A stretch of DNA of 64,000 bases, taken from assembly GCF_014192015.1 (NCBI RefSeq), contig NZ_JACHXJ010000002.1, positions 62,001-126,000 of the forward strand, in the 5' to 3' direction. Made by a program: the position numbers and the translations under genes. Shown one piece after another: positions 1 to 64,000 of the stretch; position 1 is the first letter of the stretch; each line of letters opens with the position of its first letter. This stretch comes from Paenibacillus rhizosphaerae. Lineage in GTDB: Bacteria > Bacillota > Bacilli > Paenibacillales > Paenibacillaceae. Under the pieces are notes generated by a model that made no database searches, was not told the origin of the DNA, and saw nothing but the letters and a program-made list of their open reading frames with translations.

Positions 1-1111
<1,111 letters not shown>

Positions 1112-1531
1112 TTGAAAATATCGACAAAAGGCCGTTACGGCTTGACAATCATGATGGAGCTTGCCGCCAAATACGGCGAAGGGCCGACATCCCTGAAGAG
1201 CATTGCCGAGAAAAACCAACTTTCTGAACACTACCTGGAGCAGCTGATCGCTCCGCTCCGGAACGCCGGACTCGTCAAGAGCATCCGCGGAGCTTACGGC
1301 GGTTACATCTTATCGCGTGAAGCTTCCGAGATTACGGCCGGAGACGTCATTCGCGTGCTCGAGGGGCCGATTTCGCCGGTCGATTTTACGGAAGAGGATG
1401 ATCCGGCCAAACGTAATCTTTGGCTGCGGATCCGTGACGGAATCGCCAACGTGCTGGATTCGACGACGCTTGCCGACCTGATTTCCTACCAGGAGAAAGA
1501 AAAGTCCGAGAACTACATGTTCTACATCTAG
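1112..1531 (+). CDS. cymR: Rrf2-family regulator CymR (cysteine metabolism repressor)
   Basis: DNA-binding repressor of sulfur and cysteine uptake genes. In Bacillus it acts in complex with cysteine synthase CysK. The 139-residue product begins MKISTKGRYGLTIMMELA, the typical Rrf2 winged-helix start, with the recognition region ISEHYLEQL-like (LSEHYLEQLI) and the wing RGAYGGY. It lacks the three clustered Cys of Fe-S Rrf2 proteins such as IscR, which favours CymR. The start is TTG at 1112, seven bases after AGAGAGGTG; the upstream ATG at 1094 would lie on the ribosome site itself. A cysteine desulfurase follows downstream, as in other Bacillota. Confidence 0.9.
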   Translation: MKISTKGRYGLTIMMELAAKYGEGPTSLKSIAEKNQLSEHYLEQLIAPLRNAGLVKSIRGAYGGYILSREASEITAGDVIRVLEGPISPVDFTEEDDPAKRNLWLRIRDGIANVLDSTTLADLISYQEKEKSENYMFYI

Positions 1532-1643
1532 ACTACAAGCTGCAGCCACTCGCCCCTTGCGAGTGGCGTTCGGCTTTGCTGACGCCGTACCCTTTGTAAG
1601 AAACATGAACTTCCAAAGTTATGTAAGTAAATGTTTTCCAGAT

Positions 1644-1672
1644 AAAAAAACAGACTCGCCTTGGCGAGTCTG
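1644..1672 (-). terminator. Intrinsic terminator of the Gln-rich gene (possibly bidirectional)
   Basis: Perfect 10-bp stem CAGACTCGCC-TT-GGCGAGTCTG at 1651-1672. Seven A on the plus strand (1644-1650) give the T-run in the minus direction. It may also end cymR transcription. Confidence 0.85.
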
Positions 1673-1682
1673 TTTCCGGCTG

Positions 1683-2018
1683 TTACTGTTGACGGAACTG
1701 GTTGTTGAACCCGGTTTGGAAGCCTTGCGGCTGCTGCGTTTCCATATAACCCGATACCGGCTGGGATACGGAGCTCACCATTTGCTGGGCCAAGCTGGAG
1801 ATTTGCTGCAGCTGTTGAATGGCGCGCTGGTGGCCTTGAAGGGCGGATTGAATCATCTGCGACGTTTGCTGCTCACGCTGAGCGAGCTGCTCCAGCTGCA
1901 TCGCATTTTGCTGCTCCTGCTTCAGCATTTGCTGGTATGTCATCGAGGCCTGCTGGGTTTGCTGCGTCAGCTGGTGGATGAGTTGGTTGATTTGCTGGGA
2001 TTGGGAATACGGGTTCAT
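1683..2018 (-). CDS. Small glutamine-rich protein of unknown function
   Basis: A 111-residue protein, strikingly rich in Gln, Ser and Met (repeated QQ, QQQ and TQQTQQ runs). It has no Cys, no membrane segment and no motif I recognise. The composition suggests a long helical or coiled-coil rod (INQLIHQLTQQTQQ, LEQLAQREQQTSQMI). The start is ATG 2018-2016, seven bases after a perfect GGAGG; a longer frame back to 2099 would bypass that site. It lies antisense between cymR and the desulfurase gene and has its own terminator. The strong ribosome site and terminator argue for a real gene. A spore- or surface-associated role is only a guess. Confidence 0.7.
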   Translation of the reverse strand: MNPYSQSQQINQLIHQLTQQTQQASMTYQQMLKQEQQNAMQLEQLAQREQQTSQMIQSALQGHQRAIQQLQQISSLAQQMVSSVSQPVSGYMETQQPQGFQTGFNNQFRQQ

Positions 2019-2185
2019 TTCATTACCTCCATATTGGTATTGGATTACCGACATATTATGACTGCCAGGAAACCAATCTATCCGAGCCAAACCTTGCATG
2101 AACAGGCTCCAAATTCCTGATCTGAGTACAAAAATTTCACGGACATCATAAGCGTAAGACTACACAAGACCAAGGTGGTGTAATC

Positions 2186-3328
2186 ATGAAATCAATCTAT
2201 TTGGACCATGCGGCCTCCACTCCGGTCCATCCGGAAGTCGCGGAAGAAATGATGCGCGTCATGACCGGGCAATACGGCAACGCATCCAGCGTTCACGCAT
2301 TTGGCCGTGAGGCCAAGCGCACCGTCAACGGGGCAAGGGACCGGATCGCCAAGTTTCTCGGCTGCCTGCCTGATGAAATCGTCTTTACCGCGGGGGGGAC
2401 GGAAAGCGACAACCTCGCTTTGTTCGGCGCAGCTTCCATGCGCAGGTCCAAGGGCAATCACATCATTACGTCATCCATTGAGCATCATGCCGTGCTCCAC
2501 ACCTGCGAAGAGCTGGAGAAGCAAGGATTCCGCGTCACTTACTTGCCGGTAGACCACACCGGACGGGTTCAGGCCGGGGACCTGGAGGCGGCATTAACGG
2601 AGGATACGATTCTGATCAGCATCATGTATGCGAACAACGAAGTGGGAACGATTCAGCCGATTGAGGAAATTGGAAGGATCGCCCGAAGCAGGGACATTCT
2701 TTTTCATGTGGACGCCGTTCAGGCTCTCGGAGCGCTGCCTATCAATTGCCATGAGCTTCCTGTCGACATGATGAGCTTTTCCGCGCATAAAATCAACGGC
2801 CCTCAAGGCGTAGGGGCGCTGTACGTCCGTAAAGGACTGGTCATCGCACCGCGTCTGCACGGCGGACTCCAAGAGAAGAAGCGGCGCGCAGGAACGGAAA
2901 ATATGGCCGGAATCGCCGGCTTCGGCAAAGCCGTGGAGATTGCTTCCGGGCAGATGGAGCAGCGTAGAGAGCATGATCTGCGTTTGCGCCAGGCCTTGAT
3001 CAGCGCGCTGGAGCAGGAGATCGGCCGTGACGCTTTTGTCATTAATGGTCACCAAGAGGAATGTCTCCCCCACATCGTGAACATCAGCTTCCCGCAGACG
3101 GACACGGAGACGCTGCTGATGAATCTGGACATGGAGGGCATCGCTGCGGCCAGCGGTTCGGCGTGCACATCAGGCTCGCTGGAGCTGTCCCATGTGCTGG
3201 AGGCCATGCAGCTGCCTCAAAATGTTTTGCGCTCGGCGATTCGATTCAGCTTTGGTTTGGGTAATACTACTGAAGATATGGAGTACACCGCCCAAAAAAT
3301 TGGAACCATTCTGCGTCGTCTTACGTAA
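2186..3328 (+). CDS. yrvO: Cysteine desulfurase, YrvO/IscS type
   Basis: PLP enzyme converting L-cysteine to alanine and leaving a persulfide on its active-site Cys, which supplies MnmA for tRNA thiolation and possibly Fe-S assembly. At 380 residues it has the class V aminotransferase fold: YLDHAASTP at the N-terminus, EHHAVL around residue 99, Schiff-base Lys202 in SFSAHKINGPQG, and catalytic Cys327 in SGSACTSGSLELSHV, the loop type of group I (NifS/IscS) enzymes. The start is ATG with AAGGTGGTG upstream. cymR upstream and mnmA nearby support the YrvO assignment over a dedicated NifS. Confidence 0.92.
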   Translation: MKSIYLDHAASTPVHPEVAEEMMRVMTGQYGNASSVHAFGREAKRTVNGARDRIAKFLGCLPDEIVFTAGGTESDNLALFGAASMRRSKGNHIITSSIEHHAVLHTCEELEKQGFRVTYLPVDHTGRVQAGDLEAALTEDTILISIMYANNEVGTIQPIEEIGRIARSRDILFHVDAVQALGALPINCHELPVDMMSFSAHKINGPQGVGALYVRKGLVIAPRLHGGLQEKKRRAGTENMAGIAGFGKAVEIASGQMEQRREHDLRLRQALISALEQEIGRDAFVINGHQEECLPHIVNISFPQTDTETLLMNLDMEGIAAASGSACTSGSLELSHVLEAMQLPQNVLRSAIRFSFGLGNTTEDMEYTAQKIGTILRRLT

Positions 3329-3485
3329 GAAAGGTAGGGATTTCTCCATGGATGGAGAGGGAGGGATGAGTGCTCCATACCGTTCGCGAGACAAATCGAC
3401 CCGCGGTACCGCATTGGATTGGCTGGCATTGGTAACGCGAGGGGGTTTGTTTCAATTTAGAAGAGGGTAAGGTGGGATCCTGGCC

Positions 3486-4007
3486 ATGAAATTCCAAGAG
3501 ATGATCGGACTTGCCGTATTTGACGTGGAAGAAGGCAAGGAGATCGGCAAAATATACGATATTATCATCACCGAAGATTGGAAAATTCAAGGTCTAGAGC
3601 TGGAAGGCAAAGGATTGTTCTCCAGCACGGCGAAGACGGTGTCCTGGGAGGACGTCGTTGCTTACGGCGAAGATGCTGTGATGATTCGTAATAAACAGGC
3701 TGTTCGCAAGACGGATGCCGACGACATACAATACACCTATCTTTTGGGTAAAAATAAATTAAAGGATCTGGACGTGCTTACTGAGGACGGGACGATGCTC
3801 GGTAAAGTGACGGACGTTTATTTTGACCAGGAAATGGGAAATACAATATTAGGTCTCGAAATAAGCGACGGATTTGTTTCGGATTTGATTGAAGGGCGGA
3901 AATGGCTGCCTTGCACCACGGAAATGTCCATAGGGGAGAATGCGGTCATGGTTCCGCCTATGAGCGAACAGCGTTTGGAAAAAGCCATTAATTCTGTTAA
4001 CGGATAG
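3486..4007 (+). CDS. yrrD: PRC-barrel domain protein, YrrD-like
   Basis: A 173-residue soluble protein with two PRC-barrel repeats: residues about 1-75 (GLAVFDVEEGKEIGKIYDIII) and 90-165 (DVLTEDGTMLGKVTDVYFD). Each carries the G-x-hydrophobic-x-D pattern of the fold. PRC barrels serve in RNA processing and photosynthetic scaffolds; the role of YrrD is unknown to me. Its place between the cysteine desulfurase gene and the alaS cluster matches the yrr region of B. subtilis. It is followed after seven bases by the small zinc-ribbon gene, probably in one transcript. Confidence 0.85.
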   Translation: MKFQEMIGLAVFDVEEGKEIGKIYDIIITEDWKIQGLELEGKGLFSSTAKTVSWEDVVAYGEDAVMIRNKQAVRKTDADDIQYTYLLGKNKLKDLDVLTEDGTMLGKVTDVYFDQEMGNTILGLEISDGFVSDLIEGRKWLPCTTEMSIGENAVMVPPMSEQRLEKAINSVNG

Positions 4008-4014
4008 GTGATCA

Positions 4015-4227
4015 ATGAATATGAGATGTCCTAACTGCAATTCCAAAGATATAGGAAAGATCGGTTCCCACCAATTTTACTGCTGGGGCTGCTTTATCGA
4101 ACTGACGGTCAACGGGGAGAAAATGTCCGTATACCAGGTAGAAGAGGACGGTACGCTCAGCTCGCTGGACGATTTGTTCTTTGAGGAGATCCCTCAGGAT
4201 TTCCCGCATCTGCACGCTTCCTCTTAA
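4015..4227 (+). CDS. Small zinc-ribbon-like protein
   Basis: A 70-residue protein with CPNCNSKDIG near the N-terminus and FYCWGCFIEL about 18 residues later, a CxxC/CxxC pair typical of a zinc ribbon. The acidic C-terminal half (VEEDGTLSSLDDLFFEE) has no known motif. The start ATG at 4015 follows AGGTGAT, which overlaps the stop of yrrD, so the two genes are probably translated from one message. ATG 4021 is an alternative start. Function unknown. Confidence 0.75.
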   Translation: MNMRCPNCNSKDIGKIGSHQFYCWGCFIELTVNGEKMSVYQVEEDGTLSSLDDLFFEEIPQDFPHLHASS

Positions 4228-4452
4228 ACAATATGCATGTACCGGTCAGAACATTTCCGCGAACCCTCGGGTTCTAACGAGTATTTTTCTGATTTATGCT
4301 GCGTAATGGAGCCGTCCCTTCCGCTAATTGTGGTTTGTCTTCACTTTGCCACGGCCCGCAAGGGGAATTCACCCAGGCAGCTTCATTCCTTTTATTGGTT
4401 ACATAGCATCTATAGCGGAAGAACGATACACGGTCTAATTGCCGTCATCTTG

Positions 4453-4512
4453 GAAACCCATACCCGTTTTTGCCTGCATGGCGGACGCCGGTATCCGGGT
4501 TTCTTTGCGTTT
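4453..4512 (+). terminator. Candidate intrinsic terminator in the 4228-4607 gap
   Basis: GAAACCC (4453-4459) pairs with GGGTTTC (4497-4503). A further ATACC/GGTAT pairing lies inside, and the run TTTGCGTTTG follows. It would end the yrrD transcript. The rest of the 380-base gap shows only a possible -10 TATACT (4568-4573) before the next gene. Confidence 0.55.
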
Positions 4513-4607
4513 GCCTATATATCTCCTCCTATGGCCCGCCAATAGGTTAAATTCGAATTTCGGGACATATACTAACTTGACAGCACGTCCGGAAGGAGGA
4601 GACAAGG

Positions 4608-5675
4608 GTGGAAAAACTGACGGCCAATAAATGGTTCCGGGGGATGATCTGGGTCCTGCTCGGGCTGATTATTCTATATTTCGTTTGGCTGCTGCGGCCG
4701 ATGTTCATGAATATCTATCAATTTCTGAAAGCGATCCTGGCGCCCTTTGTCGTGGCGATGATCATTTCTTATGTGCTCAATCCGGTCGTTTGCATGCTGG
4801 CCGCGCGGAAAATGCCGAGGGGAATCGCCGTACTGCTCATATACGCCGTCTTTCTGACATGCCTTGCGGTGATCCTGATCAATCTGATCCCGATGCTGAT
4901 CGAGCAGATGGAAGAACTGAACGAGCATCTGCCGGAGATGACGATGCATGCCCAGAACATCATGAACAACCTGGATAATCGGGGATTTCCGGTGGGGATC
5001 AAGGAGGGCGTAGATCAGTGGCTGCTGCAGTGGGAGGACCGCCTGGCCAAAGGCATCTCCAATTTCATGGACCATATCGGCAGTACCATTAACATCGTGC
5101 TGAACATTTTCATCATCCCGTTTTTGATTTTCTACATATTAAAGGACTTCGACGTTTTTGAGCGGGCGGTCGTATCGCTGCTGCCGCGGACCCGGCGCAA
5201 GGCTTCCGTCAGATTGCTGAAGGAGATCGATGAGGCGCTCGGCAATTACGTCCGCGGGCAGTTTCTGGTATGTCTCATCGTCGGCATTCTGGCTTATATC
5301 GGATATATGATCATCGGCATGCCGTATGCCCTCTTGATGGCGAGCATCGTCGCGGTATTCAACATCGTGCCTTACCTCGGCCCGTTCCTGGGGGCGGCGC
5401 CTGCGGTGGTCATGGCTTCGACGATATCCTGGAAAATGGTGCTGATGGTCATCATCGTGAACTGGTTATGCCAGCTCCTGGAGAGCAATATCGTATCGCC
5501 TCAGGTTGTGGGGAAGAAGCTGCATCTGCATCCGATGCTGATTATTTTTGCCCTTTTGGTCGGCGGAGAGATCGCAGGGGTCGTAGGACTGATTCTGGCG
5601 GTGCCTTTATTTGCTGTGCTCAAGGTCATCGTTCAGCATTTCTTTGCCTATTACGTCAAGCGGAAGACGACGTAG
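4608..5675 (+). CDS. AI-2E family transporter (YrrI-like permease)
   Basis: A 355-residue integral membrane protein of the AI-2E/PerM family, whose members export small solutes or exchange Na+/H+; the substrate here cannot be told. Predicted segments include IWVLLGLIILYFVWLL, APFVVAMIISYVL, IAVLLIYAVFLTCLAVILI, INIVLNIFIIPFLIFYIL and four more in the C-terminal half. The family signature FNIVPYLGPFLG is present, as is the conserved extracytoplasmic region between helices 3 and 4. The start is GTG 4608, well placed after AAGGAGGAGACAAGG. It sits directly upstream of alaS, as yrrI does in Bacillus. Confidence 0.88.
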   Translation: MEKLTANKWFRGMIWVLLGLIILYFVWLLRPMFMNIYQFLKAILAPFVVAMIISYVLNPVVCMLAARKMPRGIAVLLIYAVFLTCLAVILINLIPMLIEQMEELNEHLPEMTMHAQNIMNNLDNRGFPVGIKEGVDQWLLQWEDRLAKGISNFMDHIGSTINIVLNIFIIPFLIFYILKDFDVFERAVVSLLPRTRRKASVRLLKEIDEALGNYVRGQFLVCLIVGILAYIGYMIIGMPYALLMASIVAVFNIVPYLGPFLGAAPAVVMASTISWKMVLMVIIVNWLCQLLESNIVSPQVVGKKLHLHPMLIIFALLVGGEIAGVVGLILAVPLFAVLKVIVQHFFAYYVKRKTT

Positions 5676-5681
5676 AGCGGT

Positions 5682-5711
5682 TTGACAAGCGTCCGCGATA
5701 TCGGATATAAT
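5682..5711 (+). promoter_or_regulatory. Sigma-A promoter of alaS
   Basis: Consensus TTGACA (5682-5687), an 18-base spacer and consensus TATAAT (5706-5711), placing the transcript start near 5718, just ahead of the T-box leader. Confidence 0.9.
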
Positions 5712-5717
5712 TCAGAC

Positions 5718-6016
5718 AATACTATGCAAAAATGGACAAAACGGCGATGAAATGAAGTACGGCAGTTCCTCCTTGTTCAGAGAAGGGCTCCTTCACGGTA
5801 AGCGTGACGGCTGCAAGAGCCCCCAAGCGATACTGTCCGGAAAGCTGATTTCGGAGTGTGACAAATTCACCGGCTGGCCCCGTTATCGGCCTTAACAAGG
5901 CGATCGCCTGATCATTCAAGCTGGCAGCCGGCGTATGGCGCCCGGCAGTCGTTCAGGCGGTAACCAGGGTGGTACCGCGAATTCATTCGTCCCTGATCTG
6001 ATCAGGGGCGTTTTTT
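5718..6016 (+). promoter_or_regulatory. T-box riboswitch of alaS (tRNA-Ala sensing)
   Basis: The canonical T-box sequence CAGGGTGGTACCGCG lies at 5965-5979. It is followed by a terminator with arms CGTCCCTGAT (5988-5997) and ATCAGGGGCG (6001-6010) and six T. The Stem I region (about 5740-5840) has an AAGTA element and, on the 3' side, AAGA-GCC; the GCC (5819-5821) is a tentative alanine specifier. Uncharged tRNA-Ala is expected to stabilise the antiterminator. The downstream gene encodes alanyl-tRNA synthetase, which agrees. Confidence 0.95.
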
Positions 6017-6070
6017 ACGTTTAACCGTCCATTTGCATGCAATTTACGAGAGAGCTGGAGGCTGTTGAAT

Positions 6071-8695
6071 ATGAAAGCAAGTGAAATTCGTTCCAAATGG
6101 CTTGAATTTTTCGCAAGCAAGGGACACCAGATCGAGCCGAGCGCTTCGCTCGTGCCGCATAACGATCCTTCCCTGCTGTGGATCAACGCGGGTATGGCCC
6201 CGCTGAAGCCGTATTTTGACGGACGCATCAGTCCCGAAAATCCCCGGCTCACGAATTCGCAGAAATGTATCCGCACCAACGATATCGAAAATGTAGGCAA
6301 GACCCGTCGGCACCACACGTTCTTTGAAATGCTCGGCAACTTCTCCATCGGCGACTACTTCAAGGAAGAGGCCATTACATGGGCATGGGAATTTCTGACC
6401 AGCAAGGAATGGATCGGATTCGATCCGGAGCGCCTGTCCGTCACGGTATATCCTGAGGACGAAGAAGCCTTTAAGCTCTGGAATGAAAAGATCGGCCTGC
6501 CGGCCGAGCGGATCGTGAAGCTGGAGGATAACTTCTGGGACATCGGCGAAGGCCCTTGCGGTCCGTGTACGGAAATTTTCTATGACCGCGGCGAAGCCTA
6601 CGGCGACCTGTCCGATCCGGAAATGTACCCGGGCGGAGAGAACGAACGCTTCCTGGAAGTGTGGAACCTCGTGTTCTCGCAGTTCAACCACAACAAGGAC
6701 GGTTCCTACACGCCGCTTCCGAACAAGAACATCGATACCGGAGCGGGCCTGGAACGCTTTGCATCCATTTTGCAGAATGTCGATTCCAACTTCGACACTG
6801 ACCTGTTCCAGCCGATCATTCAAAAAACGGCCGAGCTGGCCGGTGTTAAATACAATGCCAGCGTAGAGGGTGACATCGCGCTGAAGGTTATCGCCGACCA
6901 TGTGCGTACCGTTACGTTCGCAGTAGCCGACGGCGTGCTTCCGTCGAATGAAGGCCGCGGCTACATCATCCGCCGCCTGCTGCGCCGCGCCGTACGCTAC
7001 GGCAAAGTGCTGGGTCTTGACCGTCCGTTCCTGTACAGCCTGGTGGAAACCGTCGGCGACATTATGGGCGTGTACTACCCGAACGTGGTGGAGAAACGCG
7101 AATTCATCGAAAAGGTGATCTCCACGGAGGAGGAACGTTTCCATGAGACGCTGTCCGATGGCCTGGCGATCCTCGAGGAAATCAGCAAGCAGGCGCTGGA
7201 GCAGGGCACGAAGCAAATCAGCGGCAGCGACGCGTTCAAGCTGTACGATACGTACGGTTTCCCGTTCGACCTGACGGAAGACTATGCAGCTGAGCATGGA
7301 CTGACCGTTGACCGCGAAGGCTTTGACGCAGCGATGCAGGAACAGCGCGACCGCGCGCGTGCAGCCCGTCAGGAGAGCGGCGGCATGAAGGTTCAGGGCG
7401 GCGTCCTGTCCGACTATACGGTTAAAAGTGAATTTGTTGGATATAATGACACGGTAACCGAGTCGAAGATTGTGGCGATCATTGTCGATGACGCCATGGT
7501 GGACATCGCCGGGGAAGGACAGAGCGCCCAGGTGGTGCTTGACGTCACTCCGTTCTACGCTGAGAGCGGCGGCCAGGTCAGCGACCAGGGGCTGCTGCGC
7601 GGCGGATCGGTGACGGCCAAAGTGGAGGGGCTCTTCAAGGCGCCGCACGGACAGCATGTGCACCAGGTGACGGTGGAAGCCGGTGAGCTCAAGGTCGGCG
7701 AGACGGTCAAGGCGGAGGTCGATCATGACAAACGCAGAGACATCGAAAAGAACCATACGGCGACCCACCTTCTTCACAAAGCGCTGAAGGAAGTACTTGG
7801 CACCCATGTCAATCAGGCCGGATCGCTCGTTGAGCCGCAGCGCCTGCGCTTCGACTTTTCGCATTTCGGCAGCATTACACCGGAAGAGCTGGCGGATATC
7901 GAACACCGCGTGAATGAACAAATTTGGAAGGGCACGAATGTAACAATTGAATATAAATCGCTCGACGAAGCCAAAGCGATGGGCGCCATGGCGCTGTTCG
8001 GCGAGAAGTACGGCAACATTGTCCGCGTCGTACAGGTCGGCGATTACAGCTTGGAGCTGTGCGGCGGATGCCACGTGAACAATACGTCCGAAATCGGAAT
8101 CTTCAAGCTGGTCAGCGAGAGCGGCATCGGCTCGGGGGTACGCCGGATCGAGGCGGTAACCGGCCGCATGGCATACGAATTCCTGGAAGGCCAGCTGTCG
8201 CTGCTGAAGCAGTCCGCAGAGCTTCTGAAATCGAATCTGCACGACGTGCCGAGACGGATCGAAGCGCTGCACGGCCAGCTGAAAGAGCTGGCACGCGAGA
8301 ACGAGTCGCTTCAGAGCAAGCTGAGCACGATCGAAGCCGGCCAGCTCACCGAGCAGGTGAAGCAGGTGAACGGAAGAGAACTGCTCGCTGTCCGCGTCAA
8401 TGCGGGAAGTATGGACGGCCTGCGCTCGATTGCCGATGAACTGAAGGGCAAGCTCCCGAACGCCGTGCTGGTTCTCGGCGCAGCCATGGACGAGAAGGTG
8501 AACTTCGTCGTTTCCGTTCCGCAGGAGCTCGTGAAGTCGGGGCTTCATGCAGGCAAGCTGGTGAAAGAGATCGCGGCAGTCTGCGGCGGCGGAGGCGGCG
8601 GACGTCCCGATATGGCCCAGGCCGGCGGTAAGGACGCCAGCAAGCTGGAAGAGGCTTTGAAGCTGGCCGAGCAGTTGGTTGGATCTGGAGTTTAG
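6071..8695 (+). CDS. alaS: Alanyl-tRNA synthetase
   Basis: Charges tRNA-Ala and edits mischarged Ser/Gly. The 874-residue protein is full length for the family. The class II core holds motif 1 ([17 protein letters not shown]), motif 2 ([16 protein letters not shown]) and motif 3 ([12 protein letters not shown]-type, [17 protein letters not shown]). The editing domain carries zinc ligands in [11 protein letters not shown] and CGGCHV, and the C-Ala domain ends in a Gly-rich stretch. I choose ATG 6071, nine bases after GGAGG; the in-frame TTG at 6065 is too close. It is controlled by the T-box leader and probably ends at the weak GC hairpin near 8739-8756. Confidence 0.98.
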
Positions 8696-8811
8696 GCATA
8701 TCATCATTGCCTTCTGCATCCAATACATTGTAAAGACTCCGGGGGCTGCCCGGGACTTTGTAAAATTTTTGTTTTTTATTTCCGTGGAGTTTCCTTCGGT
8801 GCGGCCCGGTA

Positions 8812-8820
8812 TGGTATGAT
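8812..8820 (+). promoter_or_regulatory. Extended -10 promoter upstream of ireB
   Basis: TG-G-TATGAT at 8812-8820 is an extended -10 with no good -35. It would start a transcript about 70 bases before the UPF0297 gene. Confidence 0.5.
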
Positions 8821-8898
8821 AGAAAAAGTAGGAAACCTTAAAGATTCAATTCGTCAAAACATGCATGGACATGTTTTTGAAGAAGCGAGGTGTCACAA

Positions 8899-9159
8899 AT
8901 GGATTCCATGGATAAGACAGTCAAGTTTAACGTGAAGGGTGATGAGAAGGAGGCCTCCGCAAAGGATATCCTTCTGACGGTATACGACGCGCTGGTGGAG
9001 AAGGATTACAACCCGATCAACCAGATCGTCGGCTACCTGATATCCGGAGACCCCGCTTATATACCGCGCCAGAACAACGCGAGAAGCCTGGTTCGAAAAA
9101 AAGAGCGTGATGAGTTGATTGAAGAGCTGGTCCGGTTCTATCTAGCCAATCACCGATAG
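8899..9159 (+). CDS. ireB: IreB family protein (UPF0297, YrzL)
   Basis: An 86-residue small cytoplasmic protein whose Enterococcus homologue IreB is a phosphorylation target of the PASTA kinase IreK and affects cephalosporin tolerance. Typical features are the N-terminal [11 protein letters not shown], the central [19 protein letters not shown] and the basic tail. The start is ATG 8899, eight bases after GAGGTG; the GTG at 8890 lies within that ribosome site. It is nine bases from ruvX, as in most Bacillota. Confidence 0.93.
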
Positions 9160-9168
9160 GAGAGCTTT

Positions 9169-9585
9169 ATGAGAATTATGGGACTCGATTACGGGGACCG
9201 CAAAATCGGGGTAGCCGTGAGCGATATGTTCGGCTGGACCGCCCAGGGGCTTGAAGTGGTCGAACGCCGCCGCGACGGGGCGGAAATGCAGCGAATTGCG
9301 GATCTGGTCCGCGAGCAGGAAGTGGAAGAAATCGTGGTTGGCCTCCCGAAGAACATGAACGGCAGCATTGGTCCGCGCGGCGAAATCTGCATTGAGTTCG
9401 CAGATCAGCTGCGAGACATGCTGAACTTGCCGGTTCATCTGTGGGATGAGCGGTTGACGACGGTATCCGCCGAAAGGACGCTGCTTGAAGCGGATGTCAG
9501 CCGGAAGAAACGCAGGCAGGTCGTGGATAAAATGGCTGCCAGCTTGATTTTGCAAAACTATTTGGACTCTAAGAGTAAAAGGTGA
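9169..9585 (+). CDS. ruvX: RuvX/YqgF putative pre-16S rRNA nuclease
   Basis: RNase H-fold nuclease of 138 residues, implicated in 16S rRNA 5' maturation and earlier proposed as a Holliday junction resolvase. Visible catalytic motifs are the N-terminal MGLDYGDRKIGVAVSD (first Asp), IVVGLPKNMNGSIGPR, and LWDERLTTVSAE followed by VDKMAASLILQNYLD with the last acidic residue. TAGGAGAGC sits just before the ATG. Part of the ireB-ruvX-yrzB string. Confidence 0.95.
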   Translation: MRIMGLDYGDRKIGVAVSDMFGWTAQGLEVVERRRDGAEMQRIADLVREQEVEEIVVGLPKNMNGSIGPRGEICIEFADQLRDMLNLPVHLWDERLTTVSAERTLLEADVSRKKRRQVVDKMAASLILQNYLDSKSKR

Positions 9586-9596
9586 GGGTGATACAA

Positions 9597-9908
9597 ATGG
9601 CTAATGACCGTAATCGTATGGAAGAAGAAGAACCGGAAATTATTTATATTCCCGATGACGAAGGCAATGAAGAGGAGTTTGAAGTCATCATGAAATTCGA
9701 GGTTGATGGCTCGGACTCCAAGTATATGATGGTCGTTCCGCTTGACTCCGAGGATGATGACTCCGACGAGGTCTATGCCTTCCGCTATGAGGAGGACGGA
9801 GACGATCTGAAGCTGTATATGATCGAGGACGATGAAGAGTGGGAAATCGTCGAGGAAACGTTCAATACGCTGGTTGCCGAACTTGATGGAGGGAATGAAC
9901 ATGAATGA
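9597..9908 (+). CDS. yrzB: DUF1292 domain protein (YrzB)
   Basis: A 103-residue very acidic protein (EEEEPEIIYIPDDEGNEEEF) with the DUF1292 pattern FEVIMKFEVDGSDSKYMMVVPLDSEDDDSDEVYAFRY, written here only to show family fit; function unknown. The start is ATG 9597 after GTGAGGGTG. Its stop overlaps the start of a second DUF1292 gene by eight bases, so the pair is translationally coupled. Confidence 0.9.
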   Translation: MANDRNRMEEEEPEIIYIPDDEGNEEEFEVIMKFEVDGSDSKYMMVVPLDSEDDDSDEVYAFRYEEDGDDLKLYMIEDDEEWEIVEETFNTLVAELDGGNEHE

Positions 9909-10212
9909 TTTCTCTGCAGATCAGGCCGTATGGACTTCCAAGCTGAAGGAAGCCTTTGGTCCAACTGTGGAACTGGAAGATGAGAACGGAGCTACTTCCG
10001 TCTACGATCTTACAGCTGAGTTTGAAATCAACGGTCAGAGCTATGCTGTGCTTCAAAAACCAGGGGATCAAAGCGGAGAATTCGATATCCTGAAAGTGGT
10101 CTCCTCGCCTGAAGGAACTCTTGGGCTTGTCACCATAGATGATGACGATGAATGGGAAAATATCAGCGAGCTGTACGACGAAATGACCTTTCCTGAGGAC
10201 AGCGAAGATTAA
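9901..10212 (+). CDS. Second DUF1292 domain protein
   Basis: A 103-residue paralogue of the preceding gene, sharing the family logic of a beta-strand-rich acidic protein ending in DDDDEWENISELYDEM (compare DDEEWEIVEETFNTL in the neighbour). The start is ATG 9901, seven bases after GGAGGGA, and it overlaps the yrzB stop. The two same-length copies suggest tandem duplication followed by divergence. Function unknown. Confidence 0.85.
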   Translation: MNDFSADQAVWTSKLKEAFGPTVELEDENGATSVYDLTAEFEINGQSYAVLQKPGDQSGEFDILKVVSSPEGTLGLVTIDDDDEWENISELYDEMTFPEDSED

Positions 10213-10257
10213 TCGGGCGCAAGGTTTGATCAAGTACCAAAATTGATAACTCCGGAG

Positions 10258-10319
10258 TCCCCGCAAAGACAGCGGAATGCGTGAAACGGAGCATTGCGCT
10301 GCTTTGTGGGGATTTTTTT
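10258..10319 (+). terminator. Long hairpin with T7 tail just before mltG
   Basis: Outer arms TCCCCGCAAAG (10258-10268) and CTTTGTGGGGA (10302-10312) pair with one G-T wobble. An inner CAGCGGAATGC/GCATTGCGCTG pairing has one mismatch, and seven T follow (10313-10319). The structure is a strong intrinsic terminator. It lies five bases before the mltG ATG, so it either ends the DUF1292 transcript or attenuates mltG. Confidence 0.85.
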
Positions 10320-10323
10320 GGTT

Positions 10324-11391
10324 ATGAAGGGTTGGATCGGTTTGAAAGCTGCCAAAAAGGCTCTGATGGTGCTGGTGATCGTCTTGGTGATCATTGCCGG
10401 CGGGGCCTATTACGTCTGGAACGGCATGCAGCCGGTGAAGGCTTCACAGAATGCCGTCAAGTTTACCATTGAGCAGGGAATGGGGACCTCGCAAATTGCT
10501 GGGGTTCTTAAACAAAGTGGACTCATTAAAAACGATATGTTCTTTAAAATCTACTTGAAATGGAAAAACCAAGGCTCCCGTTTTCAGGCGGGAACCTATG
10601 AGGCGAAGCCGGGGGTAACCTACGACCAGCTGATTGCCAAGCTGAACAGCGGCGAAGTGGTGAGGGCGGAAATGATCCGCATTACGATTCCGGAAGGCTA
10701 TACGCTGGAGCAGATTGCGAAGACGGTGGGAGAAGCAATCCAGAGTGATCCGGCCGCGTTCGTAAAGCTGGCGGATACCGGTGCCCGGACGGACGTACCG
10801 GCCTTTAAGGAGATCCCCGCGAATACTTCGTTAAAGCACAAGGCGGAGGGGTACCTGTTCCCGGACACGTACGAATTTAAAAAAGGGACCGGGCAAGAAG
10901 AGATCCTGACCCGCATGCTGGAGCAAATGCAGAGCAAGCTGGATCAGATCCCTGATCTGGAGCAGAAGCTGAAGGCTCATGGCCTTACTTTACATGAGAT
11001 GCTTACGGTGGCTTCGCTTGTCGAACGGGAGGTTGTCGTCGACAAGGAGCGTCCGCTTGTGGCGGGTGTCATCTACAACCGCCTGCACAAGGAGATGAAG
11101 CTGGAAATCGACGCAACGGTGCAATACGCTTTGAAGGAGCCGAAGGAACGGCTGCTGTATAAGGATTTGAAGGTGGACAGCCCTTATAACACGTATTTGC
11201 ATCCGGGGCTGCCGCCAGGACCGATCTGCAGTCCGAGCATCGCTTCGATCGAAGCTGCGTTATCGCCGGAAGCATCCGACTATTTGTATTACGTGACCAA
11301 GAAGGACGGCTCGCATGAGCATTTATTTGCGAAGACGTACCAGGAGCATTTGAACAACATCAAGAAAAGCAACAGCAATGCGAAGCAGTAG
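10324..11391 (+). CDS. mltG: Endolytic transglycosylase MltG (YceG family)
   Basis: Membrane-anchored lytic transglycosylase that cleaves nascent peptidoglycan strands and is thought to release them for crosslinking. About 355 residues with an N-terminal anchor (ALMVLVIVLVIIAGGAYYVW), a LysM-like subdomain (about 50-130), and the YceG catalytic domain with LTVASLVEREV (catalytic Glu), VIYNRLHKEMKLEIDATVQYAL and SPYNTYLHPGLPPGPICSP. The start is uncertain. ATG 10324 follows the hairpin T-run with a poor ribosome site; TTG 10342 has AAGGG ten bases upstream; TTG 10294 would lie inside the hairpin. Same position as yrrL in Bacillus. Confidence 0.93.
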   Translation: MKGWIGLKAAKKALMVLVIVLVIIAGGAYYVWNGMQPVKASQNAVKFTIEQGMGTSQIAGVLKQSGLIKNDMFFKIYLKWKNQGSRFQAGTYEAKPGVTYDQLIAKLNSGEVVRAEMIRITIPEGYTLEQIAKTVGEAIQSDPAAFVKLADTGARTDVPAFKEIPANTSLKHKAEGYLFPDTYEFKKGTGQEEILTRMLEQMQSKLDQIPDLEQKLKAHGLTLHEMLTVASLVEREVVVDKERPLVAGVIYNRLHKEMKLEIDATVQYALKEPKERLLYKDLKVDSPYNTYLHPGLPPGPICSPSIASIEAALSPEASDYLYYVTKKDGSHEHLFAKTYQEHLNNIKKSNSNAKQ

Positions 11392-11439
11392 CTGCGGGGC
11401 AAGTGTCGCCTAGAGTCCTTGTGCCGCTGCAAGCACTAA

Positions 11440-11495
11440 AGCACCCCAGACTCAGCCGGAGACATAAGCTTCCGCCGGGTCCGGGGTGCTTTTTT
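11440..11495 (+). terminator. Intrinsic terminator after mltG
   Basis: AGCACCCC (11440-11447) pairs with GGGGTGCT (11483-11490), followed by TTTTT. The large loop contains a further GCCGG/CCGGG-type pairing. Confidence 0.8.
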
Positions 11496-11563
11496 AAGTA
11501 CTGTGGGGTCGAGCGGGAACGGTTGAAAAGTTGAAATTCGTTTTGGGAGAGGGAGGCATCGAT

Positions 11564-12166
11564 ATGACTAAACAAGTGATACCGTGGACAAGCGGCCGCT
11601 GGTCGACGGAACCGGCTTCTTGGGGAGAAAAGGAAGGGGAACTGGTCGTTGAAGCGTGTGAGGGCAGTGATTATTGGCAAACGACCATGTACGGTTTTGA
11701 ACGGGACAACGGCCATTCGCTTCTGCTTCCATGGGATGGGGAAAAGGCTGTGGAGGTAGCCTTTCGTTTGACCACCTTCGATCATCTGTATGATCAGGCG
11801 GGCCTGATGCTGTGGAGCCATGGGCGGCAGTGGATCAAAGCCGGAATCGAGATGAATGACGGCGTCCCTCATCTCGGAGCGGTCGTGACCCACGGCTGTT
11901 CGGACTGGTCGCTTGCACCCGTCCCGGAATGGATGGAGAAGATCGTGACGATCCGGGCGTCCCGTCTGAAGGATGCAGTTATCATCAGAGCCCGGACGGA
12001 AGGAGAAGCCTGGAGAACCGTCCGCGTATGCCGGCTTTCTCCGGATGAATGGCAGGCGGGACCGTATTTGTGCGCGCCGACGAGTGCGGGGCTCAAAGTG
12101 GCTTTTATCCGATGGGCGACGACCCAGCCGGATGCGGATGTACATGAGCAGCCTTCGGAGTCGTAA
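11564..12166 (+). CDS. DUF1349 domain protein (concanavalin-like fold)
   Basis: A 200-residue cytosolic protein resembling the DUF1349 family (laminin-G-like beta sandwich). WSTEPASWGEKEGELVVEA lies at the start; VEVAFRLTTFDHLYDQAGLMLW, WIKAGIEMNDGVPHLGAVVT and the closing GPYLCAPTSAGLKVAFIRW are the usual landmarks. Some relatives are annotated as regulators of Ty1 or enolase-like proteins; no enzymatic residue is evident. The start is ATG 11564, eight bases after GGGAGG. It is a single-gene transcript flanked by terminators. Confidence 0.8.
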   Translation: MTKQVIPWTSGRWSTEPASWGEKEGELVVEACEGSDYWQTTMYGFERDNGHSLLLPWDGEKAVEVAFRLTTFDHLYDQAGLMLWSHGRQWIKAGIEMNDGVPHLGAVVTHGCSDWSLAPVPEWMEKIVTIRASRLKDAVIIRARTEGEAWRTVRVCRLSPDEWQAGPYLCAPTSAGLKVAFIRWATTQPDADVHEQPSES

Positions 12167-12250
12167 GGATGGCATGCTAGACGGAGGCGGGATGAAGGCG
12201 CTGTAGAATGTGTTTCTTAGCAGGAATGGGAAGGCTTCATGGTTGAAAAA

Positions 12251-12302
12251 AAGGCTGCAGACTCCTGTCCGAAGGCGGACAGAAGGGCTGCGGCCTTTTT
12301 TG
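12251..12302 (+). terminator. Intrinsic terminator after the DUF1349 gene
   Basis: AAGGCTGCAG (12251-12260) pairs with CTGCGGCCTT (12288-12297), with CTGTCC/GGACAG nested inside and a T-run after it. The A-run before it would allow bidirectional use. Confidence 0.85.
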
Positions 12303-12305
12303 ATG

Positions 12306-12714
12306 GGGGATTCCAACCAGCTGTTAGTTCAAGTTATGCTGCATCAGGATGCCGCCAGTTCTATGCCTGCACATTCAGGTGAACCGGAGTGAGCGGTTCG
12401 ATGGATGGCGAGTCCCAGATTGCCTCCATTTCAAGGTAGCTGGTGATGAGATGAACCGCCTGGGACAAATCCTAAGCTTGGCTATTTTCGTCGAATAATC
12501 AGGTCTTCCGCCTCTGGCAGCCTCTGCTTCATCATCTTTAATGGGCATTTCAATGCATAGTTCAATAGAATTATGAGATTTAGGAAAAAAGTTATAAAAA
12601 AATTGCCAAAAAAGCAAAGGTTCGAGATGGAAAATGTCGAAGAATAAAGTAGGCATTCGTTTTTTAAACTTACATACGACGTAATGCAAGAAATTGAAAC
12701 GGCGGTGAGTGAGA
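12306..12714 (+). other. Intergenic region upstream of the chemoreceptor
   Basis: About 400 bases without a credible gene. The distal half is AT-rich (12580-12690) and probably carries the promoter, but I find neither a clear sigma-A pair nor a sigma-D element (TAAA-N15-GCCGATAT). Confidence 0.4.
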
Positions 12715-14913
12715 GTGGGATGGATTCGAAAGAAAGATATGGGGGAAGAGAAACAGAAACAGAATAGCACTAGCTCAAAGGAGCAAAGCGGCAGCAAGCG
12801 GACGGCTCCAGCCGCATCAGGAGGGCCGGGGGAACCGAAGAAGCCGTCCAGGTTCGCCGGCCTGCAGGGCATCAGCGGGGCACAGCTGCAAAATTTAAAC
12901 CCGTTCAAGTCGGTGGGCGTGAAGCTGTTCCTGATCTTCTTTGTGGCGATAGCGGCGATCGTTCTGACCCTGGGTCTAACATCCTATAGCAAAGCCAAAA
13001 GCACCATCAAGAACAATACGGCGCTGGCCAACAGCCAGACGATCCAGCAAACACAGGAGAAGCTGGATATCATTCTGAAGCAGTATGAAGATATGGCGAT
13101 GCAGATGTTTTTTGATCCGGAAATGCAGAGCGTAATCGACGAGCTGGCACGGAACCGGCAGGATGAATACCAGAACTTCGTGCTTACGGATCAGATCAAC
13201 AAAAAAATGTCCAATCAGCTGAACAGCAACTCTTCAATCAAAGCGATTTATCTGGTTCCGCCCGAAGAGTCGCAGCGGATCATTTCTTCCGGTTCAGGCG
13301 GTCTGGACATCAATACGATCCGCGAAGCGGAGTGGCTTAAAAATGCGAAGAAAACAAATCAGACATCATGGGTTCCTTCTTCAAAGGGGAAGGATGGAAG
13401 CGTTTCCTTTGAACTGGTTCGCTCGCTGCAAAGCTTGTCACGCGGCGGAGCCTATGTCATTATCGTGGAGCTTAAGACAGACCTCATCGAAAACCAGCTG
13501 AACGGAATCAGCCTAGGTGACGGCAGCAAGCTGCAGGTTGGCGACGCAAACGGACAAGTTGTTGCCTCTACAGTGAGCAGTGAAGCAGGAACCAAGTCCA
13601 CGTTTTCGTTCATGCAGGGCCAGACGGAACCAGCGAAAACGCTGGAAACGCAGGATAGCGAAGGGAATGAAATCCTTGCCGTATACAACACCCTCGAGAC
13701 GACGGGCTGGAAGCTGGTCGGAACCGTTCCGGTCGAAATGCTGGTCAAGGATGCCAAGGGGATTCTCATCTTGACCATGGGGCTGGCTGTGGGATCGATC
13801 GTCGTCGCCACCCTGATCGGTTTCTGGATGGCCCGCATGATCGCCAGTCCGCTCAGCAAGCTGAAGGATCTGATGCTGGAGGGGGCTAAGGGCAACCTGA
13901 ACGTGCGGACGCAGCATAAGTCCAAGGATGAAATCGGTCAGCTGGGACAGGCATTCAATCTGATGGTGGACCAAATTACGAAGCTCGTTCAGCAGACGAA
14001 TACGACGGCGCAGCTCGTGCTTGAAACAGCGGGCGAGCTGACCGATGCTTCCAAGAAGACGGCGATCTCGGCCAAAGAAATTGCGATCGCGACCGAGGAA
14101 ATCGCCAACGGGGCGAGCAGCCTGGCTACCGAGGCGGAACGCGGAAACGAGATGACCGAGCATATGGCCAAACAGATGGGACTTGTGATCACGGCCAATG
14201 AGGAAATGGGCAGCGCCGCGCGTCATGTTGAACAATCCAGCCAGTACGGAACCAAACAGCTGAACGAACTGCTGGACAAAACGCATCAAACGGAAGAAAT
14301 GACGCGTGAGCTGATGCACAAGGTGGACGCCCTGAAGCAGACCGCAAGCTCTGTAAACAAAGTGCTGGTCGTGCTGCAAAACATTACGAAGCAGACAAAT
14401 ATTTTGTCTCTGAATGCTACGATTGAAGCGGCGCGGGCCGGAGCGGCCGGACGGGGCTTCATGGTCGTGGCGGACGAAATCCGCCAGCTTGCGGACCAAT
14501 CCAGACAATCGATTGACATGGTTGGGCAGATCACCGGTCAAATCATGTCCGAGATGAATGAAACGGTCGAAGCGTTATCGGACGCTTATCCGCTGTTCCA
14601 GCACCAAATGAATGCGGTGAAGGAAACGAACGAAATTTTCGTTTCGGTTCAGGAGCAGATGGGGGATTTTACGCAGCGGCTCCAATCCGTAACCGAATCG
14701 ATATCAGCGCTGCATGATTCGCACAGCGTCCTTTCGGAAGGTATGAGCAACGTCAGCGCGGTTGCAGAGGAATCCTCGGCGACCTCCGAGGAAGTTGCCT
14801 CGCTCAGCAATGAGCAGCAAAGCGTGGGCGATCATCTGGTTGAGCTTTCCGCCAAACTGGAAAACGTGTCGATTCAGCTGAAGGAATCACTGTCCCGGTT
14901 TACGCTGAACTAA
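12715..14913 (+). CDS. Methyl-accepting chemotaxis protein
   Basis: Membrane chemoreceptor of about 732 residues. A Gln/Lys/Ser/Pro-rich cytoplasmic N-tail of about 60 residues precedes TM1 ([20 protein letters not shown]). An extracellular sensor domain of about 280 residues (single-Cache-like by length) follows, then TM2 ([18 protein letters not shown]), a HAMP domain ([20 protein letters not shown]) and a long helical signalling domain. Its hairpin tip [21 protein letters not shown] identifies the family. GTG 12715 has GGCGGTGA six bases upstream; ATG 12739 is an alternative start. The ligand is unknown, and no chemotaxis genes adjoin it. Confidence 0.93.
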
Positions 14914-14998
14914 AGGAAGCACGTTCAAAGCTTGACTTTTTTCGCATATAACAACGATGGCAACGTTTCTCCAACCGAATAAACAGACTTTACGGTAA

Positions 14999-15034
14999 GC
15001 CAACGCGTCCCCGCCCGGGGATGCGTTGGCTTTC
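14999..15034 (+). terminator. Intrinsic terminator after the chemoreceptor
   Basis: GCCAACGCGTCCCCG pairs with CGGGGATGCGTTGGC (one mismatch), followed by TTTCTGATT. Confidence 0.8.
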
Positions 15035-15128
15035 TGATTCTCCGGGAACTGCGATGCCTAAGATGGCCGGGTTGGACATGCCTGCTGAAGGATATACTGA
15101 GTGGAAAAGGCATAAAGAGGGGTTCTTC

Positions 15129-16904
15129 TTGAGCGTAAAACATAAGCAGCGCATTTTCTATGTGCTGGTCATCCTTTCGTTTATGATGACGGTACTCATA
15201 TTAAGGTTAGCCTACATCCAGCTCGTCATGAGAGTGTCGGAGCTGCCCGGAAGCCGGTTCACGATGCAGGAAATGTCGGTGCTGCAGCGGGAACGCGGCG
15301 TGGTTTTGGACTCCGGACGGGGCAAGTTTTACGACAGAAACGGAGAGCCCTTAACAGGAAAGACCGTCTCCGCCGCCGTGCTGTTCCCGGTTTCCGGTTC
15401 CATCCGCCAAGAGGCGAAGGACAAGCTGCATGCGGTCACCCGGGTCCTGAAGACGGATCAGGCCGCCTTCCTGAAGGTGTGGGACCACTTGAGCGTCCCT
15501 CTCGTGTGGCCGGATTCCCGCAAGAGCGATCCGCTGGCGTTAAAGGACAGCGAGGCGAAGAGGGTAACGAAGGCCGGAATCAGCGGCATCGAAGTGCTGC
15601 CGTATACCAAGCGGTATGAGGATGCTGCCAGCGGAATGCAGTGGCTCGGCTATTTGACGGAGCAGCCCGGGCAGAAGCATCTGATTCATACGGGGTATGC
15701 CTTCCAGGAAGGGGCGGCCGGGCTCGAAAAGACGCTGGAGCCGCTCCTGCGCGGGATGGGTCCGACGACCGCCTATTATACCGTCGATGGTAGCGATCAG
15801 CCGATTCCGGGAACCGGAATCCGGATTAAAGGACCGGGTAACGCCTATTATCCGCTCAAATTTCGCACCACGGTGGACCTGGCGCTGCAGCGGCAGATCG
15901 GGCAGCTGGCCAAGGAGTCGGGGATGAAGGAGGGCGCCGTTGTCCTCCTTGATGCTCAAACAGCCGATGTGGTGGCCATGGTGTCGCTGCCGTTCTACAA
16001 TCCCTTGGACGTTCATCCGGAGCAAAGGGCCTGGAACAACCGCGCTTTGCAAGCGGCCGTGCCCGGCTCCATATTCAAAACGGTCATTGCCGCAGCGGCT
16101 CTGGAGGCGGGCGTCACCTCTCCGGATGAAACCTTTGCGTGCACCGGCGCATACGGTAAATATGGACTCTCCTGCCCCAAAGAGCATGGCGTGATTACAC
16201 TGGCGGAAGCTTATGCCGAATCGTGCAACGCCGTGTTTGCCGAACTGGCGGAGCGGCTGTCCGCAGGCGAAATCGAAGCGGCCGCCCATAAGCTGGGCCT
16301 GGGCAGAACGGTGGGCTGGGAAGAAAAGGACATTCTCGGCATGCCTCTTTTGCGCCCGTTCGATCACGAGGACAGCGGAAAGATCTTTGCCGATCCAGAT
16401 CAGGCGAACCGGGACGGGGGGATCCGGGCACAGACCGGCATCGGTCAGCGTGACGTTCAGGTGACCCCGCTGCAGGCCGCCAACATGATCGTGACGCTTC
16501 TTCAGCAGGGACAAGTCCATGCGCCACGAATTCTGGAGAGCGTTTCGTATGCGAACGGCCAGCTGATGAAGGAGCTTAAGCCCCATTTGGCTCCGTCGTC
16601 TTTTGGAGCCGTCCAGCCTGCCACCGCTAATTTGATCACTGGCTGGATGGAAAAGGTGGTCACCAAAGGAACGGGTCAGTCGATCCGCGGCACGGCATGG
16701 CCGCTAGCCGGCAAATCGGGAACGGCCCAGGTGACCATAAACGGGCAGCCGCGTAATCATCAGTGGTTCATCGGGTACGGACCCGTGAACCAACCGAAAT
16801 ACGCGGCTGCAGTACTGTATCAAAATATGTCGCCGTCCTCCCGGAACCAGGCGACGGTGCTGTTCGGACGTATTATGAACCTGCTTGCGGCTCATCCGGC
16901 GTAG
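15129..16904 (+). CDS. Class B penicillin-binding protein (PbpI-like transpeptidase)
   Basis: Peptidoglycan DD-transpeptidase of 591 residues. It has a short cytoplasmic tail, TM IFYVLVILSFMMTVLILRL, a PBP dimerisation domain (RGVVLDSGRGKFYDRNGEPL onward) and a transpeptidase domain with Ser314-IFK317 (nucleophile and general base), Ser365-Cys-Asn367 and Lys529-Ser-Gly531. All three motifs are intact, so the enzyme should be active. I choose TTG 15129, six bases after AGAGGGG; upstream codons run into the preceding terminator. In B. subtilis the same neighbourhood carries pbpI (yrrR). The 3' end overlaps ytvI by 32 bases, tail to tail. Confidence 0.9.
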   Translation: MSVKHKQRIFYVLVILSFMMTVLILRLAYIQLVMRVSELPGSRFTMQEMSVLQRERGVVLDSGRGKFYDRNGEPLTGKTVSAAVLFPVSGSIRQEAKDKLHAVTRVLKTDQAAFLKVWDHLSVPLVWPDSRKSDPLALKDSEAKRVTKAGISGIEVLPYTKRYEDAASGMQWLGYLTEQPGQKHLIHTGYAFQEGAAGLEKTLEPLLRGMGPTTAYYTVDGSDQPIPGTGIRIKGPGNAYYPLKFRTTVDLALQRQIGQLAKESGMKEGAVVLLDAQTADVVAMVSLPFYNPLDVHPEQRAWNNRALQAAVPGSIFKTVIAAAALEAGVTSPDETFACTGAYGKYGLSCPKEHGVITLAEAYAESCNAVFAELAERLSAGEIEAAAHKLGLGRTVGWEEKDILGMPLLRPFDHEDSGKIFADPDQANRDGGIRAQTGIGQRDVQVTPLQAANMIVTLLQQGQVHAPRILESVSYANGQLMKELKPHLAPSSFGAVQPATANLITGWMEKVVTKGTGQSIRGTAWPLAGKSGTAQVTINGQPRNHQWFIGYGPVNQPKYAAAVLYQNMSPSSRNQATVLFGRIMNLLAAHPA

Positions 16905-18027
16905 TGTCCGGCGTGCGGGTAGTCATATCAAACGGCGAGACGTCGAACTCTTCCTTCGGAAGGCGGATCCAGCTCTGCAAATATCCTTGCTGAAGCAGTT
17001 CTTTGATCAGGATCAGCAGCACGGGAGAGAGGATCAGTCCGGCGATGCCAAAGATCGACAGCGAGATGATCATGAACGAGAGCATCAGGAAGGCCGACGA
17101 TACGCCGATCGAATTGCCCGTGATTCGCGGTTCGAGCAGCTGCCGGGTGAGAAGCACCACGACGAGCAGAACCGAAAGTCCGATCGCGAGACTGATATTG
17201 CCGACAATGAACAGGTAGATGATCCAGGGGATCAGGATGACCGGAACCCCGACGAGCGGCAGAATATCAAATACGGCGCAAACTAAGGCCAGTGCGAGCT
17301 CGTTGCCTGTGCGCAGAATCAGCAGCCCGACATACACGAGGACGAGGGTGATGAGCACCATGATCAGCTGGGCTTTGATGTAGGAACCGATGGCTTTCAG
17401 AACATACGTCTTCAGGAACGTGTAGGCGTTCTTCAGCGTCTTCGGCGACTTGTCCCGCATCACTCTTCTCCAGCTGCCGATTTCGGTGCTGAGAAAGAAC
17501 GCGAGGATGATGGCGATGCCGAAGTTGCCCATAAAGGACGAGAACGAACTGAACAGTCCGACCATATATTTAAAGAAAGCGGTGGCCCAGCCGCTGGCAT
17601 AATCCGTTAGCGTCGTAAAATACTCGTTCATTTTTGCGGTGACGTTCGGCGGTAGGGCTGCGATTTTCTCCTGAAGAAATTGCGTCAGCTTGGTAAATTC
17701 CGTCTGAATCATATGCGTGTATTTGGGCAAATTATCTTGGACCTGGGCGAATTGGGAAACGACGATCAAGCCGACCCCAAACAGGATCCCCAGAATCACC
17801 AGAATGAACACCAGTACGGAAATGGCGGAAGCGAACGGTTTAGGCATGCCCCTCTTGTGTAAAAATTTGGCCAGCGGTTCGATCATAAAGAAGACGACGA
17901 AGGATAAAAATACGGGCGCGGCGATTTGGTACAGCTTGCTGAATATGTACATGACGAGGAAAACGGTAAGTACGATGAACCCGATATCCACAAAGGTTCG
18001 CCAGTATTTTTTGTACAATGGAAGCAT
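16873..18027 (-). CDS. ytvI: Sporulation integral membrane protein YtvI-like (AI-2E family)
   Basis: A 384-residue polytopic membrane protein. The opening MLPLYKKYWRTFVDIGFIVL and the paired helices ending FDILPLVGVPVILIPWIIYL fit the YtvI branch of the AI-2E permeases, described as a sporulation membrane protein. Eight segments are predicted, with the large soluble loop at residues about 90-150. It is distinct from the other AI-2E permease at 4608-5675. The start is ATG 18027 with AAGGAGAG about eleven bases upstream; GTG 18051 lies before that site. The C-terminal tail (DMTTRTPDTTPDEPQAGS) is read from DNA that also encodes the PBP C-terminus. Confidence 0.85.
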   Translation of the reverse strand: MLPLYKKYWRTFVDIGFIVLTVFLVMYIFSKLYQIAAPVFLSFVVFFMIEPLAKFLHKRGMPKPFASAISVLVFILVILGILFGVGLIVVSQFAQVQDNLPKYTHMIQTEFTKLTQFLQEKIAALPPNVTAKMNEYFTTLTDYASGWATAFFKYMVGLFSSFSSFMGNFGIAIILAFFLSTEIGSWRRVMRDKSPKTLKNAYTFLKTYVLKAIGSYIKAQLIMVLITLVLVYVGLLILRTGNELALALVCAVFDILPLVGVPVILIPWIIYLFIVGNISLAIGLSVLLVVVLLTRQLLEPRITGNSIGVSSAFLMLSFMIISLSIFGIAGLILSPVLLILIKELLQQGYLQSWIRLPKEEFDVSPFDMTTRTPDTTPDEPQAGS

Positions 18028-18129
18028 CGCGGGCGGATCTCTCCTTTTCACAACAGATTATTTTTCATTGTACACGATTTATAAAAAAACGCCTATTTCT
18101 TGAGTCACTGTGATAAAATAAGAGGTAGC

Positions 18130-18156
18130 GATTTTTATAGAGTGTCTATAAAAATC
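18130..18156. repeat. Perfect 12-bp inverted repeat between ytvI and the deacetylase gene
   Basis: GATTTTTATAGA (18130-18141), GTG, TCTATAAAAATC (18145-18156). It lies in the divergent promoter region, so it may be an operator or an RNA hairpin in the deacetylase leader. Confidence 0.75.
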
Positions 18157-18223
18157 AAAGCCATCAAATTACACATGCCTTTCGGCAAGTCAAAGTCAAT
18201 ACAGAGAAAAGTGGGGATATGAC

Positions 18224-19636
18224 ATGCAGACTTTGCTGCTTTGGTTATTTTACATCTCATCGTTTTACGCATTTATTCCCGGCTTGATTACCCGGATATT
18301 CGGTTTCCGCGTATTCCGCAGAGGGATTACGGAGCATGAATACGCGCTGACCTTCGATGACGGTCCCGATTCGGTCTATACCCCGAAATTGCTGGACCTT
18401 CTGAAAAGATACAACGCCAAGGCCACCTTCTTCGTCGTCGGCTCGCATGCGGAGAAACATCCCGAAATCGTCAAGCGGATCTATGACGAAGGCCATCTGA
18501 TCGGCATTCATAATTACGTCCATAAATCGAACTGGCTGATGCGGCCCGGAACGGTCAAGAAACAGATTATGAAGACCGACAAGGTTATTCATACGATTAC
18601 CGGTGAGCGCAGTTCTTATTACCGTCCGCCGTGGGGAATCGTGAATCTGTTCGATTTTGCCAAGCGGAGCCAGTTCAAGATCGTCCTGTGGTCGTCTATG
18701 TTCGGCGACTGGCGTGAACGGATCGGCGCGGACCGGCTGACCGAACGGATGATGAACAAGTTACAGCCGGGAGAAGTGATGCTGCTGCATGATTGCGGCC
18801 TGACGGCCGGGGCTAACCCGGACGCGCCGCAGCAGATGCTGATCGCCTTGGAGCGGGTGCTGGAAGAAGCGGAGCGCCGAGGAATGAAAGCCATCCGGAT
18901 CGACGAGATGATCGAAGCGAAGGAGAAAGCACCCGAGCGAAAGCTGCCGCGGCTGAAACGGGCTTCGGTCAAAGTATGGCTGCTGTGGGAGACGCTGTTT
19001 CACGCGATGTACCGGTTGAAATCAATCCGTCCTTATGATCCGTTCATCCATTACCGGCTGCGAACCTATAAGGGACAAACGGTGGAGATGAATGACGGCG
19101 CAACGCTGTCCAAGGGAGATAAAGTGATCGAGCTGCACTTCGATAACGAGAAGCTGTTCCGGCTCGGTGTCCGGTCCAGATCGATGGTGCACCTGGCCAT
19201 CCAGATGATTCGTGGCACCGAAGATCAGTTCCCGGAACTGGCCCGGATCATCCTGAGCGACCCTGAACTGCAGCAGGCGAAGGCCATATACGGAATCACG
19301 ATGATTAACCGGGGGCCAAAGAACTTCGGCTTCAAAATCGTCGACTTAAAAGACGGGCTGTTCGCCAAGTCGACGAAGCTGTACCTGAGATTCCTGCTGC
19401 GGATCATTAATCCGTCCGGACAGGAACGGCTGAAGGACCATTCCGAACAGATGGTTCCGAAACTGCTGGTCATGCCCGTCGCTCAGCTGGTCGAGCGGTT
19501 TTCCGAGAGCGGATCTCACCGCCGGCAGCAAGTGAAGGAGCCGTCCGATCCGCAAGAGGAGAAGAAGGGCGAGCTGCTTGACCTGAATCTGGTTGCTTCG
19601 TCGCAGGGCATCGGCAGCACGCCGCCTGCTATGTAA
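18224..19636 (+). CDS. Polysaccharide deacetylase with C-terminal YkoP-like extension
   Basis: Carbohydrate esterase family 4 protein of 470 residues. A hydrophobic N-terminus (LLLWLFYISSFYAFIPGLI) is a probable membrane anchor. The NodB domain has TFDDGPDS (catalytic Asp45, metal Asp46), metal His96 and His100 in GIHNYVH, RPPWG, and LLHDCG with the last catalytic His. Expected action is N-deacetylation of peptidoglycan or another surface glycan. Residues about 240-470 form a second domain (YDPFIHYRLRTYKGQTVEM onward) resembling the YkoP type, with no known function. The start is ATG 18224 after GTGGGGAT. Confidence 0.9.
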   Translation: MQTLLLWLFYISSFYAFIPGLITRIFGFRVFRRGITEHEYALTFDDGPDSVYTPKLLDLLKRYNAKATFFVVGSHAEKHPEIVKRIYDEGHLIGIHNYVHKSNWLMRPGTVKKQIMKTDKVIHTITGERSSYYRPPWGIVNLFDFAKRSQFKIVLWSSMFGDWRERIGADRLTERMMNKLQPGEVMLLHDCGLTAGANPDAPQQMLIALERVLEEAERRGMKAIRIDEMIEAKEKAPERKLPRLKRASVKVWLLWETLFHAMYRLKSIRPYDPFIHYRLRTYKGQTVEMNDGATLSKGDKVIELHFDNEKLFRLGVRSRSMVHLAIQMIRGTEDQFPELARIILSDPELQQAKAIYGITMINRGPKNFGFKIVDLKDGLFAKSTKLYLRFLLRIINPSGQERLKDHSEQMVPKLLVMPVAQLVERFSESGSHRRQQVKEPSDPQEEKKGELLDLNLVASSQGIGSTPPAM

Positions 19637-19670
19637 ATCAAACAGCAATTATACGAATTAATAATGATTG

Positions 19671-19720
19671 GGGCTGTCCCCGGCTGTGGCTAATAACCGC
19701 AGCCGGGGACAGCCCTTTTT
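19671..19720 (+). terminator. Intrinsic terminator after the deacetylase gene
   Basis: GGGCTGTCCCCGGCTG pairs with CAGCCGGGGACAGCCC (16 bp), followed by TTTTT. Confidence 0.95.
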
Positions 19721-19783
19721 GATTTTGAACCGCGATCTGAATAAAGCAGCCTTAACGGTTATAGCTCCTTGCTTCTTCATATA

Positions 19784-19823
19784 AAAAAGGTGCTTCACAA
19801 GTCGGAGCGACTTATGAAGCACC
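19784..19823 (-). terminator. Intrinsic terminator after ilvD
   Basis: Arms GGTGCTTCA and TGAAGCACC with an inner AAGTCG/CGACTT. The plus-strand A-run 19784-19788 supplies the T-tail in the ilvD direction. Confidence 0.9.
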
Positions 19824-19854
19824 TCGGGTGCATCTTTCTTCGATACAGAGTGGA

Positions 19855-21540
19855 TTAGATTTTCATGACGCCGCCTTGGCTGGCGTTGGTGACGAGCTTG
19901 GAGTAACGGGCGAGATAGCCTGTTTTGACCTTCGGCTCGAAGCCTTTCCAATGGGTGCGGCGCTCGGCCAGCACTTCGTCACTGACAAGAAGCTCGATTT
20001 TGCGGTTGTTCAGGTCGAGCTCAATGATGTCTCCGTCTTCGACGAAAGCGATCGGACCGCCTTCAGCCGCTTCCGGAGAAATGTGGCCGATACTGATTCC
20101 GCGGGAAGCGCCGGAGAAGCGTCCGTCCGTGATCAGGCCGACTTTGGCTCCAAGGCCCATGCCGACGATTTGGGACGTAGGCGCCAGCATTTCCGGCATG
20201 CCCGGGCCGCCTTTAGGTCCTTCGTAACGAATAACGACGACGTGACCTTCTTTAACCTTGCCGTTCGCGATGCCTTCCAGCGCTTCTTCCTGGGAGTCAA
20301 AGCAAATGGCAGGACCTTTATGATAACCACCGACGGATGGATCCACGGCGCCGACTTTGATGATGGATCCTTCCGGAGCCAGGTTACCGTACAGCACCGC
20401 CAGACCTCCACGCTCGGAGTATGGCTGGTCGATCGGATGGATAACGTTCTTATCCTGGATTTCGCAGCCGGCCACGTTCTCGGCCAGCGTCTTGCCGGTA
20501 ACGGTCATGCAGTCGCCGTACAATGCGTCCGGCTTCTTGAGCAGCTCGTTCAGCACGGCACTTACGCCGCCTGCGGTATGAACGTCTTCGATGAAGTAAT
20601 CCGAAGCCGGTGCGAGCTTGGAGATATGCGGCACGCGGTTGGCGACTTCATTGATCCGCTCCAGCGGATAGTCGATGCCTGCTTCCTGGGCGAGGGCCAG
20701 GGTGTGAAGCACGGTATTGGTGGAGCCGCCCATGGCCATGTCGAGCGCAAAGGCGTTGTCGATGGATTCCTTGGTCACGATGTCACGCGGCTTCAGATCC
20801 ATCTTCACAAGTTCCATCAGCTGGCGTGCGGATTGCTTGACGAATTCTCTGCGTTCTTCGGCGACAGCCAAAATTGTTCCGTTGCCCGGCATAGCCAGTC
20901 CGAGGGCTTCCGCCAGACAGTTCATGGAGTTCGCGGTGAACATGCCCGAACAGGATCCGCATGTAGGACAGCCGTATTGTTCGAGTTCCAGCAGATCGTC
21001 GTCGCTGATTTTGCCGACCTGGTGAGCGCCGACGCCTTCAAATACGGATGTCAGGGACAGGCGGCGTCCTTTGCTGTCGACGCCGGCCTTCATCGGACCG
21101 CCGCTGACGAAGATCGTAGGGATGTTGACGCGCAGCGCGCCCATCAGCATGCCCGGCGTAATTTTGTCACAGTTCGGAATGCAGACCATGCCGTCAAACC
21201 AGTGGGCGGAGACAACGGTTTCGAGTGAGTCGGCGATGATTTCGCGGCTCGGCAGGGAGTAACGCATGCCGATGTGCCCCATGGCGATGCCGTCATCGAC
21301 GCCGATCGTGTTGAATTCAAACGGAACGCCGCCGGCTTCGCGGATGGCCTCCTTGACCAATTTGCCGAATTCCTGAAGGTGGACGTGGCCGGGAACGATA
21401 TCGATGTATGAGTTGCACACGGCGATAAACGGTTTGCCGAAATCCTCCTCTTTCACGCCCGCCGCGCGGAGCAAGCTGCGGTGAGGCGCGCGGTCAAAGC
21501 CTTTCTTGATCATGTCAGAGCGCATTTTATTAGCTGCCAT
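19855..21540 (-). CDS. ilvD: Dihydroxy-acid dehydratase
   Basis: Fe-S dehydratase converting 2,3-dihydroxy-isovalerate and -methylvalerate to the keto acids of valine/leucine and isoleucine. Its 561 residues are the usual length. Cluster ligands are visible in FIAVCNSY (Cys42), [12 protein letters not shown] and [19 protein letters not shown]. The C-terminal half holds GGYHKGPA-type and [19 protein letters not shown] motifs. The start is ATG 21540 with GGGGGAAA upstream. It stands alone, without other ilv genes; no T-box is seen in the short leader. Confidence 0.97.
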
Positions 21541-21710
21541 GATGTCTTTTTCCCCCTAACTGTAAGTATCGCGCTTTAGCGCGGTTAACTATGAAAGTGC
21601 CCGTATAAAACGAAACGGTTTTAAATGAGTCTATCACAAAATGAAAGCTTTTTCTAGCAATGGTTCGAAAGATTCGGGGAACGATAGGCCTAGGCGGGCA
21701 AACAGGAAAA

Positions 21711-21747
21711 GACACCTTCCATTCGCTGGGAATGAAGGTGCCTTTTT
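21711..21747 (-). terminator. Terminator between ilvD and the KGG-repeat gene
   Basis: CACCTTC-C-ATTC pairs with GAAT-GAAGGTG (one bulge). A-rich sequence on one side and TTTTT on the other permit function in both directions; the KGG-repeat gene reads toward it. Confidence 0.75.
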
Positions 21748-21795
21748 GGCTTATGTCAATAAATCACTCGTTGTTGTCTGATCGTCAGGCAGGGA

Positions 21796-22047
21796 TTAGT
21801 TTTTGCCGCCCTTGCGGCCGATTTCTTTGTAGAATTCCTTGTCGTGAGACTCGGAAGTGGCCTCGCCGCCTTTTTGACCGATCTCCTGATAGAATTCACG
21901 GTCATGGTTTTTGGAAGTGGCTTCGCCGCCTTTACGGCCGATTTCCTGATAAAATTCCTTGTCATGATTTTTGGCCGTTGCTTCCCCGCCCATACGACCT
22001 GCTTCTTCTCTGCTCATTTTACCGTTATTATCGTTGTTGCGTGCCAT
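21796..22047 (-). CDS. KGG-repeat general stress protein (GsiB-like)
   Basis: An 83-residue, highly hydrophilic protein made of about four near-identical 20-residue units, each of the form EFYQEIGRKGGEAT-KNHD. The GG-E-A-T and KGG motifs are those of the stress-induced repeat family (GsiB, YciG), related to desiccation-protection hydrophilins. The start is ATG 22047 with AAGGAGTG eight bases upstream. It is a single gene with its own terminator. A role in protein or membrane protection during drying or starvation is inferred from the family. Confidence 0.9.
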   Translation of the reverse strand: MARNNDNNGKMSREEAGRMGGEATAKNHDKEFYQEIGRKGGEATSKNHDREFYQEIGQKGGEATSESHDKEFYKEIGRKGGKN

Positions 22048-22084
22048 TTCAAATCACTCCTTGGAAAGTAGTTTTTTTGATTGA

Positions 22085-22176
22085 TATAGATTGAACTAAA
22101 GTGTACCTCCGGACCCGAAGTCCGTACCCGCCTCTCGAAGAAAGCGCGGATGACGTTAGCCTTAGTTCACTCTATA
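22085..22176. repeat. Imperfect long inverted repeat upstream of the KGG-repeat gene
   Basis: TATAGATTGAACTAAAG (22085-22101) matches the reverse complement of 22160-22176 at 15 of 17 positions. A second dyad, CGGAC-CCGAA-GTCCG, lies inside. Possible cruciform or regulator site for the minus-strand gene; no recognised consensus. Confidence 0.6.
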
Positions 22177-22273
22177 TTTAGTTGCGCGCATCCTTTACTT
22201 ACCACGGCTTTCTTGGTGTGAAACAATTAAATTATGCAATCATTGGTAAATAACTTGCTTCAATTGTTACATA

Positions 22274-22302
22274 TTGACAACCCTTCTTCCTCCGCTGACA
22301 AT
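22274..22302 (+). promoter_or_regulatory. Candidate sigma-A promoter of kdgK
   Basis: TTGACA (22274-22279), a 17-base spacer and GACAAT (22297-22302), 36 bases before the kdgK start. Confidence 0.6.
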
Positions 22303-22337
22303 AGGGACAGACCAAGTAACGGAAAGGGGAAGAAAAC

Positions 22338-23306
22338 ATGCAGGAAAGTAACCTACCTGGATCACCCGAGCTTGTTACGTTCGGAGAAAGCATGGGGCTG
22401 TTCACGGCGCAGGATTCCCGCGGCCTGGAGTATGCTTCCACCTTACATAAATCCTTTGGCGGAGCGGAGAGCAACGTGGCCATCGGTGTCGCCCGTCTGG
22501 GTCGCACCTCTGGCTGGTTCGGGGCGCTGGGAAAGGATCCTCTCGGGGACATGATTTACAAGTCGATCCGCGGTGAAGGCGTCGACGTGTCGCAGACGGT
22601 GCGCGGCGTCGACGCGCCGACAGGCATGATGATCCGGGAAAATACGGCGGGCCGCACGTCGGTGTACTATTACCGGAAAGGCTCGGCGGCAAGCCGGATG
22701 CAGCCGGATCAGCTGAATGCTTCTTATATTGCCGGAGCCAAAATTTTGCACGTGACCGGCATCACGGCGGCGATCAGCCCGACCGGGCTTGCCTGCGTCG
22801 AAGCGGCTATAGACATCGCCGCGGCAGCCGGCGTCAAAATCAGCTTTGACCCCAATCTCCGCCTGAAGCTGTGGAGTCTGGAAGAGGCGCGGGGCGTGCT
22901 GCTGCGTTTAGCCGAAAAGGCGGATTACTTTTTACCGGGGCTCGACGAGCTGAAGCTGCTGTACGATACGGATGATGACTCGGCGATTTTTGCAAGCCTT
23001 TCCAAACTGAAAGCCGTTTCGATCGTCAAAGGCGGTCCTGATCTGACTTATGTGCTGGAACAGGGGAACGTAACGGAGGTTCCGTACTTCAAAGCCGATA
23101 ATGTACTGGATACTGTCGGGGCAGGGGACGGTTTTTGTGCCGGCTTTATCGCCGGGCTATTGAAGGGCAGCAGCGCGGTTGAAGCGACCCGTCTGGGGAA
23201 TCTAACCGGATCCATGGTTATTCAGGCCGTGGGCGATTGGGAAGCGCTTCCCACTTGGGAGCAGGTCGAGGCGAAGCTCGGCAACAAGGCGCATATCGAG
23301 AGGTAA
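22338..23306 (+). CDS. kdgK: 2-dehydro-3-deoxygluconokinase (PfkB family)
   Basis: Phosphorylates KDG to KDPG in hexuronate and pectin catabolism. The 322-residue ribokinase-fold protein has the N-terminal GGAESNVAIGVARLG substrate motif, FDPNLRLKLW, and the ATP/anion-hole signature DTVGAGDGFCAGFIAGLL near residue 257, with the catalytic Asp. AAAGGGGA precedes the ATG. The KDPG aldolase gene follows by 79 bases, which fixes the sugar as KDG rather than fructose or ribose. Confidence 0.92.
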   Translation: MQESNLPGSPELVTFGESMGLFTAQDSRGLEYASTLHKSFGGAESNVAIGVARLGRTSGWFGALGKDPLGDMIYKSIRGEGVDVSQTVRGVDAPTGMMIRENTAGRTSVYYYRKGSAASRMQPDQLNASYIAGAKILHVTGITAAISPTGLACVEAAIDIAAAAGVKISFDPNLRLKLWSLEEARGVLLRLAEKADYFLPGLDELKLLYDTDDDSAIFASLSKLKAVSIVKGGPDLTYVLEQGNVTEVPYFKADNVLDTVGAGDGFCAGFIAGLLKGSSAVEATRLGNLTGSMVIQAVGDWEALPTWEQVEAKLGNKAHIER

Positions 23307-23385
23307 GGGGTAAGTTTTTAGGAGCACCCTGGAAATAGACATCTTTCAGGCTTTTCCATATAATGAACACAAAGGAGCGGTCATT

Positions 23386-24054
23386 GTGAAAAAAATCCAG
23401 CTTTTGCAAAAAATTATCGATAACGGCGTCGTTGCCGTTCTGCGCGGAGATTCGGCCGATCAGGTGTTTGACATGGCGGAGGCGGCGATCGCTGGCGGCA
23501 TCAAGGTCATCGAAGTTACGCTGACCGTGCCGGGAGCGCTGCATGCGATCGAGAAGCTCAGCAGGATGTACAGCTGGGAGACGAGCGACCCGGACAAATT
23601 CGCCATCATCGGCGCGGGAACGGTGCTGGAGCCTCAGACGGCGCGTGCTTCCATTATGGCGGGAGCCCAGTTTGTCGTCGGTCCTTCGCTTAATCCCGAA
23701 ACGGTTAAGCTGTGCAATTTGTACCGCGTGCCGATTCTGCCGGGCGTCATGACGATCGCCGAAGTGCAGCAGGCACTCGAGCTCGGGGTCGACATCGTGA
23801 AGCTGTTCCCTGGCAGCCTGTACGATCCGTCCATCATCAAGACGATGAAGGGGCCTCTGCCTCAAGCAGACTTTATGCCGACGGGCGGGGTATCGTTGTC
23901 CAATCTCGGCGACTGGATCAAAGGCGGAGCGGTGGCCGTCGGTATTGGCTCGGACCTGACGAACGAGGCTGTAAAGACTGGGGATTTAAGCCATGTCCGC
24001 AGCAAAGCGGAGCAGTACATGGAGGCTTACCGCAAGGCGAAGTCAGAGCTGTAA
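23386..24054 (+). CDS. eda: KDPG/KHG aldolase
   Basis: Class I aldolase cleaving KDPG to pyruvate and glyceraldehyde-3-phosphate. The 222-residue TIM barrel has KVIEVTLTVPGA with the catalytic Glu, GAGTVLEPQTA, and Lys in VDIVKLFPGS forming the Schiff base; the phosphate site is PTGGVSLSN. The start is GTG 23386 after AAAGGAGCGG. A short insert around WETSDPDKF is typical of the Bacillus type. Pairs with kdgK; no uronate isomerase or transporter adjoins. Confidence 0.93.
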   Translation: MKKIQLLQKIIDNGVVAVLRGDSADQVFDMAEAAIAGGIKVIEVTLTVPGALHAIEKLSRMYSWETSDPDKFAIIGAGTVLEPQTARASIMAGAQFVVGPSLNPETVKLCNLYRVPILPGVMTIAEVQQALELGVDIVKLFPGSLYDPSIIKTMKGPLPQADFMPTGGVSLSNLGDWIKGGAVAVGIGSDLTNEAVKTGDLSHVRSKAEQYMEAYRKAKSEL

Positions 24055-24249
24055 ACGGCCGGAATATTTTGAACGGAATGATGATCAAGTAAAACCCAAG
24101 CGTTTTGAATCAAACCCGATCGTAACGGGTACTACACCATACAGCCTGCCGTCCCGAATGTGGAGGCGGGCTTGGTCCCTTATTCCATATGAAGCGAGAA
24201 GCCGCGGATCGGATCAAAAGGACCAACACTTGTGGAGGTGCACCATATC

Positions 24250-24993
24250 GTGCAGAACATAGATACGCTTGCCTCTTGGATTGAACAAAGCGGCAATATC
24301 GTTTTTTTCGGTGGAGCGGGAACGTCGACGGAAAGCGGCATTCCCGACTTCCGTTCCGCCGCCGGGCTGTATCAGACCGAGCAGCATCTGCCTTACCCGC
24401 CGGAGCAAATGCTGAGCCGGTCCTTTTTTATGAAGCTTCCCGAGGTGTTCTTTGATTTTTACCGCAGCAAAATGCTCCACCCCGATGCGGCCCCGAACGG
24501 ATGCCACCGGGTGCTGGCCAAGCTGGAGCAAGCCGGCAAGCTGAAGGCGATCGTGACCCAGAATATCGACGGACTGCATCAGAAGGCGGGAAGCAAAGAG
24601 GTGCTGGAGCTGCACGGCTCGGTTCACCGCAATTACTGCATGGGCTGCGGGGCGTTTTACGACCTGGAACATATCATGGCGACGAACAAGCTCGTTCCGC
24701 GCTGCCCGAGCTGCAGCGGGATCATCAAGCCCGACGTCGTCCTGTACGAGGAGCCCCTGGACCAGCAGGTGCTTTTCGGTGCGGTGGAGGCGATCTCCGA
24801 GGCGGATCTGCTCATCATCGGCGGCACCTCCCTGACGGTTCAGCCGGCGGCGGACCTGGTGTCCTATTTTCAGGGAAGCCGCACCGTTCTCCTGAATATG
24901 GATCCCACTCCATATGACCGCAAAGCGGATCTGCTGATCACGGAAAAAATCGGCGAAGTGATGGAGCAGGTGGAGCGGAAACTGGGTATTTAG
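24250..24993 (+). CDS. NAD-dependent protein deacylase (sirtuin)
   Basis: A 247-residue Sir2-class enzyme removing acyl groups from protein lysines with NAD as co-substrate. GAGTSTESGIPDFRS and TQNIDGLHQKAG bind NAD, the catalytic His is in LELHGSVH, and zinc is held by CMGC and CPSC about 20 residues apart. IIGGTSLTVQPAA closes the Rossmann domain. GTG 24250 is chosen, nine bases after GGAGGTG; the GTG at 24232 is in the ribosome site. The length equals that of B. subtilis SrtN. Confidence 0.92.
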   Translation: MQNIDTLASWIEQSGNIVFFGGAGTSTESGIPDFRSAAGLYQTEQHLPYPPEQMLSRSFFMKLPEVFFDFYRSKMLHPDAAPNGCHRVLAKLEQAGKLKAIVTQNIDGLHQKAGSKEVLELHGSVHRNYCMGCGAFYDLEHIMATNKLVPRCPSCSGIIKPDVVLYEEPLDQQVLFGAVEAISEADLLIIGGTSLTVQPAADLVSYFQGSRTVLLNMDPTPYDRKADLLITEKIGEVMEQVERKLGI

Positions 24994-25148
24994 TTAGTGG
25001 CAGTTGTGATACAGCGCAGCAAGCGTGGTAACAGCTTAGTCCAACCCTGGACCTACAGCCCGTGTAATCGGTTTCTTGTAAATGCCTTGCCAAGGATTTA
25101 TGATGGTTCTAGAAGTCTATTAACCGTGAGAGAGAAGGGCGGATATCA

Positions 25149-26153
25149 ATGGCATATACACCAAGCGAATCACGTTATGAAGAGATGACTTATAACCGCT
25201 GTGGCCGTTCGGGACTGAAGCTCCCGGCCATATCGCTGGGACTCTGGCATAATTTTGGCGGAATCAATACGTATGAAAATGCGCGGAACATGATCACCCG
25301 CTCGTTTGATTTAGGAATTACCCACTTTGATCTGGCGAACAACTATGGTCCTCCTCCAGGCTCGGCGGAAGAAACGTTTGGCCGGATTCTGGCCCAGGAC
25401 CTGAAGAGCCACCGGGATGAATTGATTATCTCGTCCAAAGCCGGGTATTACATGTGGCCCGGACCTTACGGGGAGTGGGGATCACGCAAGTATCTCGTCT
25501 CCAGCCTGGATCAGAGCCTAAAGCGAATGGGTCTCGATTACGTCGATATTTTTTATTCGCACCGCTTTGACCCGGATACTCCACTGGAAGAAACGATGAT
25601 GGCGCTTGACCATATTGTACGCTCCGGCAAAGCACTGTACGTCGGCATTTCGAATTATTCGGCGGAGCAGACGGCGGAAGCCGCCGCGATCCTGAAGCAG
25701 CTGGGTACGCCGCTCCTGATCCACCAGCCGAGCTATTCCATGCTGAACCGCTGGATTGAGAACGGCCTGCAGGACGTGCTGGACGAGCAGGGGATCGGCA
25801 CGATTGCCTTTACCCCGCTGGCTCAAGGGCTGCTGACGAACAAATACCTGAACGGCATTCCGGAAGATTCGCGTGCCGCGAGCCCGTCGGTCTTCCTGAA
25901 CGAGAGCAACATTACGCCGGACGTGCTTCGCAAGATTCGGGCGCTGAACCAGCTTGCCGCCGCCCGCGGCCAAAGCCTGGCCCAGCTGGCGCTGGCCTGG
26001 GTGCTGCGAGGAGGGCGCGTCACTTCTGCCCTGATCGGAGCCAGCCGTGTCAGCCAGATCGAAGACAACGTGGCTGCACTGAAGAACCAGGAATTCAGCA
26101 AAGAGGAACTGGACCGGATCGAAGCGATTTTGAAAACGGAAAGCGAATCCTGA
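25149..26153 (+). CDS. Aldo/keto reductase, YghZ type (L-glyceraldehyde 3-phosphate reductase)
   Basis: A 334-residue NADPH-dependent reductase. The stretch LPAISLGLWHNFGGINTYEN, ITHFDLANNYGPPPGSAEE (catalytic Asp and Tyr) and SSKAGYYMWPGPYGEWGS follow E. coli YghZ almost residue by residue. Lys of SSKAG and His of FYSHR complete the tetrad. YghZ detoxifies L-glyceraldehyde-3-phosphate and methylglyoxal. The start is ATG 25149 with GAAGGGCGG upstream. Single gene. Confidence 0.9.
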   Translation: MAYTPSESRYEEMTYNRCGRSGLKLPAISLGLWHNFGGINTYENARNMITRSFDLGITHFDLANNYGPPPGSAEETFGRILAQDLKSHRDELIISSKAGYYMWPGPYGEWGSRKYLVSSLDQSLKRMGLDYVDIFYSHRFDPDTPLEETMMALDHIVRSGKALYVGISNYSAEQTAEAAAILKQLGTPLLIHQPSYSMLNRWIENGLQDVLDEQGIGTIAFTPLAQGLLTNKYLNGIPEDSRAASPSVFLNESNITPDVLRKIRALNQLAAARGQSLAQLALAWVLRGGRVTSALIGASRVSQIEDNVAALKNQEFSKEELDRIEAILKTESES

Positions 26154-26338
26154 TTCTGCGTATATCCTGCGGATAAATAAGAGGCAGGTTCCGGTGACGG
26201 AAACTTAAGTCCATATTCGTTACTTTGCAAGCATAACCCGGATAATTCCAATCACCCGATTGCAGTCGACCTTACATGCACATGACTGGTTTGCATTCAT
26301 TTTAAACGCATTAGCTTGCTTGCCTTGTCCCATCAGAC

Positions 26339-26416
26339 AGAATAACCCGCTTGTATCGGGCCTAACTCACAATAACCCGCTTGTCTGCCGGAGGGCAGGG
26401 CATGCGGGTTATTGTG
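26339..26416. repeat. Repeated AATAACCCGC module with perfect dyad
   Basis: AATAACCCGCTTGT occurs directly repeated at 26342-26355 and 26371-26384. The second copy also forms a 13-bp perfect inverted repeat, CACAATAACCCGC (26368-26380) with GCGGGTTATTGTG (26404-26416). It lies between the convergent reductase and AraC genes, so it may act as a T-poor terminator. Confidence 0.7.
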
Positions 26417-26427
26417 TGCCCTGGCGC

Positions 26428-27324
26428 TTAGGATCCGCGCTGGGAGTCCGGCCGTGCGGACGTTACAAGGTCCGGAGCCGTTACGACGGCGCGGTACGCC
26501 GTCGGGGACTGCCCGCACAGCCGCTTGAATTGGCGGGAGAAATACAGGGCGTCCGTCAGCCCGACGGAGGCGGCCACCTGCTCGATCGACAGCTCCGGCC
26601 GTTCGCGCAGCAGCTGGCGAGACTTATCGATGCGGAGCTTAAGCAAATAGGTCACCGGCGAACAGCCGGTTTCCTTCTTGAAAATCCGCGACAGATAGGC
26701 CCGGTTATAACCGAGGCTGTCGCACATTTGCTCAATGGAGACTGGATGGGCATACTGTGCCGACATATAGTGGATCATCTGCTTGACAGTCCGCTGTACC
26801 TGCGATTCTGTTCCCGTCAGCCGGGAATGGCTGGACAGGATATTCTGCGCTTCGGAGAAGATCAGATACAGATAGCCGAGCGACGCCAGATCGGCGCTTT
26901 CCTGCTTCGTATAGAACGTCTCCTGCATCCGTTCGATGGAGCCGGGGATCATCGTATCCCCGTCGGTAAAGAGCACCGGATGCAGCGGATCGAAGCCGGC
27001 ATTCGCGAGGAGCCCCTGCGCCTCCCTGCCGGAGAAGGCGGTCCAGCGGTAGCGCCAAGGCTCGCTGGCGTCGGAGGCGTAACTGACCAGCTGGCCGGGA
27101 TGAATGAGGAAGCAGCTTCCTTGTCCAAGCTCATAGGTGCGCTGCTCGGTTCGAAACGTCCCTTTTCCTTTTTCTACATAATGAAGCAGATAGTAGTCAT
27201 AAATTTTTGGCCCGACGGCATGCACCGGCTTGGTCTGGCTCTCTCCCGCGAACAGCACGTGCAGCGGGCCGTCGACATGATATACGGGGTTTGAAGCAAC
27301 GGAGTAGGTCTCCTGCGGAATCAT
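26428..27324 (-). CDS. AraC family regulator, probable galactose/galactoside activator
   Basis: A 298-residue protein with an N-terminal cupin sensor (residues about 20-150, YYLLHYVEKGKGTFRTEQ) and two C-terminal helix-turn-helix motifs (SIEQMCDSLGYNRAYLSRIFKK and SIEQVAASVGLTDALYFSRQFK). The layout matches MsmR/RafR-type sugar activators. It is divergent from galK-galE-galT across a 161-base region, so control of that operon is the simplest reading; the effector is inferred only from context. AAAGGATCG lies upstream of ATG 27324. Confidence 0.88.
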   Translation of the reverse strand: MIPQETYSVASNPVYHVDGPLHVLFAGESQTKPVHAVGPKIYDYYLLHYVEKGKGTFRTEQRTYELGQGSCFLIHPGQLVSYASDASEPWRYRWTAFSGREAQGLLANAGFDPLHPVLFTDGDTMIPGSIERMQETFYTKQESADLASLGYLYLIFSEAQNILSSHSRLTGTESQVQRTVKQMIHYMSAQYAHPVSIEQMCDSLGYNRAYLSRIFKKETGCSPVTYLLKLRIDKSRQLLRERPELSIEQVAASVGLTDALYFSRQFKRLCGQSPTAYRAVVTAPDLVTSARPDSQRGS

Positions 27325-27427
27325 CGATTCATCGATCCTTTCACAGACATCAAAATAAATGCAGTCATACTTACACCATTATAAGCTTTGAGGTCACATA
27401 AATCCATATCGAGTCAACATAATTGCA

Positions 27428-27456
27428 TTAACGCGGACAGGAACTCCTTTTATAAT
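27428..27456 (+). promoter_or_regulatory. Sigma-A promoter of the gal operon
   Basis: TTAACG (27428-27433), a 17-base spacer and consensus TATAAT (27451-27456), 30 bases before galK. The weak -35 suits activation by the divergent AraC protein. Confidence 0.7.
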
Positions 27457-27485
27457 GAAAGAGCAGAACCATAAGGAAAGGATGG

Positions 27486-28676
27486 GTGCATATCCCTATG
27501 ACATCGGATACTTTATTGCAGCAATTCAAGACGAAATACGGTGAGAACAACGAGGAAGTACGTGTGTTTCATGCTCCGGGCCGGGTTAACCTGATCGGGG
27601 AGCATATCGATTATAACGGAGGTTATGTCCTTCCCGCGGCGCTGGAGTTCGGCACAACGCTGCTCATTCGGAAGCGCGAAGACGATGTGATTCAGCTGGC
27701 CTCTACGAATTTGCCTTATGAATACAAACTAACCGTCAAGGAAATCGGCAGCCACAAAACGGGCGAGTGGGTGGACTATGCCGTCGGCGTCATGGTCGAG
27801 AACGCCAATATCGGCTGTCCGGTCACGAAAGGCTATGACATCCTCTATCACGGCGATATTCCAAACGGCGCCGGATTGTCTTCCTCAGCCTCGATCGAAG
27901 TGGTCACTTCGTATGCGCTGCAGAAGATGGAAGGCTACAGTACGGACACCGTACAGATCGCGCTTCTGTCGCAAAAGGCTGAGAACCAGTACGTCGGCGT
28001 TAACTGCGGCATCATGGACCAGTTTGCGGTCGCGAACGGCAAGAAGGACCATGCGATCCTGCTTATGTGCGACACGCTGGAATACAAGCATGTTCCGTTC
28101 CGCACCGGAACCTACAAGCTGGTTATCAGCAATACGAACAAGCGCAGAGGCCTTGTGGATTCGGCCTACAACGAACGCCGCTCGCAGTGCGAAACCGCCT
28201 TGGCCCAGCTGCAGACGAAGATGCCATCGCTTCAGTATTTGGCCGGTCTGACGCCGGATCAGTTCGAATCGCTGAAGGATGCCATCGCCGATGGGACGGT
28301 TGTGAGACGCGCCCGGCACGTGGTCGAAGAGAACAAGCGGGTGCTGGACTCCGTGGAAGCACTGAAAGAGGGCGATCTGCAGGCATTCGGCCAGCTGATG
28401 AACGCTTCGCACGCCTCGCTGCGCGACCTGTATGAAGTCAGCTGCGAAGAGCTGGATGTCATGGTCGAAGAAGCGCAGCGGATCGAAGGCACGCTGGGCT
28501 CGCGGATGACGGGAGCCGGCTTTGGCGGCTGCACCGTGTCGCTCGTGCATGAAGAGGCGGTGGAACGGTTCATTCAGCAGGTCGGCGAAGCGTATCAGGC
28601 GAGAACGGGGCTCAAAGCGGATTTCTATGTGTGCAGCGCTGGAGACGGAGTCAAGGAACTGAAGGGGGATCACTAA
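27486..28676 (+). CDS. galK: Galactokinase
   Basis: First Leloir step: galactose plus ATP to galactose-1-phosphate. The 396-residue GHMP kinase has the galactokinase signature GRVNLIGEHIDYNGGYVLPAA, the ATP loop GDIPNGAGLSSSASIEV, the catalytic Asp in NCGIMDQFA, and C-terminal GSRMTGAGFGGCTVSL. GTG 27486 is taken as the start, just after AAGGAAAGG; ATG 27498 is an alternative. First gene of galKET, two bases before galE. Confidence 0.95.
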   Translation: MHIPMTSDTLLQQFKTKYGENNEEVRVFHAPGRVNLIGEHIDYNGGYVLPAALEFGTTLLIRKREDDVIQLASTNLPYEYKLTVKEIGSHKTGEWVDYAVGVMVENANIGCPVTKGYDILYHGDIPNGAGLSSSASIEVVTSYALQKMEGYSTDTVQIALLSQKAENQYVGVNCGIMDQFAVANGKKDHAILLMCDTLEYKHVPFRTGTYKLVISNTNKRRGLVDSAYNERRSQCETALAQLQTKMPSLQYLAGLTPDQFESLKDAIADGTVVRRARHVVEENKRVLDSVEALKEGDLQAFGQLMNASHASLRDLYEVSCEELDVMVEEAQRIEGTLGSRMTGAGFGGCTVSLVHEEAVERFIQQVGEAYQARTGLKADFYVCSAGDGVKELKGDH

Positions 28677-28677
28677 C

Positions 28678-29667
28678 ATGGCTATTCTCGTAACGGGTGG
28701 AGCAGGATATATCGGGTCGCATACGGTAGCGGCTCTTCTGGAGCGCGGCGAGGAGGTTGTCGTGCTCGACAATTTGCAGACGGGGCACCGCGGCGCGCTG
28801 CTCGGCGGCAAGCTGTACGAAGGGGATCTGCGGGACAAGGCACTGCTGGCGCAGCTGTTCGCCGAGAACGAGATCGACGCGGTGATCCATTTCGCAGCGA
28901 ATTCCCTCGTGGGCGAAAGCATGCAGAAGCCGGTGAAGTACTATGACAACAACGTCTACGGCACGCTCTGCCTGCTGGAAGCGATGGACGCGGCGAACGT
29001 GCGCCGGATCGTCTTTTCCTCCACGGCGGCGACCTACGGCGAACCTGAACGCGTGCCGATCGTCGAGAGCGACCGCACGCAGCCGACGAACGTGTACGGG
29101 GAGACCAAATTGATGATGGAGCGCATGATGTCCTGGTTCGACCAGGTGCTCGGCATCAAGTACGTGGCCCTGCGCTATTTCAATGCAGCCGGGGCGCATG
29201 ACGGCGGCAAAATCGGCGAGGACCATCGTCCCGAAAGCCATCTCATTCCGCTCGTGCTGCAAACCGCGCTGAAGCAGCGCGAGAGCATCGCCGTCTTCGG
29301 CGAAGACTATCCGACCGCAGACGGATCCTGCGTCCGGGACTACATCCACGTAAGCGATCTGGCGGATGCGCACTTGCGGGCGGTTGATTATTTGCGCAAG
29401 GGCGAGGCCAGCAACGTGTTTAACCTGGGGATCGGGGAAGGCTTCTCCGTCAAGGAAGTCATCGAGACGGCGAAAAAGGTCACCGGCCTGGACATTCCCG
29501 TCGTCGTGCAAGCCCGCCGTGCCGGAGATCCCGCTGTGCTCGTTGCATCTTCTGAAAAAGCCCGCAATGTGCTTGGATGGAACCCTTCGCGTACCAAGCT
29601 GGAGGACATTATCGAGAGCGCCTGGAGCTGGCATCAAAGCCATCCTGACGGATACGGCAAAGAATAA
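28678..29667 (+). CDS. galE: UDP-glucose 4-epimerase
   Basis: Interconverts UDP-galactose and UDP-glucose. A 329-residue extended SDR with NAD motif GGAGYIGSH, the catalytic pair Tyr140 and Lys144 (YGETK), SSTAATYGEPE and RYFNAAGA. The ribosome site is AAGGGGGAT. It sits between galK and galT with two- and twelve-base gaps, so the three are one operon. Confidence 0.95.
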   Translation: MAILVTGGAGYIGSHTVAALLERGEEVVVLDNLQTGHRGALLGGKLYEGDLRDKALLAQLFAENEIDAVIHFAANSLVGESMQKPVKYYDNNVYGTLCLLEAMDAANVRRIVFSSTAATYGEPERVPIVESDRTQPTNVYGETKLMMERMMSWFDQVLGIKYVALRYFNAAGAHDGGKIGEDHRPESHLIPLVLQTALKQRESIAVFGEDYPTADGSCVRDYIHVSDLADAHLRAVDYLRKGEASNVFNLGIGEGFSVKEVIETAKKVTGLDIPVVVQARRAGDPAVLVASSEKARNVLGWNPSRTKLEDIIESAWSWHQSHPDGYGKE

Positions 29668-29679
29668 GGGGGAAGCGCA

Positions 29680-31269
29680 TTGAATCCACAGACTGACAAC
29701 ACGAATCCCTTAAAAGAACAAGCCTTGCAGGCGATCGACCGCCTCGTTCGTTTCGCGTTGGAACACCGGCTCATTCAGGCTGAAGACACCGATTACAGCC
29801 GCAACCTGCTGCTGGATATGTTCGGCGCAAGCGAGCCTTCGCTGAGCGAGACTGAGCCGGAGGCCGCGGACAGTCCGCAGCGGATGATCGATACGCTGCT
29901 GGATTACGCGTTTGAGATCGGACTGATGCCGGAGAATACCGACACCTACCGCGACCTGCTCGACGCCAAAATTATGGGCCTGCTCATGGCGCGGCCTTCG
30001 GAAGTAATCGCCGATTTCGAGCGCACGGCACGGGAGCAGGGAATCGAAGCGGCCACCGACCGGTTTTATCGGCTGTCGATCGACTCGAACTATATCCGGA
30101 TGGATCGGGTCAGCAAAAATGTGTACTGGACGTATCCGTCGGAATACGGCGACATCGAAATGACCATAAACCTGTCCAAGCCGGAGAAAAGTCCGAAGGA
30201 AATCGCCATGGCCAAGCTGCTGCCGCCGCCGGTCTATCCCAAATGCCAGCTGTGCCGCGAGAACGTGGGCTATGCCGGCCGGGTGAACCATCCCGCGCGC
30301 CAAAACCTGCGGGTTATTCCGCTTGAGATGAACAACGAAAACTGGTTCTTCCAGTATTCGCCGTATGTGTATTACAACGAGCACTGCATCGTGTTCCACC
30401 ATGATCACGTGCCGATGAAGCTGACGAAGGACAGCCTGCGGCGCCTGCTCGCTTTTGTAGACGTCTTCCCGCATTATTTTATCGGCTCCAATGCCGATCT
30501 GCCGATCGTGGGTGGGTCCATTTTGACCCATGACCATTTCCAGGGAGGGCGCCATACGTTCCCGATTCAGAACGCGCCGAAGGAAGCATCCTTCACCCAC
30601 CCGCACTTTCCGGACGTGATGGTCAGCATCGTCAAATGGCCGATGTCTGTATTGCGGCTTACTTCGGCGGACAATACCGTCCTGCTGGAATGCGCCGATT
30701 CCATTTACGAGGCCTGGAAGCAGTACAGCGATCCGGAAGCCGAGATTTATGCTTTTACGGAAGAGGGCGGAGAGCGGGTGCCGCATAACACGGTGACCCC
30801 GATCGTCCATCGGACGCCGGACGGCGGATACGAAATGGACTTGGTGCTGCGCAACAACCGGACCAGCGAGGAGCATCCGGCGGGCATTTTCCATCCGCAT
30901 GCCGAAATGCACCATATCAAGAAGGAGAACATCGGCCTCATCGAGGTGATGGGCCTGGCGATTCTGCCGGGACGGCTGAAGGAAGAGCTGGATCAGGTCG
31001 CGGATATTCTATCCGGAAACCGCGGGCTGTATGAAGCGCTTCTTCAGGACGACAACCATTCGCTTCAGGTTCACAAACCATGGATCACCCGCCTGGTGGA
31101 AGAACAGGGCATGGAGCGGGACAAAGCTGCCGCCGCGGAGTGGGTCCGCGAGGAGGTAGGACGCATTTTCGTGGAAATTTTGGGCCACGCCGGCGTCTAC
31201 AAACGGACGGAGGCCGGGCAGCAGGCGTTCCGCCGCTTCCTTGCTTCGATGGGCTATACCAAGGCGTAA
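29680..31269 (+). CDS. galT: UDP-glucose-hexose-1-phosphate uridylyltransferase (GalT type 2)
   Basis: Transfers UMP from UDP-glucose to galactose-1-phosphate. At 529 residues it is the long Firmicutes form (GalT_2), not the short HIT-like E. coli form. Landmarks are PVYPKCQLCRENVGYAGRVNHP, SPYVYYNEHCIVFHHDHVPM and GGSILTHDHFQGGRHTFPI with the His residues of the active site. TTG 29680 follows AAGGGGGAAG with six-base spacing. Last gene of the operon, followed by a terminator. Confidence 0.95.
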   Translation: MNPQTDNTNPLKEQALQAIDRLVRFALEHRLIQAEDTDYSRNLLLDMFGASEPSLSETEPEAADSPQRMIDTLLDYAFEIGLMPENTDTYRDLLDAKIMGLLMARPSEVIADFERTAREQGIEAATDRFYRLSIDSNYIRMDRVSKNVYWTYPSEYGDIEMTINLSKPEKSPKEIAMAKLLPPPVYPKCQLCRENVGYAGRVNHPARQNLRVIPLEMNNENWFFQYSPYVYYNEHCIVFHHDHVPMKLTKDSLRRLLAFVDVFPHYFIGSNADLPIVGGSILTHDHFQGGRHTFPIQNAPKEASFTHPHFPDVMVSIVKWPMSVLRLTSADNTVLLECADSIYEAWKQYSDPEAEIYAFTEEGGERVPHNTVTPIVHRTPDGGYEMDLVLRNNRTSEEHPAGIFHPHAEMHHIKKENIGLIEVMGLAILPGRLKEELDQVADILSGNRGLYEALLQDDNHSLQVHKPWITRLVEEQGMERDKAAAAEWVREEVGRIFVEILGHAGVYKRTEAGQQAFRRFLASMGYTKA

Positions 31270-31302
31270 TTTCTTATATTCGGGGGATGCGTCCCTCTAT
31301 AC

Positions 31303-31343
31303 AAACCGCTTATTCCCTGCACGGGAAGGGCGGTTTGTTTCTT
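31303..31343 (+). terminator. Intrinsic terminator of galKET
   Basis: AAACCGC (31303-31309) pairs with GCGGTTT (31330-31336), with an inner TTCCC/GGGAA, then GTTTCTT. A TATAAT at 31359-31364 follows and is the likely -10 of the next gene. Confidence 0.75.
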
Positions 31344-31404
31344 CTGCGGCCGGAGGGTTATAATATTTAGGGCAACTTATTACATCATGGAGGCGAATCC
31401 GACA

Positions 31405-32568
31405 ATGAAGGCATTTGAATTTCATAACCCGACCAAGCTGATTTTCGGCCAGGGTCAGCTGGATAAATTAAAAACCGAAGTTCCGAAATACGGGAAAAAA
31501 GTGCTGCTGGTATACGGTGGCGGAAGCATCAAGCGCTCCGGCCTGTACGACAACGTGCTTGCGCTGCTCAAGGAAATCGGCGCCGAGGTAACCGAGCTGG
31601 CAGGCGTAGAGCCGAATCCGCGCTTATCAACGGTACATAAAGGGGTGGACCTGTGCCGGACGAATGACATTGAGCTGATCCTTGCGGTTGGCGGCGGCAG
31701 CGTCCTGGACTGCTCCAAGGCGATTGCGGTCGGCGCCAAATACGACGGTGATATGTGGGACTTTGTAGAACGCAAAGCCGCTCCGCAGGCGGCCCTTCCG
31801 CTCGGCACGGTGCTGACGATGGCGGCGACGGGCTCGGAAATGAACGGAGGCTCGGTCATTACGAACGAGCAGACGAAAGAAAAGATGGGCTGGGGCAGCC
31901 CGCTTGCCTTCCCGGCATTTTCCATCCTGGATCCGGTGAACACGTATTCCCTGCCGAAGGACCAAACCGTTTACGGCATGGTAGACATGATGTCCCACGT
32001 GCTGGAGCATTACTTCCACCAGGAGACCAACACGCCGGTTCAGGACGGCTTCTGCGAAACGGTGCTTCGAACCGTCATCGAAACGGCGCCGAAGCTGATT
32101 AACGATCTGGAAAACTACGAGTACCGTTCTACGATCATGTACTGCGGCACAATGGCGCTGAACGGGGTGCTGAACATGGGCATGTCCGGCGACTGGGCGA
32201 CCCACAATATTGAACACGCCGTATCGGCCGTGTATGACATTCCGCATGGCGGCGGTTTGGCCATCCTGTTCCCGAACTGGATGAAATATAACTTAAGCGT
32301 GGATCCGGGCCGCTTCAAGCGCCTTGCCGTCAACGTGTTTAACGTGGATCCGGCCGGTAAGAGCGACGAACAGGTTGGGGAAGAGGGCATTCAGGCGCTG
32401 CGCGATTTCTGGAGCTCTATCGGAGCGCCGGCCCGCCTGGCCGATTACGACATCGACGACAGCCAGATTGAAGTGATGGCCGAGAAATCGGTCCGCTTCG
32501 GTCCGTTCGGCAACTTCCGCAAGCTGAACAAGGAAGATGTCATCGAAATTTACAAAATGTCGCTGTAA
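31405..32568 (+). CDS. Iron-containing alcohol dehydrogenase (butanol dehydrogenase/YugJ type)
   Basis: A 387-residue group III dehydrogenase reducing aldehydes with NAD(P)H. The nucleotide motif [32 protein letters not shown], and metal-site His residues in [11 protein letters not shown] and [22 protein letters not shown] are present. The start is ATG 31405, nine bases after GGAGGCG; the ATG at 31387 overlaps that site. Its own promoter and terminator make it a single-gene unit. Confidence 0.92.
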
Positions 32569-32580
32569 GGCGTAATAGCC

Positions 32581-32623
32581 AAGGGGCTTTCCCAAAGGTC
32601 GATCCGACCGGGAAAGCCCCTTT
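32581..32623. terminator. Bidirectional terminator
   Basis: AAGGGGCTTTCCC pairs with GGGAAAGCCCCTT (13 bp) around a loop with GGTCG/CGACC. It lies between the convergent dehydrogenase and serine hydrolase genes. Confidence 0.92.
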
Positions 32624-32695
32624 TGCCGTTCCGCCGCTTATCCGGCGTAGAGGGTACAGGTTGATGACCGCACCCTTGATTGCTGAATAGACCGC

Positions 32696-34285
32696 TTACT
32701 TTGTACCTCCTGAGCCGGTTTGAATCTCCCGGTCTTGGTTCATGGGAAGGTTTCGCCGCATCCCATACCGGACCAACCAAATCGTCTTCATCATTCCCTT
32801 CAGTGCCAGAAGGATGGTGACTATCTTCAGCCAAAGGATGACGTCCGGCTGATAAATTTCCGCAATATGCCATACCGGCACGACCTGAGTCATGCTCAAT
32901 ATGAGCACAATAAACAAACCTGCGAATTCAAGAACCATGTTGGCTATCAATAATCTGAAAGACATTGCGGACAAGCCGGAAGGGGCAGTTCTCCATGGTC
33001 CAAGGCAGCGTCTGGCCGTTCGAGCAACCGTGTATAATAACCATGCACTGAGTACGATCATGATTCCGTTAGCAAGCAGGTATTTCTGCGAAATGCTTAG
33101 AAAAGGTCCGCCTGTCGGCTGCTCATTCAAGATGCTGATGACCCCGGTTGCAATGTGGGTCGTCGTGATGATGTGCGATTTGAATAATGTGGAATCGATC
33201 GCGTCAAGCACGTTAGCGAACACGATCACTCCCAATTGTTGTTCCGGCACAATATAAGCCTGGGCTTGGAAGCCGATCGAGCCGCCCGGCTGACCGATCA
33301 CCGGCAAACCGTTAATACGTGCCGTCATCCAACCCATGGCGTACGTTCCTGGAGCAGGCTCGGTCTGCATTAGCCGAATTCCCTCCGGAGAGAGCGCGGA
33401 CTTATTTTCAAAACGGCCGCCGTTGATTTGGGCTATCAAATAATGGCTCATGTCCTCCGCACTTGCATAGAGGTAGCCGGCGGGCGCATCCCCTGGAATA
33501 TAAACATAAGGGCCATCGTAGGCAGCGTTGTATCCGAATATCCGCCGGTAGGGCGTAGCCAATCCGTGCTCAGCTGCTTCATCGAGTGTAGCGTAGCTGT
33601 GATCCATCGACAGCGGGCTGAAAATATGTTCCTTTACGTAGTCGCCATACGACTGGCCGGACACCTGCTGCACAATATAGCCGAGCAATACGTAATTTGC
33701 GTTCGAATACCTGTAGGGATGTTCGGTTGGCTTGGCCTCCTTCAAAAACTTTTTCGCATAAGACATGGCGTTTTTCTCCAGAGCGTCTTGATTGGAGTCG
33801 TTAATGCTAGACAGCGTGTTGCTAAAAGTGGAGATTTGGGAGAAGCCGCTTGTTTGGTTAAGCAGCTGACGTACTGTAATGAAGTCTGCACCGTTATACT
33901 TGGTAGGGATATAGCGCTGTATAGGCGCATCCAGGTCGATTTTACCGGATTCGGCAAGCTGCAGAACGGCCATTGCCGTCATCGATTTGCCGATGGAGCC
34001 GATTCCGAAAGGCGTTTCAGGAGTTACAGGACGGCCGGATGAATCGGCTTGACCATATCCTTTGACGTAAAGAATCCGATCCCCCTGTACAATCCCGAGA
34101 GCCAGCCCCGGAAGACGCTGCCGATTCATTTCACGGGCAATGTACGCATCCACTTCGGAAAAGACAACGTTTCCTGGTCGCTCTACTTTCGTGCTTTCCC
34201 CATCACGCGCTGATGCCAACAGGGGGAAAATGGACAGACCACATAACATTATGGCTGCCAATCTCATTTTCAACCTCATTTTCAT
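32696..34285 (-). CDS. Serine hydrolase, beta-lactamase/class C PBP family, with C-terminal membrane helices
   Basis: A 529-residue protein: signal-like N-terminus (RLAAIMLCGLSIFPLLASA), an extracellular class C beta-lactamase fold domain with the nucleophile in Ser-Ile-Gly-Lys (GSIGKSM) and YSN (RYSNANY), then four predicted TM segments at the C-terminus (NGIMIVLSAWLLYTV, LLIANMVLEFAGLFIVLIL and others). Related proteins are D-aminopeptidases or esterases; the substrate is unknown. ATG 34285 has GAGGATGG upstream; upstream in-frame codons lie in the operator. It is controlled with the neighbouring tetR gene through a shared operator type. Confidence 0.9.
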   Translation of the reverse strand: MKMRLKMRLAAIMLCGLSIFPLLASARDGESTKVERPGNVVFSEVDAYIAREMNRQRLPGLALGIVQGDRILYVKGYGQADSSGRPVTPETPFGIGSIGKSMTAMAVLQLAESGKIDLDAPIQRYIPTKYNGADFITVRQLLNQTSGFSQISTFSNTLSSINDSNQDALEKNAMSYAKKFLKEAKPTEHPYRYSNANYVLLGYIVQQVSGQSYGDYVKEHIFSPLSMDHSYATLDEAAEHGLATPYRRIFGYNAAYDGPYVYIPGDAPAGYLYASAEDMSHYLIAQINGGRFENKSALSPEGIRLMQTEPAPGTYAMGWMTARINGLPVIGQPGGSIGFQAQAYIVPEQQLGVIVFANVLDAIDSTLFKSHIITTTHIATGVISILNEQPTGGPFLSISQKYLLANGIMIVLSAWLLYTVARTARRCLGPWRTAPSGLSAMSFRLLIANMVLEFAGLFIVLILSMTQVVPVWHIAEIYQPDVILWLKIVTILLALKGMMKTIWLVRYGMRRNLPMNQDREIQTGSGGTK

Positions 34286-34315
34286 CTTATCCCATCCTCT
34301 TTTCAACATGTTCTT

Positions 34316-34343
34316 ATGAATGAATATTTTTAAGTTCATTCAT
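34316..34343 (-). promoter_or_regulatory. TetR-type operator upstream of the serine hydrolase gene
   Basis: ATGAATGAA (34316-34324), a ten-base AT-rich centre, TTCATTCAT (34335-34343): a perfect 9-bp dyad, matching the site before tetR (34964-34987). Confidence 0.85.
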
Positions 34344-34371
34344 CCCAAGCGAAAAAAAAGACCAACATCAA

Positions 34372-34947
34372 TCATTGGTGATCTCTTGTTAGTCCCTGCA
34401 TAATGAATTCCGCTAAATACAGTGTGATTTTCGGGAAATATTGAATTCCGATTTCTTCTTTGTGCATATCGAGGTAGACCAGCGAATCCAGGAAACCGGG
34501 CAAAAGCTCTTCCTCGATATCTTCCCTGATCTTACCCTGGGCCTTCCAGGTTTTAAATAATTCCATGTAAAAAGCACGGAAGGAATCGATATTTTTACTG
34601 CCTTCAGCTCTATAGTATTTTTCAAGTCCTTTATAAAAGTCCTTGCTGTACCATTCCTGCAAAATGGGGTTGGTATGAACAGCCTCAATATTGCGCATGA
34701 TCAGTTGATTAATGACGTTCAGCGGCTCCTGATCCACATCGATCGATTCCATAAGCTGTTTCTTGAGGCTCTCATTTTCCTGGATGTAGATTTCCAGGAA
34801 CAGCTGCTCTTTAGACGGATAGTAGTTATAGAACGTTCCAACGGCGATGCCGGCGGATTGGGCGATTTCTTTAATATTCGTTTGTTTGAATCCCTTCGTG
34901 CTGAACAAAGCCTTTCCGTGTATAAAAATGTCCGATTTGATATCCAT
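34372..34947 (-). CDS. TetR/AcrR family regulator
   Basis: A 191-residue repressor. The N-terminal helix-turn-helix TNIKEIAQSAGIAVGTFYNYYPSKEQLF is the typical TetR domain; the C-terminal ligand domain is unassigned. It lies upstream of the serine hydrolase gene on the same strand with 86 bases between. Near-identical dyads precede both genes, so it probably represses itself and the hydrolase. The inducer is unknown. Confidence 0.92.
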   Translation of the reverse strand: MDIKSDIFIHGKALFSTKGFKQTNIKEIAQSAGIAVGTFYNYYPSKEQLFLEIYIQENESLKKQLMESIDVDQEPLNVINQLIMRNIEAVHTNPILQEWYSKDFYKGLEKYYRAEGSKNIDSFRAFYMELFKTWKAQGKIREDIEEELLPGFLDSLVYLDMHKEEIGIQYFPKITLYLAEFIMQGLTRDHQ

Positions 34948-34963
34948 GAGCCCTCAACCTTTA

Positions 34964-34987
34964 GAATGAATATTTTTAAATTCATTC
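34964..34987 (-). promoter_or_regulatory. TetR-type operator upstream of tetR (autoregulation)
   Basis: GAATGAA (34964-34970), ten-base centre TATTTTTAAA, TTCATTC (34981-34987). Same arms and almost the same centre as the operator at 34316-34343. Confidence 0.85.
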
Positions 34988-35116
34988 ACATTAAAACATA
35001 CCGTTTCCCGGACTGTCAACCACACCCATTTTTTGTTGATGAGCATATTGCCGTAGGGATGGATGGTTACAAATCATAATTCAGCTTCTCCGTACAAGTA
35101 TATTCCCGTCCTATGA

Positions 35117-35962
35117 TCATGGTGTCCGTCCGGCATACTCGTTTTCATATATGCCCTGCACAAGTTCCAGCACCGGTTTGCCGGCTTCGGCATACTTCAA
35201 CTCTGTGGGCTCGTTTTTCAACAGAAATACGCCGTTCAGGTTCTTGTGCTTGCCGAAAGCCGCTTCATACAGGAGCGAAGCGCCCTTGGAGGGAGGACTC
35301 ATGACCAGCTTCATGGCTATTTTTATATACCAAGGCAGCCCGGCATTTTTTCCTTTCCGGATCGTATTGTTGCCCCCGGGGTCGGCGCTGCGGATCGTCA
35401 AGCCTTCGACGGCTGCCAAGGGGGCGGCTTCGCGGGTCCACAGCGACAACGCCAGCTTGGAAGCAGCGTAGGGACCGAACAGCTTCTTGAATGTGCGCGG
35501 AGAGGCCAGCTCTGCCGGCTGAAAGCGGCGGACCATTTTCATCGCCGAGGACGACGTGTTGATGATCGTTTTGAAGGAACCTTGCTTCATCAAATCTTTC
35601 AGCTCCATGAAGATGATATAGGGAACTACGGTTTGCAGTTCGAAATGCATCTCCCGTCCCTGCTTGGAATACACCAGCTCAGGGAAGCTGCCCCCGGCAT
35701 TGTTAAACAGCATATCGATCTTGTCTTCCATGCTCTTGACCTCGTTCAGCGCCCGCTTTAAGGCGGAGAAATCGGCGAGATCGGCATTATATGGACGAAG
35801 CTGCCGGCTTGCGAGAGCTTTCTGGATCAAGGCGTCGTCGCCGGGGAAAGCGGAACGGACCAAGGCAAGGACGGTCCACCCTTCACCCAGCAGTCTGCGG
35901 GTCAGATCCAGGCCGATGCCGTTGTTTGCCCCGGTAATCAGTGCGATTGAGTTTGTTTTCAT
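35117..35962 (-). CDS. SDR family NAD(P)-dependent oxidoreductase
   Basis: A 281-residue short-chain dehydrogenase with the cofactor motif TGANNGIGLDL, NNAGG, Ser in INTSSSA and the catalytic YAASK, then the PG motif ADPGGNN. The substrate cannot be told. The start is ATG 35962, five bases after GGAGG. It is transcribed divergently from a merR gene, and its promoter has the 19-bp spacer and dyad of MerR-activated promoters. Confidence 0.9.
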   Translation of the reverse strand: MKTNSIALITGANNGIGLDLTRRLLGEGWTVLALVRSAFPGDDALIQKALASRQLRPYNADLADFSALKRALNEVKSMEDKIDMLFNNAGGSFPELVYSKQGREMHFELQTVVPYIIFMELKDLMKQGSFKTIINTSSSAMKMVRRFQPAELASPRTFKKLFGPYAASKLALSLWTREAAPLAAVEGLTIRSADPGGNNTIRKGKNAGLPWYIKIAMKLVMSPPSKGASLLYEAAFGKHKNLNGVFLLKNEPTELKYAEAGKPVLELVQGIYENEYAGRTP

Positions 35963-36008
35963 ATGTGCCTCCTTGGAGATGATTAGATTTTGGATTTGCG
36001 GTAAAGCC

Positions 36009-36039
36009 ACTCTACAACTTGTAGTCGGCTACAAGTCAA
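36009..36039 (-). promoter_or_regulatory. MerR-type promoter of the SDR gene
   Basis: In the minus direction TTGACT (36039-36034), a 19-base spacer and TAGAGT (36014-36009). The spacer holds the dyad ACTTGTAG-TCGG-CTACAAGT (36017-36036). Overlong spacer plus dyad is the hallmark of MerR activation. Confidence 0.85.
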
Positions 36040-36066
36040 TCCCCATTTTCGAACAATTTATCAGAC

Positions 36067-36097
36067 TTGACCTGGAGTCAGCTCCAAGTTGTATGAT
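36067..36097 (+). promoter_or_regulatory. MerR-type promoter of merR itself
   Basis: TTGACC (36067-36072), a 19-base spacer and TATGAT (36092-36097). The spacer dyad, ACTTG at 36065-36069 with CAAGT at 36085-36089, resembles that of the divergent SDR promoter. Confidence 0.8.
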
Positions 36098-36131
36098 GGT
36101 ATGAACATCAGAAACGAAAGGGAAGAATGCC

Positions 36132-36545
36132 ATGACTGATGCATATACGATCAAAGAAGCCGCGGAGCATACCGGCATCCCCGAAGAAACGATTCGCTAT
36201 TACGAACGGATCGGGCTTCTGCCGCGCGCAGAGCGCAAACAAAACCGTCACCGGGTGTACCGGCCAAAGGACTTGGAGACGATGAGGCTGGTCACTTGTC
36301 TGAAGAAGACGGGCATGCCGCTGGAGGAGATGAAGCCGTTTTTGAAACTGTCCGTCGGCGATGACATCAGCGAGCATCCGGAGCTGCACGATTTGATTGT
36401 GGAGCATCGGGCGAAAATCAGGGAACAGATGGACTCTCTTCAGCAGATCCTGGATTTCATTGATTCGCAGATGATAGGAACAGCCCCTGAAGCGGAGTGC
36501 GGTTTGGCCGGCCAGCCGAAACGATTCGGCTTTCTGAATTTATAA
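36132..36545 (+). CDS. MerR family transcriptional regulator
   Basis: A 137-residue protein with the MerR N-terminal domain (YTIKEAAEHTGIPEETIRYYERIGLLP, then RVYRPKDLETMRLVTCLKKTGMPLEEMKPF) and a coiled-coil dimer helix (REQMDSLQQILDFID). It lacks the metal-binding Cys pattern of CueR/ZntR; one Cys lies near the C-terminus. It most resembles the regulators of dehydrogenase genes and probably activates the divergent SDR gene and itself. Confidence 0.92.
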   Translation: MTDAYTIKEAAEHTGIPEETIRYYERIGLLPRAERKQNRHRVYRPKDLETMRLVTCLKKTGMPLEEMKPFLKLSVGDDISEHPELHDLIVEHRAKIREQMDSLQQILDFIDSQMIGTAPEAECGLAGQPKRFGFLNL

Positions 36546-36618
36546 CCCTGAGCCAGGCGGAGGGAAAAGGAGGATTTTGGCGGAAAATCCCCGGAATTCT
36601 AACGAAAAAGGAAAATTT

Positions 36619-36647
36619 TGAAACAAATTAGGCACTTCTAACGTATA
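36619..36647 (+). promoter_or_regulatory. Sigma-W-type (ECF) promoter of nfeD-floT
   Basis: TGAAAC (36619-36624), a 17-base spacer and CGTATA (36642-36647), a close match to the sigma-W consensus TGAAAC/CGTA. The same sigma drives yuaF-yuaG (floT) in B. subtilis. Confidence 0.85.
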
Positions 36648-36691
36648 CCCTTATATAGACAGTCAGGAATACGCACAGGGGGGAACGGAGG

Positions 36692-37228
36692 ATGGAAACG
36701 CTTTATTGGAGCTGCCTGGCAGGCGGAATTATTTTTGCGGTGGTCAGCGTGGTGCTCGGTGATATTTTGAGCCATGCGCTGGATGGACTTCTCGATTTTC
36801 TGTCGGTTGACGTGCTGAAGCCGATGGTAATTGCGACGGCGGTGACCGTATTCGGAGGCGCAGGTATTCTGCTGCTGCGTTACACCGGTTTGCATCAGGG
36901 CTTAAGCGCACTTATTGCCGGAATCGGCGCCATTGGTGTGGCGGGTGTCGTCTATACGGTGTATGTCAGGCCGATGGAGAACAGCGAGAATTCCACGGGA
37001 TATTCCATCCGCGAGCTCGAAGGCCGCATCGGTGAAGTTACGATTCCTATTCCGCCGGAAGGGTACGGCGAGGTGATGGTGAGGCTGGGAGCAGGCAATA
37101 CGCTGCATATCGCCTCCAGTCTGGAGCGCCTTCCGCTGCCCGCCGGAACCCGTGTCGTCGTCGTGGATGTGCTGGACGGCGTCCTGCGCGTGACCAGACT
37201 GGAAGAGAGAAAAGGAGATGTGGTTTGA
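36692..37228 (+). CDS. NfeD-like membrane protein (YuaF type)
   Basis: A 178-residue short NfeD protein with TM segments WSCLAGGIIFAVVSVVLG, MVIATAVTVFGGAGILLL and LIAGIGAIGVAGVVYTVYV, and a C-terminal OB-fold (about 105-178, ELEGRIGEVTIPIPPEGYGEVMV). Partner of flotillin in membrane microdomains. GGAGG lies upstream of the ATG. Its stop shares one base with the flotillin start (TGATG), so translation is coupled. Confidence 0.88.
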   Translation: METLYWSCLAGGIIFAVVSVVLGDILSHALDGLLDFLSVDVLKPMVIATAVTVFGGAGILLLRYTGLHQGLSALIAGIGAIGVAGVVYTVYVRPMENSENSTGYSIRELEGRIGEVTIPIPPEGYGEVMVRLGAGNTLHIASSLERLPLPAGTRVVVVDVLDGVLRVTRLEERKGDVV

Positions 37229-38760
37229 TGACAGTGCCTGAATACCTGGTAATACCGCTGATCGTTATAGGGGTAATCGTCGTGCTTGGCTTGGCTTTCT
37301 GGGCCCGATACAAAACGGTGGGACCGGATGAAGCCATGATCGTGACGGGATCGTTTCTGGGAAACAAAAACATATCGGAGGACGAATCCGGACGGAAAAT
37401 CAAAATCGTTCGGGGCGGAGGGGCTTTTATCCTGCCCGTCTTCCAGCAGTCGGAATTCATATCACTGCTCTCCCACAAGCTGGATGTGTCAACGCCGGAG
37501 GTGTACACGGAACAGGGCGTGCCCGTCATCGCCGACGGCGTGGCCATTATCAAAGTAGGCGGCTCGATTGAGGACGTCGCGACCGCGGCGGAGCAGTTCA
37601 TCGGCAAGCCGATCGAAGCCCTGAAGGGCGAGGCGCAGGAAGTGCTGGAAGGGCATCTGCGGGCTATTCTCGGTTCGATGACGGTGGAAGAGGTGTACCG
37701 GAACCGTGACAAGTTTGCCCAGGAGGTTCAAGGTGTAGCGGCCAGGGACTTGAAGAAAATGGGCCTGCAGATCGTCTCCTTTACGATTAAGGACGTGCGC
37801 GACAAGCAGGGGTATCTCGACGCGCTCGGTAAACCGCGGATTGCTGCGGTGAAACGGGATGCGGAAATCGCCGAAGCGGAAGCGATGCGCGACGCGCGGA
37901 TTCAGAAGGCGAACGCCGAGGAGCAGGGGCAGAAGGCCGAGCTGCTGCGCGATACGAACATCGCCGAAGCGTCGAAGGAGAAGGAATTGAAGGTAGCATC
38001 CTTTAAGAAGGAACAGGACACTGCCAAGGCGGAAGCCGACCAGGCGTACCACATTCAGGAAGCCCGCGCCAAGCAGACAATGGTGGAAGAGCAGATGAAG
38101 GTAGAGCTCGTTCGCAAGGAGCGGGAGATCGACCTGCAGGAGAAGGAAATTCAGGTGCGGCAGAAGCAGTACGATGCCGAAGTGAAGAAGAAAGCGGACG
38201 CCGACCGGTATGCGGTTGAAGTGGCGGCCGAAGCCGACAAGGCGAGAAAAATGCTGGAGGCTGAGGCGCTGCAGTACTCCATCGAAACCCAGGCCAAGGC
38301 ATCGGCCGAGCAAAAGCGGCTGGACGGTCAGGCCATTGCCGACGCAGAACGGGCCAAAGGTACCGCCGAGGCGGAAGTCATCCGCCTGCGGGGTCTTGCG
38401 GAAGCCGATGCGAAAGAGAAACTGGCTGAAGCCTTCCAGAAGTTCGGCGAAGCGGCCATCCTCGATATTATCGTGAAAATGCTGCCGGACCTGGCGGGCA
38501 AAATTGCCGAGCCGATCGCTTCCATCGACAAGCTGACGGTGGTGGATACCGGCAAGGGAGAAGGCGCGGCACGCGTGAGCAATTACGTCACAGAGCTGAT
38601 GTCGACGGCTCCGGAAATGCTCAAGAACGTGTCCGGCATCGATGTGGAGAGCCTCATTCAAGGCTTGACCGGGCGGAAAACGCCTCCGGCTGCATCCGCG
38701 GCGCCTGCGGCCGCGCAGCAGGATTTGGTTACCCTCGAAGCAGGAGCAACGAAGGAATGA
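37228..38760 (+). CDS. floT: Flotillin
   Basis: A 510-residue scaffold of functional membrane microdomains affecting membrane fluidity, secretion and sporulation signalling. A hydrophobic N-terminus (YLVIPLIVIGVIVVLGLAFW) precedes an SPFH/PHB domain (residues about 30-200) and a long charged coiled coil rich in Glu-Ala repeats (about 205-430), followed by an oligomerisation tail. ATG 37228 is chosen, with AAAGGAGATG upstream, over the adjacent TTG 37225. A strong terminator follows. Confidence 0.95.
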   Translation: MTVPEYLVIPLIVIGVIVVLGLAFWARYKTVGPDEAMIVTGSFLGNKNISEDESGRKIKIVRGGGAFILPVFQQSEFISLLSHKLDVSTPEVYTEQGVPVIADGVAIIKVGGSIEDVATAAEQFIGKPIEALKGEAQEVLEGHLRAILGSMTVEEVYRNRDKFAQEVQGVAARDLKKMGLQIVSFTIKDVRDKQGYLDALGKPRIAAVKRDAEIAEAEAMRDARIQKANAEEQGQKAELLRDTNIAEASKEKELKVASFKKEQDTAKAEADQAYHIQEARAKQTMVEEQMKVELVRKEREIDLQEKEIQVRQKQYDAEVKKKADADRYAVEVAAEADKARKMLEAEALQYSIETQAKASAEQKRLDGQAIADAERAKGTAEAEVIRLRGLAEADAKEKLAEAFQKFGEAAILDIIVKMLPDLAGKIAEPIASIDKLTVVDTGKGEGAARVSNYVTELMSTAPEMLKNVSGIDVESLIQGLTGRKTPPAASAAPAAAQQDLVTLEAGATKE

Positions 38761-38865
38761 AGGAACTTTATGCGGGCTAACCGGCGATGAGCTGCCGAAT
38801 TGACGGCATGCAAAGACGCGGGTATCCCCGCCCTCGATTAGACCGTAAAGGAAAGATCGTTTAAA

Positions 38866-38905
38866 CGGCGGCTCGCTTGGGGTATTTTTCCAAAGCGAGC
38901 CGCCG
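38866..38905 (+). terminator. Terminator after floT
   Basis: CGGCGGCTCGCTT pairs with AAGCGAGCCGCCG (13 bp) around an AT-rich loop, then ATTTAGTTTGGGGTTTT. Confidence 0.85.
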
Positions 38906-38980
38906 ATTTAGTTTGGGGTTTTGTCAATAGCATGCGTGTAACGGCCACACGGGATATCGAAAGATCTTTTAACGCGAATT

Positions 38981-39042
38981 GGAAAAGCGATATGAAGAAG
39001 CGAAATGGAAAGCGGAATGAAAGCGGAATGAAAAAGCAAAAT
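38981..39042. repeat. Degenerate 11-13-base tandem repeat
   Basis: Five copies of a G(A)nGCG(A)nAT unit (for example GAAAGCGGAAT twice in a row). They lie in the 38761-39111 gap between the floT and tauE terminators; the rest of that gap is unremarkable. Confidence 0.6.
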
Positions 39043-39044
39043 AG

Positions 39045-39078
39045 AAAAGAAGCCGGTCTCCTGCTGCGGACCGGCTTT
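39045..39078 (-). terminator. Terminator after the TauE-family gene
   Basis: GCCGGTC (39052-39058) pairs with GACCGGC (39069-39075). The plus-strand A-rich flank gives the T-run in the minus direction. Confidence 0.85.
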
Positions 39079-39111
39079 TAGGGCCATCAGTTCCCATGTT
39101 CATGGATGACA

Positions 39112-39879
39112 TTACAGCAGCAGTATCGCCGCACCCATCATCGGGGTGATGACCATGCATGTTTTCAGCCAACGGGCGGGAACGAGCTTCGTGAACTTCG
39201 CTCCAATGTAAGAGCCGACCATCGTGCCGCACACCACCGCGATGAGCAGCCGGAAATCCAGGTATCCGATCGTAAAGTAGCCTGCTCCGCCCGCCAGCGC
39301 AATCGGAATGATGACCATCATCGTCGTTCCTGCCGCATAGCGCATCGGCATGCCGAGCAGCAGCATGAGCCCCAACTGGATGAACGGCGTGGAACCGATG
39401 CCGAACAGGCCGGACAGCATGCCGGTAACAACGCCGATCAGCAGCGCGCACGCCCAATACCGCAGTCCCTTGGCGGCAGGCGGAGCCTGGTTCCCGGACG
39501 CATCCGGCCGACGCGAGACGACCGCCATCCGCAGCCATAACGCGAGCCCCGAAGCGAACAGCATGCCGGAAGTCATCCAGCCCAGTTTATCCTCCGGAAT
39601 AAGCGTTGACCAGCTGGAGCTGACCCACGCCCCCGCCGCTCCGGCCAAACCGACGACCGCGCCCGACTTCAGCAGCATATTTCCTTCACGGTAGTGGCTG
39701 ACGGAACCGGAAAGGGATGAGAAGAACATCGCCGCGAGGGCGGTTCCCAGCGCGATATGAATCGGATATCCAAACACAACGGTCAAGATCGAGATGATAA
39801 AACCGGAGCCGCCCGCGCCCACGAAGCCAAGGAGCAGACCGAGCAAAATCATTACGGCAGAAATATCGATCAGCTTCAT
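39112..39879 (-). CDS. TauE/SafE (YfcA) family sulfite exporter-like permease
   Basis: A 255-residue membrane protein with two repeats of four helices, the first opening ISAVMILLGLLLGFVGAGGSGFII and the second containing ACALLIGVVTGMLSGLFGIGSTPFIQ, the family glycine signature. The presumed substrate is an organosulfonate, sulfite or another anion. ATG 39879 follows GGAGGATGG and shares one base with the stop of the upstream esterase gene, so the two are co-translated. Confidence 0.85.
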   Translation of the reverse strand: MKLIDISAVMILLGLLLGFVGAGGSGFIISILTVVFGYPIHIALGTALAAMFFSSLSGSVSHYREGNMLLKSGAVVGLAGAAGAWVSSSWSTLIPEDKLGWMTSGMLFASGLALWLRMAVVSRRPDASGNQAPPAAKGLRYWACALLIGVVTGMLSGLFGIGSTPFIQLGLMLLLGMPMRYAAGTTMMVIIPIALAGGAGYFTIGYLDFRLLIAVVCGTMVGSYIGAKFTKLVPARWLKTCMVITPMMGAAILLL

Positions 39880-41348
39880 CAGTCCATCCTCCACACCTGA
39901 TGGGGAATGCCGATCCCAGCCGGTTCCGGCAGGTCATCATCAACGCGGCTGGCCGTGTCCAGCACCATGATGGCCGGTCTCGTCCCATAGACCGGCCATG
40001 CAGGCAGCGCGTCGGTATTGGGATTCCCGCTTCGTACGAACGCGACCCAGGCTTTCCGCATACTTCTTGTAAGTGGGTATTGCTCGGCGGGTACTGCGTA
40101 CGGATCGCCGGCTGCAAGGGCAGCCGGGGGCTGCGCTTCCGGATCCCAATGAATAAGGCTGCCCTCATAGCCGTGCGTCGCTCCGAGTACACTGCCGGCG
40201 TGAAGCCGGTACATCCATACCGGGGTTTCCGAGGAAGCGAGGGCCTGTGCAAACTGCAAAGCCCCAATCGTGTACAGATGCTCGGTTAACGTCGTACACC
40301 ACGCAGCGGCTGGGGACATCGCCCCGGCATAACGCTGATAGGCATCCCATACGGCGGGAGCATGGCGTCCAAAAAATCGGTCAAGCGGTTCCATGCCTGG
40401 GGACTGGAGTGTGGAATCGTCCCGGATGAATATCGATGCTTCATTTTCGTTCGTGCCGATCAGCAGCGGCGGCAGACCGGCGCTCGCCGCAATGCCTGCC
40501 AATGGATCCAAGGGAATAACCTGACCGTCCGCCACCGGGCCGAACATGTGCAGGCCGCGCGACGTGTCCGATCCGACGGCGGACTGCGCTTCGATGAGCT
40601 GCTCGAACGGAAGCTCCAGCAGCGGGCTTGGATCTGAACCGGACAAGCCCAGCTCTTCGAGGATCCGGAGGGTGGTGACGTTGGCGGTGTGCCGATCCCG
40701 GATCGCTTGGGTGGCCCCGCTCTGTGCCACTGCCCGGTGGAATAACCCTCGTGCCGCTTCCATGGCATAGAGCGAAGCGGTGCACTTGGCACCGGCGGAA
40801 TTCCCGATAACGGTCACGCGGGCCGGATCGCCTCCAAAGGCGGAAATGTTACGCTGGACCCACTGCAGCGCGGCCGCAATATCGAGCAGACCGTTGTTTC
40901 CCGAGGCTGCATATTCCTCCCCCAGCACCTCACCCAAGTGGAGGAAGCCTAATGCGCCAAGGCGGTAATTGACCGATACATAGACGATGCCATCCTCCGC
41001 CGCATGCCGCAAACCGTCGCAGTCGGCGCCGCTGCCCGATACGAATCCGCCGCCATGAATATACACCAGTACGGGCATCGGTTCTTTTTCACATCCCCGG
41101 GTCCACACGTTCAAATACAAGCAATCTTCAGACCGTATACGTGTAGTCCCTCCTGACGGATCGGTCTGCTGGGGGGCGAGAGGGCCGAATTGATCGCATT
41201 TCTTCACGCCCGGCCATGATTGCGCAGGCGCCGGAGGCTGAAATCTACGTTTGCCCGTCGGCGGTGCTGCATAGGGAATGCCCCGAAATACATAGGCTCC
41301 TTGTAAAGGTACTCCTGAAACTTTGCCTGATGCGGTTTGTACGATCAA
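39879..41348 (-). CDS. Type B carboxylesterase/lipase
   Basis: A 489-residue alpha/beta hydrolase. VFRGIPYAAPPTGKRRFQPP, SEDCLYLNVWT and the oxyanion loop YIHGGGFVSGSG are standard. The nucleophile elbow reads GNSAGAK, with Asn where the family usually has Glu. The acid is likely in GTNENEAS and the His in ATHGYEGSLIH. No signal peptide, so probably cytoplasmic. It is divergent from a lysR gene and precedes tauE; expression under LysR control is inferred. Confidence 0.9.
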   Translation of the reverse strand: MIVQTASGKVSGVPLQGAYVFRGIPYAAPPTGKRRFQPPAPAQSWPGVKKCDQFGPLAPQQTDPSGGTTRIRSEDCLYLNVWTRGCEKEPMPVLVYIHGGGFVSGSGADCDGLRHAAEDGIVYVSVNYRLGALGFLHLGEVLGEEYAASGNNGLLDIAAALQWVQRNISAFGGDPARVTVIGNSAGAKCTASLYAMEAARGLFHRAVAQSGATQAIRDRHTANVTTLRILEELGLSGSDPSPLLELPFEQLIEAQSAVGSDTSRGLHMFGPVADGQVIPLDPLAGIAASAGLPPLLIGTNENEASIFIRDDSTLQSPGMEPLDRFFGRHAPAVWDAYQRYAGAMSPAAAWCTTLTEHLYTIGALQFAQALASSETPVWMYRLHAGSVLGATHGYEGSLIHWDPEAQPPAALAAGDPYAVPAEQYPLTRSMRKAWVAFVRSGNPNTDALPAWPVYGTRPAIMVLDTASRVDDDLPEPAGIGIPHQVWRMD

Positions 41349-41434
41349 GGTGCTCGTCTCCTCTTCCTATTGATTTGTGAACTATTATAACTTGTTTATC
41401 CCATGAACTATAATATATATTGAATTATATTTAT

Positions 41435-41452
41435 CATAACTTATAGGTTATG
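41435..41452. promoter_or_regulatory. Candidate LysR binding dyad
   Basis: CATAAC-TTATAG-GTTATG, a perfect 6-bp-arm dyad in the 128-base divergent region, containing a T-N11-A core. It lies 25 bases before the lysR start, fitting autoregulation. Confidence 0.6.
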
Positions 41453-41476
41453 TTAAAAAGGAAAGAGGGATCTGGA

Positions 41477-42379
41477 TTGGAGCTGCTGCAGTTAAAATAC
41501 TTTCAGGTTGCCGCCCGGATGCAGCATATGACCCAGGCAGCCCGCAGCCTGCATATTTCGCAGCCAGCGCTCAGCAAAATGATTGCCTCGCTGGAAGTCG
41601 AGCTGGGAACGAAGCTGTTTGAGCGGGAGCCTAAAAGCATACGGCTGAACGAGCGCGGCAAGTTATTTTTGCGTCAGGTGGATATTGCCCTGCAGGCCCT
41701 TGAAGACGGCAGGCTGCAGCTGCAAGACCTCGGCGGTTCCGCTTCTCCGGCCGTTACACTCGACGTCCGCGTTTCCTCGCATTTACTGCCGGACCTATTG
41801 GCCGATTTCCGCAAAGAATGCCCGGCCGCCGAGTTCCATTTGCTGCAGCATTCCACGTTCGAAGGGGCGGCGGGCTTCGACCTTTGCCTTTCCGACGGAG
41901 CCGAACTGCCGCCAGGAACAACGTCGCTTTCTTTGCTGGAAGAAGAAATTTTCGTCGCGGTTCCCGCGGACCATCCGCTCGCTGGCCGTACGCAAGTCGG
42001 CTTGAAGGAGCTGAGGGAAGAGAGCTTCATCACGCTGCCCCCGGGCAAATCGCTGCGCGAAACGACGGATGCCTTTTGCCGCCTCGCCGGCTTCACTCCA
42101 CGTGTCCGGTTTGAGAGCGACGACCCGGCCATGGTTCGCGGTTTGATCCGGGTCGGTCAAGGCGTTGCTTTTTTGCCGGCTATTACTTGGGGGGGTTCAA
42201 CTGGGCCGGACGTCGTTCTGCTGCGGCTCGAAGAAAGCTGGTGCAAACGCTCGATTGCCTTGTCCTGGCCGCAGGAACGGTATTTGACGCAAACGGCTGC
42301 GTCATTTCGCGATTTTGCCGTGAACTATTTCGCCAGGCTGGCTGCATCGCATCCACAAGATATGGGTCGGGGCGGTTAA
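41477..42379 (+). CDS. LysR family transcriptional regulator
   Basis: A 300-residue regulator opening MELLQLKYFQVAARMQHMTQAARSLHISQPALSKMIASLE, the LysR winged helix, with a type 2 periplasmic-binding-like effector domain from about residue 90. TTG 41477 is taken as the start (AGAGGGA six bases upstream); the in-frame ATG at 41450 lacks a ribosome site and falls in the operator dyad. It probably controls the divergent esterase-tauE pair. Confidence 0.9.
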   Translation: MELLQLKYFQVAARMQHMTQAARSLHISQPALSKMIASLEVELGTKLFEREPKSIRLNERGKLFLRQVDIALQALEDGRLQLQDLGGSASPAVTLDVRVSSHLLPDLLADFRKECPAAEFHLLQHSTFEGAAGFDLCLSDGAELPPGTTSLSLLEEEIFVAVPADHPLAGRTQVGLKELREESFITLPPGKSLRETTDAFCRLAGFTPRVRFESDDPAMVRGLIRVGQGVAFLPAITWGGSTGPDVVLLRLEESWCKRSIALSWPQERYLTQTAASFRDFAVNYFARLAASHPQDMGRGG

Positions 42380-42412
42380 AACAGGGAATGCACGGTTCCA
42401 TGTCCGCCCGGT

Positions 42413-42441
42413 TTGACGAATCGGCTGATTTCTGATATTTT
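42413..42441 (+). promoter_or_regulatory. Candidate sigma-A promoter of glcT
   Basis: TTGACG (42413-42418), a 17-base spacer and TATTTT (42436-42441), about 55 bases before the gene. Confidence 0.65.
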
Positions 42442-42496
42442 TTCTGTCTGTCAGAGATGATAAACTTATCAGGCGTCAGCAAACGAGGTGCATAGT

Positions 42497-43351
42497 GTGA
42501 GTAGTCTGCAAGTGAGCAAGGTGTTAAATAACAATGTCATCATTGCCGAGCATCCCCAGCACGGTGAGGTGGTGGTCATCGGCAAAGGGATCGGCTTTAA
42601 TCGGAAGACCGGGCAGGCCATTCCGCTGGCTGAGGTAGAGAAGATGTTTATTTTGACCAAGCCGGAGGAGCAGGAGCAGTACAAGCAGCTGCTGCCCCAG
42701 GTCGACGAGAAACTGATTGAAGCGGTCAACGAAATATTGCTGCATGCCGACCAGACAAGCTCAGGGGCCTTGAACGAGCATGTCCATATCGCACTGACGG
42801 ATCACATCGCATTTGCGATCAAGCGCATGCAGCAGGGCATTTATATCCATAATCCCTTTTTGTACGAGACGAAAGAAATGTATCCCGAGGAGTTTCGGAT
42901 GGCGGAATTCGCCGTCCGGCTGATTCATCAGAAGCTCGGCGTGGACCTGGGTGAAGAGGAAGCCGGATTCATCGCCTTGCATATCCACGGCGCGCTGACC
43001 AACCAGCATATTTCCGAAGTGCGCAAGCATTCCGAGCTGATCAGCGATCTGGTCCACATCGTGGAGACGGAGATGGACTTCCGGGTCCCGCGGGATTCGC
43101 TCGACTACTCCCGCCTGATTACGCACCTTCGCTTTGCTTTGGAGCGAATCCGCAGAGGCGAGGCCGTGGAGGAAACGGACACGCTCGACGCCTTGATGCA
43201 GCGGGAATACCCGGATACGTACCGGCTTGCCCAAGAGCTGACCAAAGTGATGGAGGAGCGCCTCGGCCGGCCCGTATATCCAGCGGAAGTGGGATATCTG
43301 ACGATCCATCTCCAGCGTCTGGTTCACAAAAAGCAGGGGCGCGTGGATTGA
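42497..43351 (+). CDS. glcT: PtsGHI operon antiterminator GlcT (BglG family)
   Basis: RNA-binding antiterminator of 284 residues. Residues about 1-60 form the CAT domain that binds the ribonucleic antiterminator. PRD1 (about 65-170, NEHVHIALTDHIAFAIKR) and PRD2 (about 175-280, ISEVRKHSELISDLV) carry His residues phosphorylated by PTS components. Glucose import relieves inhibition, letting GlcT open the terminator in front of ptsH. GTG 42497 follows ACGAGGTG by six bases; GTG 42488 is inside that site. The target RNA lies 150 bases downstream of the gene. Confidence 0.93.
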   Translation: MSSLQVSKVLNNNVIIAEHPQHGEVVVIGKGIGFNRKTGQAIPLAEVEKMFILTKPEEQEQYKQLLPQVDEKLIEAVNEILLHADQTSSGALNEHVHIALTDHIAFAIKRMQQGIYIHNPFLYETKEMYPEEFRMAEFAVRLIHQKLGVDLGEEEAGFIALHIHGALTNQHISEVRKHSELISDLVHIVETEMDFRVPRDSLDYSRLITHLRFALERIRRGEAVEETDTLDALMQREYPDTYRLAQELTKVMEERLGRPVYPAEVGYLTIHLQRLVHKKQGRVD

Positions 43352-43442
43352 TCGCGTGCGGCGTGCAGCGCCTTTGATGGCGTATGGTCCCGCCGCTTTC
43401 ACTTTTAAAGGAGCGCAGGCGCCTTTTTCGAATATCAAGCGC

Positions 43443-43471
43443 TTGCAACTTGGCGGGATGGGTGCTACAAT
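43443..43471 (+). promoter_or_regulatory. Sigma-A promoter of ptsHI
   Basis: TTGCAA (43443-43448), a 17-base spacer and TACAAT (43466-43471). The -35 lies in a palindromic AAGCGCTTGCA that resembles half of a CcpA site. Confidence 0.85.
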
Positions 43472-43503
43472 ACTGACTGTAATGAACCCAATTGAACATG
43501 CAT

Positions 43504-43626
43504 ACGTGTTACTGATACGATCAGGCATGAGTAAACCTGTAGATCTTGGTTGTTTTGCCCATTACTGGGGCAATCTATCGCTTAGCGGTAGAAACCAGGA
43601 TCCCGAGCGGATACTCATGCCTTTTT
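43504..43626 (+). promoter_or_regulatory. GlcT ribonucleic antiterminator and overlapping terminator
   Basis: ACGTGTTACTGATACGATCA (43504-43523) followed by GGCATGAGTAAA fits the GlcT RNA target of B. subtilis ptsG as I recall it. Its 3' part, AGGCATGAGTA (43523-43533), is also the 5' arm of an 11-bp terminator stem closed by TACTCATGCCT (43612-43622) and a T-run. The roughly 78-base loop carries its own small hairpin (TTGCCC/GGGCAA). GlcT binding would block the terminator and allow ptsHI transcription. Confidence 0.93.
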
Positions 43627-43665
43627 GGTATTTACAAAATTTCAGCAGAAAGCAGGATGATCATC

Positions 43666-43941
43666 ATGCAGCAAACGTTTAAAATTATCGATGAAGACGG
43701 AATTCATGCGCGTCCGGCGACGGCGCTTGTCAATACAGCTACCAAATTCAAGGATACGGAGTGCTTTGCCGAATCCGGCGGGAAAAAGGTCACTTTAAAA
43801 TCGATCTTGGGCGTTCTGTCCCTGGACCTGGAGCAGGGCGACATCATTTCGCTGATCGCGGAAGGCGGCGATGAACGCGCGGCGCTGGAATCGCTTGAGC
43901 AGGTCATGGTAGGCGAGGGGCTGGGCGAGGTTCATGAATAA
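43666..43941 (+). CDS. ptsH: Phosphocarrier protein HPr
   Basis: A 91-residue PTS carrier. The His14 phosphoacceptor is in GIHARPAT, and Ser46, the HPrK target, is in [13 protein letters not shown], so both sugar transport and CcpA-linked catabolite control are served. ATG 43666 has AGGAT upstream; longer in-frame readings extend into the terminator structure and are rejected. Its stop overlaps the ptsI start by eight bases. Confidence 0.97.
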
Positions 43942-45643
43942 TATCAAGGGAATCGCGGCGTCATCGGGAATTGCGATCGCCCGCGCATTCATCTTGGAGG
44001 ATCCAGATTATGCGGTAACCCGCAAGCAGGCGGATGACGTTCTGGCTGAGCTGGCCAAGCTGGATGATGCGCTGGCCAAGTCCCGGGCGGAGCTTGAGGC
44101 CATCAAGGAGCGGACGCTGGCGGAATTGGGCGAGAAAAAGGCCGAAATTTTCGAGTCGCATCTGCTTATATTAAGCGACCCGGAGCTCATCGACCCGGTG
44201 AAGGACAAAATCCGGAGCGAAGCAGTCAGCGCGGAATATGCCCTGGATGAGACGGCAGCGCAGTTCATCCGGATGTTTGAAAATATGAAAAGCGCTTATC
44301 TTCAGGAACGCGCCGCGGATATGCGGGACGTGACCAAGCGTATTCTGAAGCATCTGCTCGGCCTTCAATACGTTAGCCCGTCGGAAATCGACGAGGAAGT
44401 GATTGTGATCGCCGAGGACCTGACCCCATCGGACACGGCCGGCTTAAACCGCAAGTTCGTGAAAGGCTTTACGACGAATATCGGCGGTCGAACGTCGCAC
44501 TCGGCCATCATGGCACGTTCGCTCGAAATCCCGGCGGTGGTCGGCACGAAGAGCGTTCTGGACTCTGTGCAAAACGGCGAGCTGGTGATCGTGGACGGGA
44601 TCGAAGGAAATGTCATCATCGGCCCGACTGATGAGGTTATCGCCGAATACACGTCGAAGCAGCAGGCATACGCCAAGCAGATGGAGGAGTGGAAGCAGCT
44701 CCGTACGGAACCGACCGTCTCGAAGGACGGGGTCCACGTGGAGCTGGCGGCCAACATTGGTACGCCGAACGACGTGGCGGGCGTCCTTGGCAACGGCGGC
44801 GAAGCAGTTGGATTGTACCGGACCGAGTTTCTCTACATGGGCCGCGACAAGCTGCCGTCGGAGAACGTGCAGTACAACGCCTACAAGACCGTATTGGAGC
44901 AGATGGAAGGCAAGCCGGTGGTCGTGCGCACGCTGGATATCGGCGGTGACAAGGAGCTGCCGTATATGGATCTGCCGAAGGAGATGAATCCGTTTCTCGG
45001 ATTCCGCGCGATTCGCCTCTGCCTGGACCGGCAGGACATCTTCCGGATTCAGCTGCGGGCACTGCTGCGGGCCAGCGTGCACGGCAACCTCCGCATCATG
45101 TTCCCGATGATCGCCACGCTTGCCGAGTTCCGGGCAGCCAAGGCCGTACTTCTGGAAGAGAAGGACAAGCTGGCGGCGGAAGGCATCGCTGTCGCGGACG
45201 ACATCCAGATCGGGATCATGGTCGAAATTCCGTCGACGGCCGTTCTGGCGGACGTATTCGCCAAGGAAGTGGATTTCTTCAGCATCGGCACCAATGACCT
45301 AATCCAGTACACGATGGCCGCCGACCGGATGAACGAACAGGTATCGTACCTGTATCAGCCCTATAATCCGGCGATTCTTCGCCTGGTCAAAATGGTCATC
45401 GACGCCGCGCACCGCGAGGGCAAATGGGTCGGCATGTGCGGCGAAATGGCCGGAGACGCCGTAGCGATCCCGATTCTGCTCGGCCTCGGACTTGACGAGT
45501 TCAGCATGAGCGCCTCGTCCATTCTTCCGGCACGAAGCCAGATCTCCAAGCTGTCCCGGGCGGACATGGAGCGTCTCGCCGAACAGGCGCTTCAGCTCAG
45601 CACGGCGGAGGAAGTGACGCAGCTGGTGCAGAGCGTTCAGTAG
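43934..45643 (+). CDS. ptsI: PTS enzyme I
   Basis: Phosphoenolpyruvate-protein phosphotransferase, 569 residues, cytoplasmic. His189 in [12 protein letters not shown] is phosphorylated by PEP. The PEP-binding barrel has [33 protein letters not shown] and the catalytic Cys of GMCGEMAGD. Start overlap with ptsH gives translational coupling. No sugar-specific EIICB gene lies in the operon. Confidence 0.98.
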
Positions 45644-45766
45644 TGGATGGTTCCGCATGTGGCCGGAGGGGCTTTAGAAAGCTCTCACGATTGACTACCA
45701 TCCTTTTTTACCAACCTCAGCTTCGTTATGTTTTGCACGCATAACGCATATCTTTATCCAAGTTTG

Positions 45767-45797
45767 GCCGGTATTCTTCGGAATGCTGGCTTTTTTT
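45767..45797 (+). terminator. Terminator of ptsHI with TTCG tetraloop
   Basis: GCCGGTATTC-TTCG-GAATGCTGGC (one G-T pair), followed by seven T. Confidence 0.95.
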
Positions 45798-45831
45798 CAT
45801 GTGGGTATATCTCCGCATTACAGAAGTATAT

Positions 45832-45861
45832 AAAAAAGAACACCCTCAAAAGGGTGTTCTT
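45832..45861 (-). terminator. Terminator of gcvT-gcvPA-gcvPB
   Basis: AAGAACACCC-TCAAAA-GGGTGTTCTT, with the A-run 45832-45837 giving T in the minus direction. Confidence 0.9.
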
Positions 45862-45922
45862 GGGTATTCTCTCCACGATCTGAATTCGAATTAAATCCAA
45901 ATCCAAATCCGAAATCTGAAAA

Positions 45923-47380
45923 TCAGCTGCAGGCGCAGTTCAGCACCGGCTTGCGTGCCGCGGTCGTTTCGTCCAGCCGTGTCACCGGCGTGTCGTACGG
46001 CGCGTTCAGCAGCAGCTCGGGCTGCTCCTCCGCTTCTTTTGCGATGCGGATCATCGTGTCGATAAAGGCGTCGAGCGTGTCTTTGCTCTCCGTTTCCGTT
46101 GGCTCGATCATGATGCACTCTTCCACGTTAAGCGGGAAGTAAATGGTCGGCGGGTGATAGCCGAAATCGAGCAGGCGCTTCGCCACGTCCAGCGTACGGA
46201 TGCCGTACTGCTTGAGGGGCGAGCCCGACATGACGAATTCATGCTTGCAGACGCCCGGATACGGAACGTCAAAGTAAGGAGCGAGCCGGCTCATCATATA
46301 GTTGGCATTCAGCACGGCGCACTCCGATACGCGGCGCAGACCTTCCGGGCCGTAGCTGCGGATGTAGGTATAAGCGCGGACGAGAATGCCGAAGTTGCCG
46401 TAGTACGCTTTGACCCGCCCGATGGACTGGTCGCTGCCGCCTTCGAGCGTATATTTGCCTGCAGCCGTTTTCGATACGAGCGGACGAGGCAGGAACGGAA
46501 CCAGGCGGCTCTTCACGCCGACCGGACCGGCTCCCGGACCGCCGCCGCCGTGCGGCGTGCTCATCGTTTTGTGCAAATTCAGGTGCACGACGTCAAAGCC
46601 CATGTCTCCCGGGCGGGTGATGCCCATGATCGCGTTGGAGTTGGCTCCGTCGTAGTACAACAGGCCTCCGGCTTCATGGACGATGGCGGCAATTTCCTGG
46701 ATTTGCTCTTCGAACAGGCCGAGCGTGTTCGGATTGGTGAGCATCAGCGCCGCGGTGTCGCTGCCGACAGCGGAACGCAGGGCGTCGAGGTCGACGAGTC
46801 CTTTGTCGGTCGACGGGATCGTGATCGTCTTCAGACCTGCGACGGTGGCGCTGGCCGGATTGGTGCCGTGCGAGGAATCCGGCACGATGACCTTGTCGCG
46901 CTGCTCGCCGCGGCTTTCATGGTAGGCGCGGATCATCATGAGTCCGGTCCATTCTCCGTGCGCGCCGGCAGCGGGCTGCAGAGTCACGGCGTCCATGCCG
47001 GTCAGTCCGGCCAAATCGTCCTGCAGACGGTAGAGCAGCTCAAGCGCGCCCTGAATGCTGTCCTCCGGCTGGTACGGATGGATTTTGGCAAAGCCCGGGT
47101 AGCGGGCGACATCTTCGTTCACTTTCGGATTATATTTCATCGTGCAGGAACCGAGCGGATAGAAGCCGTTGTCCACCCCGAAATTGCGGCGGGACAGCTC
47201 GGTGTAGTGGCGGATGACGTCCACTTCATACACTTCCGGCAGCGCGGCCGGCTCCGACCGCAGCATCGAGCTTGGGATTAGCTCTTCCGTTTCCACTACA
47301 GGGACGTCAAAGTCGGGTAAAGAGTAGGCAATCCGTCCAGGATGGCTCAACTCGAAAATCAACGCTTTTTCCTGAATCAT
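45923..47380 (-). CDS. gcvPB: Glycine dehydrogenase (decarboxylating) subunit 2
   Basis: C-terminal half-enzyme of the P-protein, 485 residues. It carries the PLP lysine, Lys271, in [29 protein letters not shown] and [13 protein letters not shown] are typical. With GcvPA it decarboxylates glycine and loads the aminomethyl group on the lipoyl arm of GcvH. Its ATGA start overlaps the gcvPA stop by four bases. Last gene of gcvT-PA-PB. Confidence 0.97.
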
Positions 47381-48729
47381 ATGCAGCCCTCCAGCGCTAG
47401 AGCGAATTGGTCAATCTGTTCTTTGGTGCGTCGTTCCGTGACGGCAATCAGCATATGTCCTTCCAGTTCGGAATAAGCTCTGCCGAGGTCATAGCCGCCG
47501 AGGATGCCTTTCTGCAGCAGCTTCGAATTGACTCCGGCCACGCTGGTTCCTTCCGGCAGCTTAATGACAAATTCGTTAAAGTACGGGGACGTGAACGGCA
47601 CGCTTACCCCTGAAATGCTGCCCAGCCGGCGTGCGGCGTAATGGCTCTTCTGGAGATTCAGCTGTCCGATCTCGATCATGCCCTGCTTGCCCATGACCGA
47701 CAGGTACACGGACGCGCAGAGGGCGAGCAGCGCCTGGTTGGAGCAGATGTTGGACGTCGCTTTCTCGCGACGGATATGCTGCTCGCGGGCCTGCAGCGTC
47801 AGAACGAAGCCGCGCTTGCCGTTCCGGTCGACCGTCTGGCCCACGATCCGTCCGGGCATGCGGCGCATATGGTCCTGCGACACAGCAAAGAATCCGCAGG
47901 TTGGCCCGCCCAGGGAAGAAGAGATGCCAAGCGGCTGCGCGTCGCCGACGACGATATCGGCCCCAAGCTTCCCCGGCGCTTCGAGAATGCCGAGGGAGAT
48001 CGGGTTGGTGCTGACGACCATCAGCCCTTTGCTGGCATGGATGAGGTCGCTGATGGAGGGCAAATCCTCGATCGCTCCGAAGAAATTCGGGCTCTGCACG
48101 AGCACGGCGGCCGTCTGGTCTGATACGGCTTCGGCCAGCTCAGCCAGGTTGGTGACGCCGTTTGCGGAAGAGACCTCCACGACGTCGAGTCCGAGCCCTT
48201 TGGCATACGTGCGGACAACTTGACGGGCTTCCGGATGCACCGTGCTGGACACGAGCAGCTGCTTGCGCTTTGTGGCGGCGCTGGCCAGGGAGCCGGCTTC
48301 GGCGAGGGCGGTGGCCCCGTCATACATACTGGCATTTGCGACGGCCATGCCGGTCAGCTCGCAAATGTAGGACTGAAACTCGAAGATCGCCTGCAGCTCG
48401 CCCTGACTGATTTCGGGCTGATATGGTGTATAGGCCGTGTAAAATTCGGAGCGGGACACGACATGATTGATGACCGAAGGAATGTGATGGTCGTAAATTC
48501 CCGCACCCAGAAAGCTGGCATACTGGTCGGTGTTGGCATTTTTAGCGGCAAGCTCCGACAGGTGTGTCGTCAGCGCATATTCATTCAGTCCGGAAGAAAC
48601 GGGCAGTTCGCCTTTGAATCGGATTTCCTCAGGAATGTCCTTGAACAGGTCTTCGAGGGAGGAGACGCCGATCGTCTTCAGCATTTCCTGCTGGTCCTGT
48701 TCGGTCATGGGCAGATAACGGTGTTTCAA
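47377..48729 (-). CDS. gcvPA: Glycine dehydrogenase (decarboxylating) subunit 1
   Basis: N-terminal half of the split P-protein, 450 residues, fold type I without the PLP lysine. [19 protein letters not shown] at the start and [18 protein letters not shown] are diagnostic. TTG 48729 is the start, with AAAGGAG ten bases upstream. It lies between gcvT (61-base gap) and gcvPB (4-base overlap), all under one glycine riboswitch. Confidence 0.96.
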
Positions 48730-48789
48730 GTGGAGTCAGCTCCTTTAGGTTAGGTTGAAAATCGTACTGTGCTGCGTTGGCCCAGCGAT

Positions 48790-49896
48790 TTATTTTCGCT
48801 CGCGTTTGTAGAAAGGGGTGCTCACGACCTTGGCTTTGAGCCGCTTGCCCCGGACATCAACTTCCACTTCGGTTCCAAGGGCGGAATAGCCGTTTTGCAC
48901 GAGCGCGAGACCGAGATTGCGCTTCAGCGTCGGGGACTGGGTTCCCGTAGTCACTTCGCCGATCTGCTCATCTCCCGCATATACGGGATAATGGGAACGT
49001 GGGATGCCCCGGTCGATCATTTCGATGCCGACCAGTTTGCGCGGCACGCCCGACTCCTTCTGCTGCTGCAGGGCCGCCTTGCCGATAAAATCGGCCGCTT
49101 TGCCCAGCTTGACGAAGAAGCCGATGCCGCCTTCGAGCGGGGAGATGTCCTTGGACAGCTCCTGTCCGTACAGCGGCAGCTTCGCTTCGAAGCGAAGCGT
49201 GTCGCGGGCGCCGAGCCCCGCCGGAATCAGGCCCGCGCTCTCGCCCTGCTGAAGCAATCCGCTCCAGACCGCAGGAGCATCCTGTGCGGCCAGGTAGATC
49301 TCAAAGCCGTCTTCCCCGGTGTAACCGGTGCGGGATATCAACGTGCTTGCGCCGAACAGCTTCACATTTTGGATAAAATGAAACGGGGCGAGCTGCCCCA
49401 GATCGGCATCGACGAGCGGCTGCAGCACCGTTTCAGCCTTTGGCCCCTGAAGAGCCAGCAGCGCGGTGCCGTCCGACTCGTTCACCATGTTCACGCCGGC
49501 CGGCCGGTGCTCCTGAAGCCAGGCCCAATCCTTGTCGATGTTGGAGGCGTTCACGACCAGCATGTAGGACTCCTCGCCGAGCTTATAGACCAGCAGGTCG
49601 TCGACAACGCCCCCGTCCGGATAGCACAAGGCGCTGTACTGCGCCTGCCCCGGCTCGAGAACCGATACGTCATTGACGGTCACGAGCTGGAGAATGTCCT
49701 CCGATCCCGGGCCGTCCACCTTGAATTCGCCCATGTGGGAAACGTCGAAGAGCCCGGCAGCCTCGCGGACAGCCTCATGCTCTTTGTGGATGCCGCTGAA
49801 TTGGACGGGAAGCTCCCATCCGCCAAAATCGATGCAGCGGACGCCGGGAACCTGCGCATAGAGAGGAAAAAGCGGTGTTCTTTTTAATTCGGACAT
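48790..49896 (-). CDS. gcvT: Aminomethyltransferase (T-protein)
   Basis: A 368-residue folate enzyme releasing ammonia from the GcvH-bound aminomethyl group and forming 5,10-methylene-THF. [32 protein letters not shown] and the substrate Asp of [14 protein letters not shown] are seen. Strong CGAGGTGAC before ATG 49896. First gene after the minus-strand glycine riboswitch; gcvH is not in this operon but at 53425-53817 on the other strand. Confidence 0.97.
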
Positions 49897-49969
49897 GAGT
49901 CACCTCGGTTTTCACGTGTTACCACGGATTGTTTAGGCTTTTCATCACAAAAAGTTCTTTCATGCAGCG

Positions 49970-50033
49970 CAAAAAGGACAGGGCGAAAGAATAAGCATGC
50001 GCCCTACGCACACTTTCTTTCAAGCTCTGTCCT
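49970..50033 (-). terminator. Expression-platform terminator of the gcvT riboswitch
   Basis: Read on the minus strand, AGGACAG (50033-50027) pairs with CTGTCCT (49981-49975), with inner GAAAGAA/TTCTTTC pairing and a T-run. The 5' arm belongs to the end of the second aptamer. Confidence 0.85.
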
Positions 50034-50268
50034 TGGTACCTGAGAGTTACCTTACTACGGATGCCGGTGAATGGAGCGGCCCGGGACTTCACAGGCGAAA
50101 TTCGGGCCCCACATCAACCCCGGGCAACAAGCAAGTTTCCCCTTGGGTGATTCTTACGTTCAGAATTCTCTCCAGAGATGCGTCCGGTAATCGTCCTTTT
50201 GCCTGAGAGATTCACCCGGGTCCGGGCTTACTCCTTCGGCGTTACTGCTCGGCAGTAATCTCTCCCAT
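50022..50268 (-). promoter_or_regulatory. Tandem glycine riboswitch of gcvT-gcvPA-gcvPB
   Basis: On the minus strand two aptamers follow each other. The first opens GGGAGAGAT with GCCGAAGGAG and AATCTCTCAGGCAAAAGGAC. The second opens TCTGGAGAGA with CACCCAAGGGG and AACTCTCAGGTACCAAGGAC. The CTCTCAGG-N-A-AAGGAC cores are diagnostic. Glycine binding should prevent the terminator and turn on the glycine cleavage genes. Confidence 0.97.
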
Positions 50269-50347
50269 TACCATCATCCGCTATACGATTGTTTGTTCAC
50301 GACATCATAAAGCTCGAATCAAATGTTCGAGTTCGTTCTATATATTA

Positions 50348-50376
50348 TTAATACTCAAAGTACAAACTCGTGTCAA
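50348..50376 (-). promoter_or_regulatory. Sigma-A promoter of gcvT-gcvPA-gcvPB
   Basis: Minus strand TTGACA (50376-50371), a 17-base spacer and TATTAA (50353-50348), about 80 bases before the first aptamer. Confidence 0.75.
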
Positions 50377-50537
50377 CAACATTATCATAATGCCTATTTA
50401 CGAATATTACAATGAGTTTATGTTTATAATGTTCGATTTTAGGTGTTTTGATCTAGGTGGAACCTCCAGGGGGATTTTTCGTCCCTGAGCTGCCTGCCGG
50501 GAGTGAAGCAAATCAGGATGTATGAGGAGGAGCTGTG

Positions 50538-51377
50538 ATGATGAAGAACATTGTAGGCGTCGATATGGGATGTACGAAAATGCTGATGGTTGCCGAGGCG
50601 GATGGACAGCTTGTCGAGCACAAGGTCCCCACCGGGCTGGATTGTTCTCTGGAATATCTGGCGGGTGAGATTGACCGTTTTATTTCAGGGCTTCCGTATG
50701 AGCCGGAGGGGCTCGGCATCGCGCTTCCGGGACTCGTTGAGGGAGACCGCCGTCTGCAGTTTTCCGATATCCGCGCGCTGTGCGGGGTGACGTCAGACGA
50801 TTTTGCCAAAGGCCGTTTTCCCTGCCGGCTGATCAATGACGTGAAAGCGGCGACGGTTGCTGAAGCGGCCAATTATCCGGAAAAGGATACGGTCGCGGTG
50901 ATCATGGCCGGCTCGGGGCTGGCGCTCGGGGTCTATTCCAAACAGCGGATGTATACCGGCGCTGGCGGGTTTGCGGGAGAGCTGGGCTACACCGTCATTG
51001 CGACTGAAGCCGGGCCGCGCAAGGTGGACGAATTGGCGGGCGGCATCGGCATTCTCACTGCGGCAGGCTGCGATATCGACGCCTTCCTTGCCAAGATCCG
51101 GGATGGGGACGGCGATTCGTTGGCTTTGCTTGAACGTGCCGGCTTTTACTGCGGGCTGGCGATCACCAACGTGCTGCATCTGTTTAACCCGGACGTTCTG
51201 GTGATCGGCGGCAGCACATCCACGTACCCGGGATATATGGACAGCGCATTGCGGACGGCCGAGAAGCATACGCTGCCGGACATGTTCAAAGCGTGCTCCT
51301 TTGCATCTCCGAAAGACGTCAAACGGATCGTGGCGCTCGGAGCGATGCAATTTTTGCGCACGGGAATGGAGTTTTAG
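50538..51377 (+). CDS. ROK-family sugar kinase-like protein lacking the zinc motif
   Basis: A 279-residue ROK/actin-fold protein: phosphate-1 region VGVDMGCTKMLMVAEADG (usual GGTK reads GCTK), LINDVKAATVAEA, GSGLALGVY, GAGGFAGELGYTVI and the C-terminal NPDVLVIGGSTS. The zinc-binding CxCGxxGCxE block that normally follows is absent, as in a minority of ROK proteins. There is no DNA-binding domain, so it is kinase-like rather than a NagC-type repressor. The start is ATG 50538, seven bases after GAGGAGG. It lies between two glycine-riboswitch operons; a TATAAT at 50425-50430 is a possible -10. Substrate unknown. Confidence 0.85.
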   Translation: MMKNIVGVDMGCTKMLMVAEADGQLVEHKVPTGLDCSLEYLAGEIDRFISGLPYEPEGLGIALPGLVEGDRRLQFSDIRALCGVTSDDFAKGRFPCRLINDVKAATVAEAANYPEKDTVAVIMAGSGLALGVYSKQRMYTGAGGFAGELGYTVIATEAGPRKVDELAGGIGILTAAGCDIDAFLAKIRDGDGDSLALLERAGFYCGLAITNVLHLFNPDVLVIGGSTSTYPGYMDSALRTAEKHTLPDMFKACSFASPKDVKRIVALGAMQFLRTGMEF

Positions 51378-51397
51378 ACGAGGCCGCATATGTTATA

Positions 51398-51427
51398 TTG
51401 ACACCCGTATTCGCTCTGCTTTATTCT
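51398..51427 (+). promoter_or_regulatory. Promoter of sdaAB-sdaAA-gcvH
   Basis: TTGACA (51398-51403), an 18-base spacer and TATTCT (51422-51427), just before the glycine riboswitch. Confidence 0.65.
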
Positions 51428-51495
51428 TAGTTCAGAGTTTGGAAAAGTAGAGCGGACGCTTGGAAAGTAATTGAATATTCAGCGGATGAACGCGC

Positions 51496-51685
51496 GCGGG
51501 AGAGACCGCCCATCGTATAAGGGCGGCACCGAAGGAGCAAGCTGCAGGTAGGCACATGCAGGCAGCTAATCTCTCAGGTACAAGGAACCGCCGCGGGACG
51601 CGGCTCTGGAGAGAGCTATACGGCCACCCAAGGGGAACGCGGCGCACCATGCCGCACAAACTCTCAGGTACAAGGGACAGAGAAA
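51496..51685 (+). promoter_or_regulatory. Second tandem glycine riboswitch, upstream of L-serine dehydratase and gcvH
   Basis: Two aptamers: GCGGGAGAGACC with CACCGAAGGAGCAAG and AATCTCTCAGGTACAAGGAACCG, then GGCTCTGGAGAGAGC with CACCCAAGGGG and AACTCTCAGGTACAAGGGACAGAG. Same diagnostic cores as the gcvT riboswitch. A terminator shares the last aptamer strand. Confidence 0.96.
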
Positions 51686-51719
51686 AGGTGCTGACGCCTT
51701 TTTTGCTGTCCTTTTTTTT
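51675..51719 (+). terminator. Expression-platform terminator of the sdaAB riboswitch
   Basis: GGACAG (51675-51680) pairs with CTGTCC (51706-51711), with inner AAAAGGTG/CGCCTTTT, then eight T. The GGACAG arm is also the closing strand of aptamer 2, so glycine binding competes with termination. Confidence 0.9.
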
Positions 51720-51773
51720 GTCCAGCCCATCGCAAAGCGCGTCGAAAATAGCTAACGGGGAGCGTAGAACCAA

Positions 51774-52448
51774 GTGAGATTTAAAAATGTGTTTTCCATC
51801 ATCGGTCCCTCCATGGTAGGGCCATCCAGCTCGCACACCGCGGGAGCGGTACGCATCGGCAGAGTGGCACGGCAGCTGCTGGGCTGCCAGCCGGAGACGG
51901 CCAAGATGACGCTGTTCGGTTCTTTTGCTGAGACGTATTGGGGGCATGGAACCGATTTGGCGCTGACTGCCGGGCTGATGGATTATGAAACGGATGATCA
52001 GCGGATTCCGCAGGCTGACGTGCTGGCCGAAGAAGCCGGCATGACCCTGGAGTGGGTTCAGGGCCGGGGCAATGGACCCCATCCGAACTCGGTCAAAATC
52101 CAGCTGACCGGGGGCGGACGGACAGCTGAAATCGTAGCGGCCTCGATTGGCGGCGGGACGATCGCGGTGTATTCGGTGAACGGTTTTGACGTGCAGATCA
52201 CGGGCGAATACCCGACCCTGGCGGCGAAGCATTCCGACAGTCAGGGAGTTCTGGCCAACATGACCGCGCTGCTGAGCCGGGATGGATATAATATCGGGTA
52301 TATGGATGTGGACCGCAAGGGCCGCAGCGGGGATGCGATGACGGTGTTCGAACTGGATTCCGCTCCAGGGGAGAGCACCATTCAGGACATCTGCAAGCTC
52401 CCCCACATCAAGGAAGTAACGATGATCGATTTGACCAAAAGGAGCTAA
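51774..52448 (+). CDS. sdaAB: L-serine ammonia-lyase, iron-sulfur dependent, beta subunit
   Basis: A 224-residue subunit of the Fe-S serine dehydratase that deaminates serine to pyruvate. SIIGPSMVGPSSSHTAGAVRIG at the start is the family signature, and the C-terminal ACT domain (LLSRDGYNIGYMDVDRKGRSGDAM) may sense serine. GTG 51774 with GGGGAG upstream. First gene after the plus-strand glycine riboswitch, seven bases from sdaAA. Confidence 0.95.
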   Translation: MRFKNVFSIIGPSMVGPSSSHTAGAVRIGRVARQLLGCQPETAKMTLFGSFAETYWGHGTDLALTAGLMDYETDDQRIPQADVLAEEAGMTLEWVQGRGNGPHPNSVKIQLTGGGRTAEIVAASIGGGTIAVYSVNGFDVQITGEYPTLAAKHSDSQGVLANMTALLSRDGYNIGYMDVDRKGRSGDAMTVFELDSAPGESTIQDICKLPHIKEVTMIDLTKRS

Positions 52449-52455
52449 ACGTCAT

Positions 52456-53376
52456 ATGAGATTCGAGACCCTCGAACAGCTGGCGGACATTTGCCGCCAG
52501 GAAAACAAGACGATTGCCGAGGTTATGCTTGAGGATCAGGCGCGGGAAACGGGCGTCTCCCGCGAGGAAGTGTTCAGGCAAATGGCCGAATACTACGGTG
52601 TGATGAAGGAAGCGGTGCGCCAGGGGCTCACCGGTAACACCAAGTCGCGGAGCGGGCTCACCGGCGGCGATGCCAAAAAGGTGTCCGATTACATGCAGCA
52701 GGGGGAAACATCGCTTGGCGGCCCTGCGGCCGAGGCGATGGCTTACGCGCTGGCGGTATCGGAGGTGAACGCCTCGATGGGACGGATTATCGCGACACCG
52801 ACGGCGGGCTCGTGCGGAATCATCCCCGGGGTATTCGTCAGTGCTCAGGAACGTTTCGGCTGGGAGGACGAACATTTGGTCAAGGGCTTGTTCTGTGCCG
52901 GTGCCATAGGTTATGTTATAGCCAATAACGCCTCGATCTCGGGGGCGGAAGGCGGCTGCCAGGCGGAAGTCGGTTCGGCGATCGGCATGGCCGCGGGCGC
53001 GATGGTCGAGCTGCGCGGCGGTACGGCCCAGCAGGCCGTTCATGCCGTGGGCCTGGCGCTGAAGAACTGCCTCGGCCTGATCTGCGATCCGGTCGCCGGG
53101 CTGGTGGAAATTCCATGCATCGTCCGGAACGGGCTGGGGGCCGTCACCGCCCTGGCGGCTTCGGACATGGCGCTTGCCGGCGTGGGCAGCGTCATCCCGG
53201 CCGATGAAGTGATCGGCGTCATGCTGGAGGTCGGAAGCGCCATGCCGGCCAAGCACCGCGAGACCGGGAAGGGCGGACTCGCTCAGACGCCGACAGGCCG
53301 CAAGCTGACCAAGGAATTGGTGGAACAGCGCCGCAGAAAGGCCAAAGAAGCTAAGACGGCTGCCAAGGAAGATTAG
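52456..53376 (+). CDS. sdaAA: L-serine ammonia-lyase, iron-sulfur dependent, alpha subunit
   Basis: A 306-residue catalytic subunit. Cluster-ligand Cys occur in TAGSCGIIPGV, GGCQAEVGSAIGMAAGAM and KNCLGLICDPVAG, the three regions that bind the [4Fe-4S] in this family. AAAGGAG lies 11 bases before the ATG. Co-transcribed with sdaAB and, 48 bases later, gcvH. Confidence 0.95.
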   Translation: MRFETLEQLADICRQENKTIAEVMLEDQARETGVSREEVFRQMAEYYGVMKEAVRQGLTGNTKSRSGLTGGDAKKVSDYMQQGETSLGGPAAEAMAYALAVSEVNASMGRIIATPTAGSCGIIPGVFVSAQERFGWEDEHLVKGLFCAGAIGYVIANNASISGAEGGCQAEVGSAIGMAAGAMVELRGGTAQQAVHAVGLALKNCLGLICDPVAGLVEIPCIVRNGLGAVTALAASDMALAGVGSVIPADEVIGVMLEVGSAMPAKHRETGKGGLAQTPTGRKLTKELVEQRRRKAKEAKTAAKED

Positions 53377-53424
53377 AACATGAACGGCAGCCCCAAAATT
53401 GAAATCAAAGGAGACGCGAAATCG

Positions 53425-53817
53425 ATGAGCAATGTGAAGGAGAACCGTTGGTACAGCAAGGATCATGAATGGGTGGAAAAGGCAGGCGGATCTGTGGTCC
53501 GCATCGGGATCAGCGACTTCGCCCAGCATCAGCTGGGGGACATCGTGTTTGTGGAGCTGCCGGAAGCCGGCGCCGACGTGGCGGCCGAAGAGAGCATCGG
53601 AACGATCGAGTCGGTCAAAACCGTGTCGGATCTGTTCAGTCCGGTAAGCGGCAAAGTGACCCAAATCAACGATGCGCTGGAAGGAGAGCCGGAACTCGTC
53701 AACAGCGAGCCGTACGACGGAGGCTGGATGATCGAGGTAGAGGTTGAAGGAGACTTGGACGAGCAGCTGCAATCGCTGCTGACGGCAGAGCAGTATGAGC
53801 AATTTTTGAACGAATAA
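53425..53817 (+). CDS. gcvH: Glycine cleavage system H protein
   Basis: Lipoyl carrier of 130 residues shuttling the aminomethyl group between GcvP and GcvT. The lipoylated Lys65 is in GTIESVKTVSDL; the N-terminal RWYSKDHEWV is typical. ATG 53425 has AAAGGAG eleven bases upstream; the in-frame ATG at 53380 lacks a site. Unusually it is the last gene of the serine dehydratase operon rather than part of gcvT-PA-PB. Confidence 0.96.
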   Translation: MSNVKENRWYSKDHEWVEKAGGSVVRIGISDFAQHQLGDIVFVELPEAGADVAAEESIGTIESVKTVSDLFSPVSGKVTQINDALEGEPELVNSEPYDGGWMIEVEVEGDLDEQLQSLLTAEQYEQFLNE

Positions 53818-53832
53818 TAACGACATCAAGAC

Positions 53833-53870
53833 AGGGGCTGTGGCACATTGTGCCGCAGCCCCTTTGATTT
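53833..53870 (+). terminator. Terminator of sdaAB-sdaAA-gcvH
   Basis: AGGGGCTGTGGCACA pairs with TGTGCCGCAGCCCCT (one G-T-type mismatch), then TTGATTTT. Confidence 0.9.
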
Positions 53871-54018
53871 TATACGACCGACTTGATACGACGGCCCGTT
53901 ACGCCTTTACTGCTTATTGCACCTGCAGCGCGGGTTATTTTTATACCATTCCCTCAAGCCGCCTTATTCTTATGATGATAAAATTTATAAATATTCAGCG
54001 GAGCTAGACGCGGTCTGT

Positions 54019-54049
54019 CTTCTTTGAAGGTACGTCGATCGACGTTTTT
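54019..54049. repeat. Dispersed short repeat, copy A
   Basis: 31 bases sharing 24 positions with 57512-57542. It centres on TTGAAGGTACG followed by the dyad ACGTCGATCGACGT and TTTT. It lies in the 53871-54283 gap, which otherwise shows only a possible -10 TATAAT near 54128-54133. Confidence 0.55.
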
Positions 54050-54283
54050 CGTAAGACTGCCCCGCATCTATGATTCTATGATTTGGAAGAACCGTGCAAC
54101 TATGGGGTAAATGCTAGCGTACAAGCATATAATGATTTCACAGTGCAGTCACAGCTGTCCCGTAAATTTGGGCAGGGAAAAGCTTATAGAACCCCTTACA
54201 AATGGCAAGAAAGTAACATAGGATGTAGTGAAAGCGATTTTTTGTAGCATATATTCAGGTAAACCATGGTGGTGAGATGAATC

Positions 54284-56617
54284 ATGATGAATAACGTGGA
54301 AATATATGAAGGCGGCGACCTGGGATGTCATTATACGCATCTTGAAAGTATATTCAGAGTTTGGGCGCCGACGGCGGCGAAGGTTACCCTCGCCTTGTAC
54401 GATGATGCCGGAACTTATGACGGCGGAGCGCTTACTGACCACGCCGGCGGGTTCGAAATAGGCATGAGACGCGGGGAAGGCGGGGTATGGTCTCTTCATT
54501 TCAGAGGCGATTTGGCCGGAAAATATTATATGTACAAGGTGGAGCATCCGGACGGGCGGGAAGTTTATACGGCCGATCCGTACGCCCGGGCGGTCAGCGT
54601 CAACGGGCAGCGGACGGCGATCGTCGATGTGAAGGCCGCGAGCCCGGAGGGCTGGGAGGAGGATGAAAGCCCCGGTCTTCTGGGGGTGGAAGACTCGGTA
54701 CTCTATGAGCTGCATGTCAGGGATTTTTCGATCAGCGCGGATTCCGGGCTCCAGTATAAAGGCAAGTTCAAGGCGTTTACGGAGACGGGTGTGCGGGACG
54801 CGTCCGGCAGCCGGCTAGGCATTGATCATTTGGCCGAACTCGGCGTGACGCATGTCCATCTGCTGCCGATTTTTGATTATGCGACGGTGAACGAGCTGAC
54901 GGTCGATGATCCGGACTCGGCGGAACCGAAATTCAACTGGGGTTATGATCCCCAGCATTACAACGTGCCGGAAGGCTCCTACGCGACCGACCCGTTAAGC
55001 CCCGACGTCCGGATCCGGGAGTGCAAGGAGATGATCATGGCGCTGCACCGCAAAGGAATCCGGGTCGTGATGGATGTGGTGTACAATCATACCTACTCCT
55101 CGGGGGACAGCCCGTTTGAAAAGCTTGTGCCGGGTTATTTTTACCGGACCGATGCGTCAGGGCGGTTCAGCAACGGCTCCGGCGTCGGTAACGAGCTGGC
55201 AACCGAGCGCCCGATGGTCCGCAAATACATCAAGGATTCCCTGCGCTATTGGGCGGAAGAATACCATATCGACGGATTCCGTTTTGACCTGATGGGTCTG
55301 ATCGACACGGACACGATCGCGCAGATTACCGAGGAGCTCCACCGCGAGCACCCGGGACTGCTGATTTACGGGGAGCCTTGGACAGGCGGTGAAACGCCGC
55401 TGAAGCAGCAAACTCTGAAGGGATCCCAAAGAGGCAAAGGTTTTGCCGTCTTCAACGACAACTTCCGGGGGGCGATCAAGGGAGACAGCGACGGTGCGGG
55501 AAAGGGCTTCGCCACAGGGCAGCCCGGCAAGGAAGCGGCGGTATTGGCCGGCGTTCAGGGGGCGATCGACGATTTCACCGGTTCACCCATAGAGACGATC
55601 AACTATGTGACGGTCCACGACAACCTTAACCTGTGGGATAAAGTACTGATTACGCAGGGATTGGGAGGTGACCTGATCCGCGGCATCGATAACGGCCGAC
55701 TGGCCGGAGGGGGAAGCCTTGAGGAAGCGGTCGCAGCCGCCGATCCTTACCGGAGCATCGACCGGGACCGTCTGCTGGAGAACGAAAGCGTCCGGAGAGC
55801 GCTGCTGGCCAACGGCATCGTGCTGACTTCTCAGGGTATTCCGCTCATTCATGCGGGTGACGAGATGCTTCGCAGCAAATTCGGCGATCACAACAGCTAC
55901 CGGAGCGGGGATGCGATCAACGCCATCCGCTGGAGCAACAAGTCCCGGTTCCTGCCGGTATTCGAGTATTACCAAGGTCTAATCGCGCTGCGCCGCGCCC
56001 ACCGGGCGTTCCGTATGACGGACAAGGAGCAGATCAAACGGAGCATGGAGGTCATGCGCTGCGACGGCAATGTCGTCGCTTACCGGCTGAAGGATCATGC
56101 CAACGGCGATACGTGGAAAAATATCATTGTCATCTACAATGCAAACGTTCGGGAGGCGCAGGTCGACATTCCGTTTTCCATTACCGGCTGGAAGGTGGCC
56201 GTCAACAATCTTCAGGCACGGAACGGGGCGCTGGAGATGATCGTCGACGAGACGGTGAACGTCCCCGGCCTGTCGGTCATGGTTCTGTATGAGGAAGAAG
56301 GCGGCCGTCCGCGCCCGCTCAAGACGGTGGAGCTGCATTATGAGCGCCAGGACCGCAAATATGACGGCTGGAACTTATGGGTATGGGGCAGCGGCATGCG
56401 GGAACGACGGGTCGATTTTGACCGGATGGAGGACGGACGCGCGGTGGCGACTATATATGTCCCGCTGAACGTGCAGGAAATCGGATATATCGTGCGGCTG
56501 AACGACTGGGAGGCGAAGGACTGCGACCAGGATCGGTTTATCAAGCTTGGATGGCATCACAGCAAGCAGAAGGTGCTTGTCCGGAGCGGATCGGACGACT
56601 GGAAGAAGATCAGCTGA
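54284..56617 (+). CDS. Type I pullulanase with C-terminal pullulanase-associated domain
   Basis: Debranching enzyme hydrolysing alpha-1,6 links of pullulan, limit dextrins or glycogen; 777 residues, no signal peptide, so intracellular. A CBM48 domain (about 10-110, ESIFRVWAPTAAKVTLALYD) precedes a GH13_14 barrel with the type I motif FNWGYDPQHYNVPEGSY, DVVYNHTY, nucleophile Asp in GFRFDLMGL, acid Glu in YGEPWTGG and VHDNLNLWD. Residues about 685-777 form a second domain (VELHYERQDRKYDGWNLWVWG) of the PUD/CBM41 type, usually found N-terminally. ATG 54284 after GGTGGTGAGAT. Confidence 0.93.
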   Translation: MMNNVEIYEGGDLGCHYTHLESIFRVWAPTAAKVTLALYDDAGTYDGGALTDHAGGFEIGMRRGEGGVWSLHFRGDLAGKYYMYKVEHPDGREVYTADPYARAVSVNGQRTAIVDVKAASPEGWEEDESPGLLGVEDSVLYELHVRDFSISADSGLQYKGKFKAFTETGVRDASGSRLGIDHLAELGVTHVHLLPIFDYATVNELTVDDPDSAEPKFNWGYDPQHYNVPEGSYATDPLSPDVRIRECKEMIMALHRKGIRVVMDVVYNHTYSSGDSPFEKLVPGYFYRTDASGRFSNGSGVGNELATERPMVRKYIKDSLRYWAEEYHIDGFRFDLMGLIDTDTIAQITEELHREHPGLLIYGEPWTGGETPLKQQTLKGSQRGKGFAVFNDNFRGAIKGDSDGAGKGFATGQPGKEAAVLAGVQGAIDDFTGSPIETINYVTVHDNLNLWDKVLITQGLGGDLIRGIDNGRLAGGGSLEEAVAAADPYRSIDRDRLLENESVRRALLANGIVLTSQGIPLIHAGDEMLRSKFGDHNSYRSGDAINAIRWSNKSRFLPVFEYYQGLIALRRAHRAFRMTDKEQIKRSMEVMRCDGNVVAYRLKDHANGDTWKNIIVIYNANVREAQVDIPFSITGWKVAVNNLQARNGALEMIVDETVNVPGLSVMVLYEEEGGRPRPLKTVELHYERQDRKYDGWNLWVWGSGMRERRVDFDRMEDGRAVATIYVPLNVQEIGYIVRLNDWEAKDCDQDRFIKLGWHHSKQKVLVRSGSDDWKKIS

Positions 56618-56897
56618 CGCCCGAGGGCCGGGAGGAGTGTGGCCGTGTAAGGTGGCTGGTTGAGCGTATGGCAACCTTGGAGCTGGGCGGCTTCACAGGT
56701 TGGAAAGTTTGTCCGCTTGAGAAGCTGGTAAGCTGAGAAGATTAGAGGCTTGGGCGGCGGCACGACGGAAATATGTGGCCTTCTTTTCTGTAACCGGGGA
56801 TAGGGATGCATGCATTTTACAAAAACGGGTGATTCCTATAAAGTAAAGTGAGATTCCCTTGGATAGGGTGATATATAACAGAGAAAGAAGGCTTACG

Positions 56898-57356
56898 ATG
56901 ACCGAGAAACTGCTGTCGCCTCTGGTGAGAACCTTTGACATGCTGCCCCATCCCGAGGGCGGGTGGTACAAGGAGTTATGGAAGGCGTCCTTTGAAATCC
57001 CGAAAGACGTGCTGGATCCCAAGTATTCGGGTTCGCGCCCTTCGGCGACTTCGATTTATTTCCTGCTTCATCCGGAGGAATCCTCCGCGTGGCACCGCGT
57101 TTATTCCGATGAATTGTGGCTGTGGCATTCCGGCAGTCCGCTCGAGCTGCTGCTCGCAGGCGATGGAGAACAGCCTGGCCGGGAGACAAAAATCATTTTG
57201 GGGATGGACGCCGAGAAGGGCCAGGTGCCGCAGGCGCTTGTTCCGGCCAATGTCTGGCAGGCGGCCAAACCGCTCGGCGATGAGCCGGTATTCGTTTCCT
57301 GTGTCGTTTCCCCCGGCTTTCATTTTGACGATTTTACGATGATATCCGGAAAATAA
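56898..57356 (+). CDS. Cupin DUF985 family protein
   Basis: A 152-residue cupin-fold protein. LLSPLVRTFDMLPHPEGGWYKELW, TSIYFLLHPEESSAWHRVYSDELWLWHSG and VVSPGFHFDDFTM are the DUF985 landmarks (PHPEGG, SAWHR, PGFxFxDF). Some members are epimerase- or lyase-like; the function here is unknown. ATG 56898 follows AGAAAGAAGG. Isolated gene with a terminator after it. Confidence 0.88.
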   Translation: MTEKLLSPLVRTFDMLPHPEGGWYKELWKASFEIPKDVLDPKYSGSRPSATSIYFLLHPEESSAWHRVYSDELWLWHSGSPLELLLAGDGEQPGRETKIILGMDAEKGQVPQALVPANVWQAAKPLGDEPVFVSCVVSPGFHFDDFTMISGK

Positions 57357-57400
57357 AACCTCGGCAGCGGCACGCGTTCCGCTTCGCCTGGTGTGCCCCA

Positions 57401-57437
57401 ATCCCGCACGGTTGCGATGACCGCTGCGGGATTTTTT
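57401..57437 (+). terminator. Terminator after the cupin gene
   Basis: ATCCCGCA (57401-57408) pairs with TGCGGGAT (57425-57432), with inner CGGT/ACCG, then five T. Confidence 0.9.
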
Positions 57438-57511
57438 ATGATATTGGAAAGGATAAGCTTCGGGATCCGGTTCTCATATCGCAAGAGAAACTACAACTAA
57501 AAGCGGCTAAG

Positions 57512-57542
57512 CTTCCTTGAAGGTACGCTGCTAGGCGTTTTG
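57512..57542. repeat. Dispersed short repeat, copy B
   Basis: Partner of 54019-54049 (24 of 31 positions). TTGAAGGTACG is followed by the weaker dyad ACGC-TGCTAG-GCGT and TTTT. It lies in the gap between the cupin and rplY genes. Confidence 0.55.
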
Positions 57543-57634
57543 TCTAGATCTAATGCTCCTGTCTTCGGTATCATCCGGCCAGGCGGTGTACCCCGTTTTG
57601 CTTCAGATGAAATGGGCTGTTTTCCTGCTGCAGG

Positions 57635-57660
57635 GTTTTGATTTCGCCAAAAATGGGTAA
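57635..57660 (+). promoter_or_regulatory. Sigma-B-like promoter of rplY/ctc
   Basis: GTTTTG (57635-57640), a 14-base spacer and GGGTAA (57655-57660), near the sigma-B pattern GTTT/GGGTA. In B. subtilis ctc is a classic sigma-B gene; whether this organism has sigma-B is not shown. Confidence 0.5.
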
Positions 57661-57720
57661 TACATAGATATGCCTGTGCTCTGTAGCAGACAGATTAAAT
57701 ATCAGAGGAGGTTGTAAAAG

Positions 57721-58353
57721 ATGACATCTCATTCTCTTACAGCAGAACGAAGAACCGACACGAAGCATTCGAGCCTGCGCAGCTTGAGACAAAGCGGACG
57801 CATTCCGGCGGTGGTCTACGGGACGCAGACCGAGAGCATGCCGATCAGCGTCGATGTAAAGGAGCTGGCCAAAGTCGCCAGAACAGGCCGGTCCGAAGTG
57901 TTCAAGCTGAAGGTGGAAGGCTCGTCGGATCTGGACGTGATCATCAAGGATTACCAGCGCAAAGCCGGCGAGTGGACGCATGTGGATTTCATGCACATCT
58001 CCGCCAACAAGCCGATCAAGGTTCGCGTTCCGATCGACTTCCAAGGTATGGCTGCCGGCACCAAGGTGGGCGGCGTGCTTCAGCATCAGGAGACCGCGCT
58101 TGAAGTCGAGGCGCTTCCTGCAAACCTGCCATCCTCGATTGCGGTGGACATATCGCATATGGAAATCGGCGACAAGCTGGTGGCCGGAGATATCCAGCTG
58201 CCATCCGGCGTAACGCTCGTAGCTTCACCTGAAGAGCTGGTTGCTTCGGTAACGGCATCCCGCATGGCAACGGAGGCCAAGGCTGCGGACGAATCCGAGG
58301 CAGCGGAGGGAGAAGAAGCGGCGGAAACCGCTGCAGAAGACAACAACGAATAA
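57721..58353 (+). CDS. rplY: Ribosomal protein L25/general stress protein Ctc
   Basis: A 210-residue long-form L25 binding 5S rRNA: an N-terminal L25 domain (about 5-95, RRTDTKHSSLRSLRQSGRIPAVVYG), a C-terminal TL5 domain (VRVPIDFQGMAAGTKVGGVLQH) and an acidic tail rich in Ala and Glu. AGAGGAGGTTG sits before the ATG. Single gene between terminators, with a stress-type promoter candidate. Confidence 0.95.
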   Translation: MTSHSLTAERRTDTKHSSLRSLRQSGRIPAVVYGTQTESMPISVDVKELAKVARTGRSEVFKLKVEGSSDLDVIIKDYQRKAGEWTHVDFMHISANKPIKVRVPIDFQGMAAGTKVGGVLQHQETALEVEALPANLPSSIAVDISHMEIGDKLVAGDIQLPSGVTLVASPEELVASVTASRMATEAKAADESEAAEGEEAAETAAEDNNE

Positions 58354-58382
58354 AACGGCATATCATATACATGTATGTACAG

Positions 58383-58415
58383 AAAACCCCTGGTCGTTTA
58401 CGACCAGGGGTTTTT
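58383..58415 (+). terminator. Terminator after rplY, possibly bidirectional
   Basis: AAAACCCCTGGTCG-TTTA-CGACCAGGGGTTTT (14-bp perfect stem), then T. Confidence 0.95.
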
Positions 58416-58528
58416 AGCGTTTTTAGTAACATGTGGCGTTGTGAGCTGCACTGTCTAGAACGTAAAATGCCAGACGCGCAGCTGTATGCGACCAGTGGGG
58501 GGCGTGCCAGTGCACGCTTCACATTGGC

Positions 58529-60502
58529 TTACGCATCCTGCAGCTCCAGCCACTGCTCATACGCCGCTTCCAGCTGTACCTGGAGCTGCTCCCGCTCCGC
58601 ATGAAGCTGCTGCAGGCGTGCCAGGTCTGAGGCGGCGCCTTTCTCCAGCATGTCGGTGTCGATCTGCCCGAGCCGGGCCTCGAGCTCCTTGATCGACTGC
58701 TCGAGTGGCGCGGAAGCGGTGGCGCCGCTTTTCCGGGAACACCGCTCGCCGGCATCGGCGCGCGGATCAGCCGGCTTGGATACCGGCCCATTGCCGTGGC
58801 TGCCGGCTGCCGCAGCCCTTGAACTGCGGGCCTCTGAATTCCACTCCTGCGCCGCCGTTTCGGCTTCGATCCGCTTGCGGATTTCCTGCTTGTAATCCTC
58901 GAAGTTACCGATGAAGGAGCGGACCCGCCCGTGATCCAGGCTCCAAATTCGGCCCGCCAGCCTGTTGATAAAATACCGGTCGTGGGATACGCCGAAGATG
59001 GTGCCGGGGAACTCCTCGAGCGCTTCTTCCAGCGCTTCCCTGGCGTCAATGTCCAGATGGTTGGTCGGTTCGTCCAGAATCAGCAGATTCGGCTTCTGCT
59101 CCATCAGGATGGCGAAGCGCAGCCGCGTCCACTCCCCGCCGGAGAGGCTGCGGATGTCTTTAAATACATCGGCGCCGTAAAACAGGAATCGCGCCAGCCG
59201 CCCGCGGGCTTCACCTTCCTCGATACCGGCCTGCTCCCGGTAGTACTGAAGCACGTTCTGCTTGACGGACTCCGGCGTTTCCTCCTGCGCGAGGTAACCG
59301 ATGCTGACGCGCGAACCGACGGCCACGCTGCCTTCCGCCGGCTCGAGCTGGCCAAGGGCTAGCTTGATCAGCGTGCTCTTGCCGCTTCCGTTGCCGCCGA
59401 GCAGCATCACGGTTTCCCCGTACCGGAGCGTTTCGTTTACGCCTGTGAACAAGGTGTGTGCGCCATACGATTTGCCCAGCTCCTCGAACACGAGCACCTG
59501 CTTGCCGGACCGGTCTTCCTGCTGCAGCGACAAATCCATCGTCTTACGCTCCAGCACTGGCCGCTTCAGCTTCACCATACGGTCGAGCGCCTTCTGCATG
59601 GAGGCGGCTCGGCGGTGGAACCCGGCGTTAGGCGGGTTGGACCGGTTGCCCCACTCGATCAGCTGCTTGATGCTTTCCTGCATCTTTTTGATTTTTTTCT
59701 GCTGCTCCTGGTAATCGGCAAACTGCTGCAGGAGCCGCGCTTCCTTTTCCTGCTGATAACCGCTGTAGTCGGTATGGTAGGTAAAAGCTTCCCCGTCTTC
59801 AATCTCGACCACCTTGGTCACGAGCTTGTCGAGAAAGTAACGGTCATGCGATATCGTAAGCACGGTGCCGCGGTATTCCTTCAGGAACTGTTCCAGCCAT
59901 TCAATCGCCGCCATATCCAAGTGGTTGGTCGGTTCATCCAGCAGCAGCACATCAGGCTGCTCAAGCAGCAGGGAGGCAAGCCCGATTTTGGTCTTCTCTC
60001 CGCCGGAGAGGGAGGCGAAGGGACGGCTGTACTGGCTCGCGGGAATGCCAAGGCCGCCGGCGATGCGGTCAATCGTCGCTTCCATTTCATAACCGCCCGC
60101 CGCTTCGAACCGTTCCTGCAGCCTGCCGTATTCGGCGAGCCACTTCTCCGGCTCTTTGCCGCCGGAAGCGGCGGAGCCGGACATCAGCGCCTCCAGCTCG
60201 CGCATCCGCCGCTGCCATTCAAGCGGCGTCGCAAAGGCGCGCAGCAGGAAGTCATACACCGTTTCGCCGTTTCCGGCATGGGGAATTTGGGCGAGAAAGC
60301 CAAGCTTAGCGCCCCGTGAAATGGAGATTTCGCCTCGGTCCGGCTTATCTCCGCCGTTCAGTAAGTGGAGCATCGTCGTTTTCCCGCAGCCGTTGCGACC
60401 GATCAGCGCCGCTTTTTCCCCTTCGCGGATTTCAAAGGATACATCGGACAGAACGAGCTGAGCTCCGTGGTATTTTTGTATGTTTTTGCATTGAATCATC
60501 AT
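58529..60502 (-). CDS. ABC-F family ATPase (probable ribosome protection/translation factor)
   Basis: Soluble tandem ABC protein of 657 residues without membrane domains. ABC1 has Walker A GRNGCGKTT and signature LSGGEKTKIGLA. The linker (about 235-330, KEARLLQQFADYQEQQKKIKKMQ) contacts the ribosomal P-site. ABC2 has GGNGSGKST and LSGGEWTRLRFA. Both Walker B blocks are LDEPTNHLD, the ABC-F hallmark. A C-terminal Gln/Glu-rich coiled coil ends the protein. ABC-F proteins rescue ribosomes from antibiotics or stalls. ATG 60502 is eight bases after GGAGG. A leader with upstream ORF and terminator precedes it, typical of drug-inducible members; the drug class is unknown. Confidence 0.92.
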   Translation of the reverse strand: MMIQCKNIQKYHGAQLVLSDVSFEIREGEKAALIGRNGCGKTTMLHLLNGGDKPDRGEISISRGAKLGFLAQIPHAGNGETVYDFLLRAFATPLEWQRRMRELEALMSGSAASGGKEPEKWLAEYGRLQERFEAAGGYEMEATIDRIAGGLGIPASQYSRPFASLSGGEKTKIGLASLLLEQPDVLLLDEPTNHLDMAAIEWLEQFLKEYRGTVLTISHDRYFLDKLVTKVVEIEDGEAFTYHTDYSGYQQEKEARLLQQFADYQEQQKKIKKMQESIKQLIEWGNRSNPPNAGFHRRAASMQKALDRMVKLKRPVLERKTMDLSLQQEDRSGKQVLVFEELGKSYGAHTLFTGVNETLRYGETVMLLGGNGSGKSTLIKLALGQLEPAEGSVAVGSRVSIGYLAQEETPESVKQNVLQYYREQAGIEEGEARGRLARFLFYGADVFKDIRSLSGGEWTRLRFAILMEQKPNLLILDEPTNHLDIDAREALEEALEEFPGTIFGVSHDRYFINRLAGRIWSLDHGRVRSFIGNFEDYKQEIRKRIEAETAAQEWNSEARSSRAAAAGSHGNGPVSKPADPRADAGERCSRKSGATASAPLEQSIKELEARLGQIDTDMLEKGAASDLARLQQLHAEREQLQVQLEAAYEQWLELQDA

Positions 60503-60534
60503 CGTTTTTTCCTCCATAGATGCCGCATCTACAG

Positions 60535-60564
60535 AAAAAAACCGCAGGGAAATGTCCCTGCGGC
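60535..60564 (-). terminator. Attenuator terminator in the ABC-F leader
   Basis: Minus strand GCCGCAGGGA-CATT-TCCCTGCGGT followed by a run of T, ending 32 bases before the ABC-F start codon. Confidence 0.92.
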
Positions 60565-60592
60565 TTGAACGTTCAACGCTTATCCGTTGAAG

Positions 60593-60742
60593 TTAAGGTA
60601 GGAGCGGCATTTCGCAATTTTGTAAAACAACCGGATTGTTAAAAATGGACAGACGGATCCCGTTAGCGGAAACTCTGTAAAAAATGCCGGACAAAATCAT
60701 CGGCAGTTGTTTAATCCGGTCGTTTCCCAAATTGCGTACCAC
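60593..60742 (-). CDS. Upstream ORF / candidate leader peptide (49 aa) of the ABC-F gene
   Basis: GTG 60742-60740, eight bases after the near-perfect ribosome site GGGAGGTG (60758-60751), opens a frame ending at TAA 60595-60593. The peptide begins MVRNLGNDRIKQLPMILSG and ends LQNCEMPLLP; I recognise no domain. Its stop is one base from a hairpin TTCAACG/CGTTGAA (60591-60572), which is followed by the terminator. The layout suggests that ribosome position on this frame decides termination. It could also be a small protein in its own right. Confidence 0.65.
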   Translation of the reverse strand: MVRNLGNDRIKQLPMILSGIFYRVSANGIRLSIFNNPVVLQNCEMPLLP

Positions 60743-60778
60743 TTCTACCTCACCTCCCTGTTAAAAAAAGTTAGCTTT

Positions 60779-60807
60779 ATTGTATCCACAACGAGCATTA
60801 AAAGCAA
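60779..60807 (-). promoter_or_regulatory. Candidate promoter of the ABC-F leader transcript
   Basis: Minus strand TTGCTT (60807-60802), a 17-base spacer and TACAAT (60784-60779), about 30 bases before the leader ORF. Confidence 0.65.
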
Positions 60808-61018
60808 GCAATGAACGAGAACATTTTATAAAAAATGGACGTTTGACCCTGAACAGACCTCCCAGCAGTTTTTGGAGTTGTGATCCCATTGGGGTTTCGA
60901 ACCGTCGATACGGGTGCCAGTGTGGACGGGCCGGTTTGTTAAAGCGGGACGGGCATTTATCTCCAGACCGGCATTATAATACAATAAGATGCAGTTGTTG
61001 AAACGAGTGGAGGGCCCC

Positions 61019-62092
61019 ATGAAGAAAAAAATAATGTTTACTGGCGGGGGATCCGCCGGACATGTCACCGTTAACCTGGCGCTGATCCCGCTGTTTCGGC
61101 AGGAAGGCTGGGCGGTGGAATACATAGGCTCGGTCAATGGGATCGAGCGGGAGCTGGTGTCGCCGCTTCCGGACGTGGCATATTTTCCGATAGCGACAGG
61201 AAAGCTGCGCAGATATTTGGACCGGCAAAACGCCAAAGATCCGTTCCGGATCGCCAAGGGCGTCTATCAGGCGTGCCGTCTGATCCGCCGACGGAAACCG
61301 GATATTGTGTTCTCCAAAGGCGGGTTCGTATCGGTGCCTGTCGTCATCGGTGCCTGGCTGAACCGGGTACCGGTCGTCATTCATGAGTCGGATATTACGC
61401 CGGGGCTGGCCAACCGGATTGCCATCCCGATGGCCGAAGCGGTGTGCACAACGTTCCCGGAAGCGGCAGCCCATATCGGCAAGGGCAAGGGCCGCCATGT
61501 CGGCGCTGTGATCCGGGATGAACTGAAACGGGGCAGCGCTGCCGCCGGACGGAAGCTGTGCAGGTTCACTCCGGGGAAGCCCGTTCTGCTGGTTATGGGC
61601 GGCAGTCTTGGCGCACAGAGCATTAACAAGACGGTGCGCCAGGCGCTGCCTGAGCTGACGAAAGCTTTTCAAGTCGTGCATTTATGCGGGAAAGGGCAGC
61701 TCGATCCGGCGCTGGAGGTTCCCGGCTATTGTCAATTCGAATACATTCGCGATGAACTGCCCGATGTGCTGGCCATGTCGGACTTGGTGATTACCCGGGC
61801 CGGCTCCAATTCGATCTTTGAGTTTCTTTCCTTGCGCAAGCCGATGCTCCTCATCCCACTGACCCGGCAGCAAAGCCGGGGCGATCAAATCCTTAACGCG
61901 CGCTCGTTCGAAAAAGCAGGGTATGCGGAAGTGCTGGAAGAGGAAGATCTGTCTCCGCAAAAGCTGCTCGAGCGGGTTCGGGCATTGCATGCCCATCGGG
62001 ATGCCTACGTATCGGCCATGGCAAGCAGCCAAAAGACGGACGCGCTTGCGGAAGTATTCAAGCTGATCAAAGAAACCGCAAAGCGCCATTAA
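61019..62092 (+). CDS. murG: UDP-GlcNAc:muramyl-pentapeptide-PP-undecaprenol GlcNAc transferase (MurG homologue)
   Basis: Adds GlcNAc to lipid I to form lipid II at the inner membrane face. A 357-residue GT28 enzyme with the N-terminal [15 protein letters not shown] loop, [38 protein letters not shown] and the UDP site [21 protein letters not shown] lies seven bases before ATG 61019. It is the Bacillus cereus-like stand-alone form, outside any dcw cluster, so a second murG may exist elsewhere. A TATAAT at 60975-60980 is the likely -10. Confidence 0.92.
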
Positions 62093-62182
62093 TGATCGCT
62101 TGCACCAAGGAAAAAGAACACTATCTCACCTAACGGATAGAGAACAGGAGTTCCTAATTTTTCGCTTTCCTGAGCCGAACTA

Positions 62183-62191
62183 TGGTATATT
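62183..62191 (+). promoter_or_regulatory. Extended -10 promoter of the SNF2 helicase gene
   Basis: TG-G-TATATT at 62183-62191, 46 bases before the start codon; no good -35. Confidence 0.5.
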
Positions 62192-62236
62192 GATTACACG
62201 AGAGTTTAGGACTGGAGACCGGAAAGGACGGAAGAC

Positions 62237-64000
62237 ATGCTGGCGTTTACTTCGCAAAGAATCAGATCATTATGCGGCGCATCCGCCTTTAAACGGGGTG
62301 AGGAATACTGCGCCTACGGTCAGGTCATGATCGTGGAACGCGATGAGGACAACCGTTACATCGAGGCGGTGGTGCAGGACGAGGATATGTACCGGGTGGA
62401 GGTCGATATCGACGGTGCGGATTTCAGCGCAACCTGCCACTGTGCGGGCTTCGGCGGATATTATCCTTACTGCAAGCATATCGCCGGCGTATTGATCTAT
62501 CTGCTGGAAGAAGAAAAGGGGGGGACGGACCGGCTTCAGCCTCGGGGGGAGGTTGTCCCGATTCCGACGCCCGCGGTTTCCTCCAGGGACGTGCGCCTCA
62601 CCAGCGGACTGATCGAGCTGTTTGAGCAGATAGCCGACAGCGAACGGCTGAAGACCGGCCAAAAAGCGGCGAGCGTGCTTAAGGAAACGCTGGCTGTGGA
62701 ATGGATCTGCAAAGTGACGGACGAGTATCAGCCGGAACCGAAATTCCGGATCGAGATGAAGATTGGACCGAACCGGCTGTACGTCGTGCAAAATATCAGG
62801 CAGTTTCTGCTTCATATCGAGGAAGGGAGAAGCCTGCCTTTTACCAAGCTGTTCACATACAGCCCGAAGCAGCACACGTTCCGGCCCGAGGACTGGGCCG
62901 TCATCGACATGCTCATCCGGATTTGCGGCAGCGAGTTCGCGTATGATGAAGCAGGCCGATCCATTCCTGGCTTCGCAGCCTCGGGCGGCCAACGGATGCT
63001 GACGATCCCGCCGCTGGGCTGGAACGAGCTGCTGCCTTTGCTGGTCAAGGCTGGGGCCGCGATGGAGCGAGAGTATGCTTCGCCTCAGCCGATTCAGCTG
63101 GGTGAAGGCCAGATGCCGCTGTCGTTTCATGTAGGCAGCATCGATAGCGGCGAGGCTTATCACCTGGAAATCAACGGGCTCAAGCGGGTCGTCGTGATGA
63201 CTGCGTACGGCTGCGCAGCTGTTGACGGAACAATATACCGGCTGCCGGTGCGCGACCTGCTCCTTTTGTCAGAGATGAAAACCTTGATATACCGCTATGA
63301 CCATAAGCGGATTAACATATCACCACACCAGATGGACGCCCTGATGGAGAAGGTGGTTCCCGGCCTGCGGCGTATCGGGAAGGTTGGCATGGACGCCAGC
63401 GTCCGGGATCAGCTGGTACAGCCGGATCTGGTGGCCAAGCTGTATTTGGACCGGGACGAAACCGAGCTGTCCGCGAGGCTGGAATTCGTGTACGACGGAA
63501 TTGTGATCGACGCTTTTGCCGATACGGATGCCCGGAAAGACGGCGACTTTATTTTGGTCCGGGATACCGACAAGGAGCGGCGATTGATCGAGGCCTTGAA
63601 GGGGACGGAGTTTGTGCAGAACGGACGCGAAATGGTGCTGGACCTGTCGGAAGAAGACAGCGTATACGACATCCTGTTTCATTTGCTGCCCAAGCTCGAG
63701 AAATGGGTCCAAGTTTACGCCACTCCCGCCGTCAAGCAGCTGATGCACAATCCGAACAAGCCTCCGAAAATCAAGGCGGACACAGACCATACGACCAACT
63801 GGCTTGAGATCAATTTTGAGCTGGACCATGTAAGTGACAAAGAAATCCGCAAGCTGTTGCTAAGCGTGATCGAGAAGCGGAAGTATTACCGTCTTCCCGG
63901 CGGTGCGTATGTGTCCCTGGAAAAGGAAGCCTTCCAAACCTTCGGCGAGCTGTATGACGAGCTCGGGATGAAGAAAGGGGATATTACCGGCAGCCGCATT
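62237..64000 (+). CDS. SWIM/SNF2 family helicase, N-terminal part (runs off window)
   Basis: 588 codons are visible with no stop. The start ATG 62237 follows AAAGGACGG. An N-terminal SWIM zinc finger (about 50-100) reads CHCAGFGGYYPYCKH, the CxC-xn-CxH pattern. The rest matches the SNF2-helicase-associated domain that precedes the ATPase in bacterial proteins such as B. subtilis YwqA; the helicase motifs themselves lie beyond the window. Expected role: DNA-dependent ATPase in repair or transcription-linked remodelling. Confidence 0.88.
   Translation, partial: MLAFTSQRIRSLCGASAFKRGEEYCAYGQVMIVERDEDNRYIEAVVQDEDMYRVEVDIDGADFSATCHCAGFGGYYPYCKHIAGVLIYLLEEEKGGTDRLQPRGEVVPIPTPAVSSRDVRLTSGLIELFEQIADSERLKTGQKAASVLKETLAVEWICKVTDEYQPEPKFRIEMKIGPNRLYVVQNIRQFLLHIEEGRSLPFTKLFTYSPKQHTFRPEDWAVIDMLIRICGSEFAYDEAGRSIPGFAASGGQRMLTIPPLGWNELLPLLVKAGAAMEREYASPQPIQLGEGQMPLSFHVGSIDSGEAYHLEINGLKRVVVMTAYGCAAVDGTIYRLPVRDLLLLSEMKTLIYRYDHKRINISPHQMDALMEKVVPGLRRIGKVGMDASVRDQLVQPDLVAKLYLDRDETELSARLEFVYDGIVIDAFADTDARKDGDFILVRDTDKERRLIEALKGTEFVQNGREMVLDLSEEDSVYDILFHLLPKLEKWVQVYATPAVKQLMHNPNKPPKIKADTDHTTNWLEINFELDHVSDKEIRKLLLSVIEKRKYYRLPGGAYVSLEKEAFQTFGELYDELGMKKGDITGSRI

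Follow-up and report, generated by a model that had tools for sequence, protein, structure and literature searches.

What controls the ABC-F gene at this locus, and does the long leader in front of it belong to a class already described? The window, a 64,000-nt stretch of Paenibacillus rhizosphaerae DNA, carries on its minus strand a promoter, a Shine-Dalgarno (SD) sequence, a GTG-started ORF of 49 codons, a hairpin just past the ORF's stop, an intrinsic terminator and an ABC-F gene. These parts are present, and in the order, that an initial annotation read from the DNA letters. That annotation proposed that drug-stalled ribosomes on the leader alter the post-stop hairpin and let transcription pass into the ABC-F gene. 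It overlooked two features, a long stem that closes the leader SD and a conserved element inside the ORF. All parts are listed in Table 1.

Table 1. Features of the leader and ABC-F unit in the 64,000-nt window, listed along the minus strand.
Feature	Position	Strand	Basis or remark
Promoter	-35 TTGCTT 60807-60802; -10 TACAAT 60784-60779	-	17-bp spacer; consensus match only; predicted
Leader SD, GGGAGGTG	60758-60751	-	Read from sequence
Long SD/start-closing stem, 5' arm	60713..60751	-	60751-60713 pairs with 60637-60595; MFE fold, cognate/non-cognate test, shuffles
Leader ORF	GTG 60742 to TAA 60593	-	49 aa; RAxF-45 family
Peptide-level core QLPMILSGIFY, codons 12-22	60677..60709	-	Candidate drug-sensing stretch; sensing inferred
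Shared element, GGGATCCGTCTGTCC	60661-60647, plus ATTTTT to 60641	-	Inside ORF
Long stem, 3' arm	60595..60637	-	Downstream of element; MFE fold and cognate/non-cognate test
Hairpin TTCAACG/CGTTGAA	60591-60585 with 60578-60572	-	Starts one base past leader stop
Intrinsic terminator	Stem 60566-60539, T-run to 60535	-	-19.2 kcal/mol
ABC-F ATPase gene	58529..60502	-	Probable start 60502, SD 60515-60511

The protein encoded downstream scores 478.7 bits against NF000355 (ribosomal protection-like ABC-F; cut-off 380) in a profile search, and the gene is likely to confer antibiotic resistance. Of 60 genomes, 29, its own among them, contain a match at 62% identity or more. An ATG at 60517 overlaps the gene's own SD and relatives begin with MMIQC or MIIQC, so the true start is probably the one given in Table 1. 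Divergent from this unit lies a gene whose translation reads as a MurG-like glycosyltransferase (window 60989-62092, plus strand); the labels MurG-, RicT-, sulfite-reductase-, RibD-, glycosylase- and phosphotransferase-like, here and below, are our readings of sequence and not database assignments. The window also contains a pair of glycine riboswitch aptamers, one on each strand (50181-50277, minus; 51488-51600, plus), with about 1.2 kb between them.

The leader ORF belongs to a named peptide family. In a profile search it matches NCBIfam NF041642 (RAxF-45) with an E-value of 1.1e-8 and 34.6 bits (cut-off 27), and its frame and place are kept in relatives. Conservation of the ORF had been set beforehand as a test of the attenuator proposal, and the ORF proved to be conserved. 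RAxF-45 matches occur at E<=0.01 in 32 of 60 relatives (10 above the cut-off). In the class, which we take to be Bacilli, 111 of the 398 genomes sampled have a match at E<=0.001 (60 above the cut-off). In the phylum sample five of 299 genomes carry a match, three of these five, the own genome among them, lying within the class; none of 14 control genomes has one. The name RAxF-45 was not found in the literature searched, mostly non-subscription papers, and as far as we found the family was named by NCBI apparently without explanation in print.

We examined 122 RAxF loci (L031-L152), which are a subset of the matches and not independent of one another. An ABC-F gene follows in 111 of them, identified by an ABC-type signature in 108 and by a visible ABC-F start in L041, L042 and L047. 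The remaining 11 comprise one Erm, three Mef-like, two RlmA/TlrB-like and one Mph gene, one each of phosphotransferase-like, SAM-methyltransferase-like and glycosylase-like (L107) genes, and one chance match (L151). L107 has a full RAxF leader and terminator, yet its longest downstream ORF is glycosylase-like and not ABC-F; it is possibly an orphan leader left after gene loss.

Within the ORF, selection changes character along the sequence. Among 46 Paenibacillus-type leaders (753 pairs with at least 60% identity), codons 2-11 and 12-26 have dN/dS values of 0.51 and 0.54; the ratio rises to 1.20 over codons 27-35 and is 0.70 over codons 36-46. Leu13 is present in all 46 leaders and is encoded by four different codons; Gly19 is likewise found in 46/46 and Ile20 in 44/46. 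Over codons 27-35 the synonymous difference (pS) is just 0.14, and the positions that do vary alter the amino acid. Codons 2-26 evolve as protein, and codons 27-35 are conserved as nucleotides. Judged by its codons, the ORF is under protein-level selection over codons 2-26, and its translation is predicted.

The nucleotide string that is conserved across leaders is AACGGGANNNGTNTGYCCNTTT. As a consensus the element reads GGGA-NNN-GTNTG-YCC; it spans 15 nt, lies 27 codons past the leader start and usually has T's next. Its column frequencies are partly circular because the loci were chosen by a relaxed version of the element pattern, which 7 of the 151 loci do not match. It mostly lies 69-93 nt from the leader start in RAxF and RLR leaders and about 43 nt from it in ILSTVL leaders, which places it immediately ahead of the 3' arm of the stem described below or at that arm's beginning. 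No Rfam family covers the window copy at gathering score. A reading of the element as a protein motif, NGIRMSFF, was ruled out by the codon pattern and by loci that have it in another frame or after the stop. In family f26, presumed to be Exiguobacterium-like, with 14 loci in genus g59 (L082, L087-L090, L093-L098, L100-L102) and four in genus g35 (L124, L127, L132, L133), the ORF stops right before the string, after RAIFHxxA/F, at 17 of 18 loci (exception L127). The relaxed element comes next at 16 of the 18, L127 and L132 being one base off. Since the f26 ORF ends before the element, the nucleotide-conserved part lies outside the peptide there. At RLR-type loci, the leader peptide ahead of the string is a different one and separate from it.

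The element occurs in front of many kinds of resistance gene. The pattern GGGANNNGTNTGYCCNTTT has three copies in the own genome and none in the reversed control. Besides the window copy there are two at contig C5:188521-188872 (L154, L155, L156), which stand 331 nt apart and divergent in a compact two-gene locus. One, behind the short leader MEILSTVLRRDLA, stands before a second ABC-F gene, and the other precedes a gene for a FusB-family EF-G-binding protein. With the stricter pattern CGGGANNNGTNTGYCCNTTTTT, 57 of 299 class genomes give 69 matches in all; the reversed control gives one. We examined all of these 69 sites except G130:C55, two of the 68 being in the own genome. In 63 cases the gene downstream belongs to a family for resistance to drugs that target the ribosome (55 ABC-F, 8 others). 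The case of L160 is unclear, and four sites have an unrelated gene or none. At the RibD-like L166, the sulfite-reductase-like L157, the RicT-like L194 and the gene-less L193, the element is taken as chance. It is rare outside the class, with occurrences in two non-class genomes of the 299-genome phylum sample. Searches of named genomes returned at least 118 stretches; among the 80 matches listed most are Bacillales, and the scattered others are taken as chance.

All element sites together number 267 unique sites, 256 of them with a downstream ORF, which we grouped by single-linkage BLAST. The groups contain 202 ABC-F proteins (Walker A in 202/202), 9 RlmA/TlrB-like, 8 Erm and 4 Mph proteins, three sets of MFS proteins (5 weakly TetA(P)-like, 4 Mef-like, 2 FexA) and 22 singletons, which include Cfr and FusB. 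When single representatives were compared with NCBIfam, Erm and Cfr passed the cut-off, and MphL, FexA, Mef, RlmA and the FusB-family protein scored under it, some of the genes being cut. Of six further ABC-F representatives one passes the NF000355 cut-off; the other five, from cut genes, fall under it. The element is present in the three plasmid records examined, fexA of Enterococcus hirae, cfr of Staphylococcus arlettae pSS-03 and ermD of Bacillus licheniformis. A query made of the fexA leader and gene start matches 162 plasmid records, 154 of them across at least 80% of its length. The plasmid fexA (L339:342-503) and cfr (L340:419-598) records have leader ORFs of 53 and 59 aa that are annotated as hypothetical and overlap the element, and a genome of genus g35 (G230) holds a fexA copy that carries it (L192).

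The second overlooked feature is the stem that closes the leader SD, whose consensus across 46 relatives is GGAGGTG, together with the start codon. The SD and ORF of the window fold at -64.5 kcal/mol, compared with -39.4 kcal/mol for dinucleotide shuffles (z -6.1, 200 shuffles) and -40.8 kcal/mol for random synonymous recodings (z -4.5, 200 recodings). RNAalifold on 46 aligned leaders returned three pairs only, none with a two-sided change, and did not recover the stem. In our opinion this is because the register differs between leaders, and we therefore used a pairwise test, in which the start arm of each leader was paired with its own post-element arm and with those of other leaders less than 75% identical to it in both arms. 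Cognate arms are more stable by a mean of 15 kcal/mol; they rank in the top 5% for 91% of leaders, and no cognate pair falls into the lower half (n=102). The SD/start stem is long and co-evolving in these 102 leaders. Pairing of the SD with sequence overlapping or following the element is also seen, without controls, in 12 of 27 RLR-type leaders (the listed ones) and in the fexA and cfr leaders.

A terminator-like hairpin with a T-rich tail is present in every one of 104 leaders, with a median of -18.7 kcal/mol (five weaker than -12). The same finder applied to dinucleotide-shuffled stretches gives a median of -5.0, and the real sequence does better than its own shuffle in 103 of 104 cases. 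With the NF041642 match and the conservation in relatives, this upholds the view that a conserved leader ORF and terminator stand before the ABC-F gene in an arrangement that fits ribosome-dependent attenuation.

We consider it probable that the leader controls the ABC-F gene as a ribosome-dependent transcription attenuator, inducible by antibiotics, that works through a pause and the stem. By analogy, the best reading is that it is built like those of tlrB and vmlR. RNA polymerase would halt on the element or close to it before the leader SD is shut, by the logic demonstrated experimentally for B. subtilis tlrB, so that a ribosome could load. Once its 3' arm had been transcribed, the stem would shut the leader's own SD. 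In the absence of drug the ribosome would complete the leader, the stem would close over the SD and transcription would stop at the terminator. In the presence of drug the ribosome would be expected to stall around the GIFY/RAIFH core, holding the stem open and letting the polymerase enter the ABC-F gene. The position of the element at the 3' arm of the stem is where such a pause would be expected. The element has no G+1 of the elemental pause consensus, as that consensus is given in the accessible part of PMC12288461, and the position directly upstream of it shows no support for a hairpin (median rank 0.47, n=129). The NusG motif TTNTTT is absent after the element in the window (CCATTTTTAAC). 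We rejected it as the cause of the element's conservation, finding it in just 50 of 124 leaders. A special NusG paralogue that reads the element was rejected as a requirement, since 18 of 30 element-positive genomes, our own included, carry one NusG only.

The strict conservation of the loop-like positions, GGGA and GTNTG, exceeds what a plain hairpin needs, and neither a T-run nor TTNTTT is universal after the element. Both points would suit an element that is no pause signal and serves instead as a binding or processing site, for an RNA-binding protein, a nuclease or a ribosome partner, that governs the stability or termination of the leader transcript. We regard this as possible, though the less favoured reading: the placement of the element at the 3' arm of the stem and its distances from the leader start fit a timing signal, and we know of no candidate protein that would bind it. 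A protein-level role has also to be considered, in which RAxF-45 is a functional small protein of its own gene and the ABC-F gene is merely its neighbour. NCBI does list it as a protein family, and dN/dS near 0.5 agrees with that. We nevertheless think this very improbable, given that f26 ORFs stop early with the element still next, that codons 27-35 are conserved as nucleotides and not as protein, and that ErmD-type loci have the same element behind a different peptide.

The mechanism that the initial annotation put forward, a classic antiterminator in which stalled ribosomes shift the post-stop hairpin so that the terminator cannot form, appears unlikely. In the window ATCCGGTTG is able to pair with CAACGGAT after the stop, and in some Paenibacillus-type leaders (L010, L006) the 3' arm could form about 8-10 pairs with the 5' arm of the terminator. 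Against this, in cognate/non-cognate tests the pairing between post-element arm and pre-terminator segment shows no co-evolution (median rank 0.43, n=84), and that between the post-element arm and the 5' arm of the terminator gives a result near chance (median rank 0.36, n=89). The terminator is also present in the MFE fold of all 15 5'-truncations that reach the T-run. TTCAACG/CGTTGAA finds no support as an antiterminator in these results. Its conservation, which had been named as a further check, is partial: the hairpin recurs in the close relatives L039 and L056, and the other relatives read lack it in the same form.

A wider reading than the probable pause-and-stem attenuator at this locus takes in the element at all of its sites. 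GGGA-NNN-GUNUG-YCC followed by U's, together with an SD-closing stem, may be a portable, sequence-specific control signal that is independent of the leader peptide and common, in Bacilli, to inducible resistance against drugs of many ribosome-directed classes (ABC-F, Erm, Cfr, FexA, Mph, Mef, RlmA/TlrB and FusB). The peptide would name the drug, and the element would set the timing of polymerase and ribosome. We hold the arguments for and against this to be evenly balanced. If it is true, the element is a new kind of regulatory signal that is already on resistance plasmids. Inducible resistance genes are usually treated leader by leader; a single shared element would allow genomes to be searched for silent, inducible resistance by one unified approach and would explain a common design among very different leader peptides. 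The synchronisation of leader ribosome and RNA polymerase would also become testable on one short sequence.

How far the leader departs from described systems can now be stated. The initial annotation held that a 49-residue leader of this kind is not a described class. As a statement about leader length or family this does not hold, given the long leader BmrB, the relative rliI and the family named by NCBI. It may hold for the shared element, which we did not find described in the literature reached by gene and mechanism queries, mostly non-subscription papers seen in part. The window leader belongs to a named peptide family and to a wider set of attenuators that share one nucleotide element and, as a group, appear to be undescribed. 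The ermD/ermK leaders (MTHSMRLRFPTLNQ) have the same element and a stem that closes the leader SD; they differ in their 14-aa RLR peptide. Transcription attenuation of ermK was reportedly described by Kwak in 1991.

A relative of the family is filed as a small RNA. The Listeria leader rliI (Rfam RF01487, upstream of lmo2760) has 19 Rfam matches in 250 class genomes, all under the gathering score (45 bits); 17 coincide with RAxF-45 matches, one falls on an element site (G231) and one on neither (G190). Its covariance model has no match in the window, in the own genome or, at E 0.5, in L035, and the best relative, L031, reaches 43.1 bits. The accessible text of a review lists rliI as a putative conditional terminator, seen by term-seq, in front of a gene for an ABC transporter ATP-binding protein (PMC8079631). 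Neither a leader peptide nor the shared element is described for rliI in the portions of the sources available to us. A comparison of twelve Listeria term-seq candidates reports mostly terminator stems and no combined conservation of nucleotides, structure and gene context, and rliI is not named in its accessible text (PMC8632094).

Among characterised attenuators, likewise cited from the accessible parts of the papers, vmlR, cplR and lmo0919 (rli53) share an inducible ABC-F gene, a uORF and an intrinsic terminator with the window (PMC9226507, PMC10201436, PMC8079631). Their uORFs have 3 codons, compared with 49 in the window leader, and ABC-F uORFs are given as 3-4 codons (PMC10201436). The BmrB leader of bmrCD is similar in being GTG-started, 53 aa long and subject to ribosome-mediated transcription attenuation (PMC4191407); it differs in that its gene encodes an ABC exporter and not an ABC-F protein, and in having its terminator inside the ORF. 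The attenuation of vmlR also employs pausing (PMC9226507). In B. subtilis tlrB (yxjB), NusG-dependent pausing between leader and gene lets the ribosome load, and it is needed because the SD-closing hairpin would otherwise block the leader SD (PMC6851288). tlrB likewise combines a leader peptide, a terminator and an SD-closing hairpin, the apex of which carries a pause hairpin (PMC6851288). As in the tlrB/vmlR type, the window leader has an SD-closing stem whose 3' arm comes after the supposed pause. The two differ in the peptide, which in tlrB is a 9-codon RYR peptide, and in the pause, which is demonstrated in tlrB and inferred for the window leader.
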